Below the pieces are notes generated by a model. It had not been told where the DNA came from and did not search any database. It saw nothing but the letters and a program-made list of their open reading frames with translations. The position numbers were made by a program, and so were the translations under genes. 64,000 nt of DNA, from the NCBI GenBank assembly GCA_947469485.1, contig CANIPU010000001.1:1-64000 (forward strand), read 5' to 3'. Below, piece by piece: positions 1 to 64,000 of the stretch (positions are counted from its first letter, which is position 1; every line of letters begins with the position of its first letter). Source of the DNA: Chitinophagaceae bacterium. Lineage in GTDB: Bacteria; Bacteroidota; Bacteroidia; Chitinophagales; UBA10324.

Positions 1-630
1 GATGAAATAAATCGGGCGCCGGCTAAAACACAATCTGCTTTGTTTGAAGTAATGGAAGAATTACAAATTACGGTGGATGGAAAAACTTATCCGATGGAAG
101 CCCCATTCATGGTTCTCGCTACACAAAATCCAATTGAACAGGAAGGTACTTACAGATTACCAGAAGCTCAACTCGATCGGTTTTTATTCCGAGCTAAAAT
201 CACATACCCTAATGTAGAACAGGAAGTAATGATACTTCAACGCTTCAAAGAAGATTTCACCATTCGCCAATCAATTGAAGTGAAAGAGGTGATGAATGCA
301 ATTGAAGTTATGAAGTACCGTAAATTGGTGGAACAGGTTTATATAAAAGATGAACTCATCAGCTACATAGCACAAATAATTGTAGCTACACGCAACCATG
401 GTGATTTGTTTCTTGGTGCTTCTCCTCGTGCATCGCTGTCAGTAATGAAAGCAGCGAAAGCAATGGCAGCTATGAGTGGCCGTGAGTTTGTTACGCCTGA
501 CGATATAAGGTTCGTTACGGCACCGGTGTTAAATCACCGTATCATTCTCTCACCCGAAAAAGAAATGGAGGGTGTGGAAATAGAGGATGTAATTAATCAA
601 GTGGTACAGAGTGTTGAAGTGCCGAGGTAA
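1..630 (+). CDS. MoxR family AAA+ ATPase (5' truncated by window edge)
   Basis: The reading frame is open from base 1, so the N-terminus and Walker A lie outside the window. The first visible residues, DEINRAPAK, are the MoxR-type Walker B. ATQNP (sensor 1, about visible residue 40) and LPEAQLDRFL (about 53) follow, then the helical lid with GASPRASL (about 138). MoxR ATPases act as chaperone-like remodelling factors and are usually encoded beside DUF58 and VWA-domain proteins. That holds here, since the next gene is a DUF58 protein starting within about 14 bases of this stop. The substrate is not known. The family call is certain; only the C-terminal two thirds are visible. Confidence 0.95.
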   Translation, partial: DEINRAPAKTQSALFEVMEELQITVDGKTYPMEAPFMVLATQNPIEQEGTYRLPEAQLDRFLFRAKITYPNVEQEVMILQRFKEDFTIRQSIEVKEVMNAIEVMKYRKLVEQVYIKDELISYIAQIIVATRNHGDLFLGASPRASLSVMKAAKAMAAMSGREFVTPDDIRFVTAPVLNHRIILSPEKEMEGVEIEDVINQVVQSVEVPR

Positions 631-643
631 ACATTGTAATCTA

Positions 644-1975
644 TTGAAACTCTTTAAACAGCTCTATCTTACCAATCGGTTTTTCATGGCTATGGCTGCA
701 ATGGTTACAGCGTATGCTGTAAGCTTTGCATATCCGTTTTTATTTTATGTGTGTGATGCAGTTTTGGTTTTGTTTGTCACCGCGTTTATTGCTGATATTT
801 TTTTACTGTTCAATTCGCAGGTAAAAATTAAAGCATCACGCAAAGTGCAACCGGTGTTTTCACTCGGCGAAGTTCAGAATGTGGAATTGCAGATTGAAAA
901 TCTTTCACCATTGAAAATGCATGCACGAGTGATTGATGAATTACCTGAACAATTGCAGGAACGGAATTTTCAATTGCATTTAATCATTGATGAAAATGAA
1001 ACAAAGAAAGTTCGGTATGATGTTCGGCCACTATCAAGAGGCGAATATTTATTCGGAAATATTAATGTATTTCTCCAATCCATAATCAATTTAATTGAAC
1101 GAAGAATTATTGTTGAGTGCGAATCCTCAACCGCTGTTTTTCCAAACATCATTCAAATGAAAAAATTTGAGCTGATGGCTTTTTCTCGCCTCAATACTTT
1201 TCAGGGATTACGACGACTTCGTCGCCTTGGTCATAGTTATGAATTTGAACAGATAAAAGAATATGTGCAGGGCGATGATTACCGCAGCATTAACTGGAAA
1301 GCCACCAGTCGTAAAGCCGACCTGATGGTGAATCAGTTTGAAGATGAACGGTCGCAACAGGTTTATTGCTTGATTGATAAAGGTCGTGCAATGCACATGC
1401 CTTTTAACAATTTGAGTTTACTCGACCATTCAATTAATACTTCGCTCGTGATATTAAATATTGCATTGCGTAAACACGACAAAGCAGGAATGATTTCATT
1501 CGCCGATAAATGTGATGTATTTGTCAAAGCAGAAAAAGGTGGTGCTCAATTGCGAAGAATTTTGGAGCAATTATATCGGGAAAAAGAACGCATGTTTGAA
1601 GCAAATTTTGAAAATCTTTATTCAATTATTCGCAGTACAATAACACAGCGTAGTTTGCTTTTTCTTTTCACAAATTTTGAAAGTTATTATGCAATGGAAC
1701 GGGTAATGCCATTACTGCGTCGTATGAATCTGCGACACTTATTAGTGGTTGTATTTTTCGAAAATACAGAAATAGAAGATTACTCTAAACAGAAAGCAAC
1801 TTCGCTGGAAGAAATATACAATCACACCATAGCTCAAAAATTCTCTGCTGAGAAATTGCAGATAGTTCAACAATTAACTTTATATGGAATTCAGAGTATT
1901 CTTACGCGACCTGAAGAATTAGCGTTGAATACGGTCAATAAATATTTAGAATTGAAATCGAGGGGATTGATTTAA
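644..1975 (+). CDS. DUF58 domain membrane protein, MoxR partner
   Basis: The N-terminus has two hydrophobic segments, then a soluble domain with the DUF58 hallmark GDDYRSINWKATSRK near residue 210 and a following DKGRAM segment that resembles the start of a VWA-like fold. I chose the TTG at 644 because it gives MKLFKQLYLTNRFF, a family-like N-terminus, and sits 13 bases after the MoxR stop. A GTG at 611 would overlap the MoxR gene by 20 bases and add eleven unconserved residues; an ATG at 686 would cut the first helix. MoxR-DUF58 pairs are thought to assemble or regulate membrane-associated complexes, and in Bacteroidota they often precede batA/batB-type genes, which are not seen here. Confidence 0.9.
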   Translation: MKLFKQLYLTNRFFMAMAAMVTAYAVSFAYPFLFYVCDAVLVLFVTAFIADIFLLFNSQVKIKASRKVQPVFSLGEVQNVELQIENLSPLKMHARVIDELPEQLQERNFQLHLIIDENETKKVRYDVRPLSRGEYLFGNINVFLQSIINLIERRIIVECESSTAVFPNIIQMKKFELMAFSRLNTFQGLRRLRRLGHSYEFEQIKEYVQGDDYRSINWKATSRKADLMVNQFEDERSQQVYCLIDKGRAMHMPFNNLSLLDHSINTSLVILNIALRKHDKAGMISFADKCDVFVKAEKGGAQLRRILEQLYREKERMFEANFENLYSIIRSTITQRSLLFLFTNFESYYAMERVMPLLRRMNLRHLLVVVFFENTEIEDYSKQKATSLEEIYNHTIAQKFSAEKLQIVQQLTLYGIQSILTRPEELALNTVNKYLELKSRGLI

Positions 1976-2019
1976 AAATCTCCTTCTATTAAATTCCATA
2001 AGTTTCTTAAAGGTAAAAT

Positions 2020-2457
2020 TTATCTGGAGTGAATTACAAAAGTCTTTGCCAGTTTATCATGTAATGCCTGGTGACGCAAATCGAATGCAGCCATGATATA
2101 TCCAATAAATAAAATAATGGTAGAAATAATTTTAGCGAAATAGCGACCTGTTGCATTAAGAAAAGAAATCCGTTCACCTTGTTCGTTTACTACTTTTATT
2201 CCCATGCTTATTTTCCCAATAGTTCCCAAGCTACTTGAACTTTCCATTCCCGCAAAATATAGCCATCCAACTAAAAAAGAATAAGGGTTGCTTGTAAATG
2301 AATAATAAGATGCACCTCCCAGAAAAATAAGTGCAAGCAATGATGATGCTGCACTAACAATTAAACCATCAATAAAAGCTGCGGCGAAGCGAATCCAAAA
2401 TCCGGCAAAACGAAAATTTTGAATTCGGTTATCATCTAAGTCAAGGATTGTTTCCAT
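2020..2457 (-). CDS. RDD family membrane protein
   Basis: A 145-residue protein with the RDD signature arrangement: an early FAGFWIRFAAAFIDG stretch with the conserved Arg and Asp, about three hydrophobic segments, and an HQALHDKLAKT motif near the C-terminus. RDD proteins are small inner-membrane proteins of mostly unknown role; some have been linked to ion transport. It lies 31 bases downstream of the ABC exporter gene on the same strand, so the two are probably co-transcribed. Nothing in the sequence assigns a substrate. Confidence 0.88.
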   Translation of the reverse strand: METILDLDDNRIQNFRFAGFWIRFAAAFIDGLIVSAASSLLALIFLGGASYYSFTSNPYSFLVGWLYFAGMESSSSLGTIGKISMGIKVVNEQGERISFLNATGRYFAKIISTIILFIGYIMAAFDLRHQALHDKLAKTFVIHSR

Positions 2458-2488
2458 AAAAAATTATTAAAAAAGAAAGTTGTTTTGG

Positions 2489-4312
2489 CTAAGCAAATGC
2501 CTGCAAGTCTACCAATTTTTTATATAAACCATTTTGTATTAATAATTGCGAATGTGTTCCACGCTCTTCAATTCTTCCCTGATTTAAAACAATAATTTCA
2601 TCAGCATGCTGAACAGTTGAAAGTCGGTGGGCAATTACGACAGCAGTGTGGTCCTTCAATAAATTATTTAATGCTTCCTGAACCAATTGTTCTGATTCTG
2701 TATCCAACGAAGATGTTGCTTCATCTAAAATTAATATAGGCGGATTTCGAAGCACCGCTCTCGCTATGGTTATTCTTTGCCTTTCGCCTCCACTCAACCT
2801 GTTTCCGCGGTCACCAATTATTGTTTGATAACCTTTCTCCTTTTTTATAATGAAGTTATGAGCATTCGCAACTTTAGCTGCTCGGATAACTTCTTCTTCA
2901 GTAATACCTGTTAATCCAAATGCAATGTTGTTAAATAGTGTATCGTTAAAGAGAACGGCCTCTTGAGTTACCATTCCGAACATACTTCTTAGTTCGTCAA
3001 GTTTGTAATCACGTAAATCATTTCCATCTAATAAAATAGTTCCTTCTACAGGGTCATAAAACCTAGGCAACATATCCGCAATGGTTGATTTTCCTGCGCC
3101 GGATGGTCCTACCAACGCAATCATTTTACCTTTTTTAATTGTCAGATTAATATTATGTAAAACCGATTTTCCTTCTGCATGAGAAAAACCAATATTCCTT
3201 AATTCAATACTTTGTTTAAAAGACGAAACACTTTTTGCATTTTCTTTTTCAATGATTCTTATTTCAGCTTCCATTATGTGTTGAATGCGGTCAGCCGAAG
3301 CCATTCCTTTTTGAATGTTGTAGTAAGCCGTTGATAGTGATTTTGCCGGATTAATTATTTGCGAGAAGATGACTACAAAATTTATAAAAGCCGCTGCTTG
3401 TAATGACTGATCGTTTTCTAAAACTAATTTCCCTCCATAATATAATACCATTACAACAACTGAAATACCTAAGAATTCAGAAAGCGGAGATGATAAATCT
3501 TTTTTTCGCTGCATGCTTTTCGATAAACGATAAAATTTCATATTGTCGCTACCAAATTTATTCTCCAGGTATTTTTCAGCTCTGAATGCTTTGACTATTC
3601 TGTTTCCTGAAATTGTTTCATCTAAAAGGGAAAGCAAATCGCCCAGCAATTGTTGCCCTTTTACAGATTGACGCTTTAACAGTCGACCAATTCTTCCAAT
3701 AATTAATCCGGTAACAGGCAGAATAATTAATACAAACAAAGTGAGTTGAGGACTTATATAAATCATCGCCCCAAGAGATACGATAATTGCCACAGGTTCT
3801 TTAAATAGACTCTCAATAAAATTCATTATTGACCAATCAATTTCCTGCACATCTGTAGTACATCGTGAAATAATATCTCCTTTCCTTCCTTCTGTAAAAA
3901 ACGAAACCGGAAGAATTAAAATCTTTTTAAAAATATTATTCCGAATGTTTCGGATTACCCCGTGCCGCATGGGGGCTACAAAATAAAGAGCGGCAAATCG
4001 CGCTAAATTTTTTAGAAAAAACAAAACCAATACACAAATACATAAAAAAACGAGAGCATTAACTTCTCCTTCTTCATTAATTATTACACCAAGTTTGTAA
4101 TTGAAATATCCCAACAACCCGTTAATTGACAAATGAAGTCCGGGATCGTTAACCGGAGGAGTTACCTGTTTAAATAAAACCTGCAAAAAAGGGAACAACA
4201 TAGCCATGCTGAAAACCGAAAAAAATTGCGAAATGACATTAAATAATACATTTAATAAAATGTTGCCCCAGTATGGGCGGGCATATTTAAGTAGTAAATT
4301 CAATTTCTTCAT
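2489..4312 (-). CDS. MsbA-like ABC exporter (fused permease and ATPase)
   Basis: A 607-residue half-transporter of normal length. The N-terminal half has about six membrane helices (ABC type 1 exporter fold). The C-terminal half is the ATPase: Walker A GPSGAGKS near residue 400, signature LSGGERQR near 505, Walker B ILILDEATSSLD near 525 and the H-loop AHRLST near 558. It should work as a homodimer in the inner membrane. In Bacteroidota such proteins are the usual candidates for lipid A or lipid flipping (MsbA), but peptide or drug exporters look the same, so the substrate is inferred. An RDD gene follows; rbfA is divergent, with a 49-base gap holding both start regions. Confidence 0.92.
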   Translation of the reverse strand: MKKLNLLLKYARPYWGNILLNVLFNVISQFFSVFSMAMLFPFLQVLFKQVTPPVNDPGLHLSINGLLGYFNYKLGVIINEEGEVNALVFLCICVLVLFFLKNLARFAALYFVAPMRHGVIRNIRNNIFKKILILPVSFFTEGRKGDIISRCTTDVQEIDWSIMNFIESLFKEPVAIIVSLGAMIYISPQLTLFVLIILPVTGLIIGRIGRLLKRQSVKGQQLLGDLLSLLDETISGNRIVKAFRAEKYLENKFGSDNMKFYRLSKSMQRKKDLSSPLSEFLGISVVVMVLYYGGKLVLENDQSLQAAAFINFVVIFSQIINPAKSLSTAYYNIQKGMASADRIQHIMEAEIRIIEKENAKSVSSFKQSIELRNIGFSHAEGKSVLHNINLTIKKGKMIALVGPSGAGKSTIADMLPRFYDPVEGTILLDGNDLRDYKLDELRSMFGMVTQEAVLFNDTLFNNIAFGLTGITEEEVIRAAKVANAHNFIIKKEKGYQTIIGDRGNRLSGGERQRITIARAVLRNPPILILDEATSSLDTESEQLVQEALNNLLKDHTAVVIAHRLSTVQHADEIIVLNQGRIEERGTHSQLLIQNGLYKKLVDLQAFA

Positions 4313-4361
4313 CAGGGTGTAAAGTTAGCACTAAGATTAACTTTACATTTGCACAATTATT

Positions 4362-4712
4362 ATGAACAACATAAGACAGAAAAAAATAGGCGAACTCATT
4401 CGCAAAGAGTTAAGTACAATATTTCAACGAAATGGTACAACAACACATGGCGGTGGAATGGTTACAATCACATCGGTTGATGTAACTCCAGACCTGATGA
4501 TTGCCAGAGTATATCTCAGTTTATTTAATATTAAAAATTCCGAAAAATTCCTGGAGGAATTGACTGAAAAAATGCATGAATTGCGGGGGCAATTAGGTCA
4601 TGAAATTCGTCATCAGGTTCGACACATCCCTGAATTGGAGTTCAGGCTTGATGATACCTTAAATAATGTTTTTCGATTAGAAGAATTATTAAAAAAGAAT
4701 AAGGAGAAATAA
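4362..4712 (+). CDS. rbfA: Ribosome-binding factor A
   Basis: A 116-residue protein starting MNNIRQKKIGELIRKELSTI, the typical RbfA N-terminal helix, followed by the KH-like fold with TSVDVTPDLMIARVYLS and the C-terminal helix pair ending in a lysine-rich tail. RbfA binds the 30S subunit near the 5' end of 16S rRNA and is needed for late small-subunit maturation. Length and composition are normal. It is followed after only five bases by a LolC/E-like permease gene, an arrangement that suggests co-transcription. Confidence 0.96.
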   Translation: MNNIRQKKIGELIRKELSTIFQRNGTTTHGGGMVTITSVDVTPDLMIARVYLSLFNIKNSEKFLEELTEKMHELRGQLGHEIRHQVRHIPELEFRLDDTLNNVFRLEELLKKNKEK

Positions 4713-4717
4713 GTTCA

Positions 4718-5944
4718 ATGCATCTTCCTTCGCTGTTTGCGCGCCGCTACCTTGTTTCAAAGAAATCGACTCAGGCCATTAATATATTGAGTGGAATTTC
4801 TGTTTTAGGTATGTTGGTTGGTAGTATGGGATTGGTTTTGGTACTTTCAGTTTTTAATGGGTTTGAAAGCTTAGTTGTTTCTTTATACGACAAATTTTAC
4901 CCTGAAATTATTATTTCTCCAAAATCAGGAAAATTTTTCAATGAAAGCAGTATTCATTATGATGACTTGAAAAAAGTTAATGGTATTAAAGCCTATTCAC
5001 TTCAATTAGAAGAAAAAACGCTGCTTCGCTATGGCGATAATCAATATATCGCAACCGTCCGAGGGGTTGATACTAATTTCATAAAAGTAAATTCAATGAA
5101 AAACTCCATGTTTCATGGCCAGTTTTTGTTGCATAATAACGGAAGCTCTTTTGCTGTAGTTGGCGCCGGAATCGAACAGGCTCTTGGATTAAATTATGAT
5201 AATCCATTTAATGAATTATCTATCTATATTCCTAAAAAAGGAGTGAGTTATGTACTAAATCCGGAAGATGCATTCAATAGAGAATTAATTCGGCCTATGG
5301 GGAGTTTCAGTATTCAACAGGAGTTTGATATGGAGTATGTTTTTGTCCCGATTGAATTCATGCGCACATTATTAAACGAGTCCTCATCAGTTTCAGCAAT
5401 TTCAATTGCAATTAATCCAGACGCCAATGTTGCAGAAATAAAAAAAGAACTAAAAAATATTTGCGGCAATAATTTTGAAATTTTAGACCGCTATGAACAA
5501 AACAAATCTTTATATGCAATAATGAGAATTGAAAAATGGGTTGTCTATGCTATCCTAACTTTCATATTGATTGTTGCAGCTTTTAATATTATAGGTTCTC
5601 TATCTATGCTCATTATTGATAAAAGAAAAGATATAAATATTTTACGGGTGATGGGTGCCGACCTTCCATCAATAAAAAAAATATTTCTTTTCGAAGGAAT
5701 TTTACTCTCTTTTATTGGGTGTGCTTTTGGATTTATTATTTCTGTTATTCTGATTTTATTACAGGAAAAATTCGGGTTGATTGAAATTGGTGGCGGAACT
5801 TTTGTTGTAAGTTCCTATCCGGTTAAAATGCAATTAATGGATTTTATATTGGTTTTTTTTACTGTTATGAGCATTGGTGTTATTGCATCGTGGATTCCAA
5901 TGATGCGAAAAATGAATAATCCTACCAGATTATCATTCGAATAA
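4718..5944 (+). CDS. FtsX-like ABC permease, LolC/LolE type
   Basis: A 408-residue protein with one N-terminal membrane helix (about 22-45) preceded by FARRYLVSKKSTQAINILSG, a large periplasmic domain (about 45-265), and three C-terminal helices (about 275-300, 320-345, 375-395). This is the MacB/FtsX permease layout, and the N-terminal FARRY motif is typical of LolC/LolE, which extract lipoproteins from the inner membrane for outer-membrane delivery. The cognate ATPase (LolD) is not beside it. It sits directly after rbfA. Lipoprotein release is inferred from the family. Confidence 0.9.
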   Translation: MHLPSLFARRYLVSKKSTQAINILSGISVLGMLVGSMGLVLVLSVFNGFESLVVSLYDKFYPEIIISPKSGKFFNESSIHYDDLKKVNGIKAYSLQLEEKTLLRYGDNQYIATVRGVDTNFIKVNSMKNSMFHGQFLLHNNGSSFAVVGAGIEQALGLNYDNPFNELSIYIPKKGVSYVLNPEDAFNRELIRPMGSFSIQQEFDMEYVFVPIEFMRTLLNESSSVSAISIAINPDANVAEIKKELKNICGNNFEILDRYEQNKSLYAIMRIEKWVVYAILTFILIVAAFNIIGSLSMLIIDKRKDINILRVMGADLPSIKKIFLFEGILLSFIGCAFGFIISVILILLQEKFGLIEIGGGTFVVSSYPVKMQLMDFILVFFTVMSIGVIASWIPMMRKMNNPTRLSFE

Positions 5945-5993
5945 ATATTGAATCCTTAATCCGGGAATTAAAAAATTTTCAACTTTTTAAAAT

Positions 5994-6026
5994 AAAAAAA
6001 GGGACTGAAAATTCAATCCCTTTTAA
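5994..6026. terminator. Bidirectional rho-independent terminator
   Basis: An 8-bp stem AAAAGGGA/TCCCTTTT with an inner TGAA/TTCA extension lies between two convergent genes. The A-run on one side and T-run on the other give a U-tract on either strand, so it can end both the rbfA-permease transcript and the LytTR transcript. Confidence 0.8.
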
Positions 6027-6048
6027 TTATTCAAACCAATTAAACTAA

Positions 6049-6492
6049 CTAAAAACTTGCTGCCATCATCACTTTGAACAAACGAACAAATGAAGAAGCT
6101 TTTCTTCTTGAAACTTCAATCAAACTTCCGTCATACAACATAACTTTTTTAACTTTATCAGTAATAACCTCTTTTACCTGACTTAAATTTACAATATGCG
6201 ATTTGTGTATTCTTTGAAAAAAACGCGAGTCCAATTGACGAGCATGGTAACTTAGATTATGAGAACTGAAAAACCGAGTTCCATCTGCAAAATAAAACAT
6301 AGAATAACTTTTTGCTGCTTCAACCCTTACAATTTTATTGTATGGAATTACTAAGGCACCTTCTTTAAATGATTTTAATACAACATAATCACTTAACCCT
6401 CCGGGTTTATTGATTTCAGGTTTTAAAAACGAATTAAAATTTCCTGGAAAAGTGTTTACTGAGGGAGTAGCGAAATTTGGTTGTGGGGTCAT
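6049..6492 (-). CDS. Stand-alone LytTR-type DNA-binding protein
   Basis: A 147-residue protein whose last 100 residues form a LytTR domain: IVRVEAAKSYSMFYFADG, then FQRIHKSHIVNL and a basic C-terminal part. LytTR domains bind DNA through a beta-strand fold and usually sit behind a receiver domain. Here the first 45 residues are proline- and asparagine-rich and contain no receiver or membrane segment. It is therefore probably a constitutive or ligand-independent regulator, or it pairs with partners elsewhere. Target genes cannot be read from the sequence. It is transcribed alone and divergently from the acylphosphatase gene. Confidence 0.9.
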   Translation of the reverse strand: MTPQPNFATPSVNTFPGNFNSFLKPEINKPGGLSDYVVLKSFKEGALVIPYNKIVRVEAAKSYSMFYFADGTRFFSSHNLSYHARQLDSRFFQRIHKSHIVNLSQVKEVITDKVKKVMLYDGSLIEVSRRKASSFVRLFKVMMAASF

Positions 6493-6590
6493 GGTGTAGA
6501 GGTTTTTTAATCAGTAAAATTATTTGTGTTTTGATTATTTATTTTGCTTCCACTAATGTATTAGACACTACAACCGCTTTCAACTTAAAT

Positions 6591-6869
6591 ATGCTGAACA
6601 GGAAAAACAGGGTGCTGAAAATGACAGGTAATGTACAAGGAGTATTTTATAGAGCTACTGCTCATAAAATTGCTAATGAAATAGGAGTATTTGGATTTGT
6701 AACAAATATGGCGGATGGCTCAGTCTCAATTGAAGCAGAAGGAACCGATGAACAATTAATAAAGATGATTGAATGGTGTAAAAAAGGTCCTCCCAATGCA
6801 AAGGTCATTGAAATTAATATTCAAGATGGGATTTTTAAGGGGTACAAAAATTTCAATATTCGTTATTGA
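6591..6869 (+). CDS. acyP: Acylphosphatase
   Basis: A 92-residue protein, the usual acylphosphatase length. It has the signature GNVQGVFYRATAHKIA with the catalytic Arg in FYR, and GFVTNMADGSVSIEAEG with the catalytic Asn. The enzyme hydrolyses acyl phosphates such as acetyl phosphate. I chose the ATG at 6591; the frame stays open upstream to 6477, but that extension overlaps the divergent LytTR start, is unlike the family and is better read as leader. Confidence 0.92.
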   Translation: MLNRKNRVLKMTGNVQGVFYRATAHKIANEIGVFGFVTNMADGSVSIEAEGTDEQLIKMIEWCKKGPPNAKVIEINIQDGIFKGYKNFNIRY

Positions 6870-6879
6870 AATTTATTTT

Positions 6880-7587
6880 TCACTTAGAATACATTAAAAA
6901 CACAGTCGGTTTATGGTGCAGGTCGGGTTTATTTTTTTTCCATTCAGAAATGGCTTGTGTTTTAATAAATTCAGTTGGCATAGTTAAATCAGCTGCTATA
7001 CATAATAAGGTTTTTGTTGAGCAGGTTTTTAAAATATCTTCGAAAAGAGAATTATTCCGGTAAGGTGTTTCTATAAAAATCTGCGTTTCATTTTTTGAAA
7101 CTGCTGTGGCCTCCATTTTTTTAATTGAATCAATTCTATCAGAAGATTTAATTGGTATATATCCATTAAACCGAAATTGTTGCCCGTTGAATCCTGACGC
7201 AATTAATGCTAACAGAATAGAAGATGGTCCACTTAGTGGCTTCACATTAATATTCAATTGATGTGCTTCTTTAACCCAAAAACTTCCTGGGTCAGCAATG
7301 CAAGGCATTCCAGCTTCTGAAATCAATCCTACATCGTTTCCATTTAATATTTTATCAAATACAATTTTTTGAGTTGAATCAGGAGTGTTTTTATCCATCA
7401 ACACCAAACTGTTTTCTGTAAATTCTTTTTTATAACCAATACTCCTTAAGTAGCGCCTAGCGCTTTTTTCATTTTCAACAATAAATAAATCTATTTGCTG
7501 AACAACATCTTTTATTTCCTGTGAAATTATATTTAAAGTATTCTCACCTAATGTTGCAGGAATTAAAAACAATGTACCTTTCTTCAT
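6880..7587 (-). CDS. RsmI-like SAM-dependent methyltransferase
   Basis: A 235-residue tetrapyrrole-methylase-fold protein. The N-terminal MKKGTLFLIPATLGENT strand and ISEAGMPCIADPGS match the RsmI signature (SDAGTPxISDPG in the canonical enzyme), and PLSGPSSILLALIASG forms the second SAM-binding element. RsmI 2'-O-methylates C1402 of 16S rRNA. This version is about 50 residues shorter than E. coli RsmI, as is common in Bacteroidota, and lacks the C-terminal extension, so the exact rRNA target is inferred. It ends 11 bases from the convergent acylphosphatase stop. Confidence 0.85.
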   Translation of the reverse strand: MKKGTLFLIPATLGENTLNIISQEIKDVVQQIDLFIVENEKSARRYLRSIGYKKEFTENSLVLMDKNTPDSTQKIVFDKILNGNDVGLISEAGMPCIADPGSFWVKEAHQLNINVKPLSGPSSILLALIASGFNGQQFRFNGYIPIKSSDRIDSIKKMEATAVSKNETQIFIETPYRNNSLFEDILKTCSTKTLLCIAADLTMPTEFIKTQAISEWKKNKPDLHHKPTVFLMYSK

Positions 7588-7617
7588 TCAGGTGTTGAAA
7601 ATAACTCTAAACTCACA

Positions 7618-8229
7618 ATGAAAAATAAATTTCAAAAACTTCCTGAAAATTTTTACCAAAGAAATGATGTAACCATTATAAGCAAAGAACTCTTAGGCAA
7701 ATTTTTAATTTCAGATATTGACGGAATTGTAACCGGAGGAATGATAACTGAAGTTGAGGCATATAATGGTATATCAGATAAAGCATCACACGCGTTTGGT
7801 GGGAGAAGGACAAATAGAACTGAAACGATGTATGGAAAAGGCGGAATATGTTATGTTTATCTATGTTATGGAATACATCACCTGTTTAATGTGGTTACAA
7901 ATAAAATTAATATTCCACATGCAGTTTTGATTCGTGCAATTGAACCAATTATTGGCATTGATGAAATGTTAAAAAGAAGAAAAAAAATTAATATTCAGCC
8001 AACTTTAACTTCAGGTCCTGGTTCAATGAGTTCTTCACTCGGAATAAAAACTTCAGATTCAGGTTCGGATTTATGTGGCAACAGAATTTACATTGAAGAT
8101 AGAGGAATAAATATTTCGGACAGCAAAATTATAAGTACAAAAAGAGTAGGTGTTGACTATGCAGGTAAAGATGCCCTATTGAAATATCGTTTCTATATAA
8201 AAGGAAATAAGTTTATTAGTAAACCTTAA
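7618..8229 (+). CDS. DNA-3-methyladenine (alkyladenine) glycosylase
   Basis: A 203-residue protein of the AAG/MPG family. MITEVEAYNG carries the catalytic Glu, and ASHAFGGRRTNRTETMYGKGG and CYVYLCYGIHHLFNVV are the hallmark segments. C-terminal RVGVDYAGKDALLKYRFYI closes the fold. The enzyme removes alkylated purines and hypoxanthine to start base-excision repair. Its stop codon overlaps the stop of the convergent PorP/SprF gene, so the two transcripts share an end. It is divergent from the RsmI-like gene with a 30-base gap. Confidence 0.95.
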   Translation: MKNKFQKLPENFYQRNDVTIISKELLGKFLISDIDGIVTGGMITEVEAYNGISDKASHAFGGRRTNRTETMYGKGGICYVYLCYGIHHLFNVVTNKINIPHAVLIRAIEPIIGIDEMLKRRKKINIQPTLTSGPGSMSSSLGIKTSDSGSDLCGNRIYIEDRGINISDSKIISTKRVGVDYAGKDALLKYRFYIKGNKFISKP

Positions 8230-9245
8230 AATTTCGGACAATAAGTTTTACGCATTTTCTTTGATTGAACGAGATTGTTATAAATGATTGCAATCTCAAA
8301 TCCTCCCTGACCATTTGTTGGGTTGGCCAATGTACTTGTTGTAATGTCGTAACTTACTCCTGCTTTTAAGCTTTTGGTTATCATTCCAATTGTAGGAATT
8401 ATTGATTCATTATATCGGGCAAAAGCTCCTACATAAATTACTGTACCAACCTTTCTCTTATTTTCTGTAAAATTCAAACCAAAAGCTGCTCCACCAACAA
8501 ATTCTTTTGAAGGCCCTTGAAATTGATATTCAATTGCCGGAAACATATAAACTTTGTTATTGAACCCGAATGTTGCACTGGCATGAGCCACTTGTCTAGA
8601 ATACAATTCGTTCAATTCTAATTTTTGCTTTAATGATTCGTTGGGTTTGTTTAAGTGAAATGCCCCGAATCCAAATGATATTTGAGAGTATTTATTTAAC
8701 TGACCATTGAAAGCAACCCCCATTCCTATATCACCATAAATAGTACTATTTATTAAATTTTCATTGCTATAAATTCCATTATCAAATCCTTCTCCGGTAA
8801 ATTGATTGCCAAAAAATAATTTTTCCGGGTCAATGCCTTTCTGAGTAAACCCACCTTGCAGGCCAAAAGAAATGTGATAATTATTTGATCCATCCAATGT
8901 TTGATGATATGCGATTGAGCCCTGAACATGCATTGTAGAAAGATTTCCGTCTCCAGCAACATCATTTAAAACAAGCACTCCTAATCCTAAAGAATTTCCG
9001 CGAAACCTTCCTCTCATTAATTGAAAATCAGCAAATATTGATGGCGTAGAATATACAGATGGCGCACTAATTGAACCCCATTGATTTCTATAATTTAAAC
9101 CAACACGCGCTGTTCCACCCATATTTCCTGTTAACGCAGGATCCTGAGTAAGAGGAGAATAATAAAACTGAGAAAAATGCCAATCCTGTGCGTTGACATT
9201 TAAACTTAATACTAAAATAAAAACAATGGAAGTAAAAAATTTCAT
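8226..9245 (-). CDS. PorP/SprF family type IX secretion membrane protein
   Basis: A 339-residue outer-membrane barrel with a signal peptide (MKFFTSIVFILVLSLNVNAQ) and the family opening DWHFSQFYYSPLTQDPALTGNMGG. PorP/SprF proteins are outer-membrane components of T9SS and gliding machinery; the paralogues often attach or secrete particular T9SS cargo such as SprB. The window has no adjacent SprB-like gene, so its partner is unknown. The C-terminus YNNLVQSKKMRKTYCPKF is short and polar. Confidence 0.92.
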   Translation of the reverse strand: MKFFTSIVFILVLSLNVNAQDWHFSQFYYSPLTQDPALTGNMGGTARVGLNYRNQWGSISAPSVYSTPSIFADFQLMRGRFRGNSLGLGVLVLNDVAGDGNLSTMHVQGSIAYHQTLDGSNNYHISFGLQGGFTQKGIDPEKLFFGNQFTGEGFDNGIYSNENLINSTIYGDIGMGVAFNGQLNKYSQISFGFGAFHLNKPNESLKQKLELNELYSRQVAHASATFGFNNKVYMFPAIEYQFQGPSKEFVGGAAFGLNFTENKRKVGTVIYVGAFARYNESIIPTIGMITKSLKAGVSYDITTSTLANPTNGQGGFEIAIIYNNLVQSKKMRKTYCPKF

Positions 9246-9334
9246 GGGCTTACTATTGTTTTGACAACGAAGTTAATGACTTAAAATTATTTGGAAAGTT
9301 ATCATTTTTTTTGATTCAAAAATCAATTTCTTTT

Positions 9335-9985
9335 TTAATGTTGGATTTTCTCACCAAATGCTAAATCTCCTGCATCTCCTAAGCCGGGCACAATGTACGC
9401 CATTGAATTGAGTTCTTTATCTATTGCACCTGTCCATAATGTGAAATTATCTATTGAATTTCTTACTTTCTCAATTCCTGATTCGCTTGCGATCACAGAA
9501 ACAATATGTGTATGTTTTGGTTTACCTAATTTAAATACTTCCTTTAATGTTAATGCCATAGAGTGTCCGGTGGCTAGCATAGGATCAGCTATAATTAATA
9601 TTTTATTTTCAATAGAACTGCTTGCCATGTATTCCAATTTAATTTCAAATGTTCCATCACTTAAATGATGACGATATGCTGAAATAAAAGCATTATCTGC
9701 CTGGTCAAAATAATTTAATAATCCATTATGCAAGGGCAAACCTGCTCGGAGAATTGTTCCTAAAACAGGCTGTTCTTTTAATACAGGTATTTCAATTATG
9801 CCCAACGGTGTTTGAACTGAGCGGGTTTGGTATTCCAGGTTTTTACTTATTTCATAAGCAGCAATTTCACCTACTCTCTCAATGTTTCTTCGAAAACGGA
9901 GCCTGTCTTTTTGAATATTTATATCTCGTATTTCAGAAACAAATTGATTAACAAGAGAATTATTTTGTGAAAGGTTGATTATCAT
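9335..9985 (-). CDS. upp: Uracil phosphoribosyltransferase
   Basis: A 216-residue protein with the PRPP-binding loop ADPMLATGHS and the uracil-binding segment YIVPGLGDAGDLAFG near the C-terminus. It converts uracil and PRPP to UMP in pyrimidine salvage. Length is normal. It is the last gene of a four-gene minus-strand run and starts three bases after the acyltransferase stop, so it is probably co-transcribed with genes of unrelated function. Confidence 0.95.
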   Translation of the reverse strand: MIINLSQNNSLVNQFVSEIRDINIQKDRLRFRRNIERVGEIAAYEISKNLEYQTRSVQTPLGIIEIPVLKEQPVLGTILRAGLPLHNGLLNYFDQADNAFISAYRHHLSDGTFEIKLEYMASSSIENKILIIADPMLATGHSMALTLKEVFKLGKPKHTHIVSVIASESGIEKVRNSIDNFTLWTGAIDKELNSMAYIVPGLGDAGDLAFGEKIQH

Positions 9986-9988
9986 ATT

Positions 9989-10900
9989 TTATTCTTTTAT
10001 CCATTTAAGGGGCCAAGGTAAACGATTTCGTCTTATGTGAGGGTACTGAACAGGTTTTCCGCCAAATCCTTTATAAAATCTTGCTACTTCAGGAATTTCA
10101 GAGCCTTCAAAATCAAACAACTTACTGCTTGCAGCATTTTTTTTAATTATTTCATTTATTAAAAAAAACATTGCCGATTTTTTTTTACCGAAATCGGACG
10201 AAGCATTAAATAAATTAATGCAAGTATTTTGTGATGATAATAAAAACAAGCTTGCCAACAAGTTGTTTTCACTATCTAAGACTTCATAAACTTGGCCGGT
10301 CTTATTTTTAACCGAAGCTGTTAATAATGAATCTAATAATTTATAATCACCTGACTGCAATTCAATTTGCTTTCCAATATTTGATTTAAACAAGCCAATT
10401 AAAGTTTTAACATTTCCGTTCTCTGCAAATCTCAATGATTCCTTTTCAGCTTTACGAATATTTCGTTTGGTGTTATCATTATATTCTGAAAATATTTCAT
10501 GATAACTTCTATTTAAATCAATGTAATGGGTCAACTTTGCTTTGACGATAAAATCTTTCGCGTTCAGTCCACAAAATGTATTTAAATTAATTTCTATAAA
10601 TTTAAATTTTTCAGGAATGGCATTCAAAAATTCCTCTAAAACCTCATTACTCACATTGTCTCCAAACAATCCTAATTGCTGGGTAAAGTATGGCTGAAAC
10701 AAATAACTTATTCGCGCTTTAGTTCTGAAAGTAAGAGGAAAAATTTTTTTGTAATCATCGGAAATTAATGCATCCCATCCCGTACTAACAATATCCAGAT
10801 ACCAACTATAACAATAAGGCAAGTGGTTTTTGCAAGATTTAACACAATCATCCCATTTTATCTTATCAATATCTTTATGCCGTATATATTCTATTTTCAT
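9989..10900 (-). CDS. FemAB/GNAT-type acyltransferase
   Basis: A 303-residue protein with the two-lobed FemAB-like GNAT fold: SYHEIFSEYNDNTKRNIRKA in the middle and LFDFEGSEIPEVARFYKGFGG near the C-terminus. Members transfer acyl or aminoacyl groups to peptidoglycan, polysaccharide or lipid precursors; the acceptor here is unknown. Its start overlaps the stop of the polysaccharide-deacetylase-like gene by four bases (ATGA), a sign of translational coupling that favours a shared role in cell-envelope or polysaccharide modification. Confidence 0.82.
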   Translation of the reverse strand: MKIEYIRHKDIDKIKWDDCVKSCKNHLPYCYSWYLDIVSTGWDALISDDYKKIFPLTFRTKARISYLFQPYFTQQLGLFGDNVSNEVLEEFLNAIPEKFKFIEINLNTFCGLNAKDFIVKAKLTHYIDLNRSYHEIFSEYNDNTKRNIRKAEKESLRFAENGNVKTLIGLFKSNIGKQIELQSGDYKLLDSLLTASVKNKTGQVYEVLDSENNLLASLFLLSSQNTCINLFNASSDFGKKKSAMFFLINEIIKKNAASSKLFDFEGSEIPEVARFYKGFGGKPVQYPHIRRNRLPWPLKWIKE

Positions 10901-12201
10901 TCTTTGGCATACTCTATAAATTCTTCAAAACAATTATTCCATCCTTTCCATGGGGATTTCTTGCTGATTAAATCATTATGTGCAATGAAAATGAATGTTC
11001 CCTGAACCTTTTTAATTTCATCAGTAATTAATTTCAATTCTTCTAAAGCTGATTCTGGTGTAACTTTCAAATAATAATATAAAGTACTATCCATAGCCGC
11101 AAAAGGGAAAATTCTTAATGTTGTAGTATCATCTCTTGTCAAATCATAAAAATAAAATGGTGATGCAATACTTGCCCTGAATCCAATAACATTAGGATTT
11201 CCCAAAGAATAATCTTCCTGGATTCCCATTTCTACAAGATTACGATAAGTGTAAGGAAATTCTAATCGAAGAAAATGCTGACGACTTCTGATAATCTGTT
11301 TTCCTGAAATGGAATTTAATCGGGCAATTTCAGCTTCCAATTTCACAGGTTTTTCAAAAGATTTAAAGCTTGGATGTATTCCGATTAAAAATTTATCGGC
11401 TATATTTTTTATAGTTTTTCGCATTTGTTTGCTATTCCACGGATTGTTTTTATCCATAGAGCTATGATTTGCCATTAAGAAAAAATAGATAGGATAAATA
11501 CGATGTTTAATACTGATTCGATATTGATCTTCAAATGTGTCGTAAGGGTCCTTCTCTTCTCCAGCTAAAATTCTTTTTCTTTCCTTTAAATAATTCCAAT
11601 CTCTTCGGAAAATTGCTTTTAAAATTCCACCATACGCACGATACCAAGGAAGTTCACTGAATTTATATGCCTGATCTATATCGTAAGTAAGTATAAACTG
11701 ATATTCTTTTGAGGAAAAAACTATTTCAGGAAATCGGTTTTTTATCAGGTTTTTTAAATGAATAGCATAGTGATTTACAACCGGCTTCTGATGAAAAGCT
11801 TTGAAATATGCGACTCCTTTTTCTATTCTAAACCGCCCATAATTATCTTCTTTAAATGGCAGATATTCTTCATATCTTGATACCAGAAAGAAAGCTGCAG
11901 CAAATGGATCGTAGGGTAAATCTGCCTCCTTCTTAGATGTAAAAAGTGTAACAATTCCTTCAAACTCGCCATATTCTGTGCGTTGAGTTTTTATATCGTT
12001 CTCAAATAAAATTGGATGCGCGGCAATAAACAACTCAGAACCTAATCGGTCTTTACTATAATTTAATTTAGGTCCTTGATACTGATAAAAACGGTCGGTA
12101 CTGGTAGTAAATTCAAAATCAATTTCAAGCAACTCGCGGAGCAATAAATCTGCGATGTACTGCAAACGAGGAGTTACTTTAATTGTATAAATCAGAATCA
12201 T
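10897..12201 (-). CDS. Polysaccharide-deacetylase-like protein (DUF7033 type)
   Basis: A 434-residue cytosolic-looking protein. The N-terminal 150 residues match the DUF7033-type region, and the C-terminal part has a NodB-like fold: FILTYDIDQAYKF in place of the usual TFDD motif, IGIHPSFKSF in place of the H-x3-H metal motif, and FIFIAHNDLI at the end. The altered metal ligands make carbohydrate esterase activity uncertain. No signal peptide is seen. It is translationally coupled to the acyltransferase downstream. Confidence 0.8.
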   Translation of the reverse strand: MILIYTIKVTPRLQYIADLLLRELLEIDFEFTTSTDRFYQYQGPKLNYSKDRLGSELFIAAHPILFENDIKTQRTEYGEFEGIVTLFTSKKEADLPYDPFAAAFFLVSRYEEYLPFKEDNYGRFRIEKGVAYFKAFHQKPVVNHYAIHLKNLIKNRFPEIVFSSKEYQFILTYDIDQAYKFSELPWYRAYGGILKAIFRRDWNYLKERKRILAGEEKDPYDTFEDQYRISIKHRIYPIYFFLMANHSSMDKNNPWNSKQMRKTIKNIADKFLIGIHPSFKSFEKPVKLEAEIARLNSISGKQIIRSRQHFLRLEFPYTYRNLVEMGIQEDYSLGNPNVIGFRASIASPFYFYDLTRDDTTTLRIFPFAAMDSTLYYYLKVTPESALEELKLITDEIKKVQGTFIFIAHNDLISKKSPWKGWNNCFEEFIEYAKE

Positions 12202-12219
12202 AACAGAATCACAAAGCTA

Positions 12220-12891
12220 TCAGTCTAAATAGAATTTCTGTTTTTTTAGAAACTTACTTTCTATTATCGAACATATTTTGTACCGATCATCCCCCGAGTT
12301 TTGTTTAATTGCTAGTAAAGTTTCGTAAATATTTTCAATTCCAATTTTATCGGCCCATTCAAATGGTCCAATTGGATAAGCTGTTCCCATTTTCATACCT
12401 GAATCAATGTCTTCTTTCATTGCTGTACCTTCTTCCATTGTAAAACAAGCTTCATTAATAATCATAAATAATATTCGAGGTGTTACCATTCCAATCGAAT
12501 CCTTAATAATTTTAGTTTTCCAATTTAATGAGAGAAAAAGATTTTCCCAATTTGAAATTTCGTTTTGATCTATGAAAGATATTTCCTGTAAGGGCCTTGA
12601 CAAAAAAGTTGGGAGAGCGTTAATTCCAGCAATTCTATCCGCTGATTTTTTTTTGTCTAATAATTGTTTCAATGATTTTTTCACTGCACATAAAAGAACA
12701 AATTTTCCGGATACTAAAACTGCATCACTAATTTCATTTCGATCATCAGCATTCAAATCAATAATTAAATCGAAAGTTGAAAAGTCAGATTCTGTTTCAA
12801 AATTTTCAAATTCAACAAGTATATTTTCTTCAGAAATAAGTGTTCTAAATTCTTTTAATCTTTTTTCTTCGCCGGCAACCGCTATTTTCAT
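12220..12891 (-). CDS. 3-hydroxyacyl-CoA dehydrogenase-like protein with degenerate NAD domain
   Basis: The C-terminal 100 residues (TPRILFMIINEACFTMEEGT, then MGTAYPIGPFEWADKIG) are a clear 3-hydroxyacyl-CoA dehydrogenase C-terminal domain. The N-terminal half keeps the shape of a Rossmann fold, but the dinucleotide motif GxGxxG is replaced by VAGEEKRLKEF, and the protein is 223 residues against about 280-300 for active enzymes. It may bind acyl-CoA without normal NAD-dependent catalysis. It is the first gene of the minus-strand operon that ends with upp. The fold assignment is firm and the activity is doubtful. Confidence 0.75.
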   Translation of the reverse strand: MKIAVAGEEKRLKEFRTLISEENILVEFENFETESDFSTFDLIIDLNADDRNEISDAVLVSGKFVLLCAVKKSLKQLLDKKKSADRIAGINALPTFLSRPLQEISFIDQNEISNWENLFLSLNWKTKIIKDSIGMVTPRILFMIINEACFTMEEGTAMKEDIDSGMKMGTAYPIGPFEWADKIGIENIYETLLAIKQNSGDDRYKICSIIESKFLKKQKFYLD

Positions 12892-12927
12892 TTTCTAAAT
12901 TAACAAGTGCAAAATTAATAATTAGCT

Positions 12928-13428
12928 ATGCTTCTAATCAAAAATTTGTTTTCAGGATTTGTAATATACATTTTTTTTATTGCAAATATTGGTTGTTCAG
13001 AAAACAAGCATGCTTATATTTCGGAAAAACAAAATCAAGATTCAGCTATGCAAAAAATAATTATTCAAACTGATAAAGCCCCAGCACCAATTGGTCCGTA
13101 TAGCCAGGCAGTAATGGTGGGTAACTTATTGTTCGTATCAGGTCAGGTAGCAATAATTCCAGAGTCCGGAAAGGTGCTTCAAGGTGATATTGCTGCAGAA
13201 ACAAAACAAGTAATGAATAACATACATGCAATTCTTGTTCAGGCAGGAATGGGGTTTGAGAACATTGTGAAGACAAGCATCTTTTTAAAAAACATGGATG
13301 ACTTTGCGAAAGTGAATGAAATTTATGGTTCAAATTTCAGTGGTGATTTTCCCGCCCGTGAAACAGTTCAGGTTTCAAGGCTACCTAAAGATGTGAATGT
13401 TGAAATATCAGTAATCGCAGCAAAGTAA
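12928..13428 (+). CDS. RidA family protein with possible N-terminal export signal
   Basis: Residues 41-166 are a complete 126-residue RidA domain: APAPIGPYSQAVMVGNLLFVSGQ, then FPARETVQVSRLPKDVNVEI with the conserved Arg. RidA proteins deaminate reactive enamine/imine intermediates in the cytosol. Here a 40-residue in-frame extension starts MLLIKNLFSGFVIYIFFIANIGCS, a hydrophobic signal-like segment followed by Cys, resembling a lipoprotein signal although the position -3 residue is not ideal. The internal ATG at 13048 would give the canonical cytosolic protein. I kept the upstream ATG because the extension is a well-formed signal segment, but both starts are possible. Confidence 0.82.
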   Translation: MLLIKNLFSGFVIYIFFIANIGCSENKHAYISEKQNQDSAMQKIIIQTDKAPAPIGPYSQAVMVGNLLFVSGQVAIIPESGKVLQGDIAAETKQVMNNIHAILVQAGMGFENIVKTSIFLKNMDDFAKVNEIYGSNFSGDFPARETVQVSRLPKDVNVEISVIAAK

Positions 13429-13431
13429 TTT

Positions 13432-14313
13432 TTATTTCGAGCGCCTTACCAGGTATACTCCAAACAATATTATTGCTAAAGCAAAAAAATCAATTAAGCC
13501 AATTGGCTCTCCATCGGCAACACCCCAGCCAAGCGCGACCAAAGGCATTAAATAGGTAACAGTACTTCCGAATAATGCTCCTGTTGTTTGTATTAAATAA
13601 TTATACATAACTAAGGCAATTGATGTTCCGAATGCGCCAAGAATCATACAACTACTTAATGAATACAATGCTCCCTCCATATGCAATCTTTGCAAAAAAT
13701 CAGTTGTCATTAACCAGGTGAAAGCAAACGGCCCCATGAATGCCATTGCAGTGGCAGTCATTAATACCGGACTGCAACCCTGCAAGTATTTTATAATGAT
13801 ATTATTACTTAAACCATATAGAAATGTGGCAATTATTATTAGAGTTGCATAAAACACATTTGAGTTTGCTCCGCTTTCATTATTAAATATTATTAACATC
13901 ACTGAGCCTCCAAAACCAACTAAAATGCCTGTTACTTTTAATAAACTGGATTTCATTTTATAAAATATCATTCCAATGAACAATACAAATAATGGAGTGA
14001 GGGCATTTAATATTCCTGCAAGCGAACTGCTAACTTCTGTTTCTGCTTCTGTGAAAAGAAAGGCGGGGATCCCGCTTCCGGTTAAGCCCATTAAAATCAT
14101 ATAAACTACTTTTTTCTTTTCTACTTCTTTCAATCGAAACAATAAAAAAGGAAGCAAAACCAGACAGGCCGTAGTTAATCTGATTGCAGCAACCTGTCCG
14201 GAGGTAAATACAATTAATCCTTTCTTCATTAATATAAAACTGCTTCCCCAAATAAGCACAAGTACTATGTATATTATTAGATGGAACGGAGATAATTTTT
14301 TTGTCATTACCAC
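13432..14313 (-). CDS. EamA/DMT family transporter
   Basis: A 293-residue protein with about ten hydrophobic helices arranged as two EamA repeats; LVLIWGSSFILMKKGL opens the first, and TGALFGSTVTYLMPLVALGWG is the conserved end of the second. DMT proteins export metabolites or amino acids, or take up small molecules; the substrate is not predictable. ATGs at 14313 and 14307 are both usable. It converges on the RidA gene with three bases between the stops. Confidence 0.9.
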   Translation of the reverse strand: MVMTKKLSPFHLIIYIVLVLIWGSSFILMKKGLIVFTSGQVAAIRLTTACLVLLPFLLFRLKEVEKKKVVYMILMGLTGSGIPAFLFTEAETEVSSSLAGILNALTPLFVLFIGMIFYKMKSSLLKVTGILVGFGGSVMLIIFNNESGANSNVFYATLIIIATFLYGLSNNIIIKYLQGCSPVLMTATAMAFMGPFAFTWLMTTDFLQRLHMEGALYSLSSCMILGAFGTSIALVMYNYLIQTTGALFGSTVTYLMPLVALGWGVADGEPIGLIDFFALAIILFGVYLVRRSK

Positions 14314-14370
14314 AAAGATGACTAATGGGAAAAATTATATTGAATTAAAAACTAACACACGAATTTTTCC

Positions 14371-14426
14371 TTAACACCAATTTCACATTGAAGTAAACAT
14401 CGCATAACAATTGGACTAGACTTTTG
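14371..14426 (+). promoter_or_regulatory. Putative Pho-box array and -7 box upstream of a T9SS protein gene
   Basis: Four hexamers at exact 11-bp steps: TTAACA (14371), TTCACA (14382), GTAAAC (14393), ATAACA (14404). Nine bases later lies GACTTTTG (14419-14426), seven of eight positions of the Bacteroidota -7 box TAnnTTTG. The same spacing recurs upstream of the porin gene at 21.2 kb. Direct hexamers repeated every 11 bp are known for PhoP/PhoB-type sites; the link to PhoB here is inferred. Confidence 0.55.
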
Positions 14427-14459
14427 CGACATCAAAATGAAAAATCCAAATCAAAAAAA

Positions 14460-16598
14460 ATGAAAAAACTTTCAACAAAATTAAAAGCAATTTTAATGAT
14501 CGCCATTGTGACATTGATTGCATCAAAAAGTCAAGCAGCTGTAATAGTTGTACAATCAAATATTACTACTAATACTACTTGGTCAAGCAGTAATGTATAC
14601 CAACTGAAAGGTTATGTTTATGTTACTAATAACGCAATTTTAACAATTGGTGCTGGCACTTTAATTGTTGGAGATAGTGTAACGAAAGGTTGTTTGATAG
14701 TTACAAGAGGTGCAAAATTGAATGCAATTGGTACCGCATGTAAACCCATTGTATTTACTTCATCAAAGTCGGTAAATAACCGAAATCGTGGTGATTGGGG
14801 TGGGATTATCCTACTTGGTTATGCAAGCATAAATCAATTAGGTGATACTGCACACATTGAAGGAATAACTACAAATCCGCTTACACTTTATGGAGGTGGG
14901 TTAAACCCAAATTGTGGTGGTGGAAATTGCCCGAATGATAATGATAATAGCGGAACACTTTCTTATGTAAGAATTGAATACCCAGGAATTGCATTGTCGC
15001 CAAATAGTGAAATCAACGGACTTACATGTGGAGGAGTTGGAAGCGGAACTACACTTGATCATATACAGATAAGCTATAGCAATGACGATGCTTATGAGTT
15101 TTTTGGAGGAACAGTAAATGCAAAACATCTTGTAGCTTTTCGTACGCTTGATGATGATTTTGACACAGATAATGGCTATCGTGGTAAACTTCAGTTCTTA
15201 GTTGGACTTCGTGATCCCAATGTGGCTGATATAAGTGGCTCCAATGGTTTTGAATCTGATAATGATGCTGCTGGTTCAACAAATTTGCCACAAACAAATC
15301 CGATTTTTTCAAATGTAACATGGCTTGCAGGAGCTGATACAACTAACAATGTGAATTTTAAAAGAAATGTACACATCCGTCGTAATTCAAAAATGAGAAT
15401 TTATAACAGTATATTGATGGGAAACATCATTGGACTTTATATTGATGGTGCTGCAACTGAAGGTTCCATTTTATCAGATACTCTTTTAATCAACAATATC
15501 AATGCAAATAAATGGACGCCTAATTTTGTAATATCTACTCCTGTTGATGCAAATGTTAATTCCTTGTTGCTTTCAGCAAATGATTTTTACAATGGAAATG
15601 CAGGGGTTAAACTCAACAATCCATATCTATTAACAAATCCTGACTTTCAACCAATAGCAGGTTCTCCTGCAAATGGAACAAGCGAATTTAATCATGCAGG
15701 TTTAAATGATCCTTTCTTTACTGAAGTATCTTATCGTGGAGCTTTTGATGGAACAAATGACTGGACTGGTGATTGGGTAAACTGGAATCCAAATGCAACA
15801 AATTACTTTAACACTGGAAAAATTGATTATACACCAACTATTACTGCTGTAATTACAAAGAAAACATGTCCAAATTCTGGATCGGTAGATGTAACTGTTT
15901 CGAATGGTATTTCTCCATTTTCATATACCTGGAGTAATAATTCCACAACACAAGATATTTCAGGCTTAAATAACGGATCATATACTGTAACAGTTTCTGA
16001 TGAAGGAAAAAATTGCAAAAAGACAAAGTCTTTCACTGTAGGAATTAATAAAGTATTATTTACAAGTTGCACACCTACAGCTTCAAGCATTACAGTTTTC
16101 TGGTCAAATAGTATTCAATCACAGGTAACCGGATACATTATAAGATACAAAAAGCATTCAGTAACAACTTGGGGTGCATGGACAACTATTGGTTTGGTTA
16201 CAAGCCGCACCTTTACAGGATTACTCTCTAACACTCAATATGATTTCCAAATTGCTGGTAAATGCTCTTCAACAACTTATACTTCAAATTCAGCAATTTA
16301 CAGTTGCAATACAAGCATTGTTCGTTTGGAAGAAACAGCTGTTTCTTCATCAGTAAATATTTATCCAAATCCGAGCACAGGAGATTTCAGAATTGAATTA
16401 GGAAATCTGAATAACAATAATGTAAATGTAAAAATCACCAATGTTGCAGGTCAGATTGTTTATACCGCTGAAAATGAAATTGTAGAAGGAAATGCACTTA
16501 ATGTTCATTTGGAAAATGTTGCCGAAGGAATATACTTCGTTCAAATTACTGATGGAACTAATGTGTTCGTGAAACACCTGAATATTGTTAAGCCATAA
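14460..16598 (+). CDS. T9SS type A sorted protein with beta-helix-like, SprB-like and FN3 regions
   Basis: A 712-residue secreted protein. The ATG at 14460 gives MKKLSTKLKAILMIAIVTLI, a good signal peptide; an upstream TTG at 14424 adds a polar, unlikely extension. After the signal comes a repetitive, glycine-rich region that looks like a beta-helix (LKGYVYVTNNAILTIGAG, GGIILLGYASIN) to about residue 450, a SprB-like repeat (about 472-530, PFSYTWSNNSTTQDISGLNNG), an FN3-like domain (about 535-620) and a type A sorting domain from about 631 (VNIYPNPSTGD ... EGIYFVQI). It should be exported through T9SS and attached to the surface. The Pho-type array upstream suggests phosphate-starvation control; the molecular role is unknown. 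Confidence 0.88.
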   Translation: MKKLSTKLKAILMIAIVTLIASKSQAAVIVVQSNITTNTTWSSSNVYQLKGYVYVTNNAILTIGAGTLIVGDSVTKGCLIVTRGAKLNAIGTACKPIVFTSSKSVNNRNRGDWGGIILLGYASINQLGDTAHIEGITTNPLTLYGGGLNPNCGGGNCPNDNDNSGTLSYVRIEYPGIALSPNSEINGLTCGGVGSGTTLDHIQISYSNDDAYEFFGGTVNAKHLVAFRTLDDDFDTDNGYRGKLQFLVGLRDPNVADISGSNGFESDNDAAGSTNLPQTNPIFSNVTWLAGADTTNNVNFKRNVHIRRNSKMRIYNSILMGNIIGLYIDGAATEGSILSDTLLINNINANKWTPNFVISTPVDANVNSLLLSANDFYNGNAGVKLNNPYLLTNPDFQPIAGSPANGTSEFNHAGLNDPFFTEVSYRGAFDGTNDWTGDWVNWNPNATNYFNTGKIDYTPTITAVITKKTCPNSGSVDVTVSNGISPFSYTWSNNSTTQDISGLNNGSYTVTVSDEGKNCKKTKSFTVGINKVLFTSCTPTASSITVFWSNSIQSQVTGYIIRYKKHSVTTWGAWTTIGLVTSRTFTGLLSNTQYDFQIAGKCSSTTYTSNSAIYSCNTSIVRLEETAVSSSVNIYPNPSTGDFRIELGNLNNNNVNVKITNVAGQIVYTAENEIVEGNALNVHLENVAEGIYFVQITDGTNVFVKHLNIVKP

Positions 16599-16618
16599 TT
16601 ATTACTAATTCTAATGAA

Positions 16619-16645
16619 ATGAGGGGCAGAAAATTCTGCTCCTCA
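16619..16645 (+). terminator. Hairpin terminator after the first T9SS gene
   Basis: ATGAGGGGCAGA pairs with TCTGCTCCTCAT (one G-T pair) across a short A/T loop, followed by a T-rich stretch. It lies between the two T9SS genes and suggests that they are separate transcripts. Confidence 0.7.
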
Positions 16646-16674
16646 TTTCCATTTAAAATCCTAAAACAAAACCC

Positions 16675-17970
16675 ATGAAACATTTCTCAAAATACTTTTT
16701 TGTAATGCTCTTTGTTTCATTACAAAGTCAAGCTCAGTCGTTCATTAGTCCTTCCAGTATAACTGCCGATTATTATTGGACCAGTTCAATAAAAGACACC
16801 TTTTCAACCGCTGGTGCAGTTTGGAATTCATCTGATTCTCTCAAGATATTTTATAATACTGATTCAACTATCAATGCAAGAATTTACTACATCAATGATG
16901 TTGATAGTGGTTGGACTGTAAATTTAACTGACGGTTACACATATGATAACCAGCAACGCGACACGCAACATGTATATTCTCAATGGGATCCATACAATAT
17001 GAGTTGGCTAAATGTTTCAAAAGAATCAAAAACATATGATGTTAACAATAATCTCATTTCAACAAAAATTAGTAATTGGGATACTGCAGGTTTTTGGACG
17101 AACTCTAATTTGATTCTGAATGAATTCAATAGCTCAAACAAACTTACAAAAACGACCTATGTGAACTGGAATTCAGCCAGCCAAATATGGGATAGTGCTC
17201 AGCAATTTATTTTTACCTACAACGGAACCAATCAAAAAACAATAGAAACCGATTATAGTTGGGATGGAACAATGTGGGAGAAAACAAATAAATATTCATA
17301 TGCTTATAACACAATGGGAAAAGATACTTTAATGACAGCCCAATACTGGAATGCAAACGCATGGAAAAACAGTTACAGAGATTCAATTGAATATGACTCA
17401 AATAACAACAGAGTTAAACTCACCCGTTTAGATTGGGATATCCCATCTCAATCTTTCAAATTAACCAGTGCAAAATCTGAATATACATTTAACGGTAACA
17501 ATCAACTTACTCAGCGAATTGACTATAATGGTGATGGAGCAACTGCCTTTATACCGACTTTGTCTTATGATTACACATATGATTTAACTGGAAATAATAA
17601 TTATCTGATACTTAAATTATACGATCAAAATCAGTCGCAATTTATTAATTACGATCGCTATTATTATGAATACACTTATGTAATCTCAGCAGTGGAAAAT
17701 ACTTCTGAAATTAAATCATCAGCATTCTTATTTCCTAATCCTGCAAATGATGTTTTAAAAATTCAATCTATTCAAGCACGGAATTCAGAAGGAATGATGA
17801 TAGTATTTGATGTTAACAGTAAGATAGTTTCTTCAAAAACAATTAAGTTTAATGAAGGAAAAAATAATTTTGAATTAGATATAAATGAGTTTTCATCTGG
17901 GGTTTACTTTATTCAAATTATGAATACGGATAATCACTCAAAGTCATTAAACCGATTTATTAAGAATTAA
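16675..17970 (+). CDS. T9SS type A sorted protein with eight tryptophan/tyrosine repeats
   Basis: A 431-residue exported protein with a signal peptide (MKHFSKYFFVMLFVSLQSQAQ). From about residue 88 to 330 it is made of roughly eight repeats of 35-40 residues with a YDxNNxL start (TYDVNNNL, TYNGTNQK, EYDSNNNR, TFNGNNQL) and an internal WDxxxxxW segment; these probably form beta-strands. Residues about 345-431 are a type A sorting domain (AFLFPNPANDV ... GVYFIQIM). A surface or released structural or binding role is likely, but I do not recognise a specific family. A strong terminator follows, and none of the Pho-like hexamers precede it. Confidence 0.85.
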   Translation: MKHFSKYFFVMLFVSLQSQAQSFISPSSITADYYWTSSIKDTFSTAGAVWNSSDSLKIFYNTDSTINARIYYINDVDSGWTVNLTDGYTYDNQQRDTQHVYSQWDPYNMSWLNVSKESKTYDVNNNLISTKISNWDTAGFWTNSNLILNEFNSSNKLTKTTYVNWNSASQIWDSAQQFIFTYNGTNQKTIETDYSWDGTMWEKTNKYSYAYNTMGKDTLMTAQYWNANAWKNSYRDSIEYDSNNNRVKLTRLDWDIPSQSFKLTSAKSEYTFNGNNQLTQRIDYNGDGATAFIPTLSYDYTYDLTGNNNYLILKLYDQNQSQFINYDRYYYEYTYVISAVENTSEIKSSAFLFPNPANDVLKIQSIQARNSEGMMIVFDVNSKIVSSKTIKFNEGKNNFELDINEFSSGVYFIQIMNTDNHSKSLNRFIKN

Positions 17971-17993
17971 TATTCTATTTGCAAAACATTTGA

Positions 17994-18023
17994 TGCCCCG
18001 ATTAATTTAATCGGGGCATTTTT
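17994..18023 (+). terminator. Strong rho-independent terminator
   Basis: A perfect 10-bp stem TGCCCCGATT/AATCGGGGCA with a five-base loop, followed by TTTTTATTT. It ends the second T9SS gene and insulates the TonB receptor gene. Confidence 0.9.
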
Positions 18024-18043
18024 ATTTACCGACTATTTTCTGC

Positions 18044-18071
18044 TTAACAATTCCGTAGCATAGACATAACA
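18044..18071 (+). promoter_or_regulatory. Possible Pho-box array upstream of TonB receptor
   Basis: TTAACA (18044), GTAGCA (18055) and ATAACA (18066) lie at 11-bp steps. A weak -7 candidate TACTTTCG is at 18103-18110, 31 bases (9 + 2x11) after the last hexamer and just before the ATG at 18121. The middle hexamer is poor, so support is weaker than for the arrays at 14.4 and 21.2 kb. Confidence 0.35.
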
Positions 18072-18120
18072 TATCGGTAATATGGCTCATCGAACATCAA
18101 GCTACTTTCGTCCAAAAAAT

Positions 18121-20925
18121 ATGCGTAGTTTTTTTCTCCTGAATCTTATTGTAATTCAACTAATTTTCATTTCAAGTTCATTTTCTCAAAACGGTTCTGT
18201 TTCAGGTAGAATAACTGATGCCAATAATGCGGAACCACTTATTGGAGCTACTGTTGCAATATTGAATACTACTAATGGAACAATTACTGACTTCGATGGT
18301 AAATATTTAATAAGCGGATTAGCATCGGAAACCTATTCACTAAAAATTTCATATGTTGGATATGATTCAAAAGAAATTTCTGGAATAGAAATTAAAGCTG
18401 GACAAATAACAATCGCCGATATTTCACTATCCGAAAAAAAAGAAAACACGCTCACTGAAATTATTGTGAAGGGTGAATTTAAGAAGGAGAATATTCAAAG
18501 TATGTTAACCATTCGGAAAAACAGTGCTGTAGTTTCTGATGCAATAAGTGCTGATATGATTAAAAAATCGCCTGATAAAAACACCAGCGAAGTATTAAAG
18601 CGGGTGAGTGGAATAACCATTCAGGAAAACAAATTTGTAGTGGTGCGAGGCATGAACGACCGATACAACGAAGCAATGCTCAACAATGCCATTCTACCGA
18701 GTACGGAACCCGACCGAAAAACTTTTTCGTTCGATATTTTTCCTTCTGGTGTTGTAGATAATATCACCATTGTTAAAAGCGCCACGCCCGATTTACCCGG
18801 CAATTTCTCTGGCGGATTAATTCAGATTAACACTAAAGATATTCCCGACGAAAATTTTATTTCAATTAAAATCGGAGCAGGATATAATTCACTCACCAAA
18901 TTCAATAATTATTTTTCCTATCAAGGTGGAAAAAATGATTGGCTTGGGTTGGATGATGGAATCAGAAATCTTCCTTCCGGTTTTCCTACCACCGAAGAAT
19001 ACATAAAAATGAACAGTACCGATAAATTATCATGGGCAAAAAAAATTCCAAACACATGGGGAATTCTGGTTGATAGTTCCATTGCATCGAACAAAAACAT
19101 GCAGGCTGTTGGTGGCTTTGCTTTGCGAAAAACAAAAACCACAAAGTTCGGAGGCATCATCGGAGTCACCTATAATTCATCGTATCGATTCACTTCATTT
19201 CAGCGAGCCGATTACGGGGCACTAATTACAGATACTGTTTATAATTACATGGATAGCGCCTACTCGCAAAACATTCTATCAAGTGCACTCGCCAATTTTA
19301 CATGTAAGCTCAATGGCAACAATAAAATTTTCTTCAACAACATATATTCTATCAACTCAAATAATCAAACTGTATTGCGTACAGGCCCTAATCAAGCAGG
19401 TGGAATTTTAGTGAAAGCCAATTCATTTTATTTTTCAACAAATCAAATTTTGAATTCACAGTTCGGTGGCGATCATTATTTACAGAAAATAAAACTGCGA
19501 ATAAAATGGCTCGCCTATAAAACATCATTCAAGCGCGATGAACCCGACTATCGTCGTAACACTTATTTTACCTCCGATGAATTCACACCCTATTCTGCAC
19601 AAGTAACTTACGGTACCAGTACCGCAACCGGTAGTGGAGTTCGATACTATGCCACTGTCACTGATGATACTTATGGCGGCAATCTCGATTTAAATTTTTC
19701 ATTTCAACTATTCAAACTTTCACAGTCGTTAAAAGTCGGGGCCGCTTATTTCAATGATGTACGAAATCGCGATGCACGCATATTTACTACTGCAGTTGCC
19801 AACTCCGATAATTTTAATTCCAGTCTTGTATTCAATGGGCAGGATACCATTTACGCGCCCGAAAATTACGATTTGCAAACCGGATTTATACAGATAGAAG
19901 ATAACACACCAACCAATCATTATGATGGAAGCAACACCAATACCGCTGGCTACATAATGCTTGACAATAAGTTTGCAAAACCAATTCGTTTTGTGTGGGG
20001 ATTGCGCGTCGAGAATTTTCAGAACATTATTAACACCTACGATGTAATTACCAATGAACCATACCTGCGCGACACTACTTACCTTGATTTGCTTCCATCT
20101 GCTAATCTCATTCTTTCTGTTTTTAAAAATGCAAATGTGCGATTGAGCTTCAGCAGGGCCGTTGCACGACCTCAGTTTCGCGAACTGGCCAATCAGCTGT
20201 TTTATGATTTTCTGTTGAACACCACTTTCAATGGCAACCCCAATCTAGTCGAAACCCACATTAACAATTACGAATGGCGGTGGGAACACTATTTTAAAAA
20301 CGCGCAATACTACTCAGCCAGTTTGTTTTACAAAACATTCGAAAACCCAATTGAACAAACCCTCTCAACATCAGGAGGCGATTCGCGCACCGTGCAGTTT
20401 GTGAATGTGGCACGCGCCACTAACATCGGAGTCGAACTCGAAGCGCGCAAAAACTTTGCATTCATCGCCAAGCCACTTGAACATTTAGTGGCGTATGCAA
20501 ATGTGTCCGTTATTCAATCAAAAGTTTATTCGCTCGGTGCCACTTCCGATACATCTGCCAACCGACCGTTGCAGGGGCAGTCGCCATACATTGTTAACAC
20601 CTCGCTACAGTACACCGAACCCAAAACTCATTTTGGTTTCTCGGCTTTGTACAATGTAATTGGTAAAAGAATTTTCTTAGTTGGCTCTGCTGCCGAAGAA
20701 CCAATTTGGGAACAAACGCATCCCACACTCGATTTAAAACTGAGTAAAACATTTTTAAAAGACGGCCTCATCGAACTCACATGGAGTGATATCCTTCACC
20801 GCAACGATTACCAGTTCTGGGATTTGAATCAAAATAATATTTTCGATAACAACTCTGATGACCGCATGATACAATCACAAAATTTCGGATATAATCTTTC
20901 GCTCGCGGTGAGTTTTAAATTTTGA
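18121..20925 (+). CDS. TonB-dependent receptor with carboxypeptidase-regulatory-like N-terminal domain
   Basis: A 934-residue outer-membrane receptor. MRSFFLLNLIVIQLIFISSSFSQ is the signal peptide; the ATG at 18082 would add 13 polar residues before it, so 18121 is preferred. GSVSGRITDANNAEPLIGATV starts the carboxypeptidase-regulatory-like domain (about 25-110). The plug follows (about 140-240, with EVLKRVSGITIQENKFVVVRG and VKSATPDLPGNFSGG), then a 22-strand-type barrel ending in aromatic F. It takes up a ligand with TonB/ExbBD energy. The location next to pst genes and a weak Pho-like array suggest a phosphate-containing ligand, but that is inference. Base composition rises from about 33 % GC at the start to about 50 % near the end. 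Confidence 0.93.
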   Translation: MRSFFLLNLIVIQLIFISSSFSQNGSVSGRITDANNAEPLIGATVAILNTTNGTITDFDGKYLISGLASETYSLKISYVGYDSKEISGIEIKAGQITIADISLSEKKENTLTEIIVKGEFKKENIQSMLTIRKNSAVVSDAISADMIKKSPDKNTSEVLKRVSGITIQENKFVVVRGMNDRYNEAMLNNAILPSTEPDRKTFSFDIFPSGVVDNITIVKSATPDLPGNFSGGLIQINTKDIPDENFISIKIGAGYNSLTKFNNYFSYQGGKNDWLGLDDGIRNLPSGFPTTEEYIKMNSTDKLSWAKKIPNTWGILVDSSIASNKNMQAVGGFALRKTKTTKFGGIIGVTYNSSYRFTSFQRADYGALITDTVYNYMDSAYSQNILSSALANFTCKLNGNNKIFFNNIYSINSNNQTVLRTGPNQAGGILVKANSFYFSTNQILNSQFGGDHYLQKIKLRIKWLAYKTSFKRDEPDYRRNTYFTSDEFTPYSAQVTYGTSTATGSGVRYYATVTDDTYGGNLDLNFSFQLFKLSQSLKVGAAYFNDVRNRDARIFTTAVANSDNFNSSLVFNGQDTIYAPENYDLQTGFIQIEDNTPTNHYDGSNTNTAGYIMLDNKFAKPIRFVWGLRVENFQNIINTYDVITNEPYLRDTTYLDLLPSANLILSVFKNANVRLSFSRAVARPQFRELANQLFYDFLLNTTFNGNPNLVETHINNYEWRWEHYFKNAQYYSASLFYKTFENPIEQTLSTSGGDSRTVQFVNVARATNIGVELEARKNFAFIAKPLEHLVAYANVSVIQSKVYSLGATSDTSANRPLQGQSPYIVNTSLQYTEPKTHFGFSALYNVIGKRIFLVGSAAEEPIWEQTHPTLDLKLSKTFLKDGLIELTWSDILHRNDYQFWDLNQNNIFDNNSDDRMIQSQNFGYNLSLAVSFKF

Positions 20926-20973
20926 TACCCTAAATTAGTAGTAACAACTGATAAAACAATAATTAGGAAAAAT

Positions 20974-21005
20974 AAAAAAAGTCCTGAATCTCCCGACTCA
21001 GGACT
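20974..21005 (-). terminator. Minus-strand intrinsic terminator without an upstream protein gene
   Basis: AGTCCTGA/TCAGGACT with a 10-base loop, then U7 on the minus strand. On the plus strand the hairpin is followed by TACCTAAA, so it is not a good terminator for the TonB receptor, which ends 50 bases before. Confidence 0.7.
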
Positions 21006-21120
21006 TACCTAAAACAACAACCTGTAAGTTCTGCTTACTTAGGATGCGTCTTGAGTGCGAAATAACTAGCCTAATGTTAACAATACTTTACTCCAGTATT
21101 AATTAATGATGAAGACGCTT
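20974..21120 (-). ncRNA. Putative structured small RNA on the minus strand
   Basis: Read on the minus strand, the segment folds into several paired elements: a 7-bp closing helix (21112-21118 with 21046-21052), a 6-bp hairpin inside it (21095-21100 with 21082-21087), a CCT-AA-GTAAG hairpin (21021-21043) and a final 8-bp hairpin (20998-21005 with 20980-20987) followed by seven U. That last element is a complete intrinsic terminator, yet no minus-strand gene ends here. I see no reading frame and no match to tmRNA, 6S or SRP RNA. The 5' end is uncertain. Confidence 0.4.
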
Positions 21121-21236
21121 TTACTATGCATCATTGTAAGTTTATAGTTTTCTTTTAACTTATTCCTTTATACAAAAAAAGTAAGGCACTCTTCAAATTC
21201 ATATAACATTATTAAATCGTTACCAAATTGTTAAAC

Positions 21237-21292
21237 TTAACATTTACTTAACATTGGATTCATATACCCATAACATTATAACTGAATTTTTG
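21237..21292 (+). promoter_or_regulatory. Putative Pho-box array and -7 box upstream of the porin gene
   Basis: TTAACA (21237), TTAACA (21248), TTCATA (21259) and ATAACA (21270) stand at exact 11-bp steps; AATTTTTG (21285-21292) follows after nine bases and fits seven of eight positions of TAnnTTTG. An extra pair TTACCA/TTAAAC (21220, 21231), also 11 bp apart but out of phase, lies just upstream. The geometry is identical to that at 14.37 kb. Confidence 0.6.
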
Positions 21293-21316
21293 CATCACCT
21301 TAAACAACAAAAAATT

Positions 21317-22615
21317 ATGCGAATTAAATTACTCAGCCTTTTATCAGTAATGGTGCTTTCCTTAACAATAGCAAAAGCACAAACAGAAAACCCGCTTGAC
21401 ACATTAACAAACCGTGTAAATATTATGAACGGTGATTTAGATGTATTGAAACGGTTAAAAGTAACCGGATACATGCAACCTCAGTATCAGGTTGCTGACT
21501 CATCGGGTGTTGGTTCGTTTGCAGGCGGCGATTTTGGATCTGGCCTCAACAAACGATTTGCTTTGCGCCGCGGCCGTGTAAAGTTTACTTATGATTTCAG
21601 CAATACACAATTTGTTGTGCAATTAGACGGAACAGAAAAAGGTGTTTCTTTTACAGATGTATATGGAAAATATACTGAGCCTTGGTTAAATGCATTCTCT
21701 ATACAAGCCGGAATCTTCAACCGTCCATGGGGATATGAAATCGCTACCAGCAGTAGCATGCGTGAATCACCTGAACGCGCAAGATGGTCACAAACTTTAT
21801 TTCCCGGAGAAAGAGATTTGGGTGTTATGGCAGGTTTTCAAATGCCTAAAACAAGCAAGTGGAATTTCCTTTCTTTAAATGTTGCTATGGTAAATGGTAC
21901 AGGAAGATCCGCCAGTGATTTTGATTACCAAAAAGATTTGATTGCACACCTCGGTCTTTCAAAAAATATAGCTAAAGAAAAAATAAAACTTGGATTAGGT
22001 GCTTCTTACTATAATGGAGGAGTTCGTCAGTTCACGAAATATGTTTATTCATACGGCACTAATTCCAGCGGAGTGAAAACATATGTTGTGGATAGTGCTT
22101 CAACCAATAAGGATGGTATTGCAGGTCGCTCATACATTGGAGCTGATTTACAATTTGTTTACGAATCTCCAATAGGTACTACTACCCTTCGTGGTGAATT
22201 TATTCAAGGGCAACAACCTGTTCCGGGAAACAGTAATTCAGCGAGTCCGAGCACAGTTACACCAACAACAACACCCACCACTTATCCTGATACCTACATA
22301 AGAAATGTGCAGGGTTTTGTTGCCTACTTTGTTCAAAACATAAAAGCTATTAAGAGTGGAATTGTGGTGAAGTACGATATGTATGATCCGAATACTGATG
22401 TATCAACATCTGACATTGGTGTTTCAGGAAGCAAACTGACCAAAGCTGATATTGCCTATACCACACTTGGGTTTGGATATTTATTCTACATCAATGCAAA
22501 TACTAAGTTGTGTTTGTACCGCGACTTAGTAACTAACGAATCAACAAAGCTTACTGGCTGGTCACAGGATTTACAGGATAATGTGTGGACTTTCCGTTTG
22601 CAATTCAAATTTTAA
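21317..22615 (+). CDS. Phosphate-selective-type porin (OprO/OprP family)
   Basis: A 432-residue barrel. The ATG at 21317 gives MRIKLLSLLSVMVLSLTIAKAQ as signal peptide; upstream TTG at 21254 only adds leader. The mature part begins with a short coiled segment (LDTLTNRVNIMNGDLDVLKRLKVTG) and continues with RFALRRGRVKFTYDF and AGIFNRPWGYEIATSSSMRESPERA, typical of the OprO/P porin family, ending in FRLQFKF. Family members form anion/phosphate-selective outer-membrane channels. Position directly before pstS and the Pho-type array upstream support phosphate or polyphosphate uptake. Selectivity itself is not proven by sequence. Confidence 0.9.
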   Translation: MRIKLLSLLSVMVLSLTIAKAQTENPLDTLTNRVNIMNGDLDVLKRLKVTGYMQPQYQVADSSGVGSFAGGDFGSGLNKRFALRRGRVKFTYDFSNTQFVVQLDGTEKGVSFTDVYGKYTEPWLNAFSIQAGIFNRPWGYEIATSSSMRESPERARWSQTLFPGERDLGVMAGFQMPKTSKWNFLSLNVAMVNGTGRSASDFDYQKDLIAHLGLSKNIAKEKIKLGLGASYYNGGVRQFTKYVYSYGTNSSGVKTYVVDSASTNKDGIAGRSYIGADLQFVYESPIGTTTLRGEFIQGQQPVPGNSNSASPSTVTPTTTPTTYPDTYIRNVQGFVAYFVQNIKAIKSGIVVKYDMYDPNTDVSTSDIGVSGSKLTKADIAYTTLGFGYLFYINANTKLCLYRDLVTNESTKLTGWSQDLQDNVWTFRLQFKF

Positions 22616-22623
22616 ATTGACAC

Positions 22624-22640
22624 TTAACAATTTCATAACA
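22624..22640 (+). promoter_or_regulatory. Possible Pho half-site upstream of pstS
   Basis: TTAACA (22624) and ATAACA (22635) are 11 bp apart in the 80-base gap between the porin stop and pstS. No good -7 box follows at the expected distance. pstS may therefore also be read through from the porin promoter. Confidence 0.3.
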
Positions 22641-22695
22641 CTGAACAAAAACTCAGGCACTTCAATTGCCTATCATAAAACATAAAATAACAATC

Positions 22696-23517
22696 ATGAC
22701 AAAAAGAATTTTATCAATCGTTTTAATCTTTTCTTTATCTCTTCACATTGCAACCGCACAGAAGATAAAAGGAAGTGACACTTGCCTTCCGCTGGTACAG
22801 AAAGAAGCTGAAGCTTTTAAAAAGAAATTTCCTACCAGCTCTATCACTATTACCGGTGGAGGAAGTGGCGTAGGTATAGCTGCATTGATGGACGGTTCAT
22901 GCGACCTTAGTATGAGTTCCCGCAAATTAAAAATGGATGAAAAACTAAAATTGCAGGATGCTGGCAAATCATACAAAGAAGTAATTATGGCAAATGATGC
23001 ATTATCAGTTATTGTAAATCCGGCAAACAAAGTTACCCAACTTACCCGTGTTCAGATAGAAGGTATTTATACCGGAAAAATTAAAAACTGGAAAGAAGTA
23101 GGTGGTGATGATTTAGCAATTGTTGTTTATAGCCGCGAATCAAGTTCCGGTACTTATGAATTCTTCAAAGAAAAAGTTTTGATGAATAAGAATTATGCTT
23201 CAACCTGTTTAAACATGCCTGCAACCGGAGCAATTGTTCAAAGTGTTAGTCAAACAAAGGGTGCAATTGGTTATGTTGGATTAGCGTATATGGAAGGCGA
23301 TGTAAAAGCTATTGCAATTTCTTTTGATGGAAAAACTTTTGTTAAACCTTCAATGGAAACAGCAATCAATAAAACTTATCCTATTGTTCGACCATTGTTT
23401 TTCTACTACAATGTAACTAAAGAAAAAACTGTAAAACCATTTATTGATTACATACTTTCTGCAGAAGGACAAGCTATTGTTAAGCAGATAGGCTATGTAC
23501 CGCTTGCAGCTAAATAA
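22696..23517 (+). CDS. pstS: Phosphate ABC transporter substrate-binding protein
   Basis: A 273-residue periplasmic binding protein. The ATG at 22696 gives signal peptide MTKRILSIVLIFSLSLHIATAQ. The phosphate-binding elements are visible: KGSDTCLPLVQ, TGGGSGVGIAAL (about 50-62), SMSSRKLK, and SRESSSGTYEFF (about 147-158), followed by GAIVQSVSQTKGAIGYVG. It delivers phosphate to PstCAB. It is separated from pstCAB by a minus-strand T9SS gene, which is unusual, and has its own terminator. The length is in the short PstS class common in Bacteroidota. Confidence 0.95.
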   Translation: MTKRILSIVLIFSLSLHIATAQKIKGSDTCLPLVQKEAEAFKKKFPTSSITITGGGSGVGIAALMDGSCDLSMSSRKLKMDEKLKLQDAGKSYKEVIMANDALSVIVNPANKVTQLTRVQIEGIYTGKIKNWKEVGGDDLAIVVYSRESSSGTYEFFKEKVLMNKNYASTCLNMPATGAIVQSVSQTKGAIGYVGLAYMEGDVKAIAISFDGKTFVKPSMETAINKTYPIVRPLFFYYNVTKEKTVKPFIDYILSAEGQAIVKQIGYVPLAAK

Positions 23518-23550
23518 ATTTTAAGAATAAGGTTAGTATTAATGTTAAAG

Positions 23551-23585
23551 AAAAGGCTGGCACAAATGTGTCAGCCTTTTCTTTT
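23551..23585. terminator. Bidirectional terminator between pstS and convergent T9SS gene
   Basis: A 14-bp stem AAAAGGCTGGCACA/TGTGTCAGCCTTTT (one G-T pair) with a tiny loop; A- and T-tracts on each side allow use on both strands. Confidence 0.88.
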
Positions 23586-23633
23586 TAATATTTAACTGAA
23601 ATCAAAAACCGAAATTTTCCAGTATCCGAAAAT

Positions 23634-24428
23634 TTATTCCTTTACAAAGCTCTTTCTGAAAACCTTTCCTTCGGTTGTACCTTCCAAAAAATATATTCCT
23701 TCAGGAATATCAGAAATACGAATAAAATTATTCCGTTCACTATCGTTTGAAAAAACCTTAATAGTTCGTCCATTCAAATCAAAAATTTTTATTGATGAAA
23801 ATGTATTAAAGCCTTCAATATAAATTCTATCAGATGAAGGATTCGGAAATAGCATATCTGATATAGATTGAGGTTCCAAAATTGCCGATGGTTCTTCAAG
23901 TGATAATAAATCAACCCAAAACTTATTTCCCTGATGATTGCAAGCTGTAATATTTATCGTTGCTGAATTGACTATAGAAGTTGTGTTTGAAATAGTAACA
24001 GCAATGATTGTCCAGTTTGAAATAGAAGTACTAATTAAATATTCACCACTATCTACTGCAAGAGAATTATTGAACAAAGTAATTTTTATTAGTGCCGAAT
24101 CAGGTGTTTGAAAATCGCTTTTAAAATATCCTTTCAACTGAAAGGGGTGATTAGGAATTGGGAAATTACTTCCAATACTTCCCTGTATTCCAATAATATT
24201 TGTAATCAATGTTGAATAATTTCCGGAATACACATTTATCGAATCCTTAAAAACATTTGATGGCACCAGATCACCATTAGATGTATACCAGTCATTTGGG
24301 TTTTCGCCACCTAACCCCATATTATTCCAAAGTTCGAAATCATTGTTTGGAATCTGTGCGAGAACAAAAGTGCCAGGCATAAATGAAATAAAAATCAGGA
24401 GAGTGATGTTGAGTAAGTTTTTCTTCAT
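23634..24428 (-). CDS. T9SS type A sorted protein, small
   Basis: A 264-residue exported protein. MKKNLLNITLLIFISFMPG is the signal peptide; the mature part begins IPNNDFELWNNMG, the opening common to Bacteroidota PCMD- or jelly-roll-type carbohydrate-binding-like modules (about 25-180). The sorting domain runs from about 190 (DMLFPNPSSDR) to the end (GIYFLEG ... KSFVKE). It lies between pstS and pstC on the opposite strand, divergent from pstC with a 148-base gap holding the TTAACA array, which is oriented towards pstC. Whether this gene also responds to phosphate is unknown. Function not recognised. Confidence 0.8.
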   Translation of the reverse strand: MKKNLLNITLLIFISFMPGTFVLAQIPNNDFELWNNMGLGGENPNDWYTSNGDLVPSNVFKDSINVYSGNYSTLITNIIGIQGSIGSNFPIPNHPFQLKGYFKSDFQTPDSALIKITLFNNSLAVDSGEYLISTSISNWTIIAVTISNTTSIVNSATINITACNHQGNKFWVDLLSLEEPSAILEPQSISDMLFPNPSSDRIYIEGFNTFSSIKIFDLNGRTIKVFSNDSERNNFIRISDIPEGIYFLEGTTEGKVFRKSFVKE

Positions 24429-24485
24429 ATAAGCATGACTTTAAAATTGAATTAAATGCTGCATTTCAAAATAAATCTGATTTAA

Positions 24486-24571
24486 ATAACACTTTCTTAA
24501 CACTCTTAACAATTATTTAACATTGAATTACCTTATGAATACTTGAATAAATTTATGTAAGGATAAATTTG
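24486..24571 (+). promoter_or_regulatory. Putative Pho-box array and -7 box upstream of pstC
   Basis: ATAACA (24486), TTAACA (24497), TTAACA (24506), TTAACA (24517) and TTACCT (24528) give spacings of 11, 9, 11 and 11. A perfect -7 box TAAATTTG is at 24564-24571, only five bases before the GTG start of pstC, so the transcript may be nearly leaderless. The array is dense, but its distance to the -7 box differs from the arrays at 14.4 and 21.2 kb. Confidence 0.55.
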
Positions 24572-24576
24572 CATGA

Positions 24577-25785
24577 GTGAAAAAAATTATTTCCTACATT
24601 ATTAACAGAATTATTACCGCCTTGCTATATATAAGCGGTTCTATCACAAGTATCATTGTAATTCTTATAGTAATTTTTTTATTCAGTGAAGGTGCAGGAA
24701 TGTTTGGTCAGGAACCTACTGAAAAAGGGTTCATACTGGCTGTAAACAAAACCAATAAAGTCAGTCATCTTTCAGCTGAGCAAACCAAACTAATATTTGA
24801 TGGCGAAATAACCAATTGGCAAAAAGTTGGTGGTAAAAACGATAGTATTATTCTTTTCAGAATGGATAACATCACTGATTATTTTACTGAAGAACAAATC
24901 GGGGAAAACTTTGAACATTTACCTGCTTGTATTAGTAAGGTAGTTGACAGCATTCCAGGGATAATTGCATTTGTAGGTAAAACCTACACCGATAAAAATT
25001 TTGCTGGAAAAGAATTAAAAGTAGATAAGTTAACAGTTAGAGATTTCTTATTCGGACAACTATGGTTTCCAACAGCTCACCCGGTTGCTGTATTCGGAGC
25101 CCTACCATTATTACTTGGTACATTTTGGGTTAGCATTTTTGCAATTCTTTTTGCTTTGCCCCTTGGATTAGCTACTGCAATTTATATTGCTGAAGTTGCG
25201 AATCCTGTTGTAAGGAATATTTTAAAACCTGTTATTGAATTACTTGCAGGTATTCCATCTGTTGTTTATGGATTTTTTGGGTTGGTGGTAGTTGTTCCTT
25301 TCATACAAAGTGTATTTAATTTACCGGTTGGCGAAACAGCTTTTGCCGGAAGCATTATACTTGGTATCATGGCTCTTCCTACTATCATTACTATTTCAGA
25401 AGATGCTATTCGAACAACTCCAAGAAGCATGAAAGAAGCGAGTCTTGCACTTGGTGCAAATCACTGGCAAACAATTTTCAGAGTTATTCTTCCTTATTCT
25501 TCTTCAGGAATTACTGCAGGTGCAATACTTGGAATAGGTCGTGCTATCGGAGAAACAATGGCAGTACTCATGGTTACTGGTAATGCCGCAGTAATGCCGC
25601 ATACCTTACTTGAACCTGTCAGAACAATACCGGCAACCATTGCCGCCGAATTGGGTGAAGCGCCTCAAGGCGGTTTGCATTACGAGTCACTGTTTATATT
25701 AGGCTGTGTGTTGTTTTTAATTACAATGCTTGTGAATCTTGCCGTTGAATTTATTTCACGCCGTAACAAAAGAGTTGCATCATAA
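24577..25785 (+). CDS. pstC: Phosphate ABC transporter permease PstC with inserted PstS-like lobe
   Basis: A 402-residue permease; E. coli PstC has about 319. The GTG start gives MKKIISYIINRIITALLYIS and the first helix. Residues about 43-155 are an extra extracytoplasmic region resembling lobe II of PstS: VNKTNKV, LIFDGEITNWQKVGG and GIIAFVG align with VNPANKV, GIYTGKIKNWKEVGG and GAIGYVG of PstS at 22.7 kb. The phosphate-contact segment SSGTYEFF is not kept. The permease core follows (GALPLLLGTFWVS, ELLAGIPSVVYGFFGL, and the ATPase-coupling EASLALGANHWQTIFRVILP). pstA starts one base after the stop. Confidence 0.95.
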   Translation: MKKIISYIINRIITALLYISGSITSIIVILIVIFLFSEGAGMFGQEPTEKGFILAVNKTNKVSHLSAEQTKLIFDGEITNWQKVGGKNDSIILFRMDNITDYFTEEQIGENFEHLPACISKVVDSIPGIIAFVGKTYTDKNFAGKELKVDKLTVRDFLFGQLWFPTAHPVAVFGALPLLLGTFWVSIFAILFALPLGLATAIYIAEVANPVVRNILKPVIELLAGIPSVVYGFFGLVVVVPFIQSVFNLPVGETAFAGSIILGIMALPTIITISEDAIRTTPRSMKEASLALGANHWQTIFRVILPYSSSGITAGAILGIGRAIGETMAVLMVTGNAAVMPHTLLEPVRTIPATIAAELGEAPQGGLHYESLFILGCVLFLITMLVNLAVEFISRRNKRVAS

Positions 25786-25786
25786 C

Positions 25787-26641
25787 ATGAACAAAAGAAT
25801 AAAACAACAAATAGCATTCTGGACTTTGCGCATTATGAGTTCAATTGTTGTACTATTTCTTGTTTTAATTCTTGGTTTCATTATTTCAAAAGGCATTGGA
25901 GTTATTAACTGGAAATTTTTAACAACCATGCCTGAAGATGGAATGACCAAGGGCGGAATTTATCCTGCTATAATTGGAACATTTTGTTTAGTTGGAGGCA
26001 GTATGTTGTTCGCATTTCCAATTGGTGTGATGAGCGGAATTTTTATTCACGAATATGCTCCTAATGGTTTCTTCAAAAATTTTGTGCAACTGATGACCAA
26101 CAACCTTGCGGGTGTTCCATCAATTGTTTTCGGTTTATTCGGTATGTCACTGTTTGTAAATAAACTAGAATTTGGTGATTCAATACTGGCAGGTTCACTA
26201 ACCCTTGGCTTATTGGTATTGCCGGTTGTTATTCGAACGACAGAAGAAGCTTTAAAATCTGTTAACGATTCGTTTAGATTAGCCAGTTACGGACTTGGGG
26301 CAAACAAACTGCAAACTATCTGGAGAGTTGTATTGCCAATTGCAACTCCGAATATCATTACAGGTTTAATTCTGTCAATTGGCAGAGTGAGCGGCGAAAC
26401 AGCACCAATATTGTTTACAGTTGCGGCTTATTATTTACCTACACTACCTGATTCTATGTACGATCAGGTAATGGCACTTCCATATCACCTTTATGTACTG
26501 AGCACAAGTGGAACAAATATTAAAGAATCTCGAGACATGGCCTATGGTACTGCATTGGTTTTAGTCTTGATTGTTTTAATTGCCAACCTTGTTGCAAATG
26601 CTATCAGAAGATTTTTAAGTAAAAAAGTGAAAATGAATTGA
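25787..26641 (+). CDS. pstA: Phosphate ABC transporter permease PstA
   Basis: A 284-residue permease with six predicted helices; [35 protein letters not shown] and [18 protein letters not shown] (the ATPase-coupling loop) are the PstA landmarks. It pairs with PstC in the inner membrane. The ATG at 25787 follows the pstC stop by one base; the frame is open further upstream into pstC, but that part lacks family similarity. pstB begins one base after its stop. Confidence 0.96.
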
Positions 26642-26642
26642 G

Positions 26643-27395
26643 ATGTATAAAATTGAATCGAAAAATATAAATCTTTTTTATGGCGATCATCATGCATTGA
26701 AGAACATCAATCTTCAGATGAAAGCCAATACAGTTACAGCGCTTATTGGACCGAGCGGATGTGGCAAATCAACTTATTTGCGTCTTCTTAACAGAATGAA
26801 CGATCTGATTGAGAATGTTCGGATTGAAGGGACGGTAATGATTGACAACAAAGACATTTATGCAAGAGGTATTAAAATTGATGAACTAAGAAAAAAAGTT
26901 GGAATGGTTTTCCAAAAACCAAATCCATTTCCAAAAACTATTTTCGAAAATGTAGCATACGGTTTAAGGGTAAATGGAATAAGTAATAAAAGTTATATAG
27001 AAGAAAGAGTTACACGGTCATTGCAAAATGCTGCACTGTGGGAAGAAGTAAAAGACAAATTAAAGAAAAGCGCATTTGAGCTTTCAGGTGGCCAGCAACA
27101 AAGATTGTGTATAGCGCGTGCATTAGCCATTGAACCTTCAATTGTTTTGATGGATGAACCTGCATCGGCCCTTGACCCTATCAGTACTGCTAAAATTGAA
27201 GAACTGATTTATGAATTAAAAGATAAGTATACCATAGTAATTGTTACACATAACATGCAACAAGCTGCCAGGGTCAGCGACAGAACTGCATTTTTTTATA
27301 TTGGTGAATTAATTGAATTTAATGACACCAAAGAAATCTTTACTAATCCACAAAATCAAAGAACACAGAATTATATAACCGGCCGATTTGGATGA
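26643..27395 (+). CDS. pstB: Phosphate ABC transporter ATP-binding protein
   Basis: A 250-residue ATPase with Walker [10 protein letters not shown] (about 37-45), [22 protein letters not shown] (Q-loop and the PstB-typical NPFP segment), signature [15 protein letters not shown] and Walker [14 protein letters not shown], then the H-loop [13 protein letters not shown]. It drives PstCA import. It is in a tight operon with pstC and pstA and is followed by phoU after 46 bases. Confidence 0.98.
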
Positions 27396-27441
27396 TATGA
27401 TTGCATTCAATTCATTTTACCAATAAAATTGAACTAACACT

Positions 27442-28101
27442 ATGACACATTTAGATGTAGAAATAAAACAGCTTCGGGAAGACATTAAGGAAATGATGAA
27501 TCTAACCTTAGGTCAGATTAGCAAGGTGAAAAATGCATTTTTGTTATTGGATAAAGATCTTGCCCGCGAAATTGTTTTTTACGAGCGCCGGATTAATTCA
27601 CTCGAATTAAAAATTGACCGTGATTGCGAAAACATACTTGCATTATTAAACCCTGTTGCAATTGATTTGCGCTTTGTTCTCGCTTCATTGAAAATAAATT
27701 CATCACTTGAACGAATTGCCGATAATGCTGAAGGGATGGCCAATTATGTAAATGAAATTAAAAACCCTTTTTCAGAAGAGTTAATTAAAAATATTGGACT
27801 TGTTGAAATGTTTAATGTTGCTGAGCAGATGCTAAGTGTTGTTTGCATAGCTTTCGAAACTGAAGACACTGCGATAGCCCATAGCGTTTTTCAAAAAGAT
27901 GAAAAGCTCAATGAATTAAACATGAAAGCCGCTTTAGTCACTGAATTATTTATAAAATCTAATCTCGAAAAAACTCACGAATCGTTGTTTGTTCTTTCAG
28001 CGGTTCGTAAACTTGAAAGAGTTGGTGACATTGCAAAAAACATTGCCGAAGAAATTATATTTTATATTGAAGCAAAAGTTTTAAAACACAAAAAAGATTA
28101 A
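27442..28101 (+). CDS. phoU: Phosphate signalling protein PhoU
   Basis: A 219-residue all-helical protein with two PhoU repeats; ALLNPVAIDLRFVLASLKINSSLERIADNAEGMA in the first and LFVLSAVRKLERVGDIAKNIAEEIIFY in the second carry the ExxxD metal-site pattern. PhoU links PstB activity to the PhoR/PhoB system and represses the Pho regulon under phosphate sufficiency. It closes the pstCAB-phoU operon. No phoB or phoR is present in the window. Confidence 0.97.
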   Translation: MTHLDVEIKQLREDIKEMMNLTLGQISKVKNAFLLLDKDLAREIVFYERRINSLELKIDRDCENILALLNPVAIDLRFVLASLKINSSLERIADNAEGMANYVNEIKNPFSEELIKNIGLVEMFNVAEQMLSVVCIAFETEDTAIAHSVFQKDEKLNELNMKAALVTELFIKSNLEKTHESLFVLSAVRKLERVGDIAKNIAEEIIFYIEAKVLKHKKD

Positions 28102-28146
28102 AATTTCTTTCATTTACATTTGAATTTCTGAAAGAAATTTTTTGGC

Positions 28147-28872
28147 TTGTCAAATATTGCAATCAACACAACACAGAATGTAACCATTGAATACGAACTG
28201 GCATCGGTGCGCGAACGCATAATTGCCTTTTTGATGGATTATTTCATTCTAATAATCAGCATTGTTTTTCTTATTTTTTTATATTCTTCAATCACTGGAG
28301 ATCCTAATACAGATTACTTCATCTATTTTGTTATTGTACCGTTTTATGTTTTTTATTCACTTACATCTGAAATTATTGGCAATGGACAATCATTGGGTAA
28401 AAAAGCATTTGGAATAAAAATCATTAAACTTAACGGTAAGGAACCAACAACAAGTGATTATATAATGCGGTGGGCATTCAGGTTAATTGATATTTATGTT
28501 TCCTTAGGTATGGTAGCCAGTTCATTAATCAGTTCAGGTAATAAGGGGCAACGACTTGGTGATTTGATTGCGAATACTACGATTATTAGATTAAGACCTT
28601 CCCGCACTGTTTCTCTTCGAGAAATTCTGTCAATTAAAACTCTTTTAGAATACAAACCCGTTTATGTAAATGTGCGGTTGATGAAAGAAGAAGAAATGAT
28701 TTTAATAAAACAGGTTATTGATCGATTCGTTAAATACAAGAATAAAGTTCATAAACAAGCTTTAGATAGAATTGCAATAGCAACTGCTCGAAAATTATCA
28801 ATTGAAGAGCCTAAAGACAAGCTTGAATTCCTTAAGACTATATTAAAAGACTTTGTTGTATTGAGCAGGTAA
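28147..28872 (+). CDS. RDD family membrane protein, long form
   Basis: A 241-residue protein. The TTG at 28147 gives MSNIAINTTQNVTIEYELASV, an N-terminus common to this RDD subfamily; no ATG lies near. RERIIAFLMDYFILIISIVF starts the first membrane helix with the conserved Arg and Asp, GNGQSLGKKAFGIKII and GNKGQRLGDLIANTTIIRL follow. The last 80 residues are soluble and charged. The role is unknown; it follows phoU in the same direction after 45 bases, but no phosphate function is implied. Confidence 0.88.
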   Translation: MSNIAINTTQNVTIEYELASVRERIIAFLMDYFILIISIVFLIFLYSSITGDPNTDYFIYFVIVPFYVFYSLTSEIIGNGQSLGKKAFGIKIIKLNGKEPTTSDYIMRWAFRLIDIYVSLGMVASSLISSGNKGQRLGDLIANTTIIRLRPSRTVSLREILSIKTLLEYKPVYVNVRLMKEEEMILIKQVIDRFVKYKNKVHKQALDRIAIATARKLSIEEPKDKLEFLKTILKDFVVLSR

Positions 28873-28922
28873 TTAAATACTTATTGAAAAAAAATCTATT
28901 ATAAATAAATAAATTAAACCTA

Positions 28923-29312
28923 CTAAATATTAGCTATGATTTTAGCAGCAACAGCGGCCAGTTCATCCTGCGAAGGCTTCAGTTTAGGCCGGGTGAAATT
29001 GATATCGTCCACTGTGTTAAGCGGAACCAGGTGAACATGAGCATGAGGCACTTCAAGACCAATAACAGCCACACCAATGCGCAGGCAAGGAACTGCTTTC
29101 TCAATTGCAGGTGCAATTTGTTTGGCAAACAACATTAAGCCTGCAAGTGTTTTATCATCGAGCGAAAAAATATAATCCACTTCCTTTTTCGGAATCACCA
29201 GTGTGTGCCCCATAGCAAGTGGCATAATATCCAGAAAGGCAATAAACTCTTCCGTTTCGGCTATTTTGTGACAAGGTATATCACCTGCTATTATTTTAGA
29301 AAAAATGGTCAT
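28923..29312 (-). CDS. HIT family nucleotide hydrolase
   Basis: A 129-residue protein with the histidine triad HAHVHLVPL near residue 92 and FSKIIAGDIPCHKIAE at the N-terminus. This is the HinT-like branch, which hydrolyses nucleoside phosphoramidates and similar adenylates. Length is normal. It lies downstream of greA on the same strand, separated by a 101-base repeat-bearing gap. Confidence 0.94.
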   Translation of the reverse strand: MTIFSKIIAGDIPCHKIAETEEFIAFLDIMPLAMGHTLVIPKKEVDYIFSLDDKTLAGLMLFAKQIAPAIEKAVPCLRIGVAVIGLEVPHAHVHLVPLNTVDDINFTRPKLKPSQDELAAVAAKIIANI

Positions 29313-29332
29313 GAAATAATTGCAGGTTCGTG

Positions 29333-29413
29333 GTTTCGGGTTTCGGGTTCTTGTATTTACTAACTACTTGTATTTACACGCAGCTTACTTGCTACTTACT
29401 TGCTGCTTACTTA
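29333..29413. repeat. Short tandem repeats between the HIT gene and greA
   Basis: Two TTCGGGT heptamers (29333 onward), two copies of TTGTATTTAC, and three adjacent units of an 11-mer beginning CTTACTTGCT (29384-29413) fill the gap. No gene or hairpin explains them; they look like slippage products. Confidence 0.6.
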
Positions 29414-29887
29414 TTAAAAAGTTATTTCAATAATTTCCATTTTCATTTTACCGTTCGGAACGGTAATCTCCACCACTTCGCCCACAATCTTTCCAAGTAA
29501 ACCCTGACCGATTGGCGAGCCAACCGAAATTTTCCCGATTTTAATATCTGCTTCCTTTTCGGAAACCAGCGTAAAATGATGATGTGATTTTGTGCCTATA
29601 TTTTTCACTTTCACTTTTGAAAGAATCATTACCTTGCTGTTATCCATTTTACTTACATCAATCAGCTTGGAATTAGCAAGCGTGGTTTCCAACTGATTTA
29701 TCTTCATCTCCAGCATTCCCTGCGCATCCTTGGCAGCATCATATTCAGCATTTTCTGAAAGATCACCTTTATCCCTCGCATCAGAAATAGCTTTAGAAAT
29801 TTCAGCACGCCCCTTTGTTCTTAATTCTATAATTTCTTTTTTCAGTTTGTCAAGACCTTCCTGAGTAAAATAGTGTGTTTCCGACAT
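29414..29887 (-). CDS. greA: Transcription elongation factor GreA
   Basis: A 157-residue protein with the N-terminal coiled coil (YFTQEGLDKLKKEIIELRTK, then ISDARDKGDLSENAEYDAAKD with the acidic tip residues) and the C-terminal FKBP-like domain (SVGSPIGQGLLGKIVGEVVEI). It binds the RNA polymerase secondary channel and stimulates cleavage of backtracked transcripts. Length is typical. A strong terminator of the upstream operon separates it from the PorV/PorQ gene. Confidence 0.97.
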   Translation of the reverse strand: MSETHYFTQEGLDKLKKEIIELRTKGRAEISKAISDARDKGDLSENAEYDAAKDAQGMLEMKINQLETTLANSKLIDVSKMDNSKVMILSKVKVKNIGTKSHHHFTLVSEKEADIKIGKISVGSPIGQGLLGKIVGEVVEITVPNGKMKMEIIEITF

Positions 29888-29905
29888 TTTGTTTGGTTAT
29901 TGATT

Positions 29906-29943
29906 AAAAAAAAGAAAACGCTTCAGTTTTATCTGAAGCGTTT
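29906..29943 (-). terminator. Rho-independent terminator of the TonB/PorV operon
   Basis: An 11- to 12-bp stem AAAACGCTTCAG/CTGAAGCGTTT with a six-base loop, followed on the minus strand by an uninterrupted U-run. It lies directly downstream of the PorV/PorQ gene and upstream of greA. Confidence 0.9.
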
Positions 29944-29968
29944 GATTGCTTTTTATGTTGGTACAAAT

Positions 29969-31045
29969 TTACAAATTAATTCGAGCCCCCAAAGTATGGG
30001 TTCCGCCCCAAGGGTTTGAAGCGCGATAAGAATAATCAAGACCAATAGTTGGCCCGTTCTTTTTCATTGGCAATTCAAAAGTAAATCCTGCGGCCAAGCC
30101 TGTATATGCATTCGTACGGGTGGTTTCGTCGAGCAAACCAGCCTCGTAGTTGTAACCAACACGAACCATGAACTGATCTAACAACGAATACTCCAATCCG
30201 GCGCCAATATTATCACGCTGAAATGAGTGTGATGTAAAGTTAGCGGCAACTGTTAAACGATGAGTTGATTTTACAGTATCACCTTCAATTCTCTTTCCGA
30301 AATGTATATCGTATGATGCTCCGATGTTTAACAAAGAAGGCAACTCAAATTGCTGTGACCTTTGCGAAACAGTTAACTGATAATCACCTTCAGCAGCGTT
30401 GCCTTTATATGAAAGAGCATCTCCCTGAAATTTAAGAGGAGTTCCTATGTTGCGAAGTGAAATTCCAAATTTAACACGGTCTTCATATTTTTTATCGCCG
30501 GTTTTATACTGAACACCTGCGTCAAATGAAAGTCCAGCAGCTTTTGCATCAGCAATGCTTTCAGTAATGGTTCGAACCACAATACCACCGAAAATACTAT
30601 TCGAAAAACTCTTAGCGTAAGCGAGTCCCAGGTTCAAAAACTGAGGATGAAAATTTCCCAATCCGCCTTCCGGAAGATTTACAGTAGTAACCATAATATC
30701 TCCGAAACTCATTGCCATTAAATCAATGCCTAACACTCCACCAGATTTTCCCAATGCCTGACTGAAACCAAAAGCATTAATGTTAATTCCGGTTCCTTTT
30801 AAATAAATAGAATGTGCAAATAGCACTTCTGTTTTCTGAGTGAAAGCCAAACCTGCAACATTCAGATTCATTGACTCTAATCCACGAACACTGCCGGTAT
30901 TTAAACCATGCCAGCCACTGCTTCTCGCCCATGGGTTTATTAGCAATTCGTACGCACCTGCCTGTCCTGCGCGATCTTTATTCCCAGCATATGCCGAAAG
31001 CATACTAACCAATAAAGTCAAAGTTAAAATCGATATTTTTTTCAT
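29969..31045 (-). CDS. PorV/PorQ family outer-membrane protein
   Basis: A 358-residue barrel with a signal peptide (MKKISILTLTLLVSMLSAYA) and the family features GAYELLINPWARSSGWHGLN, SVRGLESMNLNVAGLAF and repeated barrel strands ending in GARINL. PorV carries T9SS cargo from the translocon to the attachment complex; PorQ-like proteins have related jobs. It is the last gene of a three-gene operon with a TonB receptor and a giant exported protein, so it may be a dedicated shuttle or anchor for that protein. That link is inferred from gene order. Confidence 0.85.
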   Translation of the reverse strand: MKKISILTLTLLVSMLSAYAGNKDRAGQAGAYELLINPWARSSGWHGLNTGSVRGLESMNLNVAGLAFTQKTEVLFAHSIYLKGTGININAFGFSQALGKSGGVLGIDLMAMSFGDIMVTTVNLPEGGLGNFHPQFLNLGLAYAKSFSNSIFGGIVVRTITESIADAKAAGLSFDAGVQYKTGDKKYEDRVKFGISLRNIGTPLKFQGDALSYKGNAAEGDYQLTVSQRSQQFELPSLLNIGASYDIHFGKRIEGDTVKSTHRLTVAANFTSHSFQRDNIGAGLEYSLLDQFMVRVGYNYEAGLLDETTRTNAYTGLAAGFTFELPMKKNGPTIGLDYSYRASNPWGGTHTLGARINL

Positions 31046-31078
31046 TTCCTTTTTTTTGGATTTGATTAATGTTAAATT

Positions 31079-34000
31079 TTAGAAGCTGTCGAAATCTGCT
31101 GGTCGCATGATGCCAAACCACTTTAATGTTTTTTCACCTAATTCGCCTGCATTAATGTGAACTATATAAACACCACTAGAAACAGGTACTCCCACATTGT
31201 TTTTTAAATCCCAGTCTAAAGAAGTAATTGTCGCATCGTCGCGTTCAAATCTGCGAATTAGAATTCCATCAATACTGAATATTGAAATGGTACACTTCTG
31301 AGGAAGGTTGGTAATCTTTACACGATTATCGGTCTGACTGCTTTCATATCCGCTATAAGCGTAGTATGGATTAGGAACTATGTTAATTGTATCTAAAGCA
31401 TTTTTAGCGGTAGTTGCATCACCCTTAATTGCTGCAAGGTCTTTTGTGTTAAAAGTATATCTTGGATATCCTCCGTTTGTTTCACCATTACCTGTATGGA
31501 AAAGAGAGTATGACTTATTAACCCATATAAAGATGGTGGTTTCAGTTGGAATTAATCCTTCTGCAAAAGATTTGAGTTTAAAGCCGGGAGCAAGCAATGG
31601 CATACTAACCCATGAAATTTTCTTATAAGTATTTGTCGCAACAATCGGATTTAAATCACCTTGTGAATTAAGGGCGAGGTTATCACGGAAATAAGCATCT
31701 TCATCATAACGGGTCTTAGCAATATAGATGTAATGACGACCTCCCAATGAAATCTCTCCGGTTGATGAGAAATAATTAGAAGTCGGATTCCAAATCATAT
31801 CAGCACCATTTTCTCCGATGTTTCTTGAATCTTCAGAGAACATAATGTTAAGTCTCATTCCGGTTTCAAGATCAATTGCGTAACCCGGGAAATACGAATA
31901 TCCTTTAGAAAACGGATCAGTTGCGCTTATTGTTTGGTATGTGCCATCTAAATTTAAAGATCCATGATTACGAATACTCATTTTTGGAGCAAGACCTTCA
32001 GCCAAAGTTTTTTCAGGTTGAGCTTCCAAAACAAGGCAGTGGGTCCACTTTGTTTTATCTGAAGTAAACACAATTTTAACACTTGGTAAACTATCAAGTC
32101 TGTTTTGAATACGGGTTGAAGAGTTAGCCCAAATTGGTCCCCAGTCAGCATCCTGAGAACAAAGTCGGTATGGAGCCCAGGTTCTGTCAACAATGTTTTC
32201 AAAAAACTGGTTGTCATCGTCGCCAACATAATCCGGATGCTCTGCATTTGTAGTATTAAATGTTCCGGCACGAATCCAGTTTAAATCATCTTCTCCTTCC
32301 TGATCAGGCACACCACTTAACCAGGTTGTTTGCGGTTCTTCAAATGTTATTGAAGACTCAATGAATCCATTATTATCACTTGTGTTATTACTACCCGGAT
32401 TTCTAACTTGTTTTACATAAACTGACAATCCCCAATCAGGAATCATTTGTTCATTGGCAACATTAATTGTTGTATCACTATAAATAACATCTCCGTTTGT
32501 AAGATCAGTTAATTTCCAATAGGTGCTTGTGTCTTTCATAATGTTTGCAGAAGAAACAGAATCAATAAGAGTCAATTCAAAATCAAAAGCAGGAACATTT
32601 TTAGGATCAATAACTTTAACTCCAACAGGACCGCTACCGCCAATGTATTCAACACGGGCATCAAATCCGTTTGCTAAAATATTTGCTATTGAATTCTCAG
32701 TTATATCAAGTTTCAATCCTCCGTTTCCTCTACCTTCTTCACGAATAATCTGAGGGCCATCTCCGTATTCAGAATTTGTAATTAATCCATTGTATTCAGG
32801 TGATGGAATGTGTGGAATTGCAGTATAAATTTTTGTGTTCTTTCTACCTTGTAAATATTTTGTTTTTTGATTTGCAGAACCATTATAAGCATATGATACA
32901 ACCATGTAAAAATATTTCTTATGGTTTACCAATCGTTTGTCGCCACTGGCAAAAGCATCATTTACAAATTCGAAGGAATGCTGAACACCTAAATTTGCAC
33001 CATCTACTTTTAAGGTTGGCACATCAGTTTCTAATGTTGGATCGTAAGTAAAATTTACAATTTTGGTAACACCGTCTTTAATATCACATTGAGCTACTAA
33101 ACGGGATTTTGATGGATCACCCAATTCCTGAGCACTTACCTGAGTATTTAATAACTGGAATACCTGATATCCCTGAAATGCGTAGATTGAATCAGGATCA
33201 CCGACAGCAACCAGTATTGGGTCAGAATCTTTGTACTTTTCAATGTCCTTACTAAAAGTATTAATCAAATTGAAAATTAAAGTTTTATCCAACTCAACAA
33301 TCTTTACATCAGGCGCTTTTGGTCCATCAAGAATTTTAAAATTTGAATCGAATAATGCCTGTGCTTTATCATCAGCTGTTTGTAATAAATTAAAACTTGG
33401 GCATGGATAAGTTCCAACAGGTGGTCGAACCCACACAACGCCAATAATTATTTCGTTGCTTGCGCCTGGTAAAAGTTTAAATGCACCAGATGATTGAACA
33501 AAACGACGATCTGCTGCTGTGTTATTCTCTGCGCATTCTGACCATCCGCTTGGATCATTTGGTACACCAGGGAATACATACTTGGTTGGCACTGATCCGC
33601 CATATGCATTTCCACCCTCAGTATATGGGGTTCCATCTTTCCATGAACCAGACAGATATCCATAGAAATGAGAAGCATTTTCAGGATTTCCTCTTACTGT
33701 AAAGTCATTGTCATAATATAAAAAGGACGACATACCGAGTTCATCTCCATTTTCATCTAAAGGTCCTTTGAAATAATCAATTCCTAATAACGGTGGTTGG
33801 TCTCCGTAACCAACCGGGCATGGCTGATCATTTGCATCAGAATTATAAATTATTCCTAATCCTCTTGAAGTATCGCAACCAATATAATCATCAGTATAAC
33901 ATCCTAAATCAGGATCGGCCCATTGCCCCATATATACCGAATCAAGTGTTGTTGTCGCTTTATTTAATAGAACATACTTATAGAATGTCATATTGTCGAT

Positions 34001-34801
34001 TTCATCGGTTGTCTTAAATGCAAATGCAAGTGTTTGAATTTCCATTCCAATTGCCTGCCCTCCTGTTTCAGTATGAATATTTCCTTTATCATTATAAACC
34101 CACCAGATCATTTGGTCAGCATAGTTCTGAAATGATGAATTGATAACAGGAAAATCACCATAAACAGGATCATATTCACCGTTGTTATCATAATCGAAAA
34201 ACGGAGCAAGATCTCTGTTTCCAACTAGTTGATTGTTTGGGTTATTCTTAGCTGGCCAATCTAAAATATTTGACGGAATGCTACTCGGATCCCAAGTGGA
34301 AACTCCCGGAATTGTAAAATGAGTTCTGAACTCATCAATTTCAGAACCTAAAACCTGCCATTGTCTGTCAAAATCAGTACAGGTTGTTTGATCAACCTCT
34401 CCATTTGCATCAAGAGGTCCCGGAAAAAAATCATTCCCCGATTGACGGTAAGTTGCAGCAGCAACCTTTAATTGCCCTCCTAAATCAATTCCTCCAATCC
34501 AAACAGCACCTGCAAATAATGAACTTACTCTAGGGTCGGTACTTCCGACAGGAACTTTTGGAACCTCATATTTTGCGTCATCATTCAAGTCCCACCACAT
34601 ATCACCTCCATTCATCAATCTTGCACGAACATTATTAATGTTCATGTCAATTTGAGAGGTAGCTGGTTTACAATCCCCGGCTTCAATTTTATGAGATTGC
34701 TCAAGTTTTTGAGGCAGCCCTATGTTTTTGTATGCGCTTGAAGTTGTTGCAATTGCAATGAATACTGTTGCAAGAGCTAGCGATGAAGTAAATTTTTTCA
34801 T
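31079..34801 (-). CDS. Giant exported protein with C-terminal FlgD/T9SS-like domain
   Basis: A 1240-residue secreted protein. The ATG at 34801 gives MKKFTSSLALATVFIAIATTSSA; an ATG at 34807 is also possible. The body (about 50-1130) is rich in Asp, Gly and Asn and in segments such as GAVWIGGIDLGGQLKVAA and DFFPGPLDANGEVD, typical of large Bacteroidota surface proteins without assigned enzyme function. The last about 100 residues (NIVPNPYYAYSGYES ... LDWDLKNNVGVPVSSGVYIVHINAGELGEKTLKWFGIM) form a FlgD-Ig-like domain like those that end T9SS substrates. It sits between a TonB receptor and a PorV/PorQ gene, 17 bases from the former. Function unknown. Confidence 0.85.
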   Translation of the reverse strand: MKKFTSSLALATVFIAIATTSSAYKNIGLPQKLEQSHKIEAGDCKPATSQIDMNINNVRARLMNGGDMWWDLNDDAKYEVPKVPVGSTDPRVSSLFAGAVWIGGIDLGGQLKVAAATYRQSGNDFFPGPLDANGEVDQTTCTDFDRQWQVLGSEIDEFRTHFTIPGVSTWDPSSIPSNILDWPAKNNPNNQLVGNRDLAPFFDYDNNGEYDPVYGDFPVINSSFQNYADQMIWWVYNDKGNIHTETGGQAIGMEIQTLAFAFKTTDEIDNMTFYKYVLLNKATTTLDSVYMGQWADPDLGCYTDDYIGCDTSRGLGIIYNSDANDQPCPVGYGDQPPLLGIDYFKGPLDENGDELGMSSFLYYDNDFTVRGNPENASHFYGYLSGSWKDGTPYTEGGNAYGGSVPTKYVFPGVPNDPSGWSECAENNTAADRRFVQSSGAFKLLPGASNEIIIGVVWVRPPVGTYPCPSFNLLQTADDKAQALFDSNFKILDGPKAPDVKIVELDKTLIFNLINTFSKDIEKYKDSDPILVAVGDPDSIYAFQGYQVFQLLNTQVSAQELGDPSKSRLVAQCDIKDGVTKIVNFTYDPTLETDVPTLKVDGANLGVQHSFEFVNDAFASGDKRLVNHKKYFYMVVSYAYNGSANQKTKYLQGRKNTKIYTAIPHIPSPEYNGLITNSEYGDGPQIIREEGRGNGGLKLDITENSIANILANGFDARVEYIGGSGPVGVKVIDPKNVPAFDFELTLIDSVSSANIMKDTSTYWKLTDLTNGDVIYSDTTINVANEQMIPDWGLSVYVKQVRNPGSNNTSDNNGFIESSITFEEPQTTWLSGVPDQEGEDDLNWIRAGTFNTTNAEHPDYVGDDDNQFFENIVDRTWAPYRLCSQDADWGPIWANSSTRIQNRLDSLPSVKIVFTSDKTKWTHCLVLEAQPEKTLAEGLAPKMSIRNHGSLNLDGTYQTISATDPFSKGYSYFPGYAIDLETGMRLNIMFSEDSRNIGENGADMIWNPTSNYFSSTGEISLGGRHYIYIAKTRYDEDAYFRDNLALNSQGDLNPIVATNTYKKISWVSMPLLAPGFKLKSFAEGLIPTETTIFIWVNKSYSLFHTGNGETNGGYPRYTFNTKDLAAIKGDATTAKNALDTINIVPNPYYAYSGYESSQTDNRVKITNLPQKCTISIFSIDGILIRRFERDDATITSLDWDLKNNVGVPVSSGVYIVHINAGELGEKTLKWFGIMRPADFDSF

Positions 34802-34823
34802 AAACATTATTTCTTTTTCTTAA

Positions 34824-37800
34824 TTAGAAATCAAATGATAAACCACAACGAATTCTACGAGGTAGAGTGTAATTGCCCGGATTATTTATTCTTATTGAGT
34901 ACTGATCTAAAAATGCTTCCTGATTTAATTGTGTTTCTAACGATTGCTGGCCAATAGCTGAAGATAAATAACCATCATCATCAGGATTTCCCGTATAAGG
35001 ATAAACGCTTAGTACATTCTTAGTATTCAAAGCATTTTCAATAAGTATATAACCATTTATATAAAACGGATTATTATCATTTCCAGCTTTTCCAATTCTG
35101 AAATCTTTATCAATTTTCAAATCAATTCTGAAAGTCCATGGCAATCGAGCACCATTCAATGTTCCTTTTAAAGTTGATTGAGTTGCAACTCCGGAAAGTC
35201 CTGCAGGTGTTGCATTACTCTGGCGAGTATATGGTGTACCTGATCCACCTGTGAAAATTACATCAAGACCTGAGTTTGCTAAAATCGGAGTATTATTTTT
35301 TCCAACTATAGGACCATTGTATTTATCACCCTCTCCATAGCGATAATCAAATGTGGTTGAAATAGTGTGTCTTTGATCATAGTTTAATGGGGTAATTGTT
35401 TTTAAACTTGGATTTGTTTCATTTATTAAACCACCGGAAGAACTTTGGTCAGAACCTGTTCCATCAGCAAACTGCAAAGTGTAATTTACTTCCATGCGTA
35501 TATTGTTAGTACGACGCATTTCATAGGAAACCAAAAATGATTTAGCTGTACCAAAATCTTCGTTGCCATAGGTTGAATAATCTGTAGGGTATGAATAAAA
35601 ATACTTTTTAATCTGCACCTGATTTTTAAACTCACGATAAATACCGGATATAGAAAGAGAAGAATTTTTTCCTAATGCTTGTTCAAATCCAACCTGGTAA
35701 TCAATAGTTTTTTCAGGTTTTAAATTTGGATTTTGCAATGTTGAGTTAACAGCAATTGATTGAAGGAAATAATAGTTAAAAGGATTTCCACGATTTGCTG
35801 TTGGGCGTTGTGACAAAACATCATAATGCGCAAAGAACAATGCAACATCACTTATCGGGAATGAAAAAGCAATACGAGGCATTAAAGTATATTGAGGATC
35901 ATAATCTTTAAACGCATCAGGTGTTACAATCAGGCTATCTGTATTTGAGCTTGTTAGGTACGGAGCAATTTTACCTGTTGATGTAGCCAACGCAATCACC
36001 TGAGGGTTTGAAACTTCAGTTCCATCAGCATTATACCAAGTATTACCGCTTCTATATCCAACAATTTCCTTTGGATCTGTCGGGTTATCTACATAAACAA
36101 CATAATCGGTTCCGATAGATGATGGATGAGTTATTTCAGCACCATTTATTTCTGTAACCTCAGAGGCAGTTCTTGCCGGATATAAAAGATATGGATCCTT
36201 TAATACTTTCTGATTTGCATCATAATAATCAACCCTTAAACCAATGTTGAAAATCAAATCTTTAAAATTGAATTTATCCTGAATATATCCAGCAACATAT
36301 GTTGGACGATAGGCGCCGATTTTACGAGGGTAAAAATCGTCTTCTGGATTTTTCTTAAAGAAGTCATCAAAACTTGGTTGCTTCTTTAAAACATTTCCTA
36401 AATAATCGAAACCATAATAGCTTACATAAGCACTTCCATTATTGAATAATTCATCAGGACTAAACATATCCAAGGAAAGTGTTGAAGGGTCTAGTTCATC
36501 TATATTGATATAATCGGTTCCACGAGGGTCTAATCCTAATTTTGATCTAAGGTTTAAATCAAAATACGCCTGATCGTTACCAACTAAACGATTGTAATTA
36601 ATTGTATCCTGAAAAATTCCAAATTCATCATAAACTAAGATTGGATTACGGGTATCAAGATTTAAAATATGTTTATTAGTTAATTGTCTTGCCAACCCCC
36701 ATAATCCAATTGGCGCAACTGTATATGCACGGTCGGCACGCTGTTCGTATTCAATTCCAAATTCAATTGCATGACGATTTTTTTCGCCTTTAACCTTTGA
36801 TGGACGAACAATATCAACTGAACTATAAAAAGCAAGGCGATACTGATCATTATTTGTACGACCAAATGTTCCAATTGGAGATCCGGTATTTCCCCACATT
36901 GAATAAACTGAAGAAGGTCCGTCTCCATTTAATAATCCTCCTCCTGAAGAAATATCAGATAAAGAAGAATAATATAAAAACTGATTATCAGGACTTGCAT
37001 CCTGCAAACCATAAACCCCATCAATTGGGTTACTACCTGCAAGTTGATAATACTGCTTGGTATAATTTCCCATTAAACTATTTTCAGATCCAGGTGTAAA
37101 AGTTACCAGAGTATCTCTATAACCAGCTAGTACTAATCCGCTATAAATCTTAGGAACTCCATTTTCCCAAACTGTGTCTTGACTTGGGAAATAAACCGGA
37201 GTACGATAAGTCTTGAAATTTCCAATATGTCCATATTTAAAAGCATCAAATCCTTTATCCTTATCTTCAAATTTTCTTAAGAATTTGCTATAATCAACCT
37301 GTATGCTGTAATAAGCATTTTGAAACACAGAAGCTGTTTTTTCTGATTCAGTTTTACCATCAGCAGTATTCTTCGTTGATCCAAATCGCTGGGTGAATCT
37401 GACAAAACCACGATAAGTTAAATCCTGATAAAAAGGTGCAGTTTCGGGTGTAAATATCTGATTAGTAAATCCATTAGAAAGAAACTGGGAATAGTTTGCA
37501 TTTCCACCAAAAGTTATGTTAATGAACTTGTTTAATTTATAATCAATTTTAAGGGACATACGATAATTATTATCGTTGGCGTTTTGCATAGCTTTAATTT
37601 GTTCCAAATCATTTTTTGTAATGAAAGAAGCATTTGTCACAAAGCCTTGTCCAATTGCTGATGGTCTTAATGGATTTTCTTGCAAATATGCTAACACACT
37701 ATCTTTTGCTTTCCAATTCCCAACAGCTGATGGATCGCCATCTAAATTTCCTTCATATTCAGCTGACAAGAAAAAACCGAGTTTTGCATCTGATGAATCC

Positions 37801-38615
37801 TGTTTCGTTCCTTTAGATGATTTATACTTTGTAAACAATGGTCCGCTTAGGTTTAAACTCGCAAGTTTGTAACCATATGCATCTAATAAATAGGAGTTAC
37901 CTAATTCTAAACCACCATGATAATATTTAGAAGGACCTCTTGTTGTTATATTTATAATACCGCCTGTTGCATCACCATAACGAGCCGGAATACCCCCTGT
38001 AATGATTGTTAATTGTTCAATAGAAGATGAAGGAAGTGAAATTGAACCTCGCATTGGAATTCCATCTACATAATATTTTTGTGCATATCCTCTTCCGCCA
38101 TTAACATTAAGTCCGGCGCCAGCATCAGATTGATAAACACCAGCGGTTTTCGCTGCTATATTATTAGGATTGCTTCTGCTTATAGCAGACTCCTGAATTT
38201 CTTTCTTTGACATTGTACCTCCGGTTGAGGTTTTATCAGGATCAATCAATTTCTTTTCATAAACAATCTGCTCTACCAAAGTGACCCCTCCGCTTCCAAG
38301 ATTAACATCTAATGGAGTAATCTTATCTGCACTAATTTGAATTCCTGATACAGTTGTAGGAGTATAGTTCAAACAAGAAACTGCCAAATCATAGATTCCA
38401 GGTTGAATTGGCTTTATTATATAGTTACCATCAATATCGGCAACCGTTCCAGTAACTTGTGTTCCATTTCTTAGAAGAACTACAGTAGCAAATTCAACTC
38501 CTTCCTTGGTTTTTGAATTAGCATTTATAATTCGTCCCTGTAATTCACCAGTTTGAGCAAATAACGCTGGTGTGGAAATAATAAACAGAGAGATGAGGGA
38601 GAAAATTTTTTTCAT
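34824..38615 (-). CDS. TonB-dependent receptor with carboxypeptidase-regulatory-like domain
   Basis: A 1263-residue outer-membrane protein with signal peptide MKKIFSLISLFIISTPALFAQ, a regulatory-like domain (GELQGRIINANSKTKEGVEFATVVLL, about 22-110) and a plug (about 130-235, with YYVDGIPMRGSISLPSSSIEQLTIITGGIPARYGDATGGIINI). The barrel ends in LPRRIRCGLSFDF. Unlike SusC it has no adjacent SusD gene; instead the operon continues with a giant exported protein and a PorV/PorQ protein. Such receptors may feed or anchor the T9SS product instead of taking up a nutrient, which remains an inference. Confidence 0.92.
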   Translation of the reverse strand: MKKIFSLISLFIISTPALFAQTGELQGRIINANSKTKEGVEFATVVLLRNGTQVTGTVADIDGNYIIKPIQPGIYDLAVSCLNYTPTTVSGIQISADKITPLDVNLGSGGVTLVEQIVYEKKLIDPDKTSTGGTMSKKEIQESAISRSNPNNIAAKTAGVYQSDAGAGLNVNGGRGYAQKYYVDGIPMRGSISLPSSSIEQLTIITGGIPARYGDATGGIINITTRGPSKYYHGGLELGNSYLLDAYGYKLASLNLSGPLFTKYKSSKGTKQDSSDAKLGFFLSAEYEGNLDGDPSAVGNWKAKDSVLAYLQENPLRPSAIGQGFVTNASFITKNDLEQIKAMQNANDNNYRMSLKIDYKLNKFINITFGGNANYSQFLSNGFTNQIFTPETAPFYQDLTYRGFVRFTQRFGSTKNTADGKTESEKTASVFQNAYYSIQVDYSKFLRKFEDKDKGFDAFKYGHIGNFKTYRTPVYFPSQDTVWENGVPKIYSGLVLAGYRDTLVTFTPGSENSLMGNYTKQYYQLAGSNPIDGVYGLQDASPDNQFLYYSSLSDISSGGGLLNGDGPSSVYSMWGNTGSPIGTFGRTNNDQYRLAFYSSVDIVRPSKVKGEKNRHAIEFGIEYEQRADRAYTVAPIGLWGLARQLTNKHILNLDTRNPILVYDEFGIFQDTINYNRLVGNDQAYFDLNLRSKLGLDPRGTDYINIDELDPSTLSLDMFSPDELFNNGSAYVSYYGFDYLGNVLKKQPSFDDFFKKNPEDDFYPRKIGAYRPTYVAGYIQDKFNFKDLIFNIGLRVDYYDANQKVLKDPYLLYPARTASEVTEINGAEITHPSSIGTDYVVYVDNPTDPKEIVGYRSGNTWYNADGTEVSNPQVIALATSTGKIAPYLTSSNTDSLIVTPDAFKDYDPQYTLMPRIAFSFPISDVALFFAHYDVLSQRPTANRGNPFNYYFLQSIAVNSTLQNPNLKPEKTIDYQVGFEQALGKNSSLSISGIYREFKNQVQIKKYFYSYPTDYSTYGNEDFGTAKSFLVSYEMRRTNNIRMEVNYTLQFADGTGSDQSSSGGLINETNPSLKTITPLNYDQRHTISTTFDYRYGEGDKYNGPIVGKNNTPILANSGLDVIFTGGSGTPYTRQSNATPAGLSGVATQSTLKGTLNGARLPWTFRIDLKIDKDFRIGKAGNDNNPFYINGYILIENALNTKNVLSVYPYTGNPDDDGYLSSAIGQQSLETQLNQEAFLDQYSIRINNPGNYTLPRRIRCGLSFDF

Positions 38616-38669
38616 GCCCTAGGAGTTTTGGTTTAAATTGTTGTTAAGCTTTTCCATTTTGGAGGCGGA

Positions 38670-38677
38670 CAAATTTA
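38670..38677 (-). promoter_or_regulatory. -7 promoter element of the TonB/PorV operon
   Basis: On the minus strand TAAATTTG is a perfect match to TAnnTTTG, about 55 bases upstream of the receptor ATG. No clear -33 TTG lies at the usual distance. Confidence 0.55.
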
Positions 38678-38764
38678 ATCGTGATTTCGAATTATGGAAC
38701 TAAGGTAAATTATTTTTAATACAGCCTGCAAGCCCTTAGCCGGATGCTGACAGAACTTTTACAA

Positions 38765-39703
38765 TCATTCAAGTGACGAAATTTTAAATAACAACACTTC
38801 TGCAAACCTTTTTCGGGAGCTGAAACTCTTTCCTGCCACATGTGGAGTAATGATTGTTTTTTGAGTTTTAATTAATTGTTCAATAATACTTATTTCATTT
38901 GAAGTAAGCGAAGAAAAATTTTCATTTTCTAAAACATCGAGACCTGCCCCCTTTACTTTCTCATTATTAATCGCCATTAGAAGTGCCGAGGTATCAACCA
39001 CTTTTCCGCGTGAAGTATTGAGTAAATAAATTTTCTTTTTAAAACTGTTGAAGAAATTTTCATTGGCAAGATGATGTGTTTCGCTAGTTAAAGGAACATG
39101 CAAACTCACCACATCACTTTGTTCAAACAATTCCCTCATCTCAGATTCCTTCACAAATTCATTTTCGAAATTGGCTTTGTATTTATCGTACGCGAGAATT
39201 TTTACTCCGAACATTTTTATTTTCTCTGCAAAGGAATATCCGGTATTTCCAAAACCGATAATTCCAATTGTCATTCCTGAAATTTCTGTAACTCTGTTTT
39301 CTTCTACCTGCCAGATTAATTTTTCTGTTTGCTTAGCTGCGCGAACAATATTGTGAGAAAGCGCCAGCAATAATCCAAGTGTGTGTTCGCCCACACTGTT
39401 GCGGTTTCCTTCCGGTGAATTAAGGCACTTGATATTTTTTGATTTTGCAAATTCAACATCCACTATTTCCATTCCCGAACCGGCGCGTGCAATCCATTTC
39501 AATTGCGCTGCTTTTTCAAGAGTGGATTTATACAAAGTAGTTTTCGTAGTGATAACAATTCCTGAAAACATATATATGATTCGGTCTACTTCGTCCTGCG
39601 AAATACCAACTCTGAAATCACATTCGTATCCGAGATCTTGTAAACCGTGAATCAGCAGGTCATCTACCTTATCGGTGATTAAAACTTTCCCCTTATCTGC
39701 CAT
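38765..39703 (-). CDS. D-2-hydroxyacid dehydrogenase (phosphoglycerate dehydrogenase-like)
   Basis: A 312-residue NAD-dependent dehydrogenase. IGIIGFGNTGYSFAEKI is the dinucleotide motif; the catalytic Arg lies in ARAGSGMEIVD, LLNTSRGKVVDTSALL and GAGLDVLENENF are family landmarks, and the catalytic His is in TPHVAG. It most resembles SerA-type or general 2-hydroxyacid dehydrogenases without the ACT domain, so the substrate is not certain. It overlaps the rsmA stop by 11 bases and is probably translated from the same message. Confidence 0.88.
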   Translation of the reverse strand: MADKGKVLITDKVDDLLIHGLQDLGYECDFRVGISQDEVDRIIYMFSGIVITTKTTLYKSTLEKAAQLKWIARAGSGMEIVDVEFAKSKNIKCLNSPEGNRNSVGEHTLGLLLALSHNIVRAAKQTEKLIWQVEENRVTEISGMTIGIIGFGNTGYSFAEKIKMFGVKILAYDKYKANFENEFVKESEMRELFEQSDVVSLHVPLTSETHHLANENFFNSFKKKIYLLNTSRGKVVDTSALLMAINNEKVKGAGLDVLENENFSSLTSNEISIIEQLIKTQKTIITPHVAGKSFSSRKRFAEVLLFKISSLE

Positions 39704-40481
39704 TTTGCTTTACAAACTTATTTGCGAGATCAATAAATTGTTGTACGCTCAATTGCTCAGCACGCTTTTCGAAAATTGCATCCGACATTTTTTCTTTCGG
39801 AATTATCTGTGCCAATGAATTGCGTAAAGTTTTTCGCCGCTGCCCAAAAGCATTTTTTACAAAAGCGAAAAAATATTTTTCATCAGCAATCTCCGCTTTC
39901 TCTTTCTTCAATGTTAATCGGAGTACAACACTTCTTACTTTGGGAGGAGGAGTGAATGAGGATGGTTCTACAATAAAAAGATTCTCAACATCATAATATG
40001 CCTGCACCAATACACTTAGTATTCCATAAGTTTTATTTCCATGAATGGAAGCTATTCGGTCGCCGACTTCCTTCTGAAACATGCCCACCATCAATGGAAT
40101 AGATTCCTTTTCTTGTAAAATGCGGAAGAGTATTTGAGAAGAAATGTTGTAAGGAAAATTTCCAACCACTGAATATTTATCATTGAAAATTTCGGAAAGA
40201 TTTACATTAAGAAAATCACCTTGAATGACTTTATCCTTTGAAGCAGGATAAGTTTTATTCAAATGCTCAATCATTCGTTCATCCAATTCAATGCAACGGA
40301 GGTTAATTTTTTCTTTCAAAAGAATTTTTGTCAGGGCTCCCGGACCTGGACCAATTTCAATTACATTATTTGATTCCCCGATTTTCTCAATCAATGAATC
40401 AACAATCCGGCTTGAAATATTTTCATCATGCAGAAAATGCTGCCCAAGAGATTTTTTTGCGAGCGGAGATTTCAAATTCAA
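39693..40481 (-). CDS. rsmA: 16S rRNA dimethyladenosine transferase
   Basis: A 262-residue methyltransferase. QHFLHDENISSRIVDSL and NVIEIGPGPGALTKILL form the SAM site, and VVGNFPYNISSQILFRIL contains the NLPY-type catalytic motif (here NFPY). SSFTPPPKVRSVVL and the KNAFGQRRKTLRNSL segment mark the C-terminal domain. It dimethylates A1518 and A1519 of 16S rRNA (E. coli numbering) during 30S maturation. It is divergent from priA; both start regions lie in a 127-base gap. Confidence 0.97.
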   Translation of the reverse strand: MNLKSPLAKKSLGQHFLHDENISSRIVDSLIEKIGESNNVIEIGPGPGALTKILLKEKINLRCIELDERMIEHLNKTYPASKDKVIQGDFLNVNLSEIFNDKYSVVGNFPYNISSQILFRILQEKESIPLMVGMFQKEVGDRIASIHGNKTYGILSVLVQAYYDVENLFIVEPSSFTPPPKVRSVVLRLTLKKEKAEIADEKYFFAFVKNAFGQRRKTLRNSLAQIIPKEKMSDAIFEKRAEQLSVQQFIDLANKFVKQNGR

Positions 40482-40608
40482 TTTTATTGAGCCCGCAAAA
40501 TAGCAATTGCAGGGAATGAAATTTCAGAAATGAAATCTTTCCAATTTACTTTTATGAAAAAGATATTTTCGCACAGTGATTCAATCTGAATTGTTGCAGG
40601 AAGAAAAA

Positions 40609-43059
40609 ATGTATGCCGAGGTTTTATTGCCACTCGCGCTTCCGCGTACATATACTTATTTGGTTCCAGAATTAATGCAACGATCAATCGCCATTGGGAA
40701 AAGGGTTGAAGTGCAATTTGGCAGCCGCAGAATTTATTCTGGCATTGTAAAAAATATTCATCGCAATGCACCGCAGATAACGAAAGTAAAAGAATTGCTT
40801 TCCGTAATTGATGAGCAGCCGATTATTCAAACACAACAGTTTCAATTCTGGAAATGGATTGCCGATTATTACTGTTGCTACGAAGGTGAAGTAATGAATG
40901 CGGCACTTCCTTCAGGTTTTAAATTGGAAAGCGAAAGCAAAATCTGTTTCAACTATTCTTTCGGAACTGATTTCAGTTCGCTCGATGATGATGAATACAT
41001 TGTTGCGGAAGCACTCACTGTAAAAAGCGAATTGGATATTAATGAAATTCAGAAACTGCTGAATAAAAAAAGTGTTCGTAAAATCCTCAATTCACTTTTA
41101 GCGAAGAATGTGATTCGGCTGAAAGAAGAAATGATTCAGAAATACAAACCGCGCACAGAAATTTTTATTCAAATGCACGAAGCATTTACCAGTGATGCGC
41201 AACTCAGCGGTTTGTTTGAAGAACTGAAGCGCGCACCGGCACAGGAAAAATTATTGCTCGCGTATTTGCATCTGGTTCGCACAGGTGACAAGCATCAATT
41301 AATAAAACGCGCAGCATTGCTGAAAAAATCTGATGCAAAAGAATCAGCTCTGAAAGGATTAATTGCAAAAGGAATTTTTGTTCAAAAACAAGTTGAAGTT
41401 GACAGAATCACTGATAAAGAAAATAAAAATGATTCGTTCCTTGAACTGAGTGAACAACAAACTTCAGCCATAGAAAAAATAAAAAATGATCTAAAGGAGA
41501 AAGATGTAACTCTTTTACACGGAATAACCGGCAGTGGAAAAACAGCACTCTATATTAAACTCGCTGAAGAAATTATTTCAGAAGGGAAACAGGTTTTATT
41601 TCTCGTTCCAGAAATTGCATTGACTTCGCAATTAGTTAATCGCTTAAGAAAATTCTTCGGCGAAAAACTCGGTGTGTATCACTCCAGATTTAATCCGCAG
41701 GAGCGAGTTGAGATCTGGAATAAATTATTGAAGAGCCGTTACAATATTATTATAGGTGCGCGATCTGCTTTGTTTCTTCCATTCAACAATTTAGGACTGG
41801 TGATTGTGGATGAAGAACACGATTCATCTTACAAACAATTTGATCCTGCACCTCGCTATCATGCACGCGATGCTGCCATATATTTATCGCAATTGCATGG
41901 AGCAAAAACAATTCTAGGATCTGCAACTCCTTCATTGGAATCTTACTTTAATGCGCAAACAGAAAAATATTCGCTGGTTGAACTGAAAGAGCAATTCAGT
42001 CAGCAATCTTTATCAGAAATAATTCCGGTAAACACAAAAAAAGAAACACGCGAAAGAAAAATGCAATCGCATTTCAGCAGTGTACTGATGAGCGAAATAA
42101 AAAAAGCGCTCGATCAGGAAGAACAAATAATCCTGTTTCAAAATCGTCGTGGCTATTCATCGTATCTCGAATGCAGAACCTGCGAATGGGTGCCGCAATG
42201 TCCCAATTGCGATGTGCATCTCACTTATCACAAGCAGAAAAACGAATTGTGCTGTCACTACTGTGGATTCAAACGCAATCCAGTTACAAAGTGTGAAGCA
42301 TGTGGAAGCACTGCAATACAAGTGGTCGGATTCGGCACTGAGAAAATTGAAGATGAACTGAAAACATTTTTTCCTGAAGTGAAAGCCGGAAGAATGGATG
42401 CAGATAATATCCGCACACGAAGCGGTCACGATAAAATCATTAGTGATTTTGAAGAAAAAAAATTACAGGTGTTAGTCGGAACACAAATGGTGGCGAAAGG
42501 ATTGGATTTCGACCATGTGTCACTGGTAGGTGTGATGAACGCAGATCAGTTGTTGATGTTTCCTGATTTTCGATCCGCCGAAAGAGCGTATCAGATGATT
42601 GAACAGGTGAGCGGAAGAGCCGGAAGAAAAAATTATGCAGGCAAAGTGATTGTGCAAACCGAGCGACCGGAACATTATGTGTTACAGTTTGTGCAGCAGC
42701 GTGATTACAAAGGATTTTATAATCATGAACTGTTACAGCGCCAGGGTTTTAGTTATCCGCCATATACTCGACTGATAAAATTGTCGTTCAAACACAAAGA
42801 ACAACACAAAGCCCAAGCCGCGGCAATTGACATGGCAAAAGCATTGGCACCTGTGTTACAGCATCGTTTACTTGGTCCTGCAGAGCCGTACATAAACCGC
42901 ATAAAAAATCAATACATCATTGAGCTGCTGTGCAAACTTGAAAAAAATCAAGCGCTGATAAAATCAGCTAAGGAAACAATTATGCAGGAGCGTGATTATA
43001 TATTAGCAGTGAAAGGAAATCACGCATTGCAGATTGAAGTAAATGTTGATCCTTTTTAA
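40609..43059 (+). CDS. priA: Primosomal replication protein PriA
   Basis: An 816-residue helicase. I chose the ATG at 40609, which gives MYAEVLLPLALPRTYTYLVP, the usual N-terminus; a GTG at 40576 adds 11 residues. Walker A GITGSGKT, DEEHDSSYK (motif II), RYHARDAAIYLS, LGSATPSLES and the zinc-binding cysteines of CRTCEWVPQCPNCD and CCHYCGFK...CEACGS are all present. It restarts stalled replication forks by loading the replisome. Stop adjoins that of the convergent paaN gene. Confidence 0.97.
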   Translation: MYAEVLLPLALPRTYTYLVPELMQRSIAIGKRVEVQFGSRRIYSGIVKNIHRNAPQITKVKELLSVIDEQPIIQTQQFQFWKWIADYYCCYEGEVMNAALPSGFKLESESKICFNYSFGTDFSSLDDDEYIVAEALTVKSELDINEIQKLLNKKSVRKILNSLLAKNVIRLKEEMIQKYKPRTEIFIQMHEAFTSDAQLSGLFEELKRAPAQEKLLLAYLHLVRTGDKHQLIKRAALLKKSDAKESALKGLIAKGIFVQKQVEVDRITDKENKNDSFLELSEQQTSAIEKIKNDLKEKDVTLLHGITGSGKTALYIKLAEEIISEGKQVLFLVPEIALTSQLVNRLRKFFGEKLGVYHSRFNPQERVEIWNKLLKSRYNIIIGARSALFLPFNNLGLVIVDEEHDSSYKQFDPAPRYHARDAAIYLSQLHGAKTILGSATPSLESYFNAQTEKYSLVELKEQFSQQSLSEIIPVNTKKETRERKMQSHFSSVLMSEIKKALDQEEQIILFQNRRGYSSYLECRTCEWVPQCPNCDVHLTYHKQKNELCCHYCGFKRNPVTKCEACGSTAIQVVGFGTEKIEDELKTFFPEVKAGRMDADNIRTRSGHDKIISDFEEKKLQVLVGTQMVAKGLDFDHVSLVGVMNADQLLMFPDFRSAERAYQMIEQVSGRAGRKNYAGKVIVQTERPEHYVLQFVQQRDYKGFYNHELLQRQGFSYPPYTRLIKLSFKHKEQHKAQAAAIDMAKALAPVLQHRLLGPAEPYINRIKNQYIIELLCKLEKNQALIKSAKETIMQERDYILAVKGNHALQIEVNVDPF

Positions 43060-43061
43060 TT

Positions 43062-44720
43062 TTATAAAACCATCTTCCGGTTTCCCACCCAAACAAAACG
43101 GCGGGTTACAAATTCAGGATTGGTGAATGATGCATTACCAGCCGGGTTTCCGCCTGTCACATGAAAATCTGAAAACGCTGCATGCTGATTTACCCATATT
43201 GGTCCGGTAAGATTAAATGTAACCGGTGTAAAAGCTTGTTGCATTTCTTCGGCAATCATTTGTTCAGTTGCAACATCCGTTGTGTAAGCTGCACAAGTAA
43301 GTGCACCATGCTTTAATGCCATTTGCTTTGCGAGTTTAACACTTTCTGCAGTGTCTTTTGTTTTAATTGCAATGGCAATCGGTCCGAATAATTCGCGTTC
43401 AAAAATATGATGCGCATCTGATTGCACTTCTAATAACACAGGCGATGTGGCACGCGCTGAATTGAATTCTTCGTTCTTCACTGCTGTGGTTTCTAAAACT
43501 ACTGAAGCACCAATTGAGTTTGCATTTTGTGCGCGCTGCAGTGTAACATCATTTTGCACACTTCCAAAAACTCCTGCTCCCATTTTCGGATTAGTGGTGA
43601 TTCCGAGAATTGATTCTTTCAGTTTCGCTACAACTTCTTCGTACGAATAATTTTTATCTTTTCCTTTCACTCCACTAGCAGGAATAAAAAAGTTTTGCGG
43701 AGCAGTACACATTTGTCCCGAATACAATGAAACACTGAACGCTAAATTCTGCATTACAGAATCCAGATCATTTACTGAATCCAGAATCACACTATTCACT
43801 CCTGCTTTTTCAGTAAAAACAGTTTTGTTCGGAATGGATTCTACATAATCGCCGAAGGCAGTGCTTCCGGTATAATCAATTAACGCAATGTCCGGACTCT
43901 CACTGAATTTTTTCGTAATGAGCGTATCTGAAGTATCGCAAGCGAGTTGAACCACACAAGGATCAAATCCATTTTCCTTCATACTCTTTTGCATTGCAGC
44001 AACAGCAATCGCAATTGCAAGTACCGCTTTCGGATGTGGTTTTATAATTACTGAATTTCCGGCAATCAGATTTGCATACACACCCGGTAAAGTATTCCAA
44101 ACAGGAAATGTTGAACAGCCAATCACCAATCCAATTCCTTTTGGTACAGGAGAATAAGTTTTCTCCAGCTTCACTGAAAATTTTCCCATTGGTTTTTCCC
44201 AGATAATATTCTCAGGGAAGCGAGTGAGTTCTGCTAAACCAAGTGCAATGGGTTCCAATGCACGATCAGCACTGTGCGGACCGCTCGCCTGAAAACTCAT
44301 CATGTACGATTGACCGGTGGTGTGCATAGTAGCATGCGCGATGGCGAAAAAATGTTTTTTAATTTCTTCAAGTGTTTCAACTAATGCCCCGGCTCTTTCC
44401 TGTGTAGTAATTTTTTTCCAGCTTTTAAAAGCAACTTTTGATTTTTCAATTACTTCAGTCGAATCATAAATCGGATATTTTATTCCAAGTGCAGTCATGG
44501 TGTATGGCGAAACTTCTTCACCCGCAAATTCTTTTGCATCGCCCTGTAACAGTCCTGTGAAATTATTATTCAAACAATTTTTGTATTCCTCCTCTCCTGC
44601 TTTTGGTGCTTCTTCACCATAAGCTTTCGGATGCTCCGGGTATGCTGCATAAAATGTTCTTTCATTAATTGCCTGCAGCGCGCGCTCAATAAGTGCTTTA
44701 TGTTTTTCGAAGAGATTCAT
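43062..44720 (-). CDS. paaN: Phenylacetic acid degradation protein PaaN
   Basis: A 552-residue aldehyde-dehydrogenase-fold protein of the PaaN type. The ATG at 44720 gives MNLFEKHKALIERALQAINERTFYAAYPEHP, typical of PaaN. The nucleophile Cys is in SGQMCTAPQNFF, the general base Glu in TEKAGVNSV, and a PHPKAVLAI segment lies in the cofactor domain. PaaN acts in phenylacetyl-CoA catabolism at the ring-opened aldehyde step. No other paa gene is nearby, so pathway partners must be elsewhere. A TTG at 44744 would add eight residues. Confidence 0.9.
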   Translation of the reverse strand: MNLFEKHKALIERALQAINERTFYAAYPEHPKAYGEEAPKAGEEEYKNCLNNNFTGLLQGDAKEFAGEEVSPYTMTALGIKYPIYDSTEVIEKSKVAFKSWKKITTQERAGALVETLEEIKKHFFAIAHATMHTTGQSYMMSFQASGPHSADRALEPIALGLAELTRFPENIIWEKPMGKFSVKLEKTYSPVPKGIGLVIGCSTFPVWNTLPGVYANLIAGNSVIIKPHPKAVLAIAIAVAAMQKSMKENGFDPCVVQLACDTSDTLITKKFSESPDIALIDYTGSTAFGDYVESIPNKTVFTEKAGVNSVILDSVNDLDSVMQNLAFSVSLYSGQMCTAPQNFFIPASGVKGKDKNYSYEEVVAKLKESILGITTNPKMGAGVFGSVQNDVTLQRAQNANSIGASVVLETTAVKNEEFNSARATSPVLLEVQSDAHHIFERELFGPIAIAIKTKDTAESVKLAKQMALKHGALTCAAYTTDVATEQMIAEEMQQAFTPVTFNLTGPIWVNQHAAFSDFHVTGGNPAGNASFTNPEFVTRRFVWVGNRKMVL

Positions 44721-44846
44721 GGGTAATTTTTTAGAAGACGACAAAAGTAAATTTTATTGATGAATGTAAATCGAAGATTACACCATTAGACTTAATTGTG
44801 AATAATTGAATTGTTTATTCACTGGGTGCAGAAATATTTTTATCGC

Positions 44847-47018
44847 ATGGCAAAACAAAATTCTAAAAAAGAGGAATTCAAAAAACCAGTTTCAAAAAAG
44901 AATTCACAATACCTGATATTACCATGGTGGGCAAAAAATTCAGGAGCCTTTTTTCTTATCACATTGGTCACTTTCCTTTTATACTTCAATACATTACAAC
45001 ATGAATATTCAGTAGACGATGCCATTGTTATAACTGAAAATATGTATACCCAACAAGGAGTAAAAGGAATAAAAGACATACTAACTCATGATACATTTCT
45101 TGGCTTTTTTAAAGTAGAAAAGAATTTAGTGGCAGGAGGTCGTTACCGTCCATTATCACTTGTGACTTTTGCAATTGAGAAAGAATATTTCGGTGACTCG
45201 CCACACACCAGCCATTTCATAAATGTTTTGTTGTATGCAATTTGCGGAATTTTTATTTACTTGATGCTAAAGCAACTTTTTAGAAATGCAGACGATAGAA
45301 TTAAAAAATGGCAATTACTTCCCCTCTTAACTACATTGTTATTTATTGCTCATCCAATTCATACTGAAGCAGTAGCAAATATTAAAGGCCGTGATGAAAT
45401 TATGAGCATGCTGTTTTGCTCAATTGGTTCGTGGTTACTCCTTAATTATATGGATTCAGGAAAATCAATGCTGAAAGTAGTTCTTTCATTCATTTGCTTT
45501 TTTCTTGGAATGCTTTCAAAGGAAAATGCAGTAACTTATTTCCTTGTGATTCCTTTAATGTACTGGCTATTCAGACAGACAGATTTAAAAGGTTTTATAA
45601 AATTAATGGTCCCTCTGGCAGGTGCAACTGTTATCTTTTTAATTCTAAGACAATCTTTCACTCATACTTCTATAAATAAAGAAGTAAATGAAATAATGAA
45701 CAATCCTTTTTTTGGAATGAGTTCATCCGAAAAATTTGCAACTATAATATTCACTTTTGGAAAATACCTGTGGCTTTTGCTTCTACCTTTAAAATTAACT
45801 TCCGATTATTATCCTTTTGAAATAACAGTAAAATCATTCAGTTCAATTTGGGTCATAATCACCCTTCTGATAACTGTAGGTGCAATTGTAATTTCGGTTC
45901 TTCAATTTAAAAAACAGCCAATCATTACATTCAGCATATTGTTTTTTGGCTTAACCTTCTCAGTTGTCAGTAACCTTGTTTTTCCTGTTGGTACTTTTAT
46001 GAACGAACGGTTTTTATTTATGCCGTCATTAGGATTTTGTTTGATTGTAGCATATGGAATCATCCGGTTTTCAGAGTTTTTAATGAAGAAGGAAAATCAG
46101 ACAAACAATAATCCATTTCATCTTGCGCAATTTTCCCTCGCTTTTTTTTCAATTATTATACTTTGTTATTCGGGAAGAACAATTGCCCGGAATCCTGCCT
46201 GGAAAGATAATTTCACACTTTTCATGACAGATATTCATAATTCACCAAACAGTGCAAAGATGAATAATGCTGCAGGGGGAGAGTTAATAGCTCAATCTGA
46301 TAAGGATACAAATCCCGCAGAGAAAAAAAAGAAAACCGAACAAGCAAAAATTTATCTTAAAAAAGCACTGGCTCTATATCCGAAATACAGTAATGCATAC
46401 TTGCTTTTAGGCAATGCATATTTAAAAGGTGATAAAGATTATCCATCAGCATTTCATTATTACAAACAAGGAATGGTGATGTATCCGGGTTACACACTGG
46501 CTTACAACAACATGAAAATATTAATGGGTAATTGGAAAGATTATAAAGCGCAGCGCGATTCAATAAACGCTTATTTAAAAATTTCGCCTAACGATCCGGT
46601 GCCTTATTATTTTTTTGGATCGTTAATGGAAAATTTAAATAAACCTGATTCAGCATTGATGGCTTATAAAAAAGCGTTGATACTTGTTCCCACATTTGCC
46701 GAAGCACTTTTGCAAACCGGAATGATTTACGGAAAGTATTTTAACAAACTTGATTCATCAGTTTTTTATTTGGAGAAATCGATCAAAGCAAATCCGGATA
46801 TTGCAGAATCATATGAAAACTTAGGTACAGCATATGGAATGCAAAACAATCTTTCAGCAGCAATAAATATTCTTAATGAAGGATTAAAACGATTTCCAAA
46901 TGATTCAAAATTATATTACAACTTAGGTGTGTCGTACCAGATTTCAGGAAATGCTGCCAAGGCTAAAGAATGCATGGATAAATCGAAACAGTTGGAACAA
47001 ACACTAAAAACTCAATAA
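44847..47018 (+). CDS. TMTC-like multispanning membrane protein with TPR repeats
   Basis: A 723-residue protein. A short lysine-rich N-terminus precedes about ten membrane helices with motifs of the DUF1736/TMTC group (GRYRPLSLVTFAIE, LFIAHPIHTEAVANIKGRDEIMSMLF, LGMLSKENAVTYFLVIPLMYW), a GT-C-like mannosyltransferase fold. Residues about 500-720 are TPR repeats (AYLLLGNAYLKGDKDYPSAFHYYKQGM, AESYENLGTAYGMQNNLSAAINIL). In animals TMTC proteins O-mannosylate cadherins; the bacterial relatives are uncharacterised. Possible surface-protein glycosylation is inferred. ATG at 44847 preferred over TTG at 44811. Confidence 0.82.
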   Translation: MAKQNSKKEEFKKPVSKKNSQYLILPWWAKNSGAFFLITLVTFLLYFNTLQHEYSVDDAIVITENMYTQQGVKGIKDILTHDTFLGFFKVEKNLVAGGRYRPLSLVTFAIEKEYFGDSPHTSHFINVLLYAICGIFIYLMLKQLFRNADDRIKKWQLLPLLTTLLFIAHPIHTEAVANIKGRDEIMSMLFCSIGSWLLLNYMDSGKSMLKVVLSFICFFLGMLSKENAVTYFLVIPLMYWLFRQTDLKGFIKLMVPLAGATVIFLILRQSFTHTSINKEVNEIMNNPFFGMSSSEKFATIIFTFGKYLWLLLLPLKLTSDYYPFEITVKSFSSIWVIITLLITVGAIVISVLQFKKQPIITFSILFFGLTFSVVSNLVFPVGTFMNERFLFMPSLGFCLIVAYGIIRFSEFLMKKENQTNNNPFHLAQFSLAFFSIIILCYSGRTIARNPAWKDNFTLFMTDIHNSPNSAKMNNAAGGELIAQSDKDTNPAEKKKKTEQAKIYLKKALALYPKYSNAYLLLGNAYLKGDKDYPSAFHYYKQGMVMYPGYTLAYNNMKILMGNWKDYKAQRDSINAYLKISPNDPVPYYFFGSLMENLNKPDSALMAYKKALILVPTFAEALLQTGMIYGKYFNKLDSSVFYLEKSIKANPDIAESYENLGTAYGMQNNLSAAINILNEGLKRFPNDSKLYYNLGVSYQISGNAAKAKECMDKSKQLEQTLKTQ

Positions 47019-47088
47019 TATTATTAAAGTGATTATTCAAATTTTACTCACTTACAATTACATTCGTTAAACAAAAAAACAAAACCAA

Positions 47089-47511
47089 ATGAAAAGAACA
47101 TTAACAAAACTTGGACTATTGATTTTATCAGTGACATTTTTTCTTGCTTCCTGTAGTAAGGCACCAGATAAAATTCTTTATAAAAAAAGCGGAAAATGGA
47201 GTGCAATTCTCACTTTTCATATCACATCAGTTGGTTATGATGAAACAAACACAAGCTCAGCCACAATGCTTTTTGACAAGAACGGAAGCGGAACTTTTAC
47301 TGATGGAGCAGGTGTCGTGGTAACTTTCACCTGGTCATATTCAAAAGACTCTGAGAAATTAACTTATCAGGAAGCGGGTGATGATCCAATTGTGTTTGAT
47401 GTAACCGAGATGGAAAAGAAGTCTGAAAAATGGCATAATGTAAGTACAGAAATCATTGGTCTTGACACATGGGTTTATGATTTAACAGTTGATTTGACAA
47501 GTATCGATTAA
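47089..47511 (+). CDS. Small lipoprotein of unknown function
   Basis: A 140-residue protein with a clear lipoprotein signal: MKRTLTKLGLLILSVTFFLASC, lipobox LASC with Cys22 to be acylated. The mature part (KKSGKWSAILTFHITSVGYDETN, AGVVVTFTWSYSKDSEKLTY) looks like a small beta-sandwich or lipocalin-like fold. No family is recognised. It lies between the TMTC-like gene and the purple-acid-phosphatase-like gene and is followed by a strong terminator. Confidence 0.85.
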   Translation: MKRTLTKLGLLILSVTFFLASCSKAPDKILYKKSGKWSAILTFHITSVGYDETNTSSATMLFDKNGSGTFTDGAGVVVTFTWSYSKDSEKLTYQEAGDDPIVFDVTEMEKKSEKWHNVSTEIIGLDTWVYDLTVDLTSID

Positions 47512-47535
47512 ACTTTTTAAAAAATATATATTTTC

Positions 47536-47565
47536 AAAGGCGCAGATTTTTCTGCGCCTTTTTTT
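47536..47565 (+). terminator. Rho-independent terminator after the lipoprotein gene
   Basis: An 11-bp stem AAAGGCGCAGA/TCTGCGCCTTT with a TTTT loop and following T-run. Confidence 0.92.
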
Positions 47566-47675
47566 ATGAAAATTAAAAGCTAACTTGCTCAGCATACTTT
47601 TCTTCCCGTTCAGCCCAGATAAATATTCTCACTTGAAATCAATTCTATTTTTATAATTCTTCAAATTTTCTAAAC

Positions 47676-50600
47676 ATGAATTTTAAATCGACTTTTTGCA
47701 AAACCATTTTCATATTATTTCTTTTAGCTATAGTTGGAAACAAATTTGTTTTTGCACAATACGGACTTTCATTTAATGGAAGTAGCCAGCGTGTAACATT
47801 TGGCGCTGCTGCAGGGTTGGGTGTTTCCAATTTTACATTGGAGTGTTGGTTTTATAAATCAGGAACAGGAGTTGGGGCCAGTACAGGAACAGGTGGAATT
47901 TCAAGTGGTATTCCTTTAATTGCTAAAGGCAGAGGTGAGGCTGACGGAAGCAATCTTGATATGAATTATTTTCTTGGTATTAATTCATCAACCAATGTTT
48001 TGTGCGCTGATTTTGAAGAAGGAACAGGACAAGCAAGTCCAGGATTAAATCATCCGGTTTATGGCACAACTACTTTATGTAATAATGTTTGGTATCATGC
48101 AGCAGTTACTTATGATGGTTCCACCTGGAAAGTTTATCTGAACGGAAATTTAGAAACAACACTGGCTGTTAACCGATTACCACAATCATTGAGCATACAA
48201 CATGCATCACTTGCAACCGCATTAAATTCAACAGGAGTTGCATCAGGTTATTTTAATGGCAAAATGGATGAAGTTCGTATCTGGAACTATGCACGCACAC
48301 AAACTGATATTCAAAATAATCTTTCACTCGAAATTACGAGTGCTACCGGCTTGCTTGGCAGGTATAGTTTGAATGAAAATACCGGAACTGTTGCTGCAAA
48401 TACCGGTTCTGCAGGAACCTCAGTTAATGGCACTTTGGTAAATACTCCAACATGGATTGCCGGTTCAACTTTCACTACACTTAACAGCAATTCATCTTTA
48501 CAATTTGGAGGGACAAATTCTTATGCCACTTTCGGAAATAATGCAGCACTCGGATTGTCTCAATTTACTTTGGAATGCTGGTTCAGAAGAGAAGGAACTG
48601 GTACGACCACAACAACTGGTACTGGAGGTGTTACAGCAATTCCAATAATTTCAAAAGGAACTGATGATGGAAATGGCACAACAAATGACATCAATTATTT
48701 TCTTGGTATTCTGTCAAGTGACAATAAAATAGTTGCTGATTTTGAAGAAGGAACCGGACAACCAACACCTGGTTTAAATCATCCGGTAACCGGAACAACT
48801 GTAATTCAAAACAATACCTGGTATCATGTTGCAGCAACATATGATGGAGTGAATTGGAAAATTTACCTCAATGGAATTCTTGAAACCACTCTTGCTGTAA
48901 ATCGAATTCCACAATCGGCGAGTATCGAACACGCCGGTATTGGGACAACCATGAAATCAACCGGAACAGCAAGCGGATTCTTCAATGGAAGAATTGATGA
49001 AGCAAGAATCTGGAATTCTGCAAAAACTATTTCTGAAATTCAAAATAACATCAACACACAAATAACAACTACACAAACCGGATTAGTTGGCAGGTGGGGA
49101 ATGAATGATAAATGCGGAACAACCGCTGCAGGGATTGGAACCACAACCATTAACGGAACAATAACCGGCAGTAATTGGAACTGGAATAGTGGTGCACCAT
49201 TTAATATCACCTTTGGATGTTCAACACCTATAACACTTTCAACTTCAACTATCACTTCAACCTCTGCAATTTTAAATTGGGGTGCTGTTGCTTCAGCAAC
49301 TTCATATAATATTCAATACCGAATTGTTGGTGCCTCTACATGGACCAGCACTACTTCTGCCACAAATTCTAAATCAATTACAGGGCTTACAGCAACTGCA
49401 AATTATGAGTGGCAGGTGCAAACAGTTTGCGCTTCAGGTTCAACTGCGTTTACATCTTCTTCCACTTTCACCACACTATCAGCATGTGCTGTAGCTACTT
49501 CGCTAACATCAACTTCTGTTACATCAACCTCTGCAATTTTAAATTGGGGTGCTGTTGCTTCAGCAACTTCATATAATATTCAATACCGAATTGTTGGTGC
49601 CGCAACATGGACCAGCACTACTTCTGCTACAAATTCTAAATCAATTACAGGGCTTTCTGCCACATCAAATTATGAGTGGCAAGTGCAAACAGTTTGTGCT
49701 TCAGGTTCAACTGCGTTTACACCTTCATCCACTTTCAGTTCAACAGCGCTTGCTGCGTTTACTGATTCATTAGTTACCACAAATGCTGTTTGGAAATATC
49801 TTGACAATGGAACAAATCAGGGAACAACATGGAATACCCCGACATTCAATGATGCAGCATGGGCATCAGGTGCTGCGCAATTAGGTTATGGTGATGGCGA
49901 CGAAGCTACTGTAGTTAGTTATGGTTCGAGTTCAACAGCAAAATACATTACCACTTATTTCAGAAAATCTTTTTCAGTTACCAATCTTTCTTCCTACAAT
50001 TTTTTAAAAATGCAATTGATGCGCGATGATGGGGCAGTAGTTTATATAAACGGAACTGAAGTTTTCAGAAGCAATATGCCCACCGGAACAATAACTTATA
50101 CTTCAGTTGCCACTGCTGCTGTTGCAGGTACCGATGAATCAGCTTGGTTTAGCGCCGATTTAAATACTTCTTCAATTATTAATGGCACAAATGTTATAGC
50201 TGTTGAAATTCACCAGAATGTAGCTACAAGCTCAGATATCAGTTTTAAATTACGATTGATGGCCGGATATGCCAATGCTGCGTCCTTGGTTCGTGGTGCC
50301 TATTTAAATGCTGTTTCACCAAGTGGAATTGTTGTTCGCTGGAGAACTGATTTAGCAACCGACAGTAAAGTTTCGTTTGGAACTACATTAGGCGCTTATA
50401 CAAGTTCAATTACAAATTCCTCAGTAACCACTGAACACATTGTGCAACTAACCGGGCTTTCTGCGGCAACAAAGTACTATTATCAGATTGGCAGTACTAC
50501 TGCTGTATTACAAGGTGATGCTGAAAATTATTTCTCAACTTCCCCTGTTTCCGGAAGCACATCTCCTGTTAGAATCTGGGCACTTGGTGATTTTGGCGCC

Positions 50601-51794
50601 GGAACCACCATTGAATCAGCAGTACGAGATGCGTATATGACTTATACCGGAAGCACATACACTAATCTTTTTATCTGGCTTGGTGATAATGCTTACGAAA
50701 CAGGAACAGATGCACAATATCAAACAAATGTTTTTGGTTATTTCGGAAGTCAGTTTAAACATTTTCCGGTAATGCCTGCTCCAGGAAATCATGACTATGC
50801 AAATGTTGGTTATCAAAGCGCTTCTGCTCTAACAACCAATTGGCCTTATTACGACAACTTTACTATGCCTACTGCAGCTGAATCCGGTGGTGTTGCATCC
50901 GGTTCTGAAAAATACTATTCATACAATTATGCGAATATTCACTTCATAACTTTAGATAGTTATGGAGCATTAAATAATTCATCAAGTCCAATGTATCAAT
51001 GGCTGAATTCAGATCTTGCTGCTAATACTCAACGATGGACCATCGTTTATTTCCATCACTCTCCTTACACCATGGGTTCACATAACAGTGATACTGAAGC
51101 CGAATTAATTGCAATGCGACAAAACATTGCGCCATTACTTGAGCAATATCATGTTGACCTTGTTTTGAATGGCCACTCGCATGTAAACGAAAGAAGTTAT
51201 TTAATAAAAGGTCACTTTGGTTTGGCAAACACATTTACTCCTGCTATGAAAGTGAGCACTGCAACTAACGCATTTACAAAATCACTTCCTTACGATGGAA
51301 CCATTTATGTAGTGGCAGGTTCGGGAGGAAAAGCAGGTGGAACATCGCAAACAGGTTGGCCAATGCCGTGTATGTACTTCTCTAACAAAACCCTTAATTG
51401 CAGTGTGGTAATTGATGTAACCGGAGACAACCTTTCCTGCAAGTTCATTGCAACTGATGGTAGTATTCCTGATCAATTTACCATTACTAAAACAGGAGCT
51501 GCCCGTTACAGTGCAACCGACGGAGAAAGTTTATTGGGATTAAATGTTTATCCGAACCCATCCAACGATGAGTTTACTGTGTTTTATGAGCAGATGGAGG
51601 AAGGTAATGTAACCATGAAACTGCTGGATATTACAGGAAGATTAATTAGCGGAAGCGAACATGTTGTTTATCAGAATGCAGGTGGATACCAAATGAATTT
51701 TAATAAAAATCAACTACAACTATCAAGCGGAATTTATCTTTTAAGCATAGCTGTTAATGAAAAACAATATGTGAAGAAGGTAATGATTCAGTAA
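47676..51794 (+). CDS. T9SS-sorted multidomain purple acid phosphatase-like protein
   Basis: A 1372-residue exported protein: signal peptide; two LamG/concanavalin-like domains (about 27-225 and 270-480); two nearly identical FN3 domains (about 514-600, 603-690); a jelly-roll-like region (about 695-870); a purple-acid-phosphatase N-terminal FN3-like domain (about 871-965); and a metallophosphatase with GDFG (970), GDNAYE (1002), GNHDY (1037), HHSPY (1127) and GHSHVNE (1165), the usual dinuclear metal ligands. A type A sorting domain starts about 1289 (VYPNPSNDEF). It should be a surface or secreted phosphoesterase. No Pho-like array precedes it, so phosphate control is not supported. Confidence 0.9.
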   Translation: MNFKSTFCKTIFILFLLAIVGNKFVFAQYGLSFNGSSQRVTFGAAAGLGVSNFTLECWFYKSGTGVGASTGTGGISSGIPLIAKGRGEADGSNLDMNYFLGINSSTNVLCADFEEGTGQASPGLNHPVYGTTTLCNNVWYHAAVTYDGSTWKVYLNGNLETTLAVNRLPQSLSIQHASLATALNSTGVASGYFNGKMDEVRIWNYARTQTDIQNNLSLEITSATGLLGRYSLNENTGTVAANTGSAGTSVNGTLVNTPTWIAGSTFTTLNSNSSLQFGGTNSYATFGNNAALGLSQFTLECWFRREGTGTTTTTGTGGVTAIPIISKGTDDGNGTTNDINYFLGILSSDNKIVADFEEGTGQPTPGLNHPVTGTTVIQNNTWYHVAATYDGVNWKIYLNGILETTLAVNRIPQSASIEHAGIGTTMKSTGTASGFFNGRIDEARIWNSAKTISEIQNNINTQITTTQTGLVGRWGMNDKCGTTAAGIGTTTINGTITGSNWNWNSGAPFNITFGCSTPITLSTSTITSTSAILNWGAVASATSYNIQYRIVGASTWTSTTSATNSKSITGLTATANYEWQVQTVCASGSTAFTSSSTFTTLSACAVATSLTSTSVTSTSAILNWGAVASATSYNIQYRIVGAATWTSTTSATNSKSITGLSATSNYEWQVQTVCASGSTAFTPSSTFSSTALAAFTDSLVTTNAVWKYLDNGTNQGTTWNTPTFNDAAWASGAAQLGYGDGDEATVVSYGSSSTAKYITTYFRKSFSVTNLSSYNFLKMQLMRDDGAVVYINGTEVFRSNMPTGTITYTSVATAAVAGTDESAWFSADLNTSSIINGTNVIAVEIHQNVATSSDISFKLRLMAGYANAASLVRGAYLNAVSPSGIVVRWRTDLATDSKVSFGTTLGAYTSSITNSSVTTEHIVQLTGLSAATKYYYQIGSTTAVLQGDAENYFSTSPVSGSTSPVRIWALGDFGAGTTIESAVRDAYMTYTGSTYTNLFIWLGDNAYETGTDAQYQTNVFGYFGSQFKHFPVMPAPGNHDYANVGYQSASALTTNWPYYDNFTMPTAAESGGVASGSEKYYSYNYANIHFITLDSYGALNNSSSPMYQWLNSDLAANTQRWTIVYFHHSPYTMGSHNSDTEAELIAMRQNIAPLLEQYHVDLVLNGHSHVNERSYLIKGHFGLANTFTPAMKVSTATNAFTKSLPYDGTIYVVAGSGGKAGGTSQTGWPMPCMYFSNKTLNCSVVIDVTGDNLSCKFIATDGSIPDQFTITKTGAARYSATDGESLLGLNVYPNPSNDEFTVFYEQMEEGNVTMKLLDITGRLISGSEHVVYQNAGGYQMNFNKNQLQLSSGIYLLSIAVNEKQYVKKVMIQ
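49240..49757 (+). repeat. Near-identical tandem FN3-coding duplication
   Basis: Two copies about 240 bp long start 267 bp (89 codons) apart. Roughly 78 bp from CAACCTCTGCAATTTTAAAT onward are identical in both. This is a recent in-frame tandem duplication, or is maintained by gene conversion. Confidence 0.85.
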
Positions 51795-51836
51795 TTTATA
51801 TTGCTGATGTAACGCAACCAAAATAAGAGTAATTTC

Positions 51837-51897
51837 CGCCTCGGCGCGTGTCCTCACGCGCCGAAACTTTCGGTTCGTGGGGACACGAACCGAGGCG
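51837..51897. repeat. Tandem-hairpin intergenic element 1
   Basis: Two perfect 9-bp hairpins lie side by side: CGGCGCGTG-TCCT-CACGCGCCG (51842-51863) and CGGTTCGTG-GGGA-CACGAACCG (51871-51892). An outer CGCCTCGG/CCGAGGCG pair encloses them, and the loop regions (GTCCTCAC versus GTGGGGAC) are themselves complementary. It is far richer in GC than its surroundings. Confidence 0.8.
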
Positions 51898-51949
51898 ATA
51901 AAGTGAAAACACCAGACACGGGCTTGAGGGTGTTATATTTGTTTGAGCG

Positions 51950-52084
51950 ATGAAAATATGGAACACCAACAAAGACGGAATCAAGCAAATTGCTCAAAGA
52001 ATTATACTTAGCCAAGGTATTTATTACGCACAATTAAGCTGCGCTACTTTTAATTCTTCACTTAAAATCATTATTACACCATGA
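51950..52084 (+). CDS. Possible leader peptide (44 residues)
   Basis: MKIWNTNKDGIKQIAQRIIL opens a 44-residue frame whose stop overlaps the start codon of the next gene as ATGA. A perfect -7 box TATATTTG lies at 51934-51941, nine bases before its ATG. No homology is recognised. The ATGA overlap could be chance; it is listed because a parallel small frame precedes the paralogue at 56.5 kb. Confidence 0.25.
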   Translation: MKIWNTNKDGIKQIAQRIILSQGIYYAQLSCATFNSSLKIIITP

Positions 52085-53391
52085 AAAAGATAATCTTGTT
52101 AATTTTCATGACTGTATTTTATTGTATTCAATTGGAAGCTCAAACCTTTGATTGGCGTCCTTTACCAGAAGGTATAAAAGGAACTCCATTAGGTTCTACA
52201 AGAGTTGAAAGCATGGTAGCACTACAGGATACAAATCTGATGTATGTAGTTGGGAACTTTGATACCGCAGGTTCATTACCCTGTAGCGGTTTTGCAATTT
52301 GGAATGGACTAAATTTTTCAGTACTTAATGGAGGTCCTTGGATAACAATGTCATCATATCTTAATCATATTGCAGCAGCAGGGGGCACACCTCCGAAGTT
52401 GATTTACTTAGTAGATAATCAATCTTTCACTCTCATTGGCCAGGCAAATTCCGATATTCATTGTTTAATAGAATACAAAGGCGACTTATATGCAGGTGGT
52501 GACTTTACTGATATGGATGGAGTACAATGTAATAACATAGCCCGTTGGGATGGCACAAGCTGGCATCCATGCGGTACAGGATTAACCGGACCTGGTGGTG
52601 CACAGGTTTTTTCACTTGGAGTTTATAATAATAAACTATATGTGGGGGGGGCTTTTGAATTTGCAGGTGGTATAACATCATATAATTTAGCTATGTGGGA
52701 TTCAACAAATTGGCAAGGGATAGGAATTGGTACTTCCCAATCAGGAGATTTAGTTAATGCTCCGGTCAAAGAAATGGGTACTTTTAGCAATAAATTATTT
52801 ATAAGTGGAAATTTTAATGAAGTGAATGGATTGTATACCTCGCAACTTGCTTATACTGATGGTATGGGTTGGTTTCCAACTAATTTTCCATCAGGGAGCG
52901 TAACTTGCATAAAGGAGTTTAATTCTAAAATTTATGTTAGTGCATTTGCTTATAATGTTTATAATTCAACCGATGGTGTTAATTATTCAGATGTTGGTTT
53001 ATTATTCAATTCTGGCCCTCGAAGTTTAGAAGTATTTAATGATACACTTTATGTTGGAGGTCAATTTACAATGTGTGGTGATACTCCATGTTACAGAATT
53101 GCAAGGCTGGTGCAAGTACCTAACGATACAACAACCATAAATGAAATGGAGATTTCAGATTTAAGAGTTGAGATTTACCCAAACCCTGCAAACGAAACTT
53201 TAACTCTAACAGCAGAGAATATAAAGGAGATAGTTGTTTCAAATTTGTTGGGAGAGGTAGTTCAAAGTTTAAAGTTTAAAGTTCAAAGTTCTTCGGCTAC
53301 TATAGATATAAGCAAACTACCGCAAGGCATTTACCTGTTGCGTTTTCAAACCAATAATGGTTGGCGAGTTGGGAAGGTGGTGAAGGAGTAA
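52081..53391 (+). CDS. T9SS type A sorted repeat protein, in-frame paralogue
   Basis: A 436-residue exported protein with signal peptide MKKIILLIFMTVFYCIQLEAQ. Residues about 22-350 contain repeated strands such as YKGDLYAGGDFTDMDGV, YNNKLYVGGAFEFAGG and FSNKLFISGNFNEVNG, each followed by an xxxxWDGTxW segment, consistent with a beta-propeller. The sorting domain starts at about 363 (VEIYPNPANE) and ends GIYLLRFQTNNGWRVGKVVKE. Four heptamer units (53260-53287) lie inside the sorting-domain code and keep it in frame. A close paralogue at 56.5 kb has lost this frame. Ligand unknown. Confidence 0.88.
   Translation: MKKIILLIFMTVFYCIQLEAQTFDWRPLPEGIKGTPLGSTRVESMVALQDTNLMYVVGNFDTAGSLPCSGFAIWNGLNFSVLNGGPWITMSSYLNHIAAAGGTPPKLIYLVDNQSFTLIGQANSDIHCLIEYKGDLYAGGDFTDMDGVQCNNIARWDGTSWHPCGTGLTGPGGAQVFSLGVYNNKLYVGGAFEFAGGITSYNLAMWDSTNWQGIGIGTSQSGDLVNAPVKEMGTFSNKLFISGNFNEVNGLYTSQLAYTDGMGWFPTNFPSGSVTCIKEFNSKIYVSAFAYNVYNSTDGVNYSDVGLLFNSGPRSLEVFNDTLYVGGQFTMCGDTPCYRIARLVQVPNDTTTINEMEISDLRVEIYPNPANETLTLTAENIKEIVVSNLLGEVVQSLKFKVQSSSATIDISKLPQGIYLLRFQTNNGWRVGKVVKE
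53260..53287 (+). repeat. Four-unit heptamer tract in sorting-domain code
   Basis: GTTCAAA, GTTTAAA, GTTTAAA, GTTCAAA in tandem. The two middle units carry a C-to-T change that lowers slippage. The reading frame continues correctly into the T9SS domain. Confidence 0.9.
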
Positions 53392-53396
53392 ATTCA

Positions 53397-53424
53397 ATTG
53401 ATAATTGATAATTAATAATGGATA
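53397..53424. repeat. Heptamer repeat after the T9SS gene
   Basis: ATTGATA twice, then ATTAATA and ATGGATA: four degenerate 7-bp units just downstream of the stop codon. Confidence 0.6.
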
Positions 53425-53461
53425 ATGAAATCGTGCATGTGTAGATGGAGCGGTTTATTTC

Positions 53462-53592
53462 GTCCCAACCGAGTCATTGCCCTGCCTTGTGCGTGTGCAT
53501 TCAGGACTCGGTTGATTATGCGTGTGCGCGTTCTATTCATCCGAGTCCTTTTACCCTTTCTCAAGGCACTGCCCGAATGACTCGGATGGGAC
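53462..53592. repeat. Tandem-hairpin intergenic element 2
   Basis: Hairpin stems CAACCGAGTC/GACTCGGTTG (53466-53514) and CATCCGAGTC/GACTCGGATG (53538-53588) share the core CCGAGTC. The element is bounded by GTCCC and GGGAC, and the two loop segments (ATTGCCCTGCCTTG against CAAGGCACTGCCCGAAT) are partly complementary, so the whole 131 bp is one large inverted repeat with two smaller ones inside. Confidence 0.8.
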
Positions 53593-53596
53593 TGCA

Positions 53597-53932
53597 TTAT
53601 TTCAGTAAATAATCACTCAATGTTTTTAATAATCCTTTCAGTGCAGTACTGCTTATTTCGCCAATGCTTCCTGCAATGGCTTCGGCAGGTATCACAGCTA
53701 AAAATCCTAACCGGATAACTCCCGGCATTTTTAATCCTGATTTTTTATAATCTGCATGAGTGGTTTCAATCAATAAATCAAAGTGCGGAATGTATTGATG
53801 CATTTGTGAACTGATTCCACACACCAACCAATCATTATGACCCGGCAATTGCTTTAATAATAAAACCGGTCGCAATTTTAATTTGCCATCAGACTGCGGC
53901 AGTGCCGATAAAATAATATTTCCCTGTTTCAC
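53597..53932 (-). CDS. PemK/MazF-type toxin
   Basis: A 111-residue protein: KQGNIILSALPQSDGKLKLRPVLLL is the beta-barrel opening of PemK/MazF endoribonucleases (the usual RPVLV motif is here RPVLLL), and SGLKMPGVIRLGFLAVIPAEAI matches the conserved middle part. MazF-like toxins cleave mRNA and are blocked by a co-transcribed antitoxin. The start overlaps the stop of the small upstream gene by four bases (ATGA), the classic toxin-antitoxin arrangement with the antitoxin first. Confidence 0.85.
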   Translation of the reverse strand: MKQGNIILSALPQSDGKLKLRPVLLLKQLPGHNDWLVCGISSQMHQYIPHFDLLIETTHADYKKSGLKMPGVIRLGFLAVIPAEAIAGSIGEISSTALKGLLKTLSDYLLK

Positions 53933-54168
53933 TTAGCCGATTTATACTCAGGGTTTGGCTCTTTTAACATACTTAAATCATATTCGGGTTCATTGGTGCC
54001 ATAAGCTTTAGCCAGATTTTGTTTAGAGAAACCCATCCACTCGTCTTGCTCCATTTCTGATTCTTTGTCGGTGTCTTTAACACTTACTTTCAGTTTCAGT
54101 TTTTTTACAAAATCAAGAACCTGCTTTAAGGTGTTATCCTTTTCTATTTTAATGATAACTGTTTTCAT
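53929..54168 (-). CDS. Probable antitoxin of the PemK/MazF pair
   Basis: A 79-residue, highly charged protein (MKTVIIKIEKDNTLKQVLDF, ending EYDLSMLKEPNPEYKSAK). The acidic C-terminal tail could wrap the toxin. It shows no strong DNA-binding motif. The antitoxin call rests on size, charge and the translational coupling to the toxin gene. Confidence 0.75.
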   Translation of the reverse strand: MKTVIIKIEKDNTLKQVLDFVKKLKLKVSVKDTDKESEMEQDEWMGFSKQNLAKAYGTNEPEYDLSMLKEPNPEYKSAK

Positions 54169-54288
54169 GGTTTACAAAAATATAAAATTGAAATGTGTTT
54201 TTATTCCCTCATCTTCCCACCAAACCTAAACAATAACAAATAACTAAAAATGAATACTGAAGAATATATTTTGTCGCACAAGTATCCA

Positions 54289-54337
54289 CTGTTCACTATT
54301 AACTATTAACTATTCACTATTAACTATTAACTATTCA
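54289..54337. repeat. Seven-unit heptamer array
   Basis: CTGTTCA followed by six units of CTATTAA or CTATTCA, exactly 49 bp. The array lies directly downstream of the stop of the 122-residue HTH-like gene. Similar heptamer arrays (STRR) are known from cyanobacteria. Confidence 0.88.
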
Positions 54338-54341
54338 GTTA

Positions 54342-54710
54342 CTACTTCCTAGCCACCACTTCCTTCAGCCAGTCGCGTTCCTTCACCACATCAGCTAACT
54401 GCTGCTGCGCATCGGCGAGCTGCTGTAACAGTTCTTTTTCGCGGCGGGTGGTGCGCAGGTGTTCGGGCAGCAACGGAAAATAATTTTCGAGCAGATTGGT
54501 TTGCAGGTGTATACTAATGGCTATGAGCAAACTAATGTGGTGGTCTTTGCGCCTGAGTGCCCGACTCAAAAAACTTCCATCGTTTCCCATTATTTGCGAC
54601 AGGTGATGTACTGTGGTTTCATTGCGCTGTGCCAGCGCCTTCACCACCAGGTGCAGATTCACCTGCCGCGCCTGCTCAGCTATGTGTTTTTTAGTTAGTG
54701 CGCCCTTCAT
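54342..54710 (-). CDS. Small HTH-like protein with C-terminal coiled coil
   Basis: A 122-residue protein from the ATG at 54710 (MKGALTKKHIAEQARQVNLH); an upstream TTG at 54743 is less likely. Residues about 10-75 (VVKALAQRNETTVHHLSQIMGNDGSFLSRALRRKDHHISLL) look like a helix-turn-helix, and the last 45 (RREKELLQQLADAQQQLADVV) form a coiled coil for oligomerisation. GC content (about 50 %) is above that of the core genes. A DNA-binding role is inferred; family not recognised. Confidence 0.65.
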   Translation of the reverse strand: MKGALTKKHIAEQARQVNLHLVVKALAQRNETTVHHLSQIMGNDGSFLSRALRRKDHHISLLIAISIHLQTNLLENYFPLLPEHLRTTRREKELLQQLADAQQQLADVVKERDWLKEVVARK

Positions 54711-54930
54711 TTGTTTTTTCTTTTGGTTGAAATTTATTTTCAAATTTTAATTGCCTGTTGCCTTGCCGATTTAGCAAGCAGGTGGGCTTGTTTGGTTGGC
54801 TGCCATGCTTAAATGGAAAGCCGTATTGCCAGAAATGCACAACCACTTGCTGACACTGCATTGCGTAATTCAAATTATGAATCTCTTTTTTCCAATAGTG
54901 CATGCGCCATTGCCATTTATGTTTCAATAT

Positions 54931-54972
54931 AAAAAAAAATAAAACCCCGAAGCCATTCGCCGCGGGGTTTTT
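54931..54972. terminator. Bidirectional terminator downstream of the GC-rich gene
   Basis: AAAACCCCG/CGGGGTTTT stem with a 13-base loop; the minus strand ends in U9 and so closes the 54988-55926 transcript, while the plus strand has TTTTTG. The remaining bases 54711-54930 show no supported gene or structure. Confidence 0.85.
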
Positions 54973-54987
54973 GTGTTGCCCTGTTAT

Positions 54988-55926
54988 TTAACTGAAGGTG
55001 ACTTTGTAAGCCCCTGTGCTCAAACCCGAATTGAGCACCATGAGCGAATCGCCGCTGGTGTGCAGGTCGGTAATGGGGTGGTTTTGCGTATCGCCCGCCG
55101 GCACCATAAGTTTTAAGCCCACCTGCGCGCCGCTCTCCATGAGCACAAACAGCAGGTCAATAGCTCCGCTATTTTCGAGCTTAAGGTTAATGCCTGCATC
55201 GTACACAATGGAGCGCACCAGTTTGCTTTCGCCGGAGCTTACAGTGCCGGTGCTCACGCTGCCACCGCTGCTGCCCGCATCGTCAATTTTGCGGCAGGCA
55301 TAGTAGCCTTCAAACAAGGTGGTAAAGTCGAACTCGAGCAGGTTCATTTCAATATCAATATCATCAACCGCGCTGTGCAGCTCGGCAATGTTGCGCTCCA
55401 CAGCGCGGTTGTAAGAGCTGGTATCGCCGCTGAGCATGCGCGGTGTGCCTATCAGATTGCGGAACTCACCGAGGTTGGTGTTGTGCTTGTTGTGCAGCGT
55501 GTTGGTGTAGCCGAGTGCAATAATGGCGGCTTTCACAGTGGCATCTTTGGCGGTGTCGAACACCAGTTTCGAGTTTTCGTAAAAAAAATTATCGTCCATT
55601 TTATCGAGCTCGCTCTTGTTAAAGTTTATGCGCTCCGCCATGCGGCGGTCGGGCAGCGCCATAAAATATTTATACAGATATGGTATCACGCGGCGGGTGC
55701 TCTCGTTCAGCTCGGCGCGCTCGTCGTTTTTGGCAATGGTTTGCCCGGTGTTATCGAGGTTGGCCTTGGTGTCGTTGGCAAGGGTTTCGTCAATCTTATC
55801 GTGCAGCGTGCCCTGCAGGGTGTTGGCCGCCACAGCAGGAGTAGCGGCAATGTCGGTAACTTTTAAAAGAAGGTAAGCATCCACTTTCTCGCACATGCTT
55901 ACATAAGCTCGTTTGTTGTCGTCCAT
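54988..55926 (-). CDS. Unrecognised GC-rich protein
   Basis: A 312-residue soluble protein from the ATG at 55926 (MDDNKRAYVSMCEKVDAYLL); a TTG at 55989 is possible. The first about 200 residues are helical and charged (GEFRNLIGTPRMLSG, NIAELHSAVDDIDIEMNLLE); a Gly/Ser linker (DDAGSSGGSVSTGTVSSGES) leads to a beta-rich C-terminal domain (KLVRSIVYDAGINLKLENSG ... STGAYKVTFS). No signal peptide is seen. GC content near 50 % and codons with many GCG/CGC endings differ sharply from neighbours, suggesting recent transfer. It faces a small HTH gene with a palindrome between them. Function unknown. Confidence 0.8.
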   Translation of the reverse strand: MDDNKRAYVSMCEKVDAYLLLKVTDIAATPAVAANTLQGTLHDKIDETLANDTKANLDNTGQTIAKNDERAELNESTRRVIPYLYKYFMALPDRRMAERINFNKSELDKMDDNFFYENSKLVFDTAKDATVKAAIIALGYTNTLHNKHNTNLGEFRNLIGTPRMLSGDTSSYNRAVERNIAELHSAVDDIDIEMNLLEFDFTTLFEGYYACRKIDDAGSSGGSVSTGTVSSGESKLVRSIVYDAGINLKLENSGAIDLLFVLMESGAQVGLKLMVPAGDTQNHPITDLHTSGDSLMVLNSGLSTGAYKVTFS

Positions 55927-55976
55927 GGGGTGTTGGGGGTTTTGTGTTGCGAAAAATAAATAGCGCGCACCTTTCA

Positions 55977-56000
55977 AAAGTTTCGACAAATCGAAACTTT
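55977..56000. promoter_or_regulatory. Palindromic operator candidate
   Basis: AAAGTTTCGA and TCGAAACTTT form a perfect 10-bp inverted repeat with a CAAA spacer, in the gap between the divergent GC-rich gene and the HTH gene. It is a good candidate binding site for the HTH protein. Confidence 0.6.
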
Positions 56001-56046
56001 GATAAATATTTTATTCTCAAATTAGTAGCAACCAAAAACCTATTAT

Positions 56047-56265
56047 ATGAAACCTGAAGAAGCAGCAAAAGATTTCGGCAAACGATTAAAAAAACAGATT
56101 GCCGAAGGAAGGGCAACCCGATCTGAAATAATGCGACGGACAGATCTGAATGCCTCGTATCTGTCACTTATTGTGAATGGAAAAATCAACATTAAAATTG
56201 CGCTGCAAAACCTCATCATCATCGATGGACTGCAAATGAAACGGTCCGATTTTTATCTGGATTAG
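56047..56265 (+). CDS. Small XRE-like helix-turn-helix protein
   Basis: A 72-residue protein with an HTH of the XRE/lambda-repressor type: RSEIMRRTDLNASYLSLIVNGKINI contains the second and third helices. It probably represses its own gene and the divergent GC-rich gene through the palindrome at 55977-56000. The small size means it consists of the DNA-binding domain alone. Confidence 0.75.
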   Translation: MKPEEAAKDFGKRLKKQIAEGRATRSEIMRRTDLNASYLSLIVNGKINIKIALQNLIIIDGLQMKRSDFYLD

Positions 56266-56297
56266 AAAAAAACGCGGAGTGTAATAGTTTGGTTTTT

Positions 56298-56488
56298 CTG
56301 TCCTCGCAATGTCTTCATGCACAACCGAAATGCGCTCGCTGTAATATTCTCCGTATGAGACATTGCGGTTTTGCTATCTTTACGCTATGTCCGCTGATGA
56401 AGCAATGGAACAGTACACCTCAATGTCTCACCCATTAACAAATTCAATTACGATAACGGATTTTTTTGTGAAGACATTGCGGGGACGG
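56298..56488. repeat. Tandem-hairpin intergenic element 3
   Basis: Outer inverted repeats CTGTCCTCGCAATGTCTTCA (56298-56317) and TGAAGACATTGCGGGGACGG (56469-56488) match at 18 of 20 positions. An inner pair TGAGACATTGCGG (56356-56368) and CCTCAATGTCTCA (56418-56430) shares the same core, so the element can also fold into two adjacent hairpins. It begins with GTCCTC and ends with GGGGAC as elements 1 and 2 do in part. Confidence 0.8.
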
Positions 56489-56503
56489 AGTTTCAATCAA
56501 TGA
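56387..56503 (+). CDS. Possible leader peptide (38 residues)
   Basis: MSADEAMEQYTSMSHPLTNS opens a 38-residue frame that ends five bases before the next gene. A near-consensus -7 box TATCTTTA is at 56375-56382. The frame overlaps the right half of element 3, so it may be a by-product of that repeat. No homology recognised. Confidence 0.2.
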   Translation: MSADEAMEQYTSMSHPLTNSITITDFFVKTLRGRSFNQ

Positions 56504-56507
56504 ATAG

Positions 56508-58259
56508 ATGATGAAGAAAATAATTTTCATTTTTAGTTTTTCATTTTTAGTTATTCATTCTGTTGCTCAGAATTACGAATGGCAACCAATAAATCCAGGG
56601 ATTGATTGTGACGATTCTGCTTACCTGAGTTGCAGAATAAGAAACTTTACAGTTGATACTTTTCAAAATATTCTATGGGTAACAGGAATATTTGACGGAG
56701 CCGCTGGAATATTAAGCCCAAACTGTCTTGGATTTGATGGAACTAACTGGATTGCTTTTCCGGGAGTAATGGATTCACTAAGGGCTGCTCGGATTAACAA
56801 CACATTAGTTTATAATGGTGATTTAATCATTTGCAGAGATAATTTAGTTCAGAAATTCAGTTTCAACACCAATCAATGGACAACCATCGGCACAGCCTCT
56901 AACGGAGTTTCTTGCCTTGGAATTTATAACGGCGATTTAATTGCGGCTGGTGGATTTGGTGATATTGACGGAGTACCTGCCAATAGAATAGCACGATGGG
57001 ATGGAACCCAATGGTACCCCCTAAATAACGGAATAACCGGAAGTTCACATGTTATTAATGATGTAGAAATTTATAACGGAAGATTATTCGCAGGTGGGGC
57101 ATTTGACTATGCTGATAGTAATGATGCATGGAATATAGCAGTATGGAATGGGGTGAGTTGGAATAACTTGTGTTCAAGTGGAGGAAGTTTTGGAACGGAT
57201 GGGTTAACAGGGAATCACAGCGGAGCCGAAATATTGGATATGGAGGTATTCGATAATAAATTATACATCACCGGGCAGTTTGAAAAGGTGTGCAACATTA
57301 TTTGTTACCTTGCTTACTGGGATGATACTACCTGGCATGGAACGAGTTATCCATATGGAGATGGTAGAAAATTGGTCCCTTGCAATGAAAGATTATATAT
57401 TAAGCATGCCGGAGGAGCTTGGGTAAACTCATTTAATGGTAATCAGACCATTTCACTTGTGGATTCAACCTTTAATACAGACAGTAATTTAAAAATTGAG
57501 AATTTTCAGAGTGTATTATATTCCGGCGGTGTTTTTAGTTTTTCAGCCAATACAGCAACATTCAGAATTGCAAGATTAATGATATTTAATCCTGTATATC
57601 TAAATGTGGGTATATGCACAGGCGACAATTACGACTTTAACGGAGTGTTGCTGGATTCAGCAGGAGTTTATACCGATACCTTAACAGATGCATCAGGGTT
57701 AGATTCAATTGTGGTGCTTACACTTAATGTGAATGAGCACAATTCTGGTGCTTTAGCGCAGACTATTTGTGAAGGAGAGAGTTATAATTTTAATGGCATA
57801 CCACTCACTATTGCAGGAACCTATATTGATACTATAAATAATGTAGCAGGGTGCGATTCTGCAATTACTCTCACACTCAGTGTAACACTGCTTAATGCCG
57901 GCATAAGTCTAAGCAACGATACCCTAACAGCAAGCGGCAATGGAACCATACAATGGTATAACTGCATTAATCACCAACCAATAAGCGGTGCCACCAACAC
58001 CACTTACATAGCAAGCATAGCAGGAAATTATGCCGCAATCATTACAAATGGAAGTTGCAGTGATACAACGGTGTGTGTTACCTATATAGGAGTAAATGAT
58101 TTACCAATTGCAGATTCAGAATTGCTGATTTATCCAAACCCCGCAAATGAAACTGTGACTATTACAGCAGAGAATTTAACAGAGATAGCTGTTACAAATT
58201 TGTTAGGAGAGGTAGTTCAAAGTTCAAAGTTCAAAGCAATACGGCTACTATTGATATAA
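56508..58259 (+). CDS. T9SS-type repeat protein with frame-shifted sorting domain (phase-off)
   Basis: A 583-residue exported protein; signal MMKKIIFIFSFSFLVIHSVA. Residues about 20-360 contain strands such as YNGDLIAAGGFGDIDGV and YNGRLFAGGAFDYADS, like the paralogue at 52.1 kb. Residues about 368-460 hold two repeats with GxxYxFNGxxLxxAGxYxDT, common in Bacteroidota surface proteins. The sorting domain starts at about 538 (LIYPNPANETVTIT) but after three GTTCAAA units (58215-58235) the frame shifts and ends AIRLLLI. The correct end is encoded in another frame up to 58339. An assembly error is possible; a seven-base loss fits slippage better. Confidence 0.88.
   Translation: MMKKIIFIFSFSFLVIHSVAQNYEWQPINPGIDCDDSAYLSCRIRNFTVDTFQNILWVTGIFDGAAGILSPNCLGFDGTNWIAFPGVMDSLRAARINNTLVYNGDLIICRDNLVQKFSFNTNQWTTIGTASNGVSCLGIYNGDLIAAGGFGDIDGVPANRIARWDGTQWYPLNNGITGSSHVINDVEIYNGRLFAGGAFDYADSNDAWNIAVWNGVSWNNLCSSGGSFGTDGLTGNHSGAEILDMEVFDNKLYITGQFEKVCNIICYLAYWDDTTWHGTSYPYGDGRKLVPCNERLYIKHAGGAWVNSFNGNQTISLVDSTFNTDSNLKIENFQSVLYSGGVFSFSANTATFRIARLMIFNPVYLNVGICTGDNYDFNGVLLDSAGVYTDTLTDASGLDSIVVLTLNVNEHNSGALAQTICEGESYNFNGIPLTIAGTYIDTINNVAGCDSAITLTLSVTLLNAGISLSNDTLTASGNGTIQWYNCINHQPISGATNTTYIASIAGNYAAIITNGSCSDTTVCVTYIGVNDLPIADSELLIYPNPANETVTITAENLTEIAVTNLLGEVVQSSKFKAIRLLLI
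58215..58235 (+). repeat. Three-unit GTTCAAA heptamer tract
   Basis: Three perfect tandem GTTCAAA units inside the sorting-domain code. One more unit (seven bases) would restore the frame shared with the paralogue at 52.1 kb, whose tract has four units. Confidence 0.93.
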
Positions 58260-58339
58260 GTAAACTACCGCAAGGCATTTACCTGTTGCGTGTGCAAACC
58301 AATAATGGTTGGCAAGTTGGCAAGGTATTGAAAGAATAA
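58236..58339 (+). pseudogene. Out-of-frame remainder of the T9SS sorting domain
   Basis: In the frame offset from the upstream gene this encodes TATIDISKLPQGIYLLRVQT and ends NNGWQVGKVLKE before a TAA at 58337-58339. It matches the end of the paralogue at 52.1 kb almost residue for residue, showing that the domain was intact until a frame change at the heptamer tract. Confidence 0.88.
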
Positions 58340-58448
58340 AAAGTGAATAGTTAAATGATTGTCGCTTCAAATAAATCGTGTTGGTGAAAAAAGAGCGGCT
58401 GTAGTGCAACAGAAGAGTTTCTTTGTTAAGCTACATACCAATTCATAT

Positions 58449-58485
58449 AAAAAACCAAGGGCCACCTCTTTCGAAGCAGCCCTTG
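58449..58485 (-). terminator. Terminator of the ribosomal alpha-operon block
   Basis: On the minus strand CAAGGGC pairs with GCCCTTG, followed by a U-run; it lies 27 bases after the rplQ stop. Confidence 0.82.
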
Positions 58486-58511
58486 CAAAATTTATTTAAC
58501 CAATAACTAAA

Positions 58512-59006
58512 TTATTCTTCGGTTGTTCCTTCAGCCTTATCAGCTTTCGGAGCATCAGTTTTCTTGGCGGCACCACCTGCACGACGAGTACGCTTTTTAG
58601 GTTCTGCGGCAGAAGCAGTTTTTGTTCCGGCAGATTTACCAGGAGACAAACTAAAATCAACCAACTCAATTAATGCCATATCAGCTGCATCACCACGACG
58701 AGGAGCAATTTTTATAATACGGGTATATCCTCCGGGGCGGGTTCCTATTTTTTCAGCAATTTCACCAAACAAAGTTTTTATGCTTTCCTTATCCTGTAGG
58801 TAAGCAAAACACATACGACGGTTGTGTGTAGTGTTTTCTTTTGTGCGGTTAATTAAAGGCTCAATGTAAGTGCGTAATGAGCGCGCCTTAGCCTGAGTGG
58901 TAAATATCTGCTTGTTCAGAATTAATGCGTTCGCAAGGTTCTTCATTAAAGCCTTACGGTGCGAAGCTGTTCTTCCGAGGTGATTAACTTTATGTCCGTG
59001 TCTCAT
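58512..59006 (-). CDS. rplQ: 50S ribosomal protein L17
   Basis: A 164-residue L17: [29 protein letters not shown] is diagnostic. The core ends about residue 125 and is followed by an Ala/Lys-rich extension ([20 protein letters not shown]), usual in Bacteroidota but absent from E. coli L17. It binds 23S rRNA domain III near the exit tunnel. Last gene of the block; 23 bases after rpoA. Confidence 0.98.
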
Positions 59007-59029
59007 TACTAATTATCTGTATTTAACTA

Positions 59030-60022
59030 TTAATCTTCAATCTTGAATTTAGAAAGATCCATTCCGAAATGAAGTCCTTTCTCATTAATCAATGCTTCAA
59101 TTTCCATCAAACTCTTACGACCGAAGTTACGGAATTTCAATAACTCATTGGTATCGTATTTTACCATTTCGGCCAAGCTGCCAATTTTAGCCGCTTTCAA
59201 ACAATTGTATGCACGAACACTCAAATCCAAATCCTCCAACGGAGTTTTTAATAATTTGCGCATATGCATTACATGCTCGTCCACTACATCTTCTTCAACT
59301 TTTTCTTTAGTATCAAAAGATATATTCTCATCAGAAATCAACATTAAGTGCTGAATTAAAATCTTAGCAGCTTCTTTTATTGATTCTTCAGGATGAATGG
59401 TTCCGTCAGTAGTAATTTCTATAATAAGTTTTTCGTAATCGGTTTTCTGCTCAACACGGGTATTTTCAACTGCATATTTTACATTCTTTATCGGAGTGTA
59501 AATAGCATCTGTTGCAATAGTTCCAAGTGGAGCTTCTTTTAATTTCTGATCTTCAGCAGGAAGATAACCTCTGCCTTTTGATACATTCAATTCAATATCA
59601 AACTTTACATTTTTCTCCAAATGACAAATCACTAAATCAGGATTCATGATTTTGAAACCAGAAGTTGATTTTTCAATATCACCTGCAGTGAATTCATCTT
59701 TACCTTTTACCGAAACTAATATTTTTTCAGAAGAAATTTCTTCGTCGCTTACTTTTTTGAAACGAACTTGTTTCAAGTTCAAAATGATTTCAGTAACATC
59801 TTCAGTAACACCTTTAATGGTACTGAATTCATGTTCAACTCCGCTGATACGAACTGCGTTGATAGCGTATCCTTCTAATGAAGAAAGAAGCACACGGCGA
59901 AGCGCGTTTCCGATGGTTACACCGAATCCCGGCTCCAACGGACGGAATTCAAAAAATCCTTCGAAGTCAGTTGCCTTCTGAAGAACAATTTTGTCAGGTT
60001 TTTGGAAAGTGAGTATGCTCAT
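59030..60022 (-). CDS. rpoA: RNA polymerase alpha subunit
   Basis: A 330-residue alpha subunit. The N-terminal domain ([28 protein letters not shown]) carries the dimerisation residues, and the C-terminal domain ([22 protein letters not shown] ... [13 protein letters not shown]) contacts upstream DNA and activators. Length is normal. It lies in the conserved rpsD-rpoA-rplQ order. Confidence 0.98.
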
Positions 60023-60053
60023 TATGCTTTTATGTATTTATTCAATTAATGGT

Positions 60054-60662
60054 TTACTTAGAGTACAATTCAACAATCAGTTGCTCCTTAATGTTTTCAG
60101 GAATCTGATCGCGTTCAGGGAAGCTGAGAAATGTACCTTTCATTGAATCGCCATTCCATTCTAACCATGGGAAGCGACTTGTATTTTTAACATTCAAAGA
60201 TGCTGCAATCGCAGGATGTGTTTTAGAATTATCTCTAACCCCAACAACATCACCGGCTTTTAGTGAAAACGAAGGAACATTTACTGATCTTCCGTTAACC
60301 GTAATATGACGATGAGAAACCAACTGGCGAGCTCCGCGACGAGTAGGTGCAATTCCTAAACGATATACGGTGTTGTCTAAACGGCTTTCCAACAATTTCA
60401 ATAAGTTTTCACCTGTTACACCTTTACGGCGAACTGCAGTACCATATGTTTTTGCAAACTGACGCTCCAATAAGCCATAAGTCAGTTTTGCTTTTTGCTT
60501 TTCTTTTAATTGAGTACCGTATTCTGAACCTTGCTTTCTTCTTTTAGAAGTACCGTGCATTCCGGGAGCGTGAGGCTTTCTTTCAAGAGCTTTGCTGAAA
60601 CCCATAATAGGTTCACCAAACTTTCTTGCAACTTTTGATTTAGGACCGAGATATCTTGCCAT
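60054..60662 (-). CDS. rpsD: 30S ribosomal protein S4
   Basis: A 202-residue S4: [19 protein letters not shown] at the N-terminus, an S4 RNA-binding domain ([34 protein letters not shown]) and [25 protein letters not shown] at the end. It nucleates 30S assembly and often autoregulates the alpha operon. It lacks the four zinc-binding cysteines of some S4 forms. Confidence 0.98.
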
Positions 60663-60695
60663 GAGATTATTATTACTGTTTGTGGTTGAAAGGGA

Positions 60696-61088
60696 TTATA
60701 CTCTTCTCTTTTTAGGAGGGCGACAACCGTTGTGCGGCATTGGAGTAATATCGCGAATTATAGTAACATCAATTCCTGAAGAACCGATTGCACGAATAGC
60801 TGCTTCGCGACCTGAACCAGGACCTTTCACGAAAACTTCTACTTTGCGAAGACCAGAATCATGCGCAACTTTTGCAGCCTCTGATGAAGCCATTTGAGCT
60901 GCATAAGGAGTGTTTTTCTTTGAACCTCTGAAGCCAACTTTTCCAGCTGAACTCCAAGAGATAACATTACCATTCTTGTTTGTAAAAGCAATAATAATAT
61001 TGTTAAAACTTGCCTGAATGTGTGCTACTCCTTCCGGATCAGCTTTGATAGTTCTTTTTTTTGCGCCTACTTTTTTTGCGTCTGCCAT
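60696..61088 (-). CDS. rpsK: 30S ribosomal protein S11
   Basis: A 130-residue S11 with [21 protein letters not shown] and the C-terminal [18 protein letters not shown] motif. It forms part of the 30S platform and the mRNA exit site. Position between rpsM and rpsD is conserved. Confidence 0.98.
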
Positions 61089-61136
61089 TTCTTATTTTTT
61101 AATCATTGTTAGTTGAAATTAATCATCTAACAGGTT

Positions 61137-61520
61137 TTATTTTTTAGCTGCTACTTTTTTCTTTCCTGCTACTGTCTTACGCTTTCCTTTACGGGTGCGG
61201 GAGTTAGTACGGGTGCGCTGACCACGAACAGGTAATCCTTTACGATGGCGAATGCCACGGTAAGAACCAATGTCCATCAAACGCTTAATATTCAATTGAA
61301 TTTCTGAACGAAGAGCACCTTCAACTTTATAGTCTTCAGTGATTGTAGTACGAATTCCGTTAAGGTCATTATCGTCCCAATCTTTTACCTTTTTTTCAGG
61401 ATCAACTCCTGCTTTCAAAAGTATTTTTCGGCCCGCTGAACGACCTATTCCAAATAAATACGAGAGACCTATATCGCCTCTTCTGTTTTTTGGTAAATCA
61501 ACACCTGCTATTCTTGCCAT
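61137..61520 (-). CDS. rpsM: 30S ribosomal protein S13
   Basis: A 127-residue S13: [26 protein letters not shown] and [23 protein letters not shown] are diagnostic. It binds the 30S head and contacts the 50S and P-site tRNA. A basic Lys-rich tail ends the protein. Confidence 0.98.
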
Positions 61521-61538
61521 TGATGGTTTATGGTTTTT

Positions 61539-61655
61539 TTAACCTTGTCTTTGTTTAAAACGGGGATTCTTTTTGTTAATCACATACAGTTTGCCTTTCC
61601 GACGAACTATTTTGCAATCGACACTACGCTTTTTTATTGCTGCTCTTACTCTCAT
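61539..61655 (-). CDS. rpmJ: 50S ribosomal protein L36
   Basis: A 38-residue protein beginning [20 protein letters not shown] and ending [12 protein letters not shown], typical Bacteroidota L36. The zinc-binding Cys/His set of the usual L36 is reduced to one Cys, so this is the zinc-independent form, which may help growth when zinc is scarce. It lies between infA and rpsM as expected. Confidence 0.95.
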
Positions 61656-61663
61656 TGCTACTA

Positions 61664-61882
61664 TTATTTAAAACGATAAGTAATTCTGCCTCTTGTTAAA
61701 TCGTAAGGACTCATTTCTACCGAAACTTTATCTCCCGGCAAAATGCGTATGTAGTGCATGCGCATTTTTCCTGAAATTGTGGCCAAAATTTCGTGCCCGT
61801 TCTCCAGTCTGACTCTAAACATTGCGTTCGACAACGCTTCTGTTATTGTTCCATCCTGTTTAATCAGGTCTTGTTTTGCCAT
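61664..61882 (-). CDS. infA: Translation initiation factor IF-1
   Basis: A 72-residue OB-fold protein: [32 protein letters not shown] and [23 protein letters not shown] are diagnostic. IF-1 binds the 30S A site during initiation. It is the first gene of the block and is preceded by a strong promoter; no secY or map lies upstream. Confidence 0.98.
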
Positions 61883-61925
61883 CCGATTTGGTAATAATGA
61901 AGCCTCCCTTTAAAAAGAGGGGACG

Positions 61926-61956
61926 CAAAAGTAAAAAGTTAATTGATATTAACAAG
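61926..61956 (-). promoter_or_regulatory. Promoter of the infA-rplQ block
   Basis: On the minus strand a -33 TTG (in CTTG) is separated by exactly 19 bases from TACTTTTG, a perfect TAnnTTTG -7 box. The leader before infA contains a short CCTC/GAGG hairpin (61895-61920), which might be a regulatory element. Confidence 0.8.
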
Positions 61957-62044
61957 TTAATGTTTAAAGAAATGAAGGTATTTTCTGATACAGCAACTAT
62001 TAACAAAAAAACCTCATTCAATAAATGACTTCAAACCTATTTTA

Positions 62045-62854
62045 TTATGGTTTTTTTACCGTTTTTTTCTTCTTTGGCTCAGCAAATTTGAAGGTATAAC
62101 CAATATGAGGATAAATGATGTCAGTATAGGAGTTAAAAGGAGTGCCTGAATCATTTGACAAATCAACATTATCGGGATTGTTTGGGTCAAAAGTCCCTGT
62201 TCCTGCCCAATTTACAGTCCATTCCTTAATTTGATCTTTATTGAAATAAGTAGCTTTTCCACCCCAGGTATAATCAACACCAAGTTCAATACATCCTTTA
62301 CCAACTTCAATTAATAATCCTGCTCCACCACCATATGCATATGTTAAATCATCAATGGCTTTGGCAGTATTAATAATGTTATCATCCTGATCAGAAGTGA
62401 AAAATCTTTTTTCGGTTTCATCAGTAATTGTGGTACGGGTTGATAAATAATTTAATCCGCCGGAAATCTGAATAAATGGCTTTACATATTCTGTCGGAAA
62501 AACAAACCGTGTTTTGAATATCCAGTTTGATAAATTGTTGGTTGTTTCTACCCCTAACTTTACCGGAATTGAACTGATAACAGTTGTACCAGCCATTACC
62601 TGCAAATCATTTTCGATGATTTGATTTTTTGTTCCCATTAAATTATAGTTATATCCGATGCCGAGGTATAACGGAAAATCAGGATTCACTTTAAACATTA
62701 AATCCAAACCAAGCCCTAAATGAAAATCATCTGTGTTATCGGCAAAGGATGCTTGTGGTATTCCTCCGAGCAATGAAATATTGAAATAATGTTGTGCTTG
62801 GGTATTTATTGTTATAAAAGAAAAAAGTAAAATTATCCAGACTTTGTAATTCAT
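62045..62854 (-). CDS. Outer-membrane beta-barrel protein
   Basis: A 269-residue protein with signal peptide MNYKVWIILLFSFITINTQA and alternating barrel strands (LGLGLDLMFKVNPDFPLYLGIGYNYN, FIQISGGLNYLS, GCIELGVDYTWGG, HIGYTFKF). It ends with a short Lys-rich tail after the last strand (EPKKKKTVKKP), which is odd for a barrel. It belongs to the large group of Bacteroidota porin-like or OmpA-like barrels of unknown substrate. It has its own transcription unit between the ribosomal block and mscL. Confidence 0.75.
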   Translation of the reverse strand: MNYKVWIILLFSFITINTQAQHYFNISLLGGIPQASFADNTDDFHLGLGLDLMFKVNPDFPLYLGIGYNYNLMGTKNQIIENDLQVMAGTTVISSIPVKLGVETTNNLSNWIFKTRFVFPTEYVKPFIQISGGLNYLSTRTTITDETEKRFFTSDQDDNIINTAKAIDDLTYAYGGGAGLLIEVGKGCIELGVDYTWGGKATYFNKDQIKEWTVNWAGTGTFDPNNPDNVDLSNDSGTPFNSYTDIIYPHIGYTFKFAEPKKKKTVKKP

Positions 62855-62988
62855 AAAAGGATTTGTAATTTTTTTTATTTTCTAATTACAAATAAAGCAC
62901 TTTGAATTTGATTTATTTAAAAGCTAAAATTTACAGCTAGTAAAATATTTAATCCCTCGAAAAAGCTAGGTTCTAGAAGAAACCATTT

Positions 62989-62996
62989 TATATTTG
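62989..62996 (+). promoter_or_regulatory. -7 promoter element of mscL
   Basis: TATATTTG is a perfect match to TAnnTTTG, 20 bases before the mscL ATG. No clear -33 element lies at the usual distance. Confidence 0.55.
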
Positions 62997-63016
62997 TTTA
63001 ACTAAACTATAACACT

Positions 63017-63415
63017 ATGGGAATGATGAAAGAATTTAAGGAGTTCGCAATGCGCGGAAGCCTTGTTGACACAGCAGTTGCTTTTGTAATGGGAGCAGCT
63101 TTCGGAAAAATTGTATCTGCTTTTGTAGATGGAATTGTAATGCCGGTTGTTGGATTGCTAACCAGCGGACAAGATTTTTCTCAATTGAAATACATTTTGA
63201 AAGAAGCAACTGCTGATAAATCTGAAGTAGCCATTATGTATGGAACTTTTTTAACTGTTATACTCGACTTTGTTATTGTTGCTTTTGCAGTATTCATGGT
63301 GATTAAGGCATTAAATGCTTCAAAGAAGAAAGAAGCAGCTGCACCGGCAGCTCCACCTGCTCCAAGCAATGAAGAAAAACTGTTGATTGAAATCAGAGAT
63401 GCTCTGAAAAAATAA
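63017..63415 (+). CDS. mscL: Large-conductance mechanosensitive channel
   Basis: A 132-residue MscL: FKEFAMRGSLVDTAVAFVMGAAFGKIVSAFVDGIVMPVVGLL is the N-terminal helix and pore-lining TM1, GTFLTVILDFVIVAFAVFMVIKAL is TM2, and the Ala/Pro-rich linker leads to the C-terminal bundle LLIEIRDALKK. It opens on hypo-osmotic shock to release solutes. Start and length are typical. Confidence 0.97.
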   Translation: MGMMKEFKEFAMRGSLVDTAVAFVMGAAFGKIVSAFVDGIVMPVVGLLTSGQDFSQLKYILKEATADKSEVAIMYGTFLTVILDFVIVAFAVFMVIKALNASKKKEAAAPAAPPAPSNEEKLLIEIRDALKK

Positions 63416-63433
63416 TTTTTTCATAATAATATG

Positions 63434-63473
63434 TACCTCCTGTTATTTAAAACAACAGGAGGTATTTTATTTT
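63434..63473 (+). terminator. Rho-independent terminator of mscL
   Basis: A perfect 11-bp stem TACCTCCTGTT/AACAGGAGGTA with a nine-base loop, followed by TTTTATTTT. Confidence 0.93.
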
Positions 63474-63491
63474 CAAACCACAAAAAAAATC

Positions 63492-64000
63492 ATGCGAAAA
63501 TTTTTACTACTAACCATAATCTTAATTTCATCCAATTCATTATTTGCTCAGACTGCAAAAGATACTAGTTGGAAAAAAGGCGGTTTCTTTTCAATTAACC
63601 TTTCACAAACTCAGTATAATAACTGGGCCGGTGGTGGAGAAAATTCATTGGCCATTAATGGACTTTTTAATGTATTCTATAATTATAAAGTAGAGAAAAC
63701 AACATGGGAAAATTCTTTAGACCTTGGGTATGGATTGGTAAAACTTTCTGATAATCCATTAAGAAAGAGTGACGATAAAATAGAATTGAATTCAAAATTC
63801 GGAAAACTTGCAAAAGGAAAATTCTTTTACAGTGGAATGCTGAATTTTAAATCACAATTCACTGAGGGCTTTAATTATCCTGATGACAGCAATGCAATTT
63901 CAAAATTTCTTGCGCCAGCTTATATAACTATTGCATTAGGTATGGATTATAAACCGAATGAATACTTTTCATTATTTATTTCTCCAGCTACAGGAAAGTT
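63492..64000 (+). CDS. DUF3078 domain protein (3' truncated by window edge)
   Basis: The frame from the ATG at 63492 is open to the window end (169 residues visible). MRKFLLLTIILISSNSLFAQ is the signal peptide; GFFSINLSQTQYNNWAGGGENSLAINGLFN is the DUF3078 signature, followed by barrel-like strands. DUF3078 proteins are Bacteroidota outer-membrane proteins of unknown role. Confidence 0.88.
   Translation, partial: MRKFLLLTIILISSNSLFAQTAKDTSWKKGGFFSINLSQTQYNNWAGGGENSLAINGLFNVFYNYKVEKTTWENSLDLGYGLVKLSDNPLRKSDDKIELNSKFGKLAKGKFFYSGMLNFKSQFTEGFNYPDDSNAISKFLAPAYITIALGMDYKPNEYFSLFISPATGK

Follow-up and report, generated by a model that had tools for sequence, protein, structure and literature searches.

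In the lacI frameshift hotspot, three tandem copies of a 4-bp repeat are enough for frequent gains and losses of one unit. Phase variation by simple sequence repeats, with switching of the C-terminus, is described for Helicobacter canadensis (PMC2823697). Bacterial tandem heptamers are presented in sections of two further papers as an abundant class of repeats, mostly intergenic, for which polymerase slippage is hypothesised (PMC4679880, PMC4692102); these include TAACTGA, found in Beggiatoaceae, Cyanobacteria and a few Bacteroidetes (PMC4679880), and GGGAATC, found in Xanthomonas (PMC4692102). Concerning the C-terminal export signal of the T9SS, excerpts of PMC11285876 report that P. gingivalis RgpB lacking its two C-terminal residues is retained in the periplasm, that PPAD tolerates the loss of two C-terminal residues and not of four, and that the signal of HBP35 is located in the last 22 residues. 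The passages of T9SS papers dealing with phase variation or tandem repeats (PMC10434189, PMC3796261, PMC8400371) do not describe repeats acting on the sorting domain (CTD). More generally, no description of simple sequence repeats or phase variation acting on the T9SS CTD was found among the open-access papers listed in the searches, subscription journals being mostly outside their range; within this scope the statement of the preliminary description, that no phase variation on this domain has been described, stands.

The window (the whole stretch of 64,000 nucleotides that was analysed) contains a cargo gene whose sorting domain is broken at a heptamer array. Its features are the following:

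56508..58259, + strand: T9SS cargo gene in the out-of-frame state (583 aa, ending at an early stop)
58131..58235, + strand: first half of the type A sorting domain including the array (model positions 1-39), in the gene's own frame (own-genome CTD HMM)
58215..58235, + strand: heptamer array of three perfect GTTCAAA units (sequence, TRF)
58257..58259, + strand: early stop met in the three-unit state (sequence, ORF)
58236..58339, + strand: remainder of the sorting domain with its TAA (58337-58339), intact, in the -1 frame (sequence, CTD HMM)

The preliminary description had placed three GTTCAAA units inside the sorting-domain code of a gene at 56.5 kb, an early stop after them and the true end of the domain, intact, in another frame; these coordinates bear out all of it. 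The 583-aa product consists, in order, of a signal-peptide-like start (judged by eye), an N part that resembles a beta-propeller and matches DUF5122 weakly (19.6 bits, under its cut-off), a repeat region common to other cargo proteins and the first half of the CTD. The signal-peptide code itself carries a 14-nt tandem repeat of 2.6 copies (56524..56559, + strand), whose unit is not a multiple of three; a change in unit number there would likewise shift the frame of the gene. A match to the type A sorting domain is present, but it is divided over two frames (1-39 and 37-75 of an HMM for which 39 CTDs from the own-genome sample were used). The in-frame part covers positions 1-38 of the 72 of TIGR04183 with 19.5 bits, where the cut-off of 23 is not reached, and positions 1-38 of the 75 of PF18962 with 28.2 bits, where the cut-off of 27 is reached; the -1 frame covers model positions 37-75 with 35.3 bits (nt 58220-58336). 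No single open frame of the gene reaches the C-terminal motif: after the three units its own frame continues for eight codons, the last being the stop, and the remainder lies in the -1 frame.

The GTTCAAA repeat in the window is not a chance occurrence. TRF reports it at 58214-58236 (period 7, 3.3 copies, 100%), and the two-unit 14-mer, with at most one mismatch, occurs four times in the window vs 0.18 expected, a number attained in none of 100 shuffles. The locus shows one of the properties of phase-variable simple sequence repeats, namely a tandem repeat within the reading frame whose unit length is not a multiple of three. Calculated from the sequences of the target and its paralogue, the product is in frame when the unit count equals 1 modulo 3. 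The earlier proposal that gain or loss of seven bases would toggle the sorting signal is therefore half right: from three units the gain of one restores the frame and the loss of one does not, while the loss of two would likewise give an in-frame count.

In-frame relatives, which the preliminary description had suggested looking for, are present both in the own genome and in a sister genome. The one in the window had already been noted there, at 52.1 kb, as having four units at the same point, in frame, and it does so with a full CTD:

52081..53391, + strand: paralogous cargo gene with a full in-frame CTD (ORF, TIGR04183, PF18962)
53260..53291, + strand: four-unit array followed by GTTC, in frame and at the corresponding position of the CTD (TRF, sequence)

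The units of this paralogue are GTTCAAA GTTTAAA GTTTAAA GTTCAAA, then GTTC. The closest copy of the target's CTD, on contig C38, reads GTTCAAA GTTTAAA GTATAAA GTTCAAA and continues with the target's exact 3' flank GCAATACGGCTACT. The same four units as in C38 are found in frame in two related genes of the sister genome G002 (C361 and C411). G002:C361 is the best match of the target in that genome (72% identity over residues 2-358, the runner-up having 42%) and is probably its orthologue, judged from a one-way search. Worn versions, counted as four heptamers by eye and all in open frames, are seen in the own-genome CTDs C2, C3, C6, C17, C24 and C30. Since four units, in frame, are present in C38, in the paralogue at 53 kb and in the probable G002 orthologue, the target stands exactly one unit below the inherited four-unit state. 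In-frame and out-of-frame unit numbers are both seen between paralogues and between species, with one genome per species. The two-unit pattern GTTYAAAGTTYAAA is found at 12 loci of this genome, seven of them in CTDs; the seven are mutually related and therefore do not represent seven independent events. The CTD halves of the target are 76% and 92% identical to those of C38, while the N parts of the target and its paralogues are just 33-35% identical. This suggests shuffling of CTDs between cargo genes, or their homogenisation by gene conversion.

Some neighbouring elements can be recorded alongside these genes. An AATTGAT heptamer array (53396..53426, + strand) lies directly past the stop codon of the paralogue, outside coding DNA, and an ACTATTA/ACTATTC array (54288..54337) lies outside called genes. 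A PemK/MazF-like toxin gene (53597-53932, minus strand; PF02452, 36.2 bits) is located between the two cargo paralogues. Elsewhere in the own genome, a coding region without a visible CTD contains an in-frame four-unit GTTYAAA array (G000:C42:9561-9588, L017).

Concerning the export system, the organism has the T9SS, judged from the presence of SprA (TIGR04189, 2583 bits). The predicted fold of the C38 CTD (pLDDT 89.6) places the array residues, approximately 29-38 in our own mapping, within a strand spanning residues 28-44; strands 51-59 and 62-70 lie behind it. The array is thus positioned in the strand that follows the conserved NxxG motif or loop, with the last two strands of the domain behind it. 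Among PDB structures, the model is most similar to the mirolase CTD (E 3e-4), and the fifth match is the T9SS-bound RemA-CTD (E 3e-3). Since these last strands are lost from the target product, and given the results on CTD mutants of P. gingivalis, export of the target should stop and its expression should not. The earlier statement that surface export or anchoring, and not expression, would be affected can be kept on this analogy as regards export, as loss of the CTD end would abolish export and leave expression in place; loss of the export signal as the effect of the three-unit state is well supported in the same way.

The best-supported reading, which we consider probable, is a recent slippage event that removed the export signal and is reversible in principle. 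The gene would encode a surface or secreted T9SS cargo with a heptamer array just past the NxxG motif, inherited with four units and in frame. Replication slippage in the sequenced lineage would have left three units, so that translation exits the domain midway and stops at the eighth codon past the array. The protein would still be made, lacking the last beta-strands that the T9SS recognises, and by comparison with P. gingivalis it would be kept in the periplasm or degraded and not exported. The change would be a recent one, which further slippage could in principle undo. Slippage as the cause of the frame break is well supported by comparison with the four-unit relatives. The three units of the target are all perfect and the middle units of its relatives are degenerate; given the perfect units, one deletion alone is insufficient and a substitution or a second slippage would therefore also be needed.

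The main rival is that slippage made the mutation and the gene is now being lost, with a fixed frameshift, which we hold to be a serious possibility though short of an even chance. The family is large and redundant, with at least 150 T9SS CTDs over the cut-off in the 3.08 Mb of the own genome (G000), and CTDs broken by other means are found elsewhere in the genus. Two cargo CTDs are interrupted by an in-frame TAA and have no heptamer array (L274 in G001:C29, L273 in G005:C8). Orphan CTD tails with the VQS..KF motif, which follow an unrelated reading frame and are arranged alike in two species, also have no array (L266 in G000:C3:221 kb, L272 in G001:C68). As these broken CTDs of the genus have no array, genes also lose their CTDs in the course of ordinary decay. 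Against a dying gene, the 583 codons of the target ahead of 58259 contain no stop, and the part of the domain past the array has kept its conservation at the protein level. In the 31 codons behind the array, the target differs from C38 in 10, nine of them synonymously. The codon changes private to the target are few (five), and four are synonymous; the nonsynonymous fraction expected without selection is approximately 0.74-0.77 (for the private changes, binomial with 0.75, p = 0.016). Neither the comparison with C38 nor the private changes reveal decay of the out-of-frame half. Because the changes are mostly synonymous, vs about three quarters nonsynonymous expected, this half appears from its codons to have been read as protein until recently, or to be read in other cells. 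Gene conversion between CTDs could be another reason why it looks fresh.

A second CTD of the genus is broken at a heptamer array. In the sister genome G001, an AATTGAT array (C1:2402-2425; L268:1202-1225) lies directly behind the YPNP motif of a SprB-repeat cargo protein with at least 406 open residues and puts the gene out of frame; what remains of the CTD is intact in a different frame (PF18962 22-75, 36.1 bits). In G005, three homologues of the window's gene have 56-60% identity, and the best of them (60%) carries an AATTGAT array at the CTD spot of the G001 case with one unit fewer, in frame. The G001 case is independent of the target and is the second heptamer-broken CTD in the genus. 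The two cases concern two species, two different heptamers and two places in the domain, the target having one unit too few and the G001 gene one too many. In total, 13 arrays in the genus that lie in a CTD or at most 60 nt before one were examined, 11 in frame and two out of frame, which is not a rate, as the loci are mixed and were picked by homology, by heptamer pattern or by a short-looking CTD. Four further arrays of the genus are located after the stop codon.

A less probable reading is that the arrays are an evolved phase switch: CTD arrays would be contingency loci, maintained because export of each surface protein is toggled by slippage while expression stays constant. The distribution of the arrays is in its favour. 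In five sister genomes, CTDs with their preceding 60 nt (14.7 kb) contain seven period-7 arrays, vs none in the remaining coding DNA (115.6 kb) and two outside genes (16.1 kb; binomial 2e-7). This count took 43 loci of 50, with seven overlapping ones skipped and own-genome loci excluded; the loci were chosen by protein similarity to the target or to the C38 CTD and not by arrays, and one of them (L066) supplies two of the seven. A recount over all 50 loci with repeated bases masked gives seven for CTDs (14.8 kb), none for the remaining coding DNA (118.8 kb) and two outside genes (16.5 kb). The units in the sister CTDs are several unrelated heptamers (AATTGAT, AATTGAC, AATTCAC, AATTCAA-type, TTCAATC-type and AGATTAC). 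In the own-genome sample, period-7 arrays number two in CTDs with their preceding 60 nt (19.6 kb) vs three in the remaining coding DNA (1065 kb), and seven outside genes (83 kb; binomial 0.003). This enrichment is weak alone because its two CTD arrays are related copies. In the same sample, periods 4-6, 8-13 and 15-17 yield zero to two arrays per class, and period 14, a multiple of seven, yields seven outside genes, two in other coding DNA and none in CTDs. Coding heptamer arrays concentrate in the CTDs and the preceding 60 nt in this genus. A phase switch is further favoured by the two independent out-of-frame cases and by the lack of decay in the off half of the target.

Other observations speak against a phase switch. 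The tracts are short (three units at the target) and mostly imperfect, and most CTD arrays are in frame (11 of the 13 in the genus, together with four single-frame cases in other families). A segment of the CTD is length-variable in the alignment, and tolerance of insertions in the linker and the variable CTD loops would yield an equal enrichment. Also, arrays are absent from 29 CTD loci of further genera in the order, be it from the CTDs (8.8 kb), the remaining coding DNA (72.4 kb) or the sequence outside genes (6.5 kb); this null result says little on CTDs in particular because the non-CTD DNA there is array-free as well. The broader proposal, that unrelated heptamer arrays have repeatedly settled in or before the CTDs of the genus as contingency loci, with cargo made constantly and stochastically exported or retained, is doubtful.

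CTD arrays are not confined to this genus, because genomes of other families (G453 and G448) have them, so that at least two other families contain in-frame ones. Of the places listed with AATTGAC/T-type arrays in 149 genomes of the class, 40 were checked on both strands. Five of these lie in a CTD or at most 60 nt before one (three in G453 and one each in G448 and on C10 of the own genome), two lie after a CTD and 33 have no CTD near. In G453, the arrays are of the AATTGAY type and lie inside CTDs that each match in a single frame (L260 and L261 in G453:C7, L262 in G453:C28); in G448, an array of this type lies just before a CTD that also matches in a single frame (L250, G448:C75). From these in-frame arrays in two other families, the habit of placing arrays in CTDs may reach beyond the genus. 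Three GTTYAAA units anywhere are found in 4 of 16 genomes of the family and in 23 of 395 genomes of the phylum, the own genome counted. A scan of 84,980 species genomes for the G-x-x-V code followed by three GTTYAAA units, which covered this exact form and may have lacked the genome of the window and those closest to it, gave 21 stretches, none with a CTD match of at least 10 bits within 150 nt of an array. The YPNP code followed by two AATKGAY units within 30 nt occurs in 1 of 395 genomes of the class, for one codon choice and one orientation, in a sample that had the own genome and no other of its genus. As a separate observation, four contigs of the cyanobacterial MAG Hydrococcus sp. Prado102 carry GTTCAAA arrays followed by AAGTAAAGG-type sequence (L118, L120, L121, L130).

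An error of assembly or consensus in the number of units is improbable. Repeats are prone to such errors; the whole array, however, is only about 22 bp, and any usual sequencing read is longer than that. Completeness of the assembly is rated at 100% and contamination at 0.38%. In the own-genome sample of 1.168 Mb (38% of the genome), which contains 68 near-full-length CTDs, strong half-CTDs in different frames form one pair, that of the target, with weaker partial matches also listed. Programmed -1 ribosomal frameshifting that joins the two halves is the least credible explanation and highly improbable: the required shift is indeed -1 and the downstream half is conserved, but no canonical X XXY YYZ site is seen by eye in the zero frame at about 58200-58260, and the four-unit relatives need no recoding.

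Returning to slippage with loss of the export signal, its meaning depends on the behaviour of the arrays in living populations. If they vary there, this would be phase variation in Bacteroidota acting on export, and not on promoters or start codons, and a cell could alter its surface one cargo at a time. Even without variation, this is a genus with coding slippage hot spots concentrated in one secretion signal.

In comparison with known systems, the sorting domain of the target resembles the T9SS type A domain (TIGR04183 / PF18962) in domain, fold and position, and differs from it in that the target's copy is divided over two frames by the array. Like the lacI hotspot, the locus has a unit whose length is not a multiple of three, present in three copies; it differs in the length of the unit and in the organism. 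The units here are other ones than the TAACTGA and GGGAATC heptamers, and those in coding DNA are gathered in T9SS sorting domains. A parallel in effect is Helicobacter canadensis: as there, the repeat alters the frame and hence the C-terminus of the product, and not only initiation or transcription. The tracts there are homopolymeric, whereas those here are heptamers, the altered C-terminus is a T9SS export signal, and the switching is a proposal.
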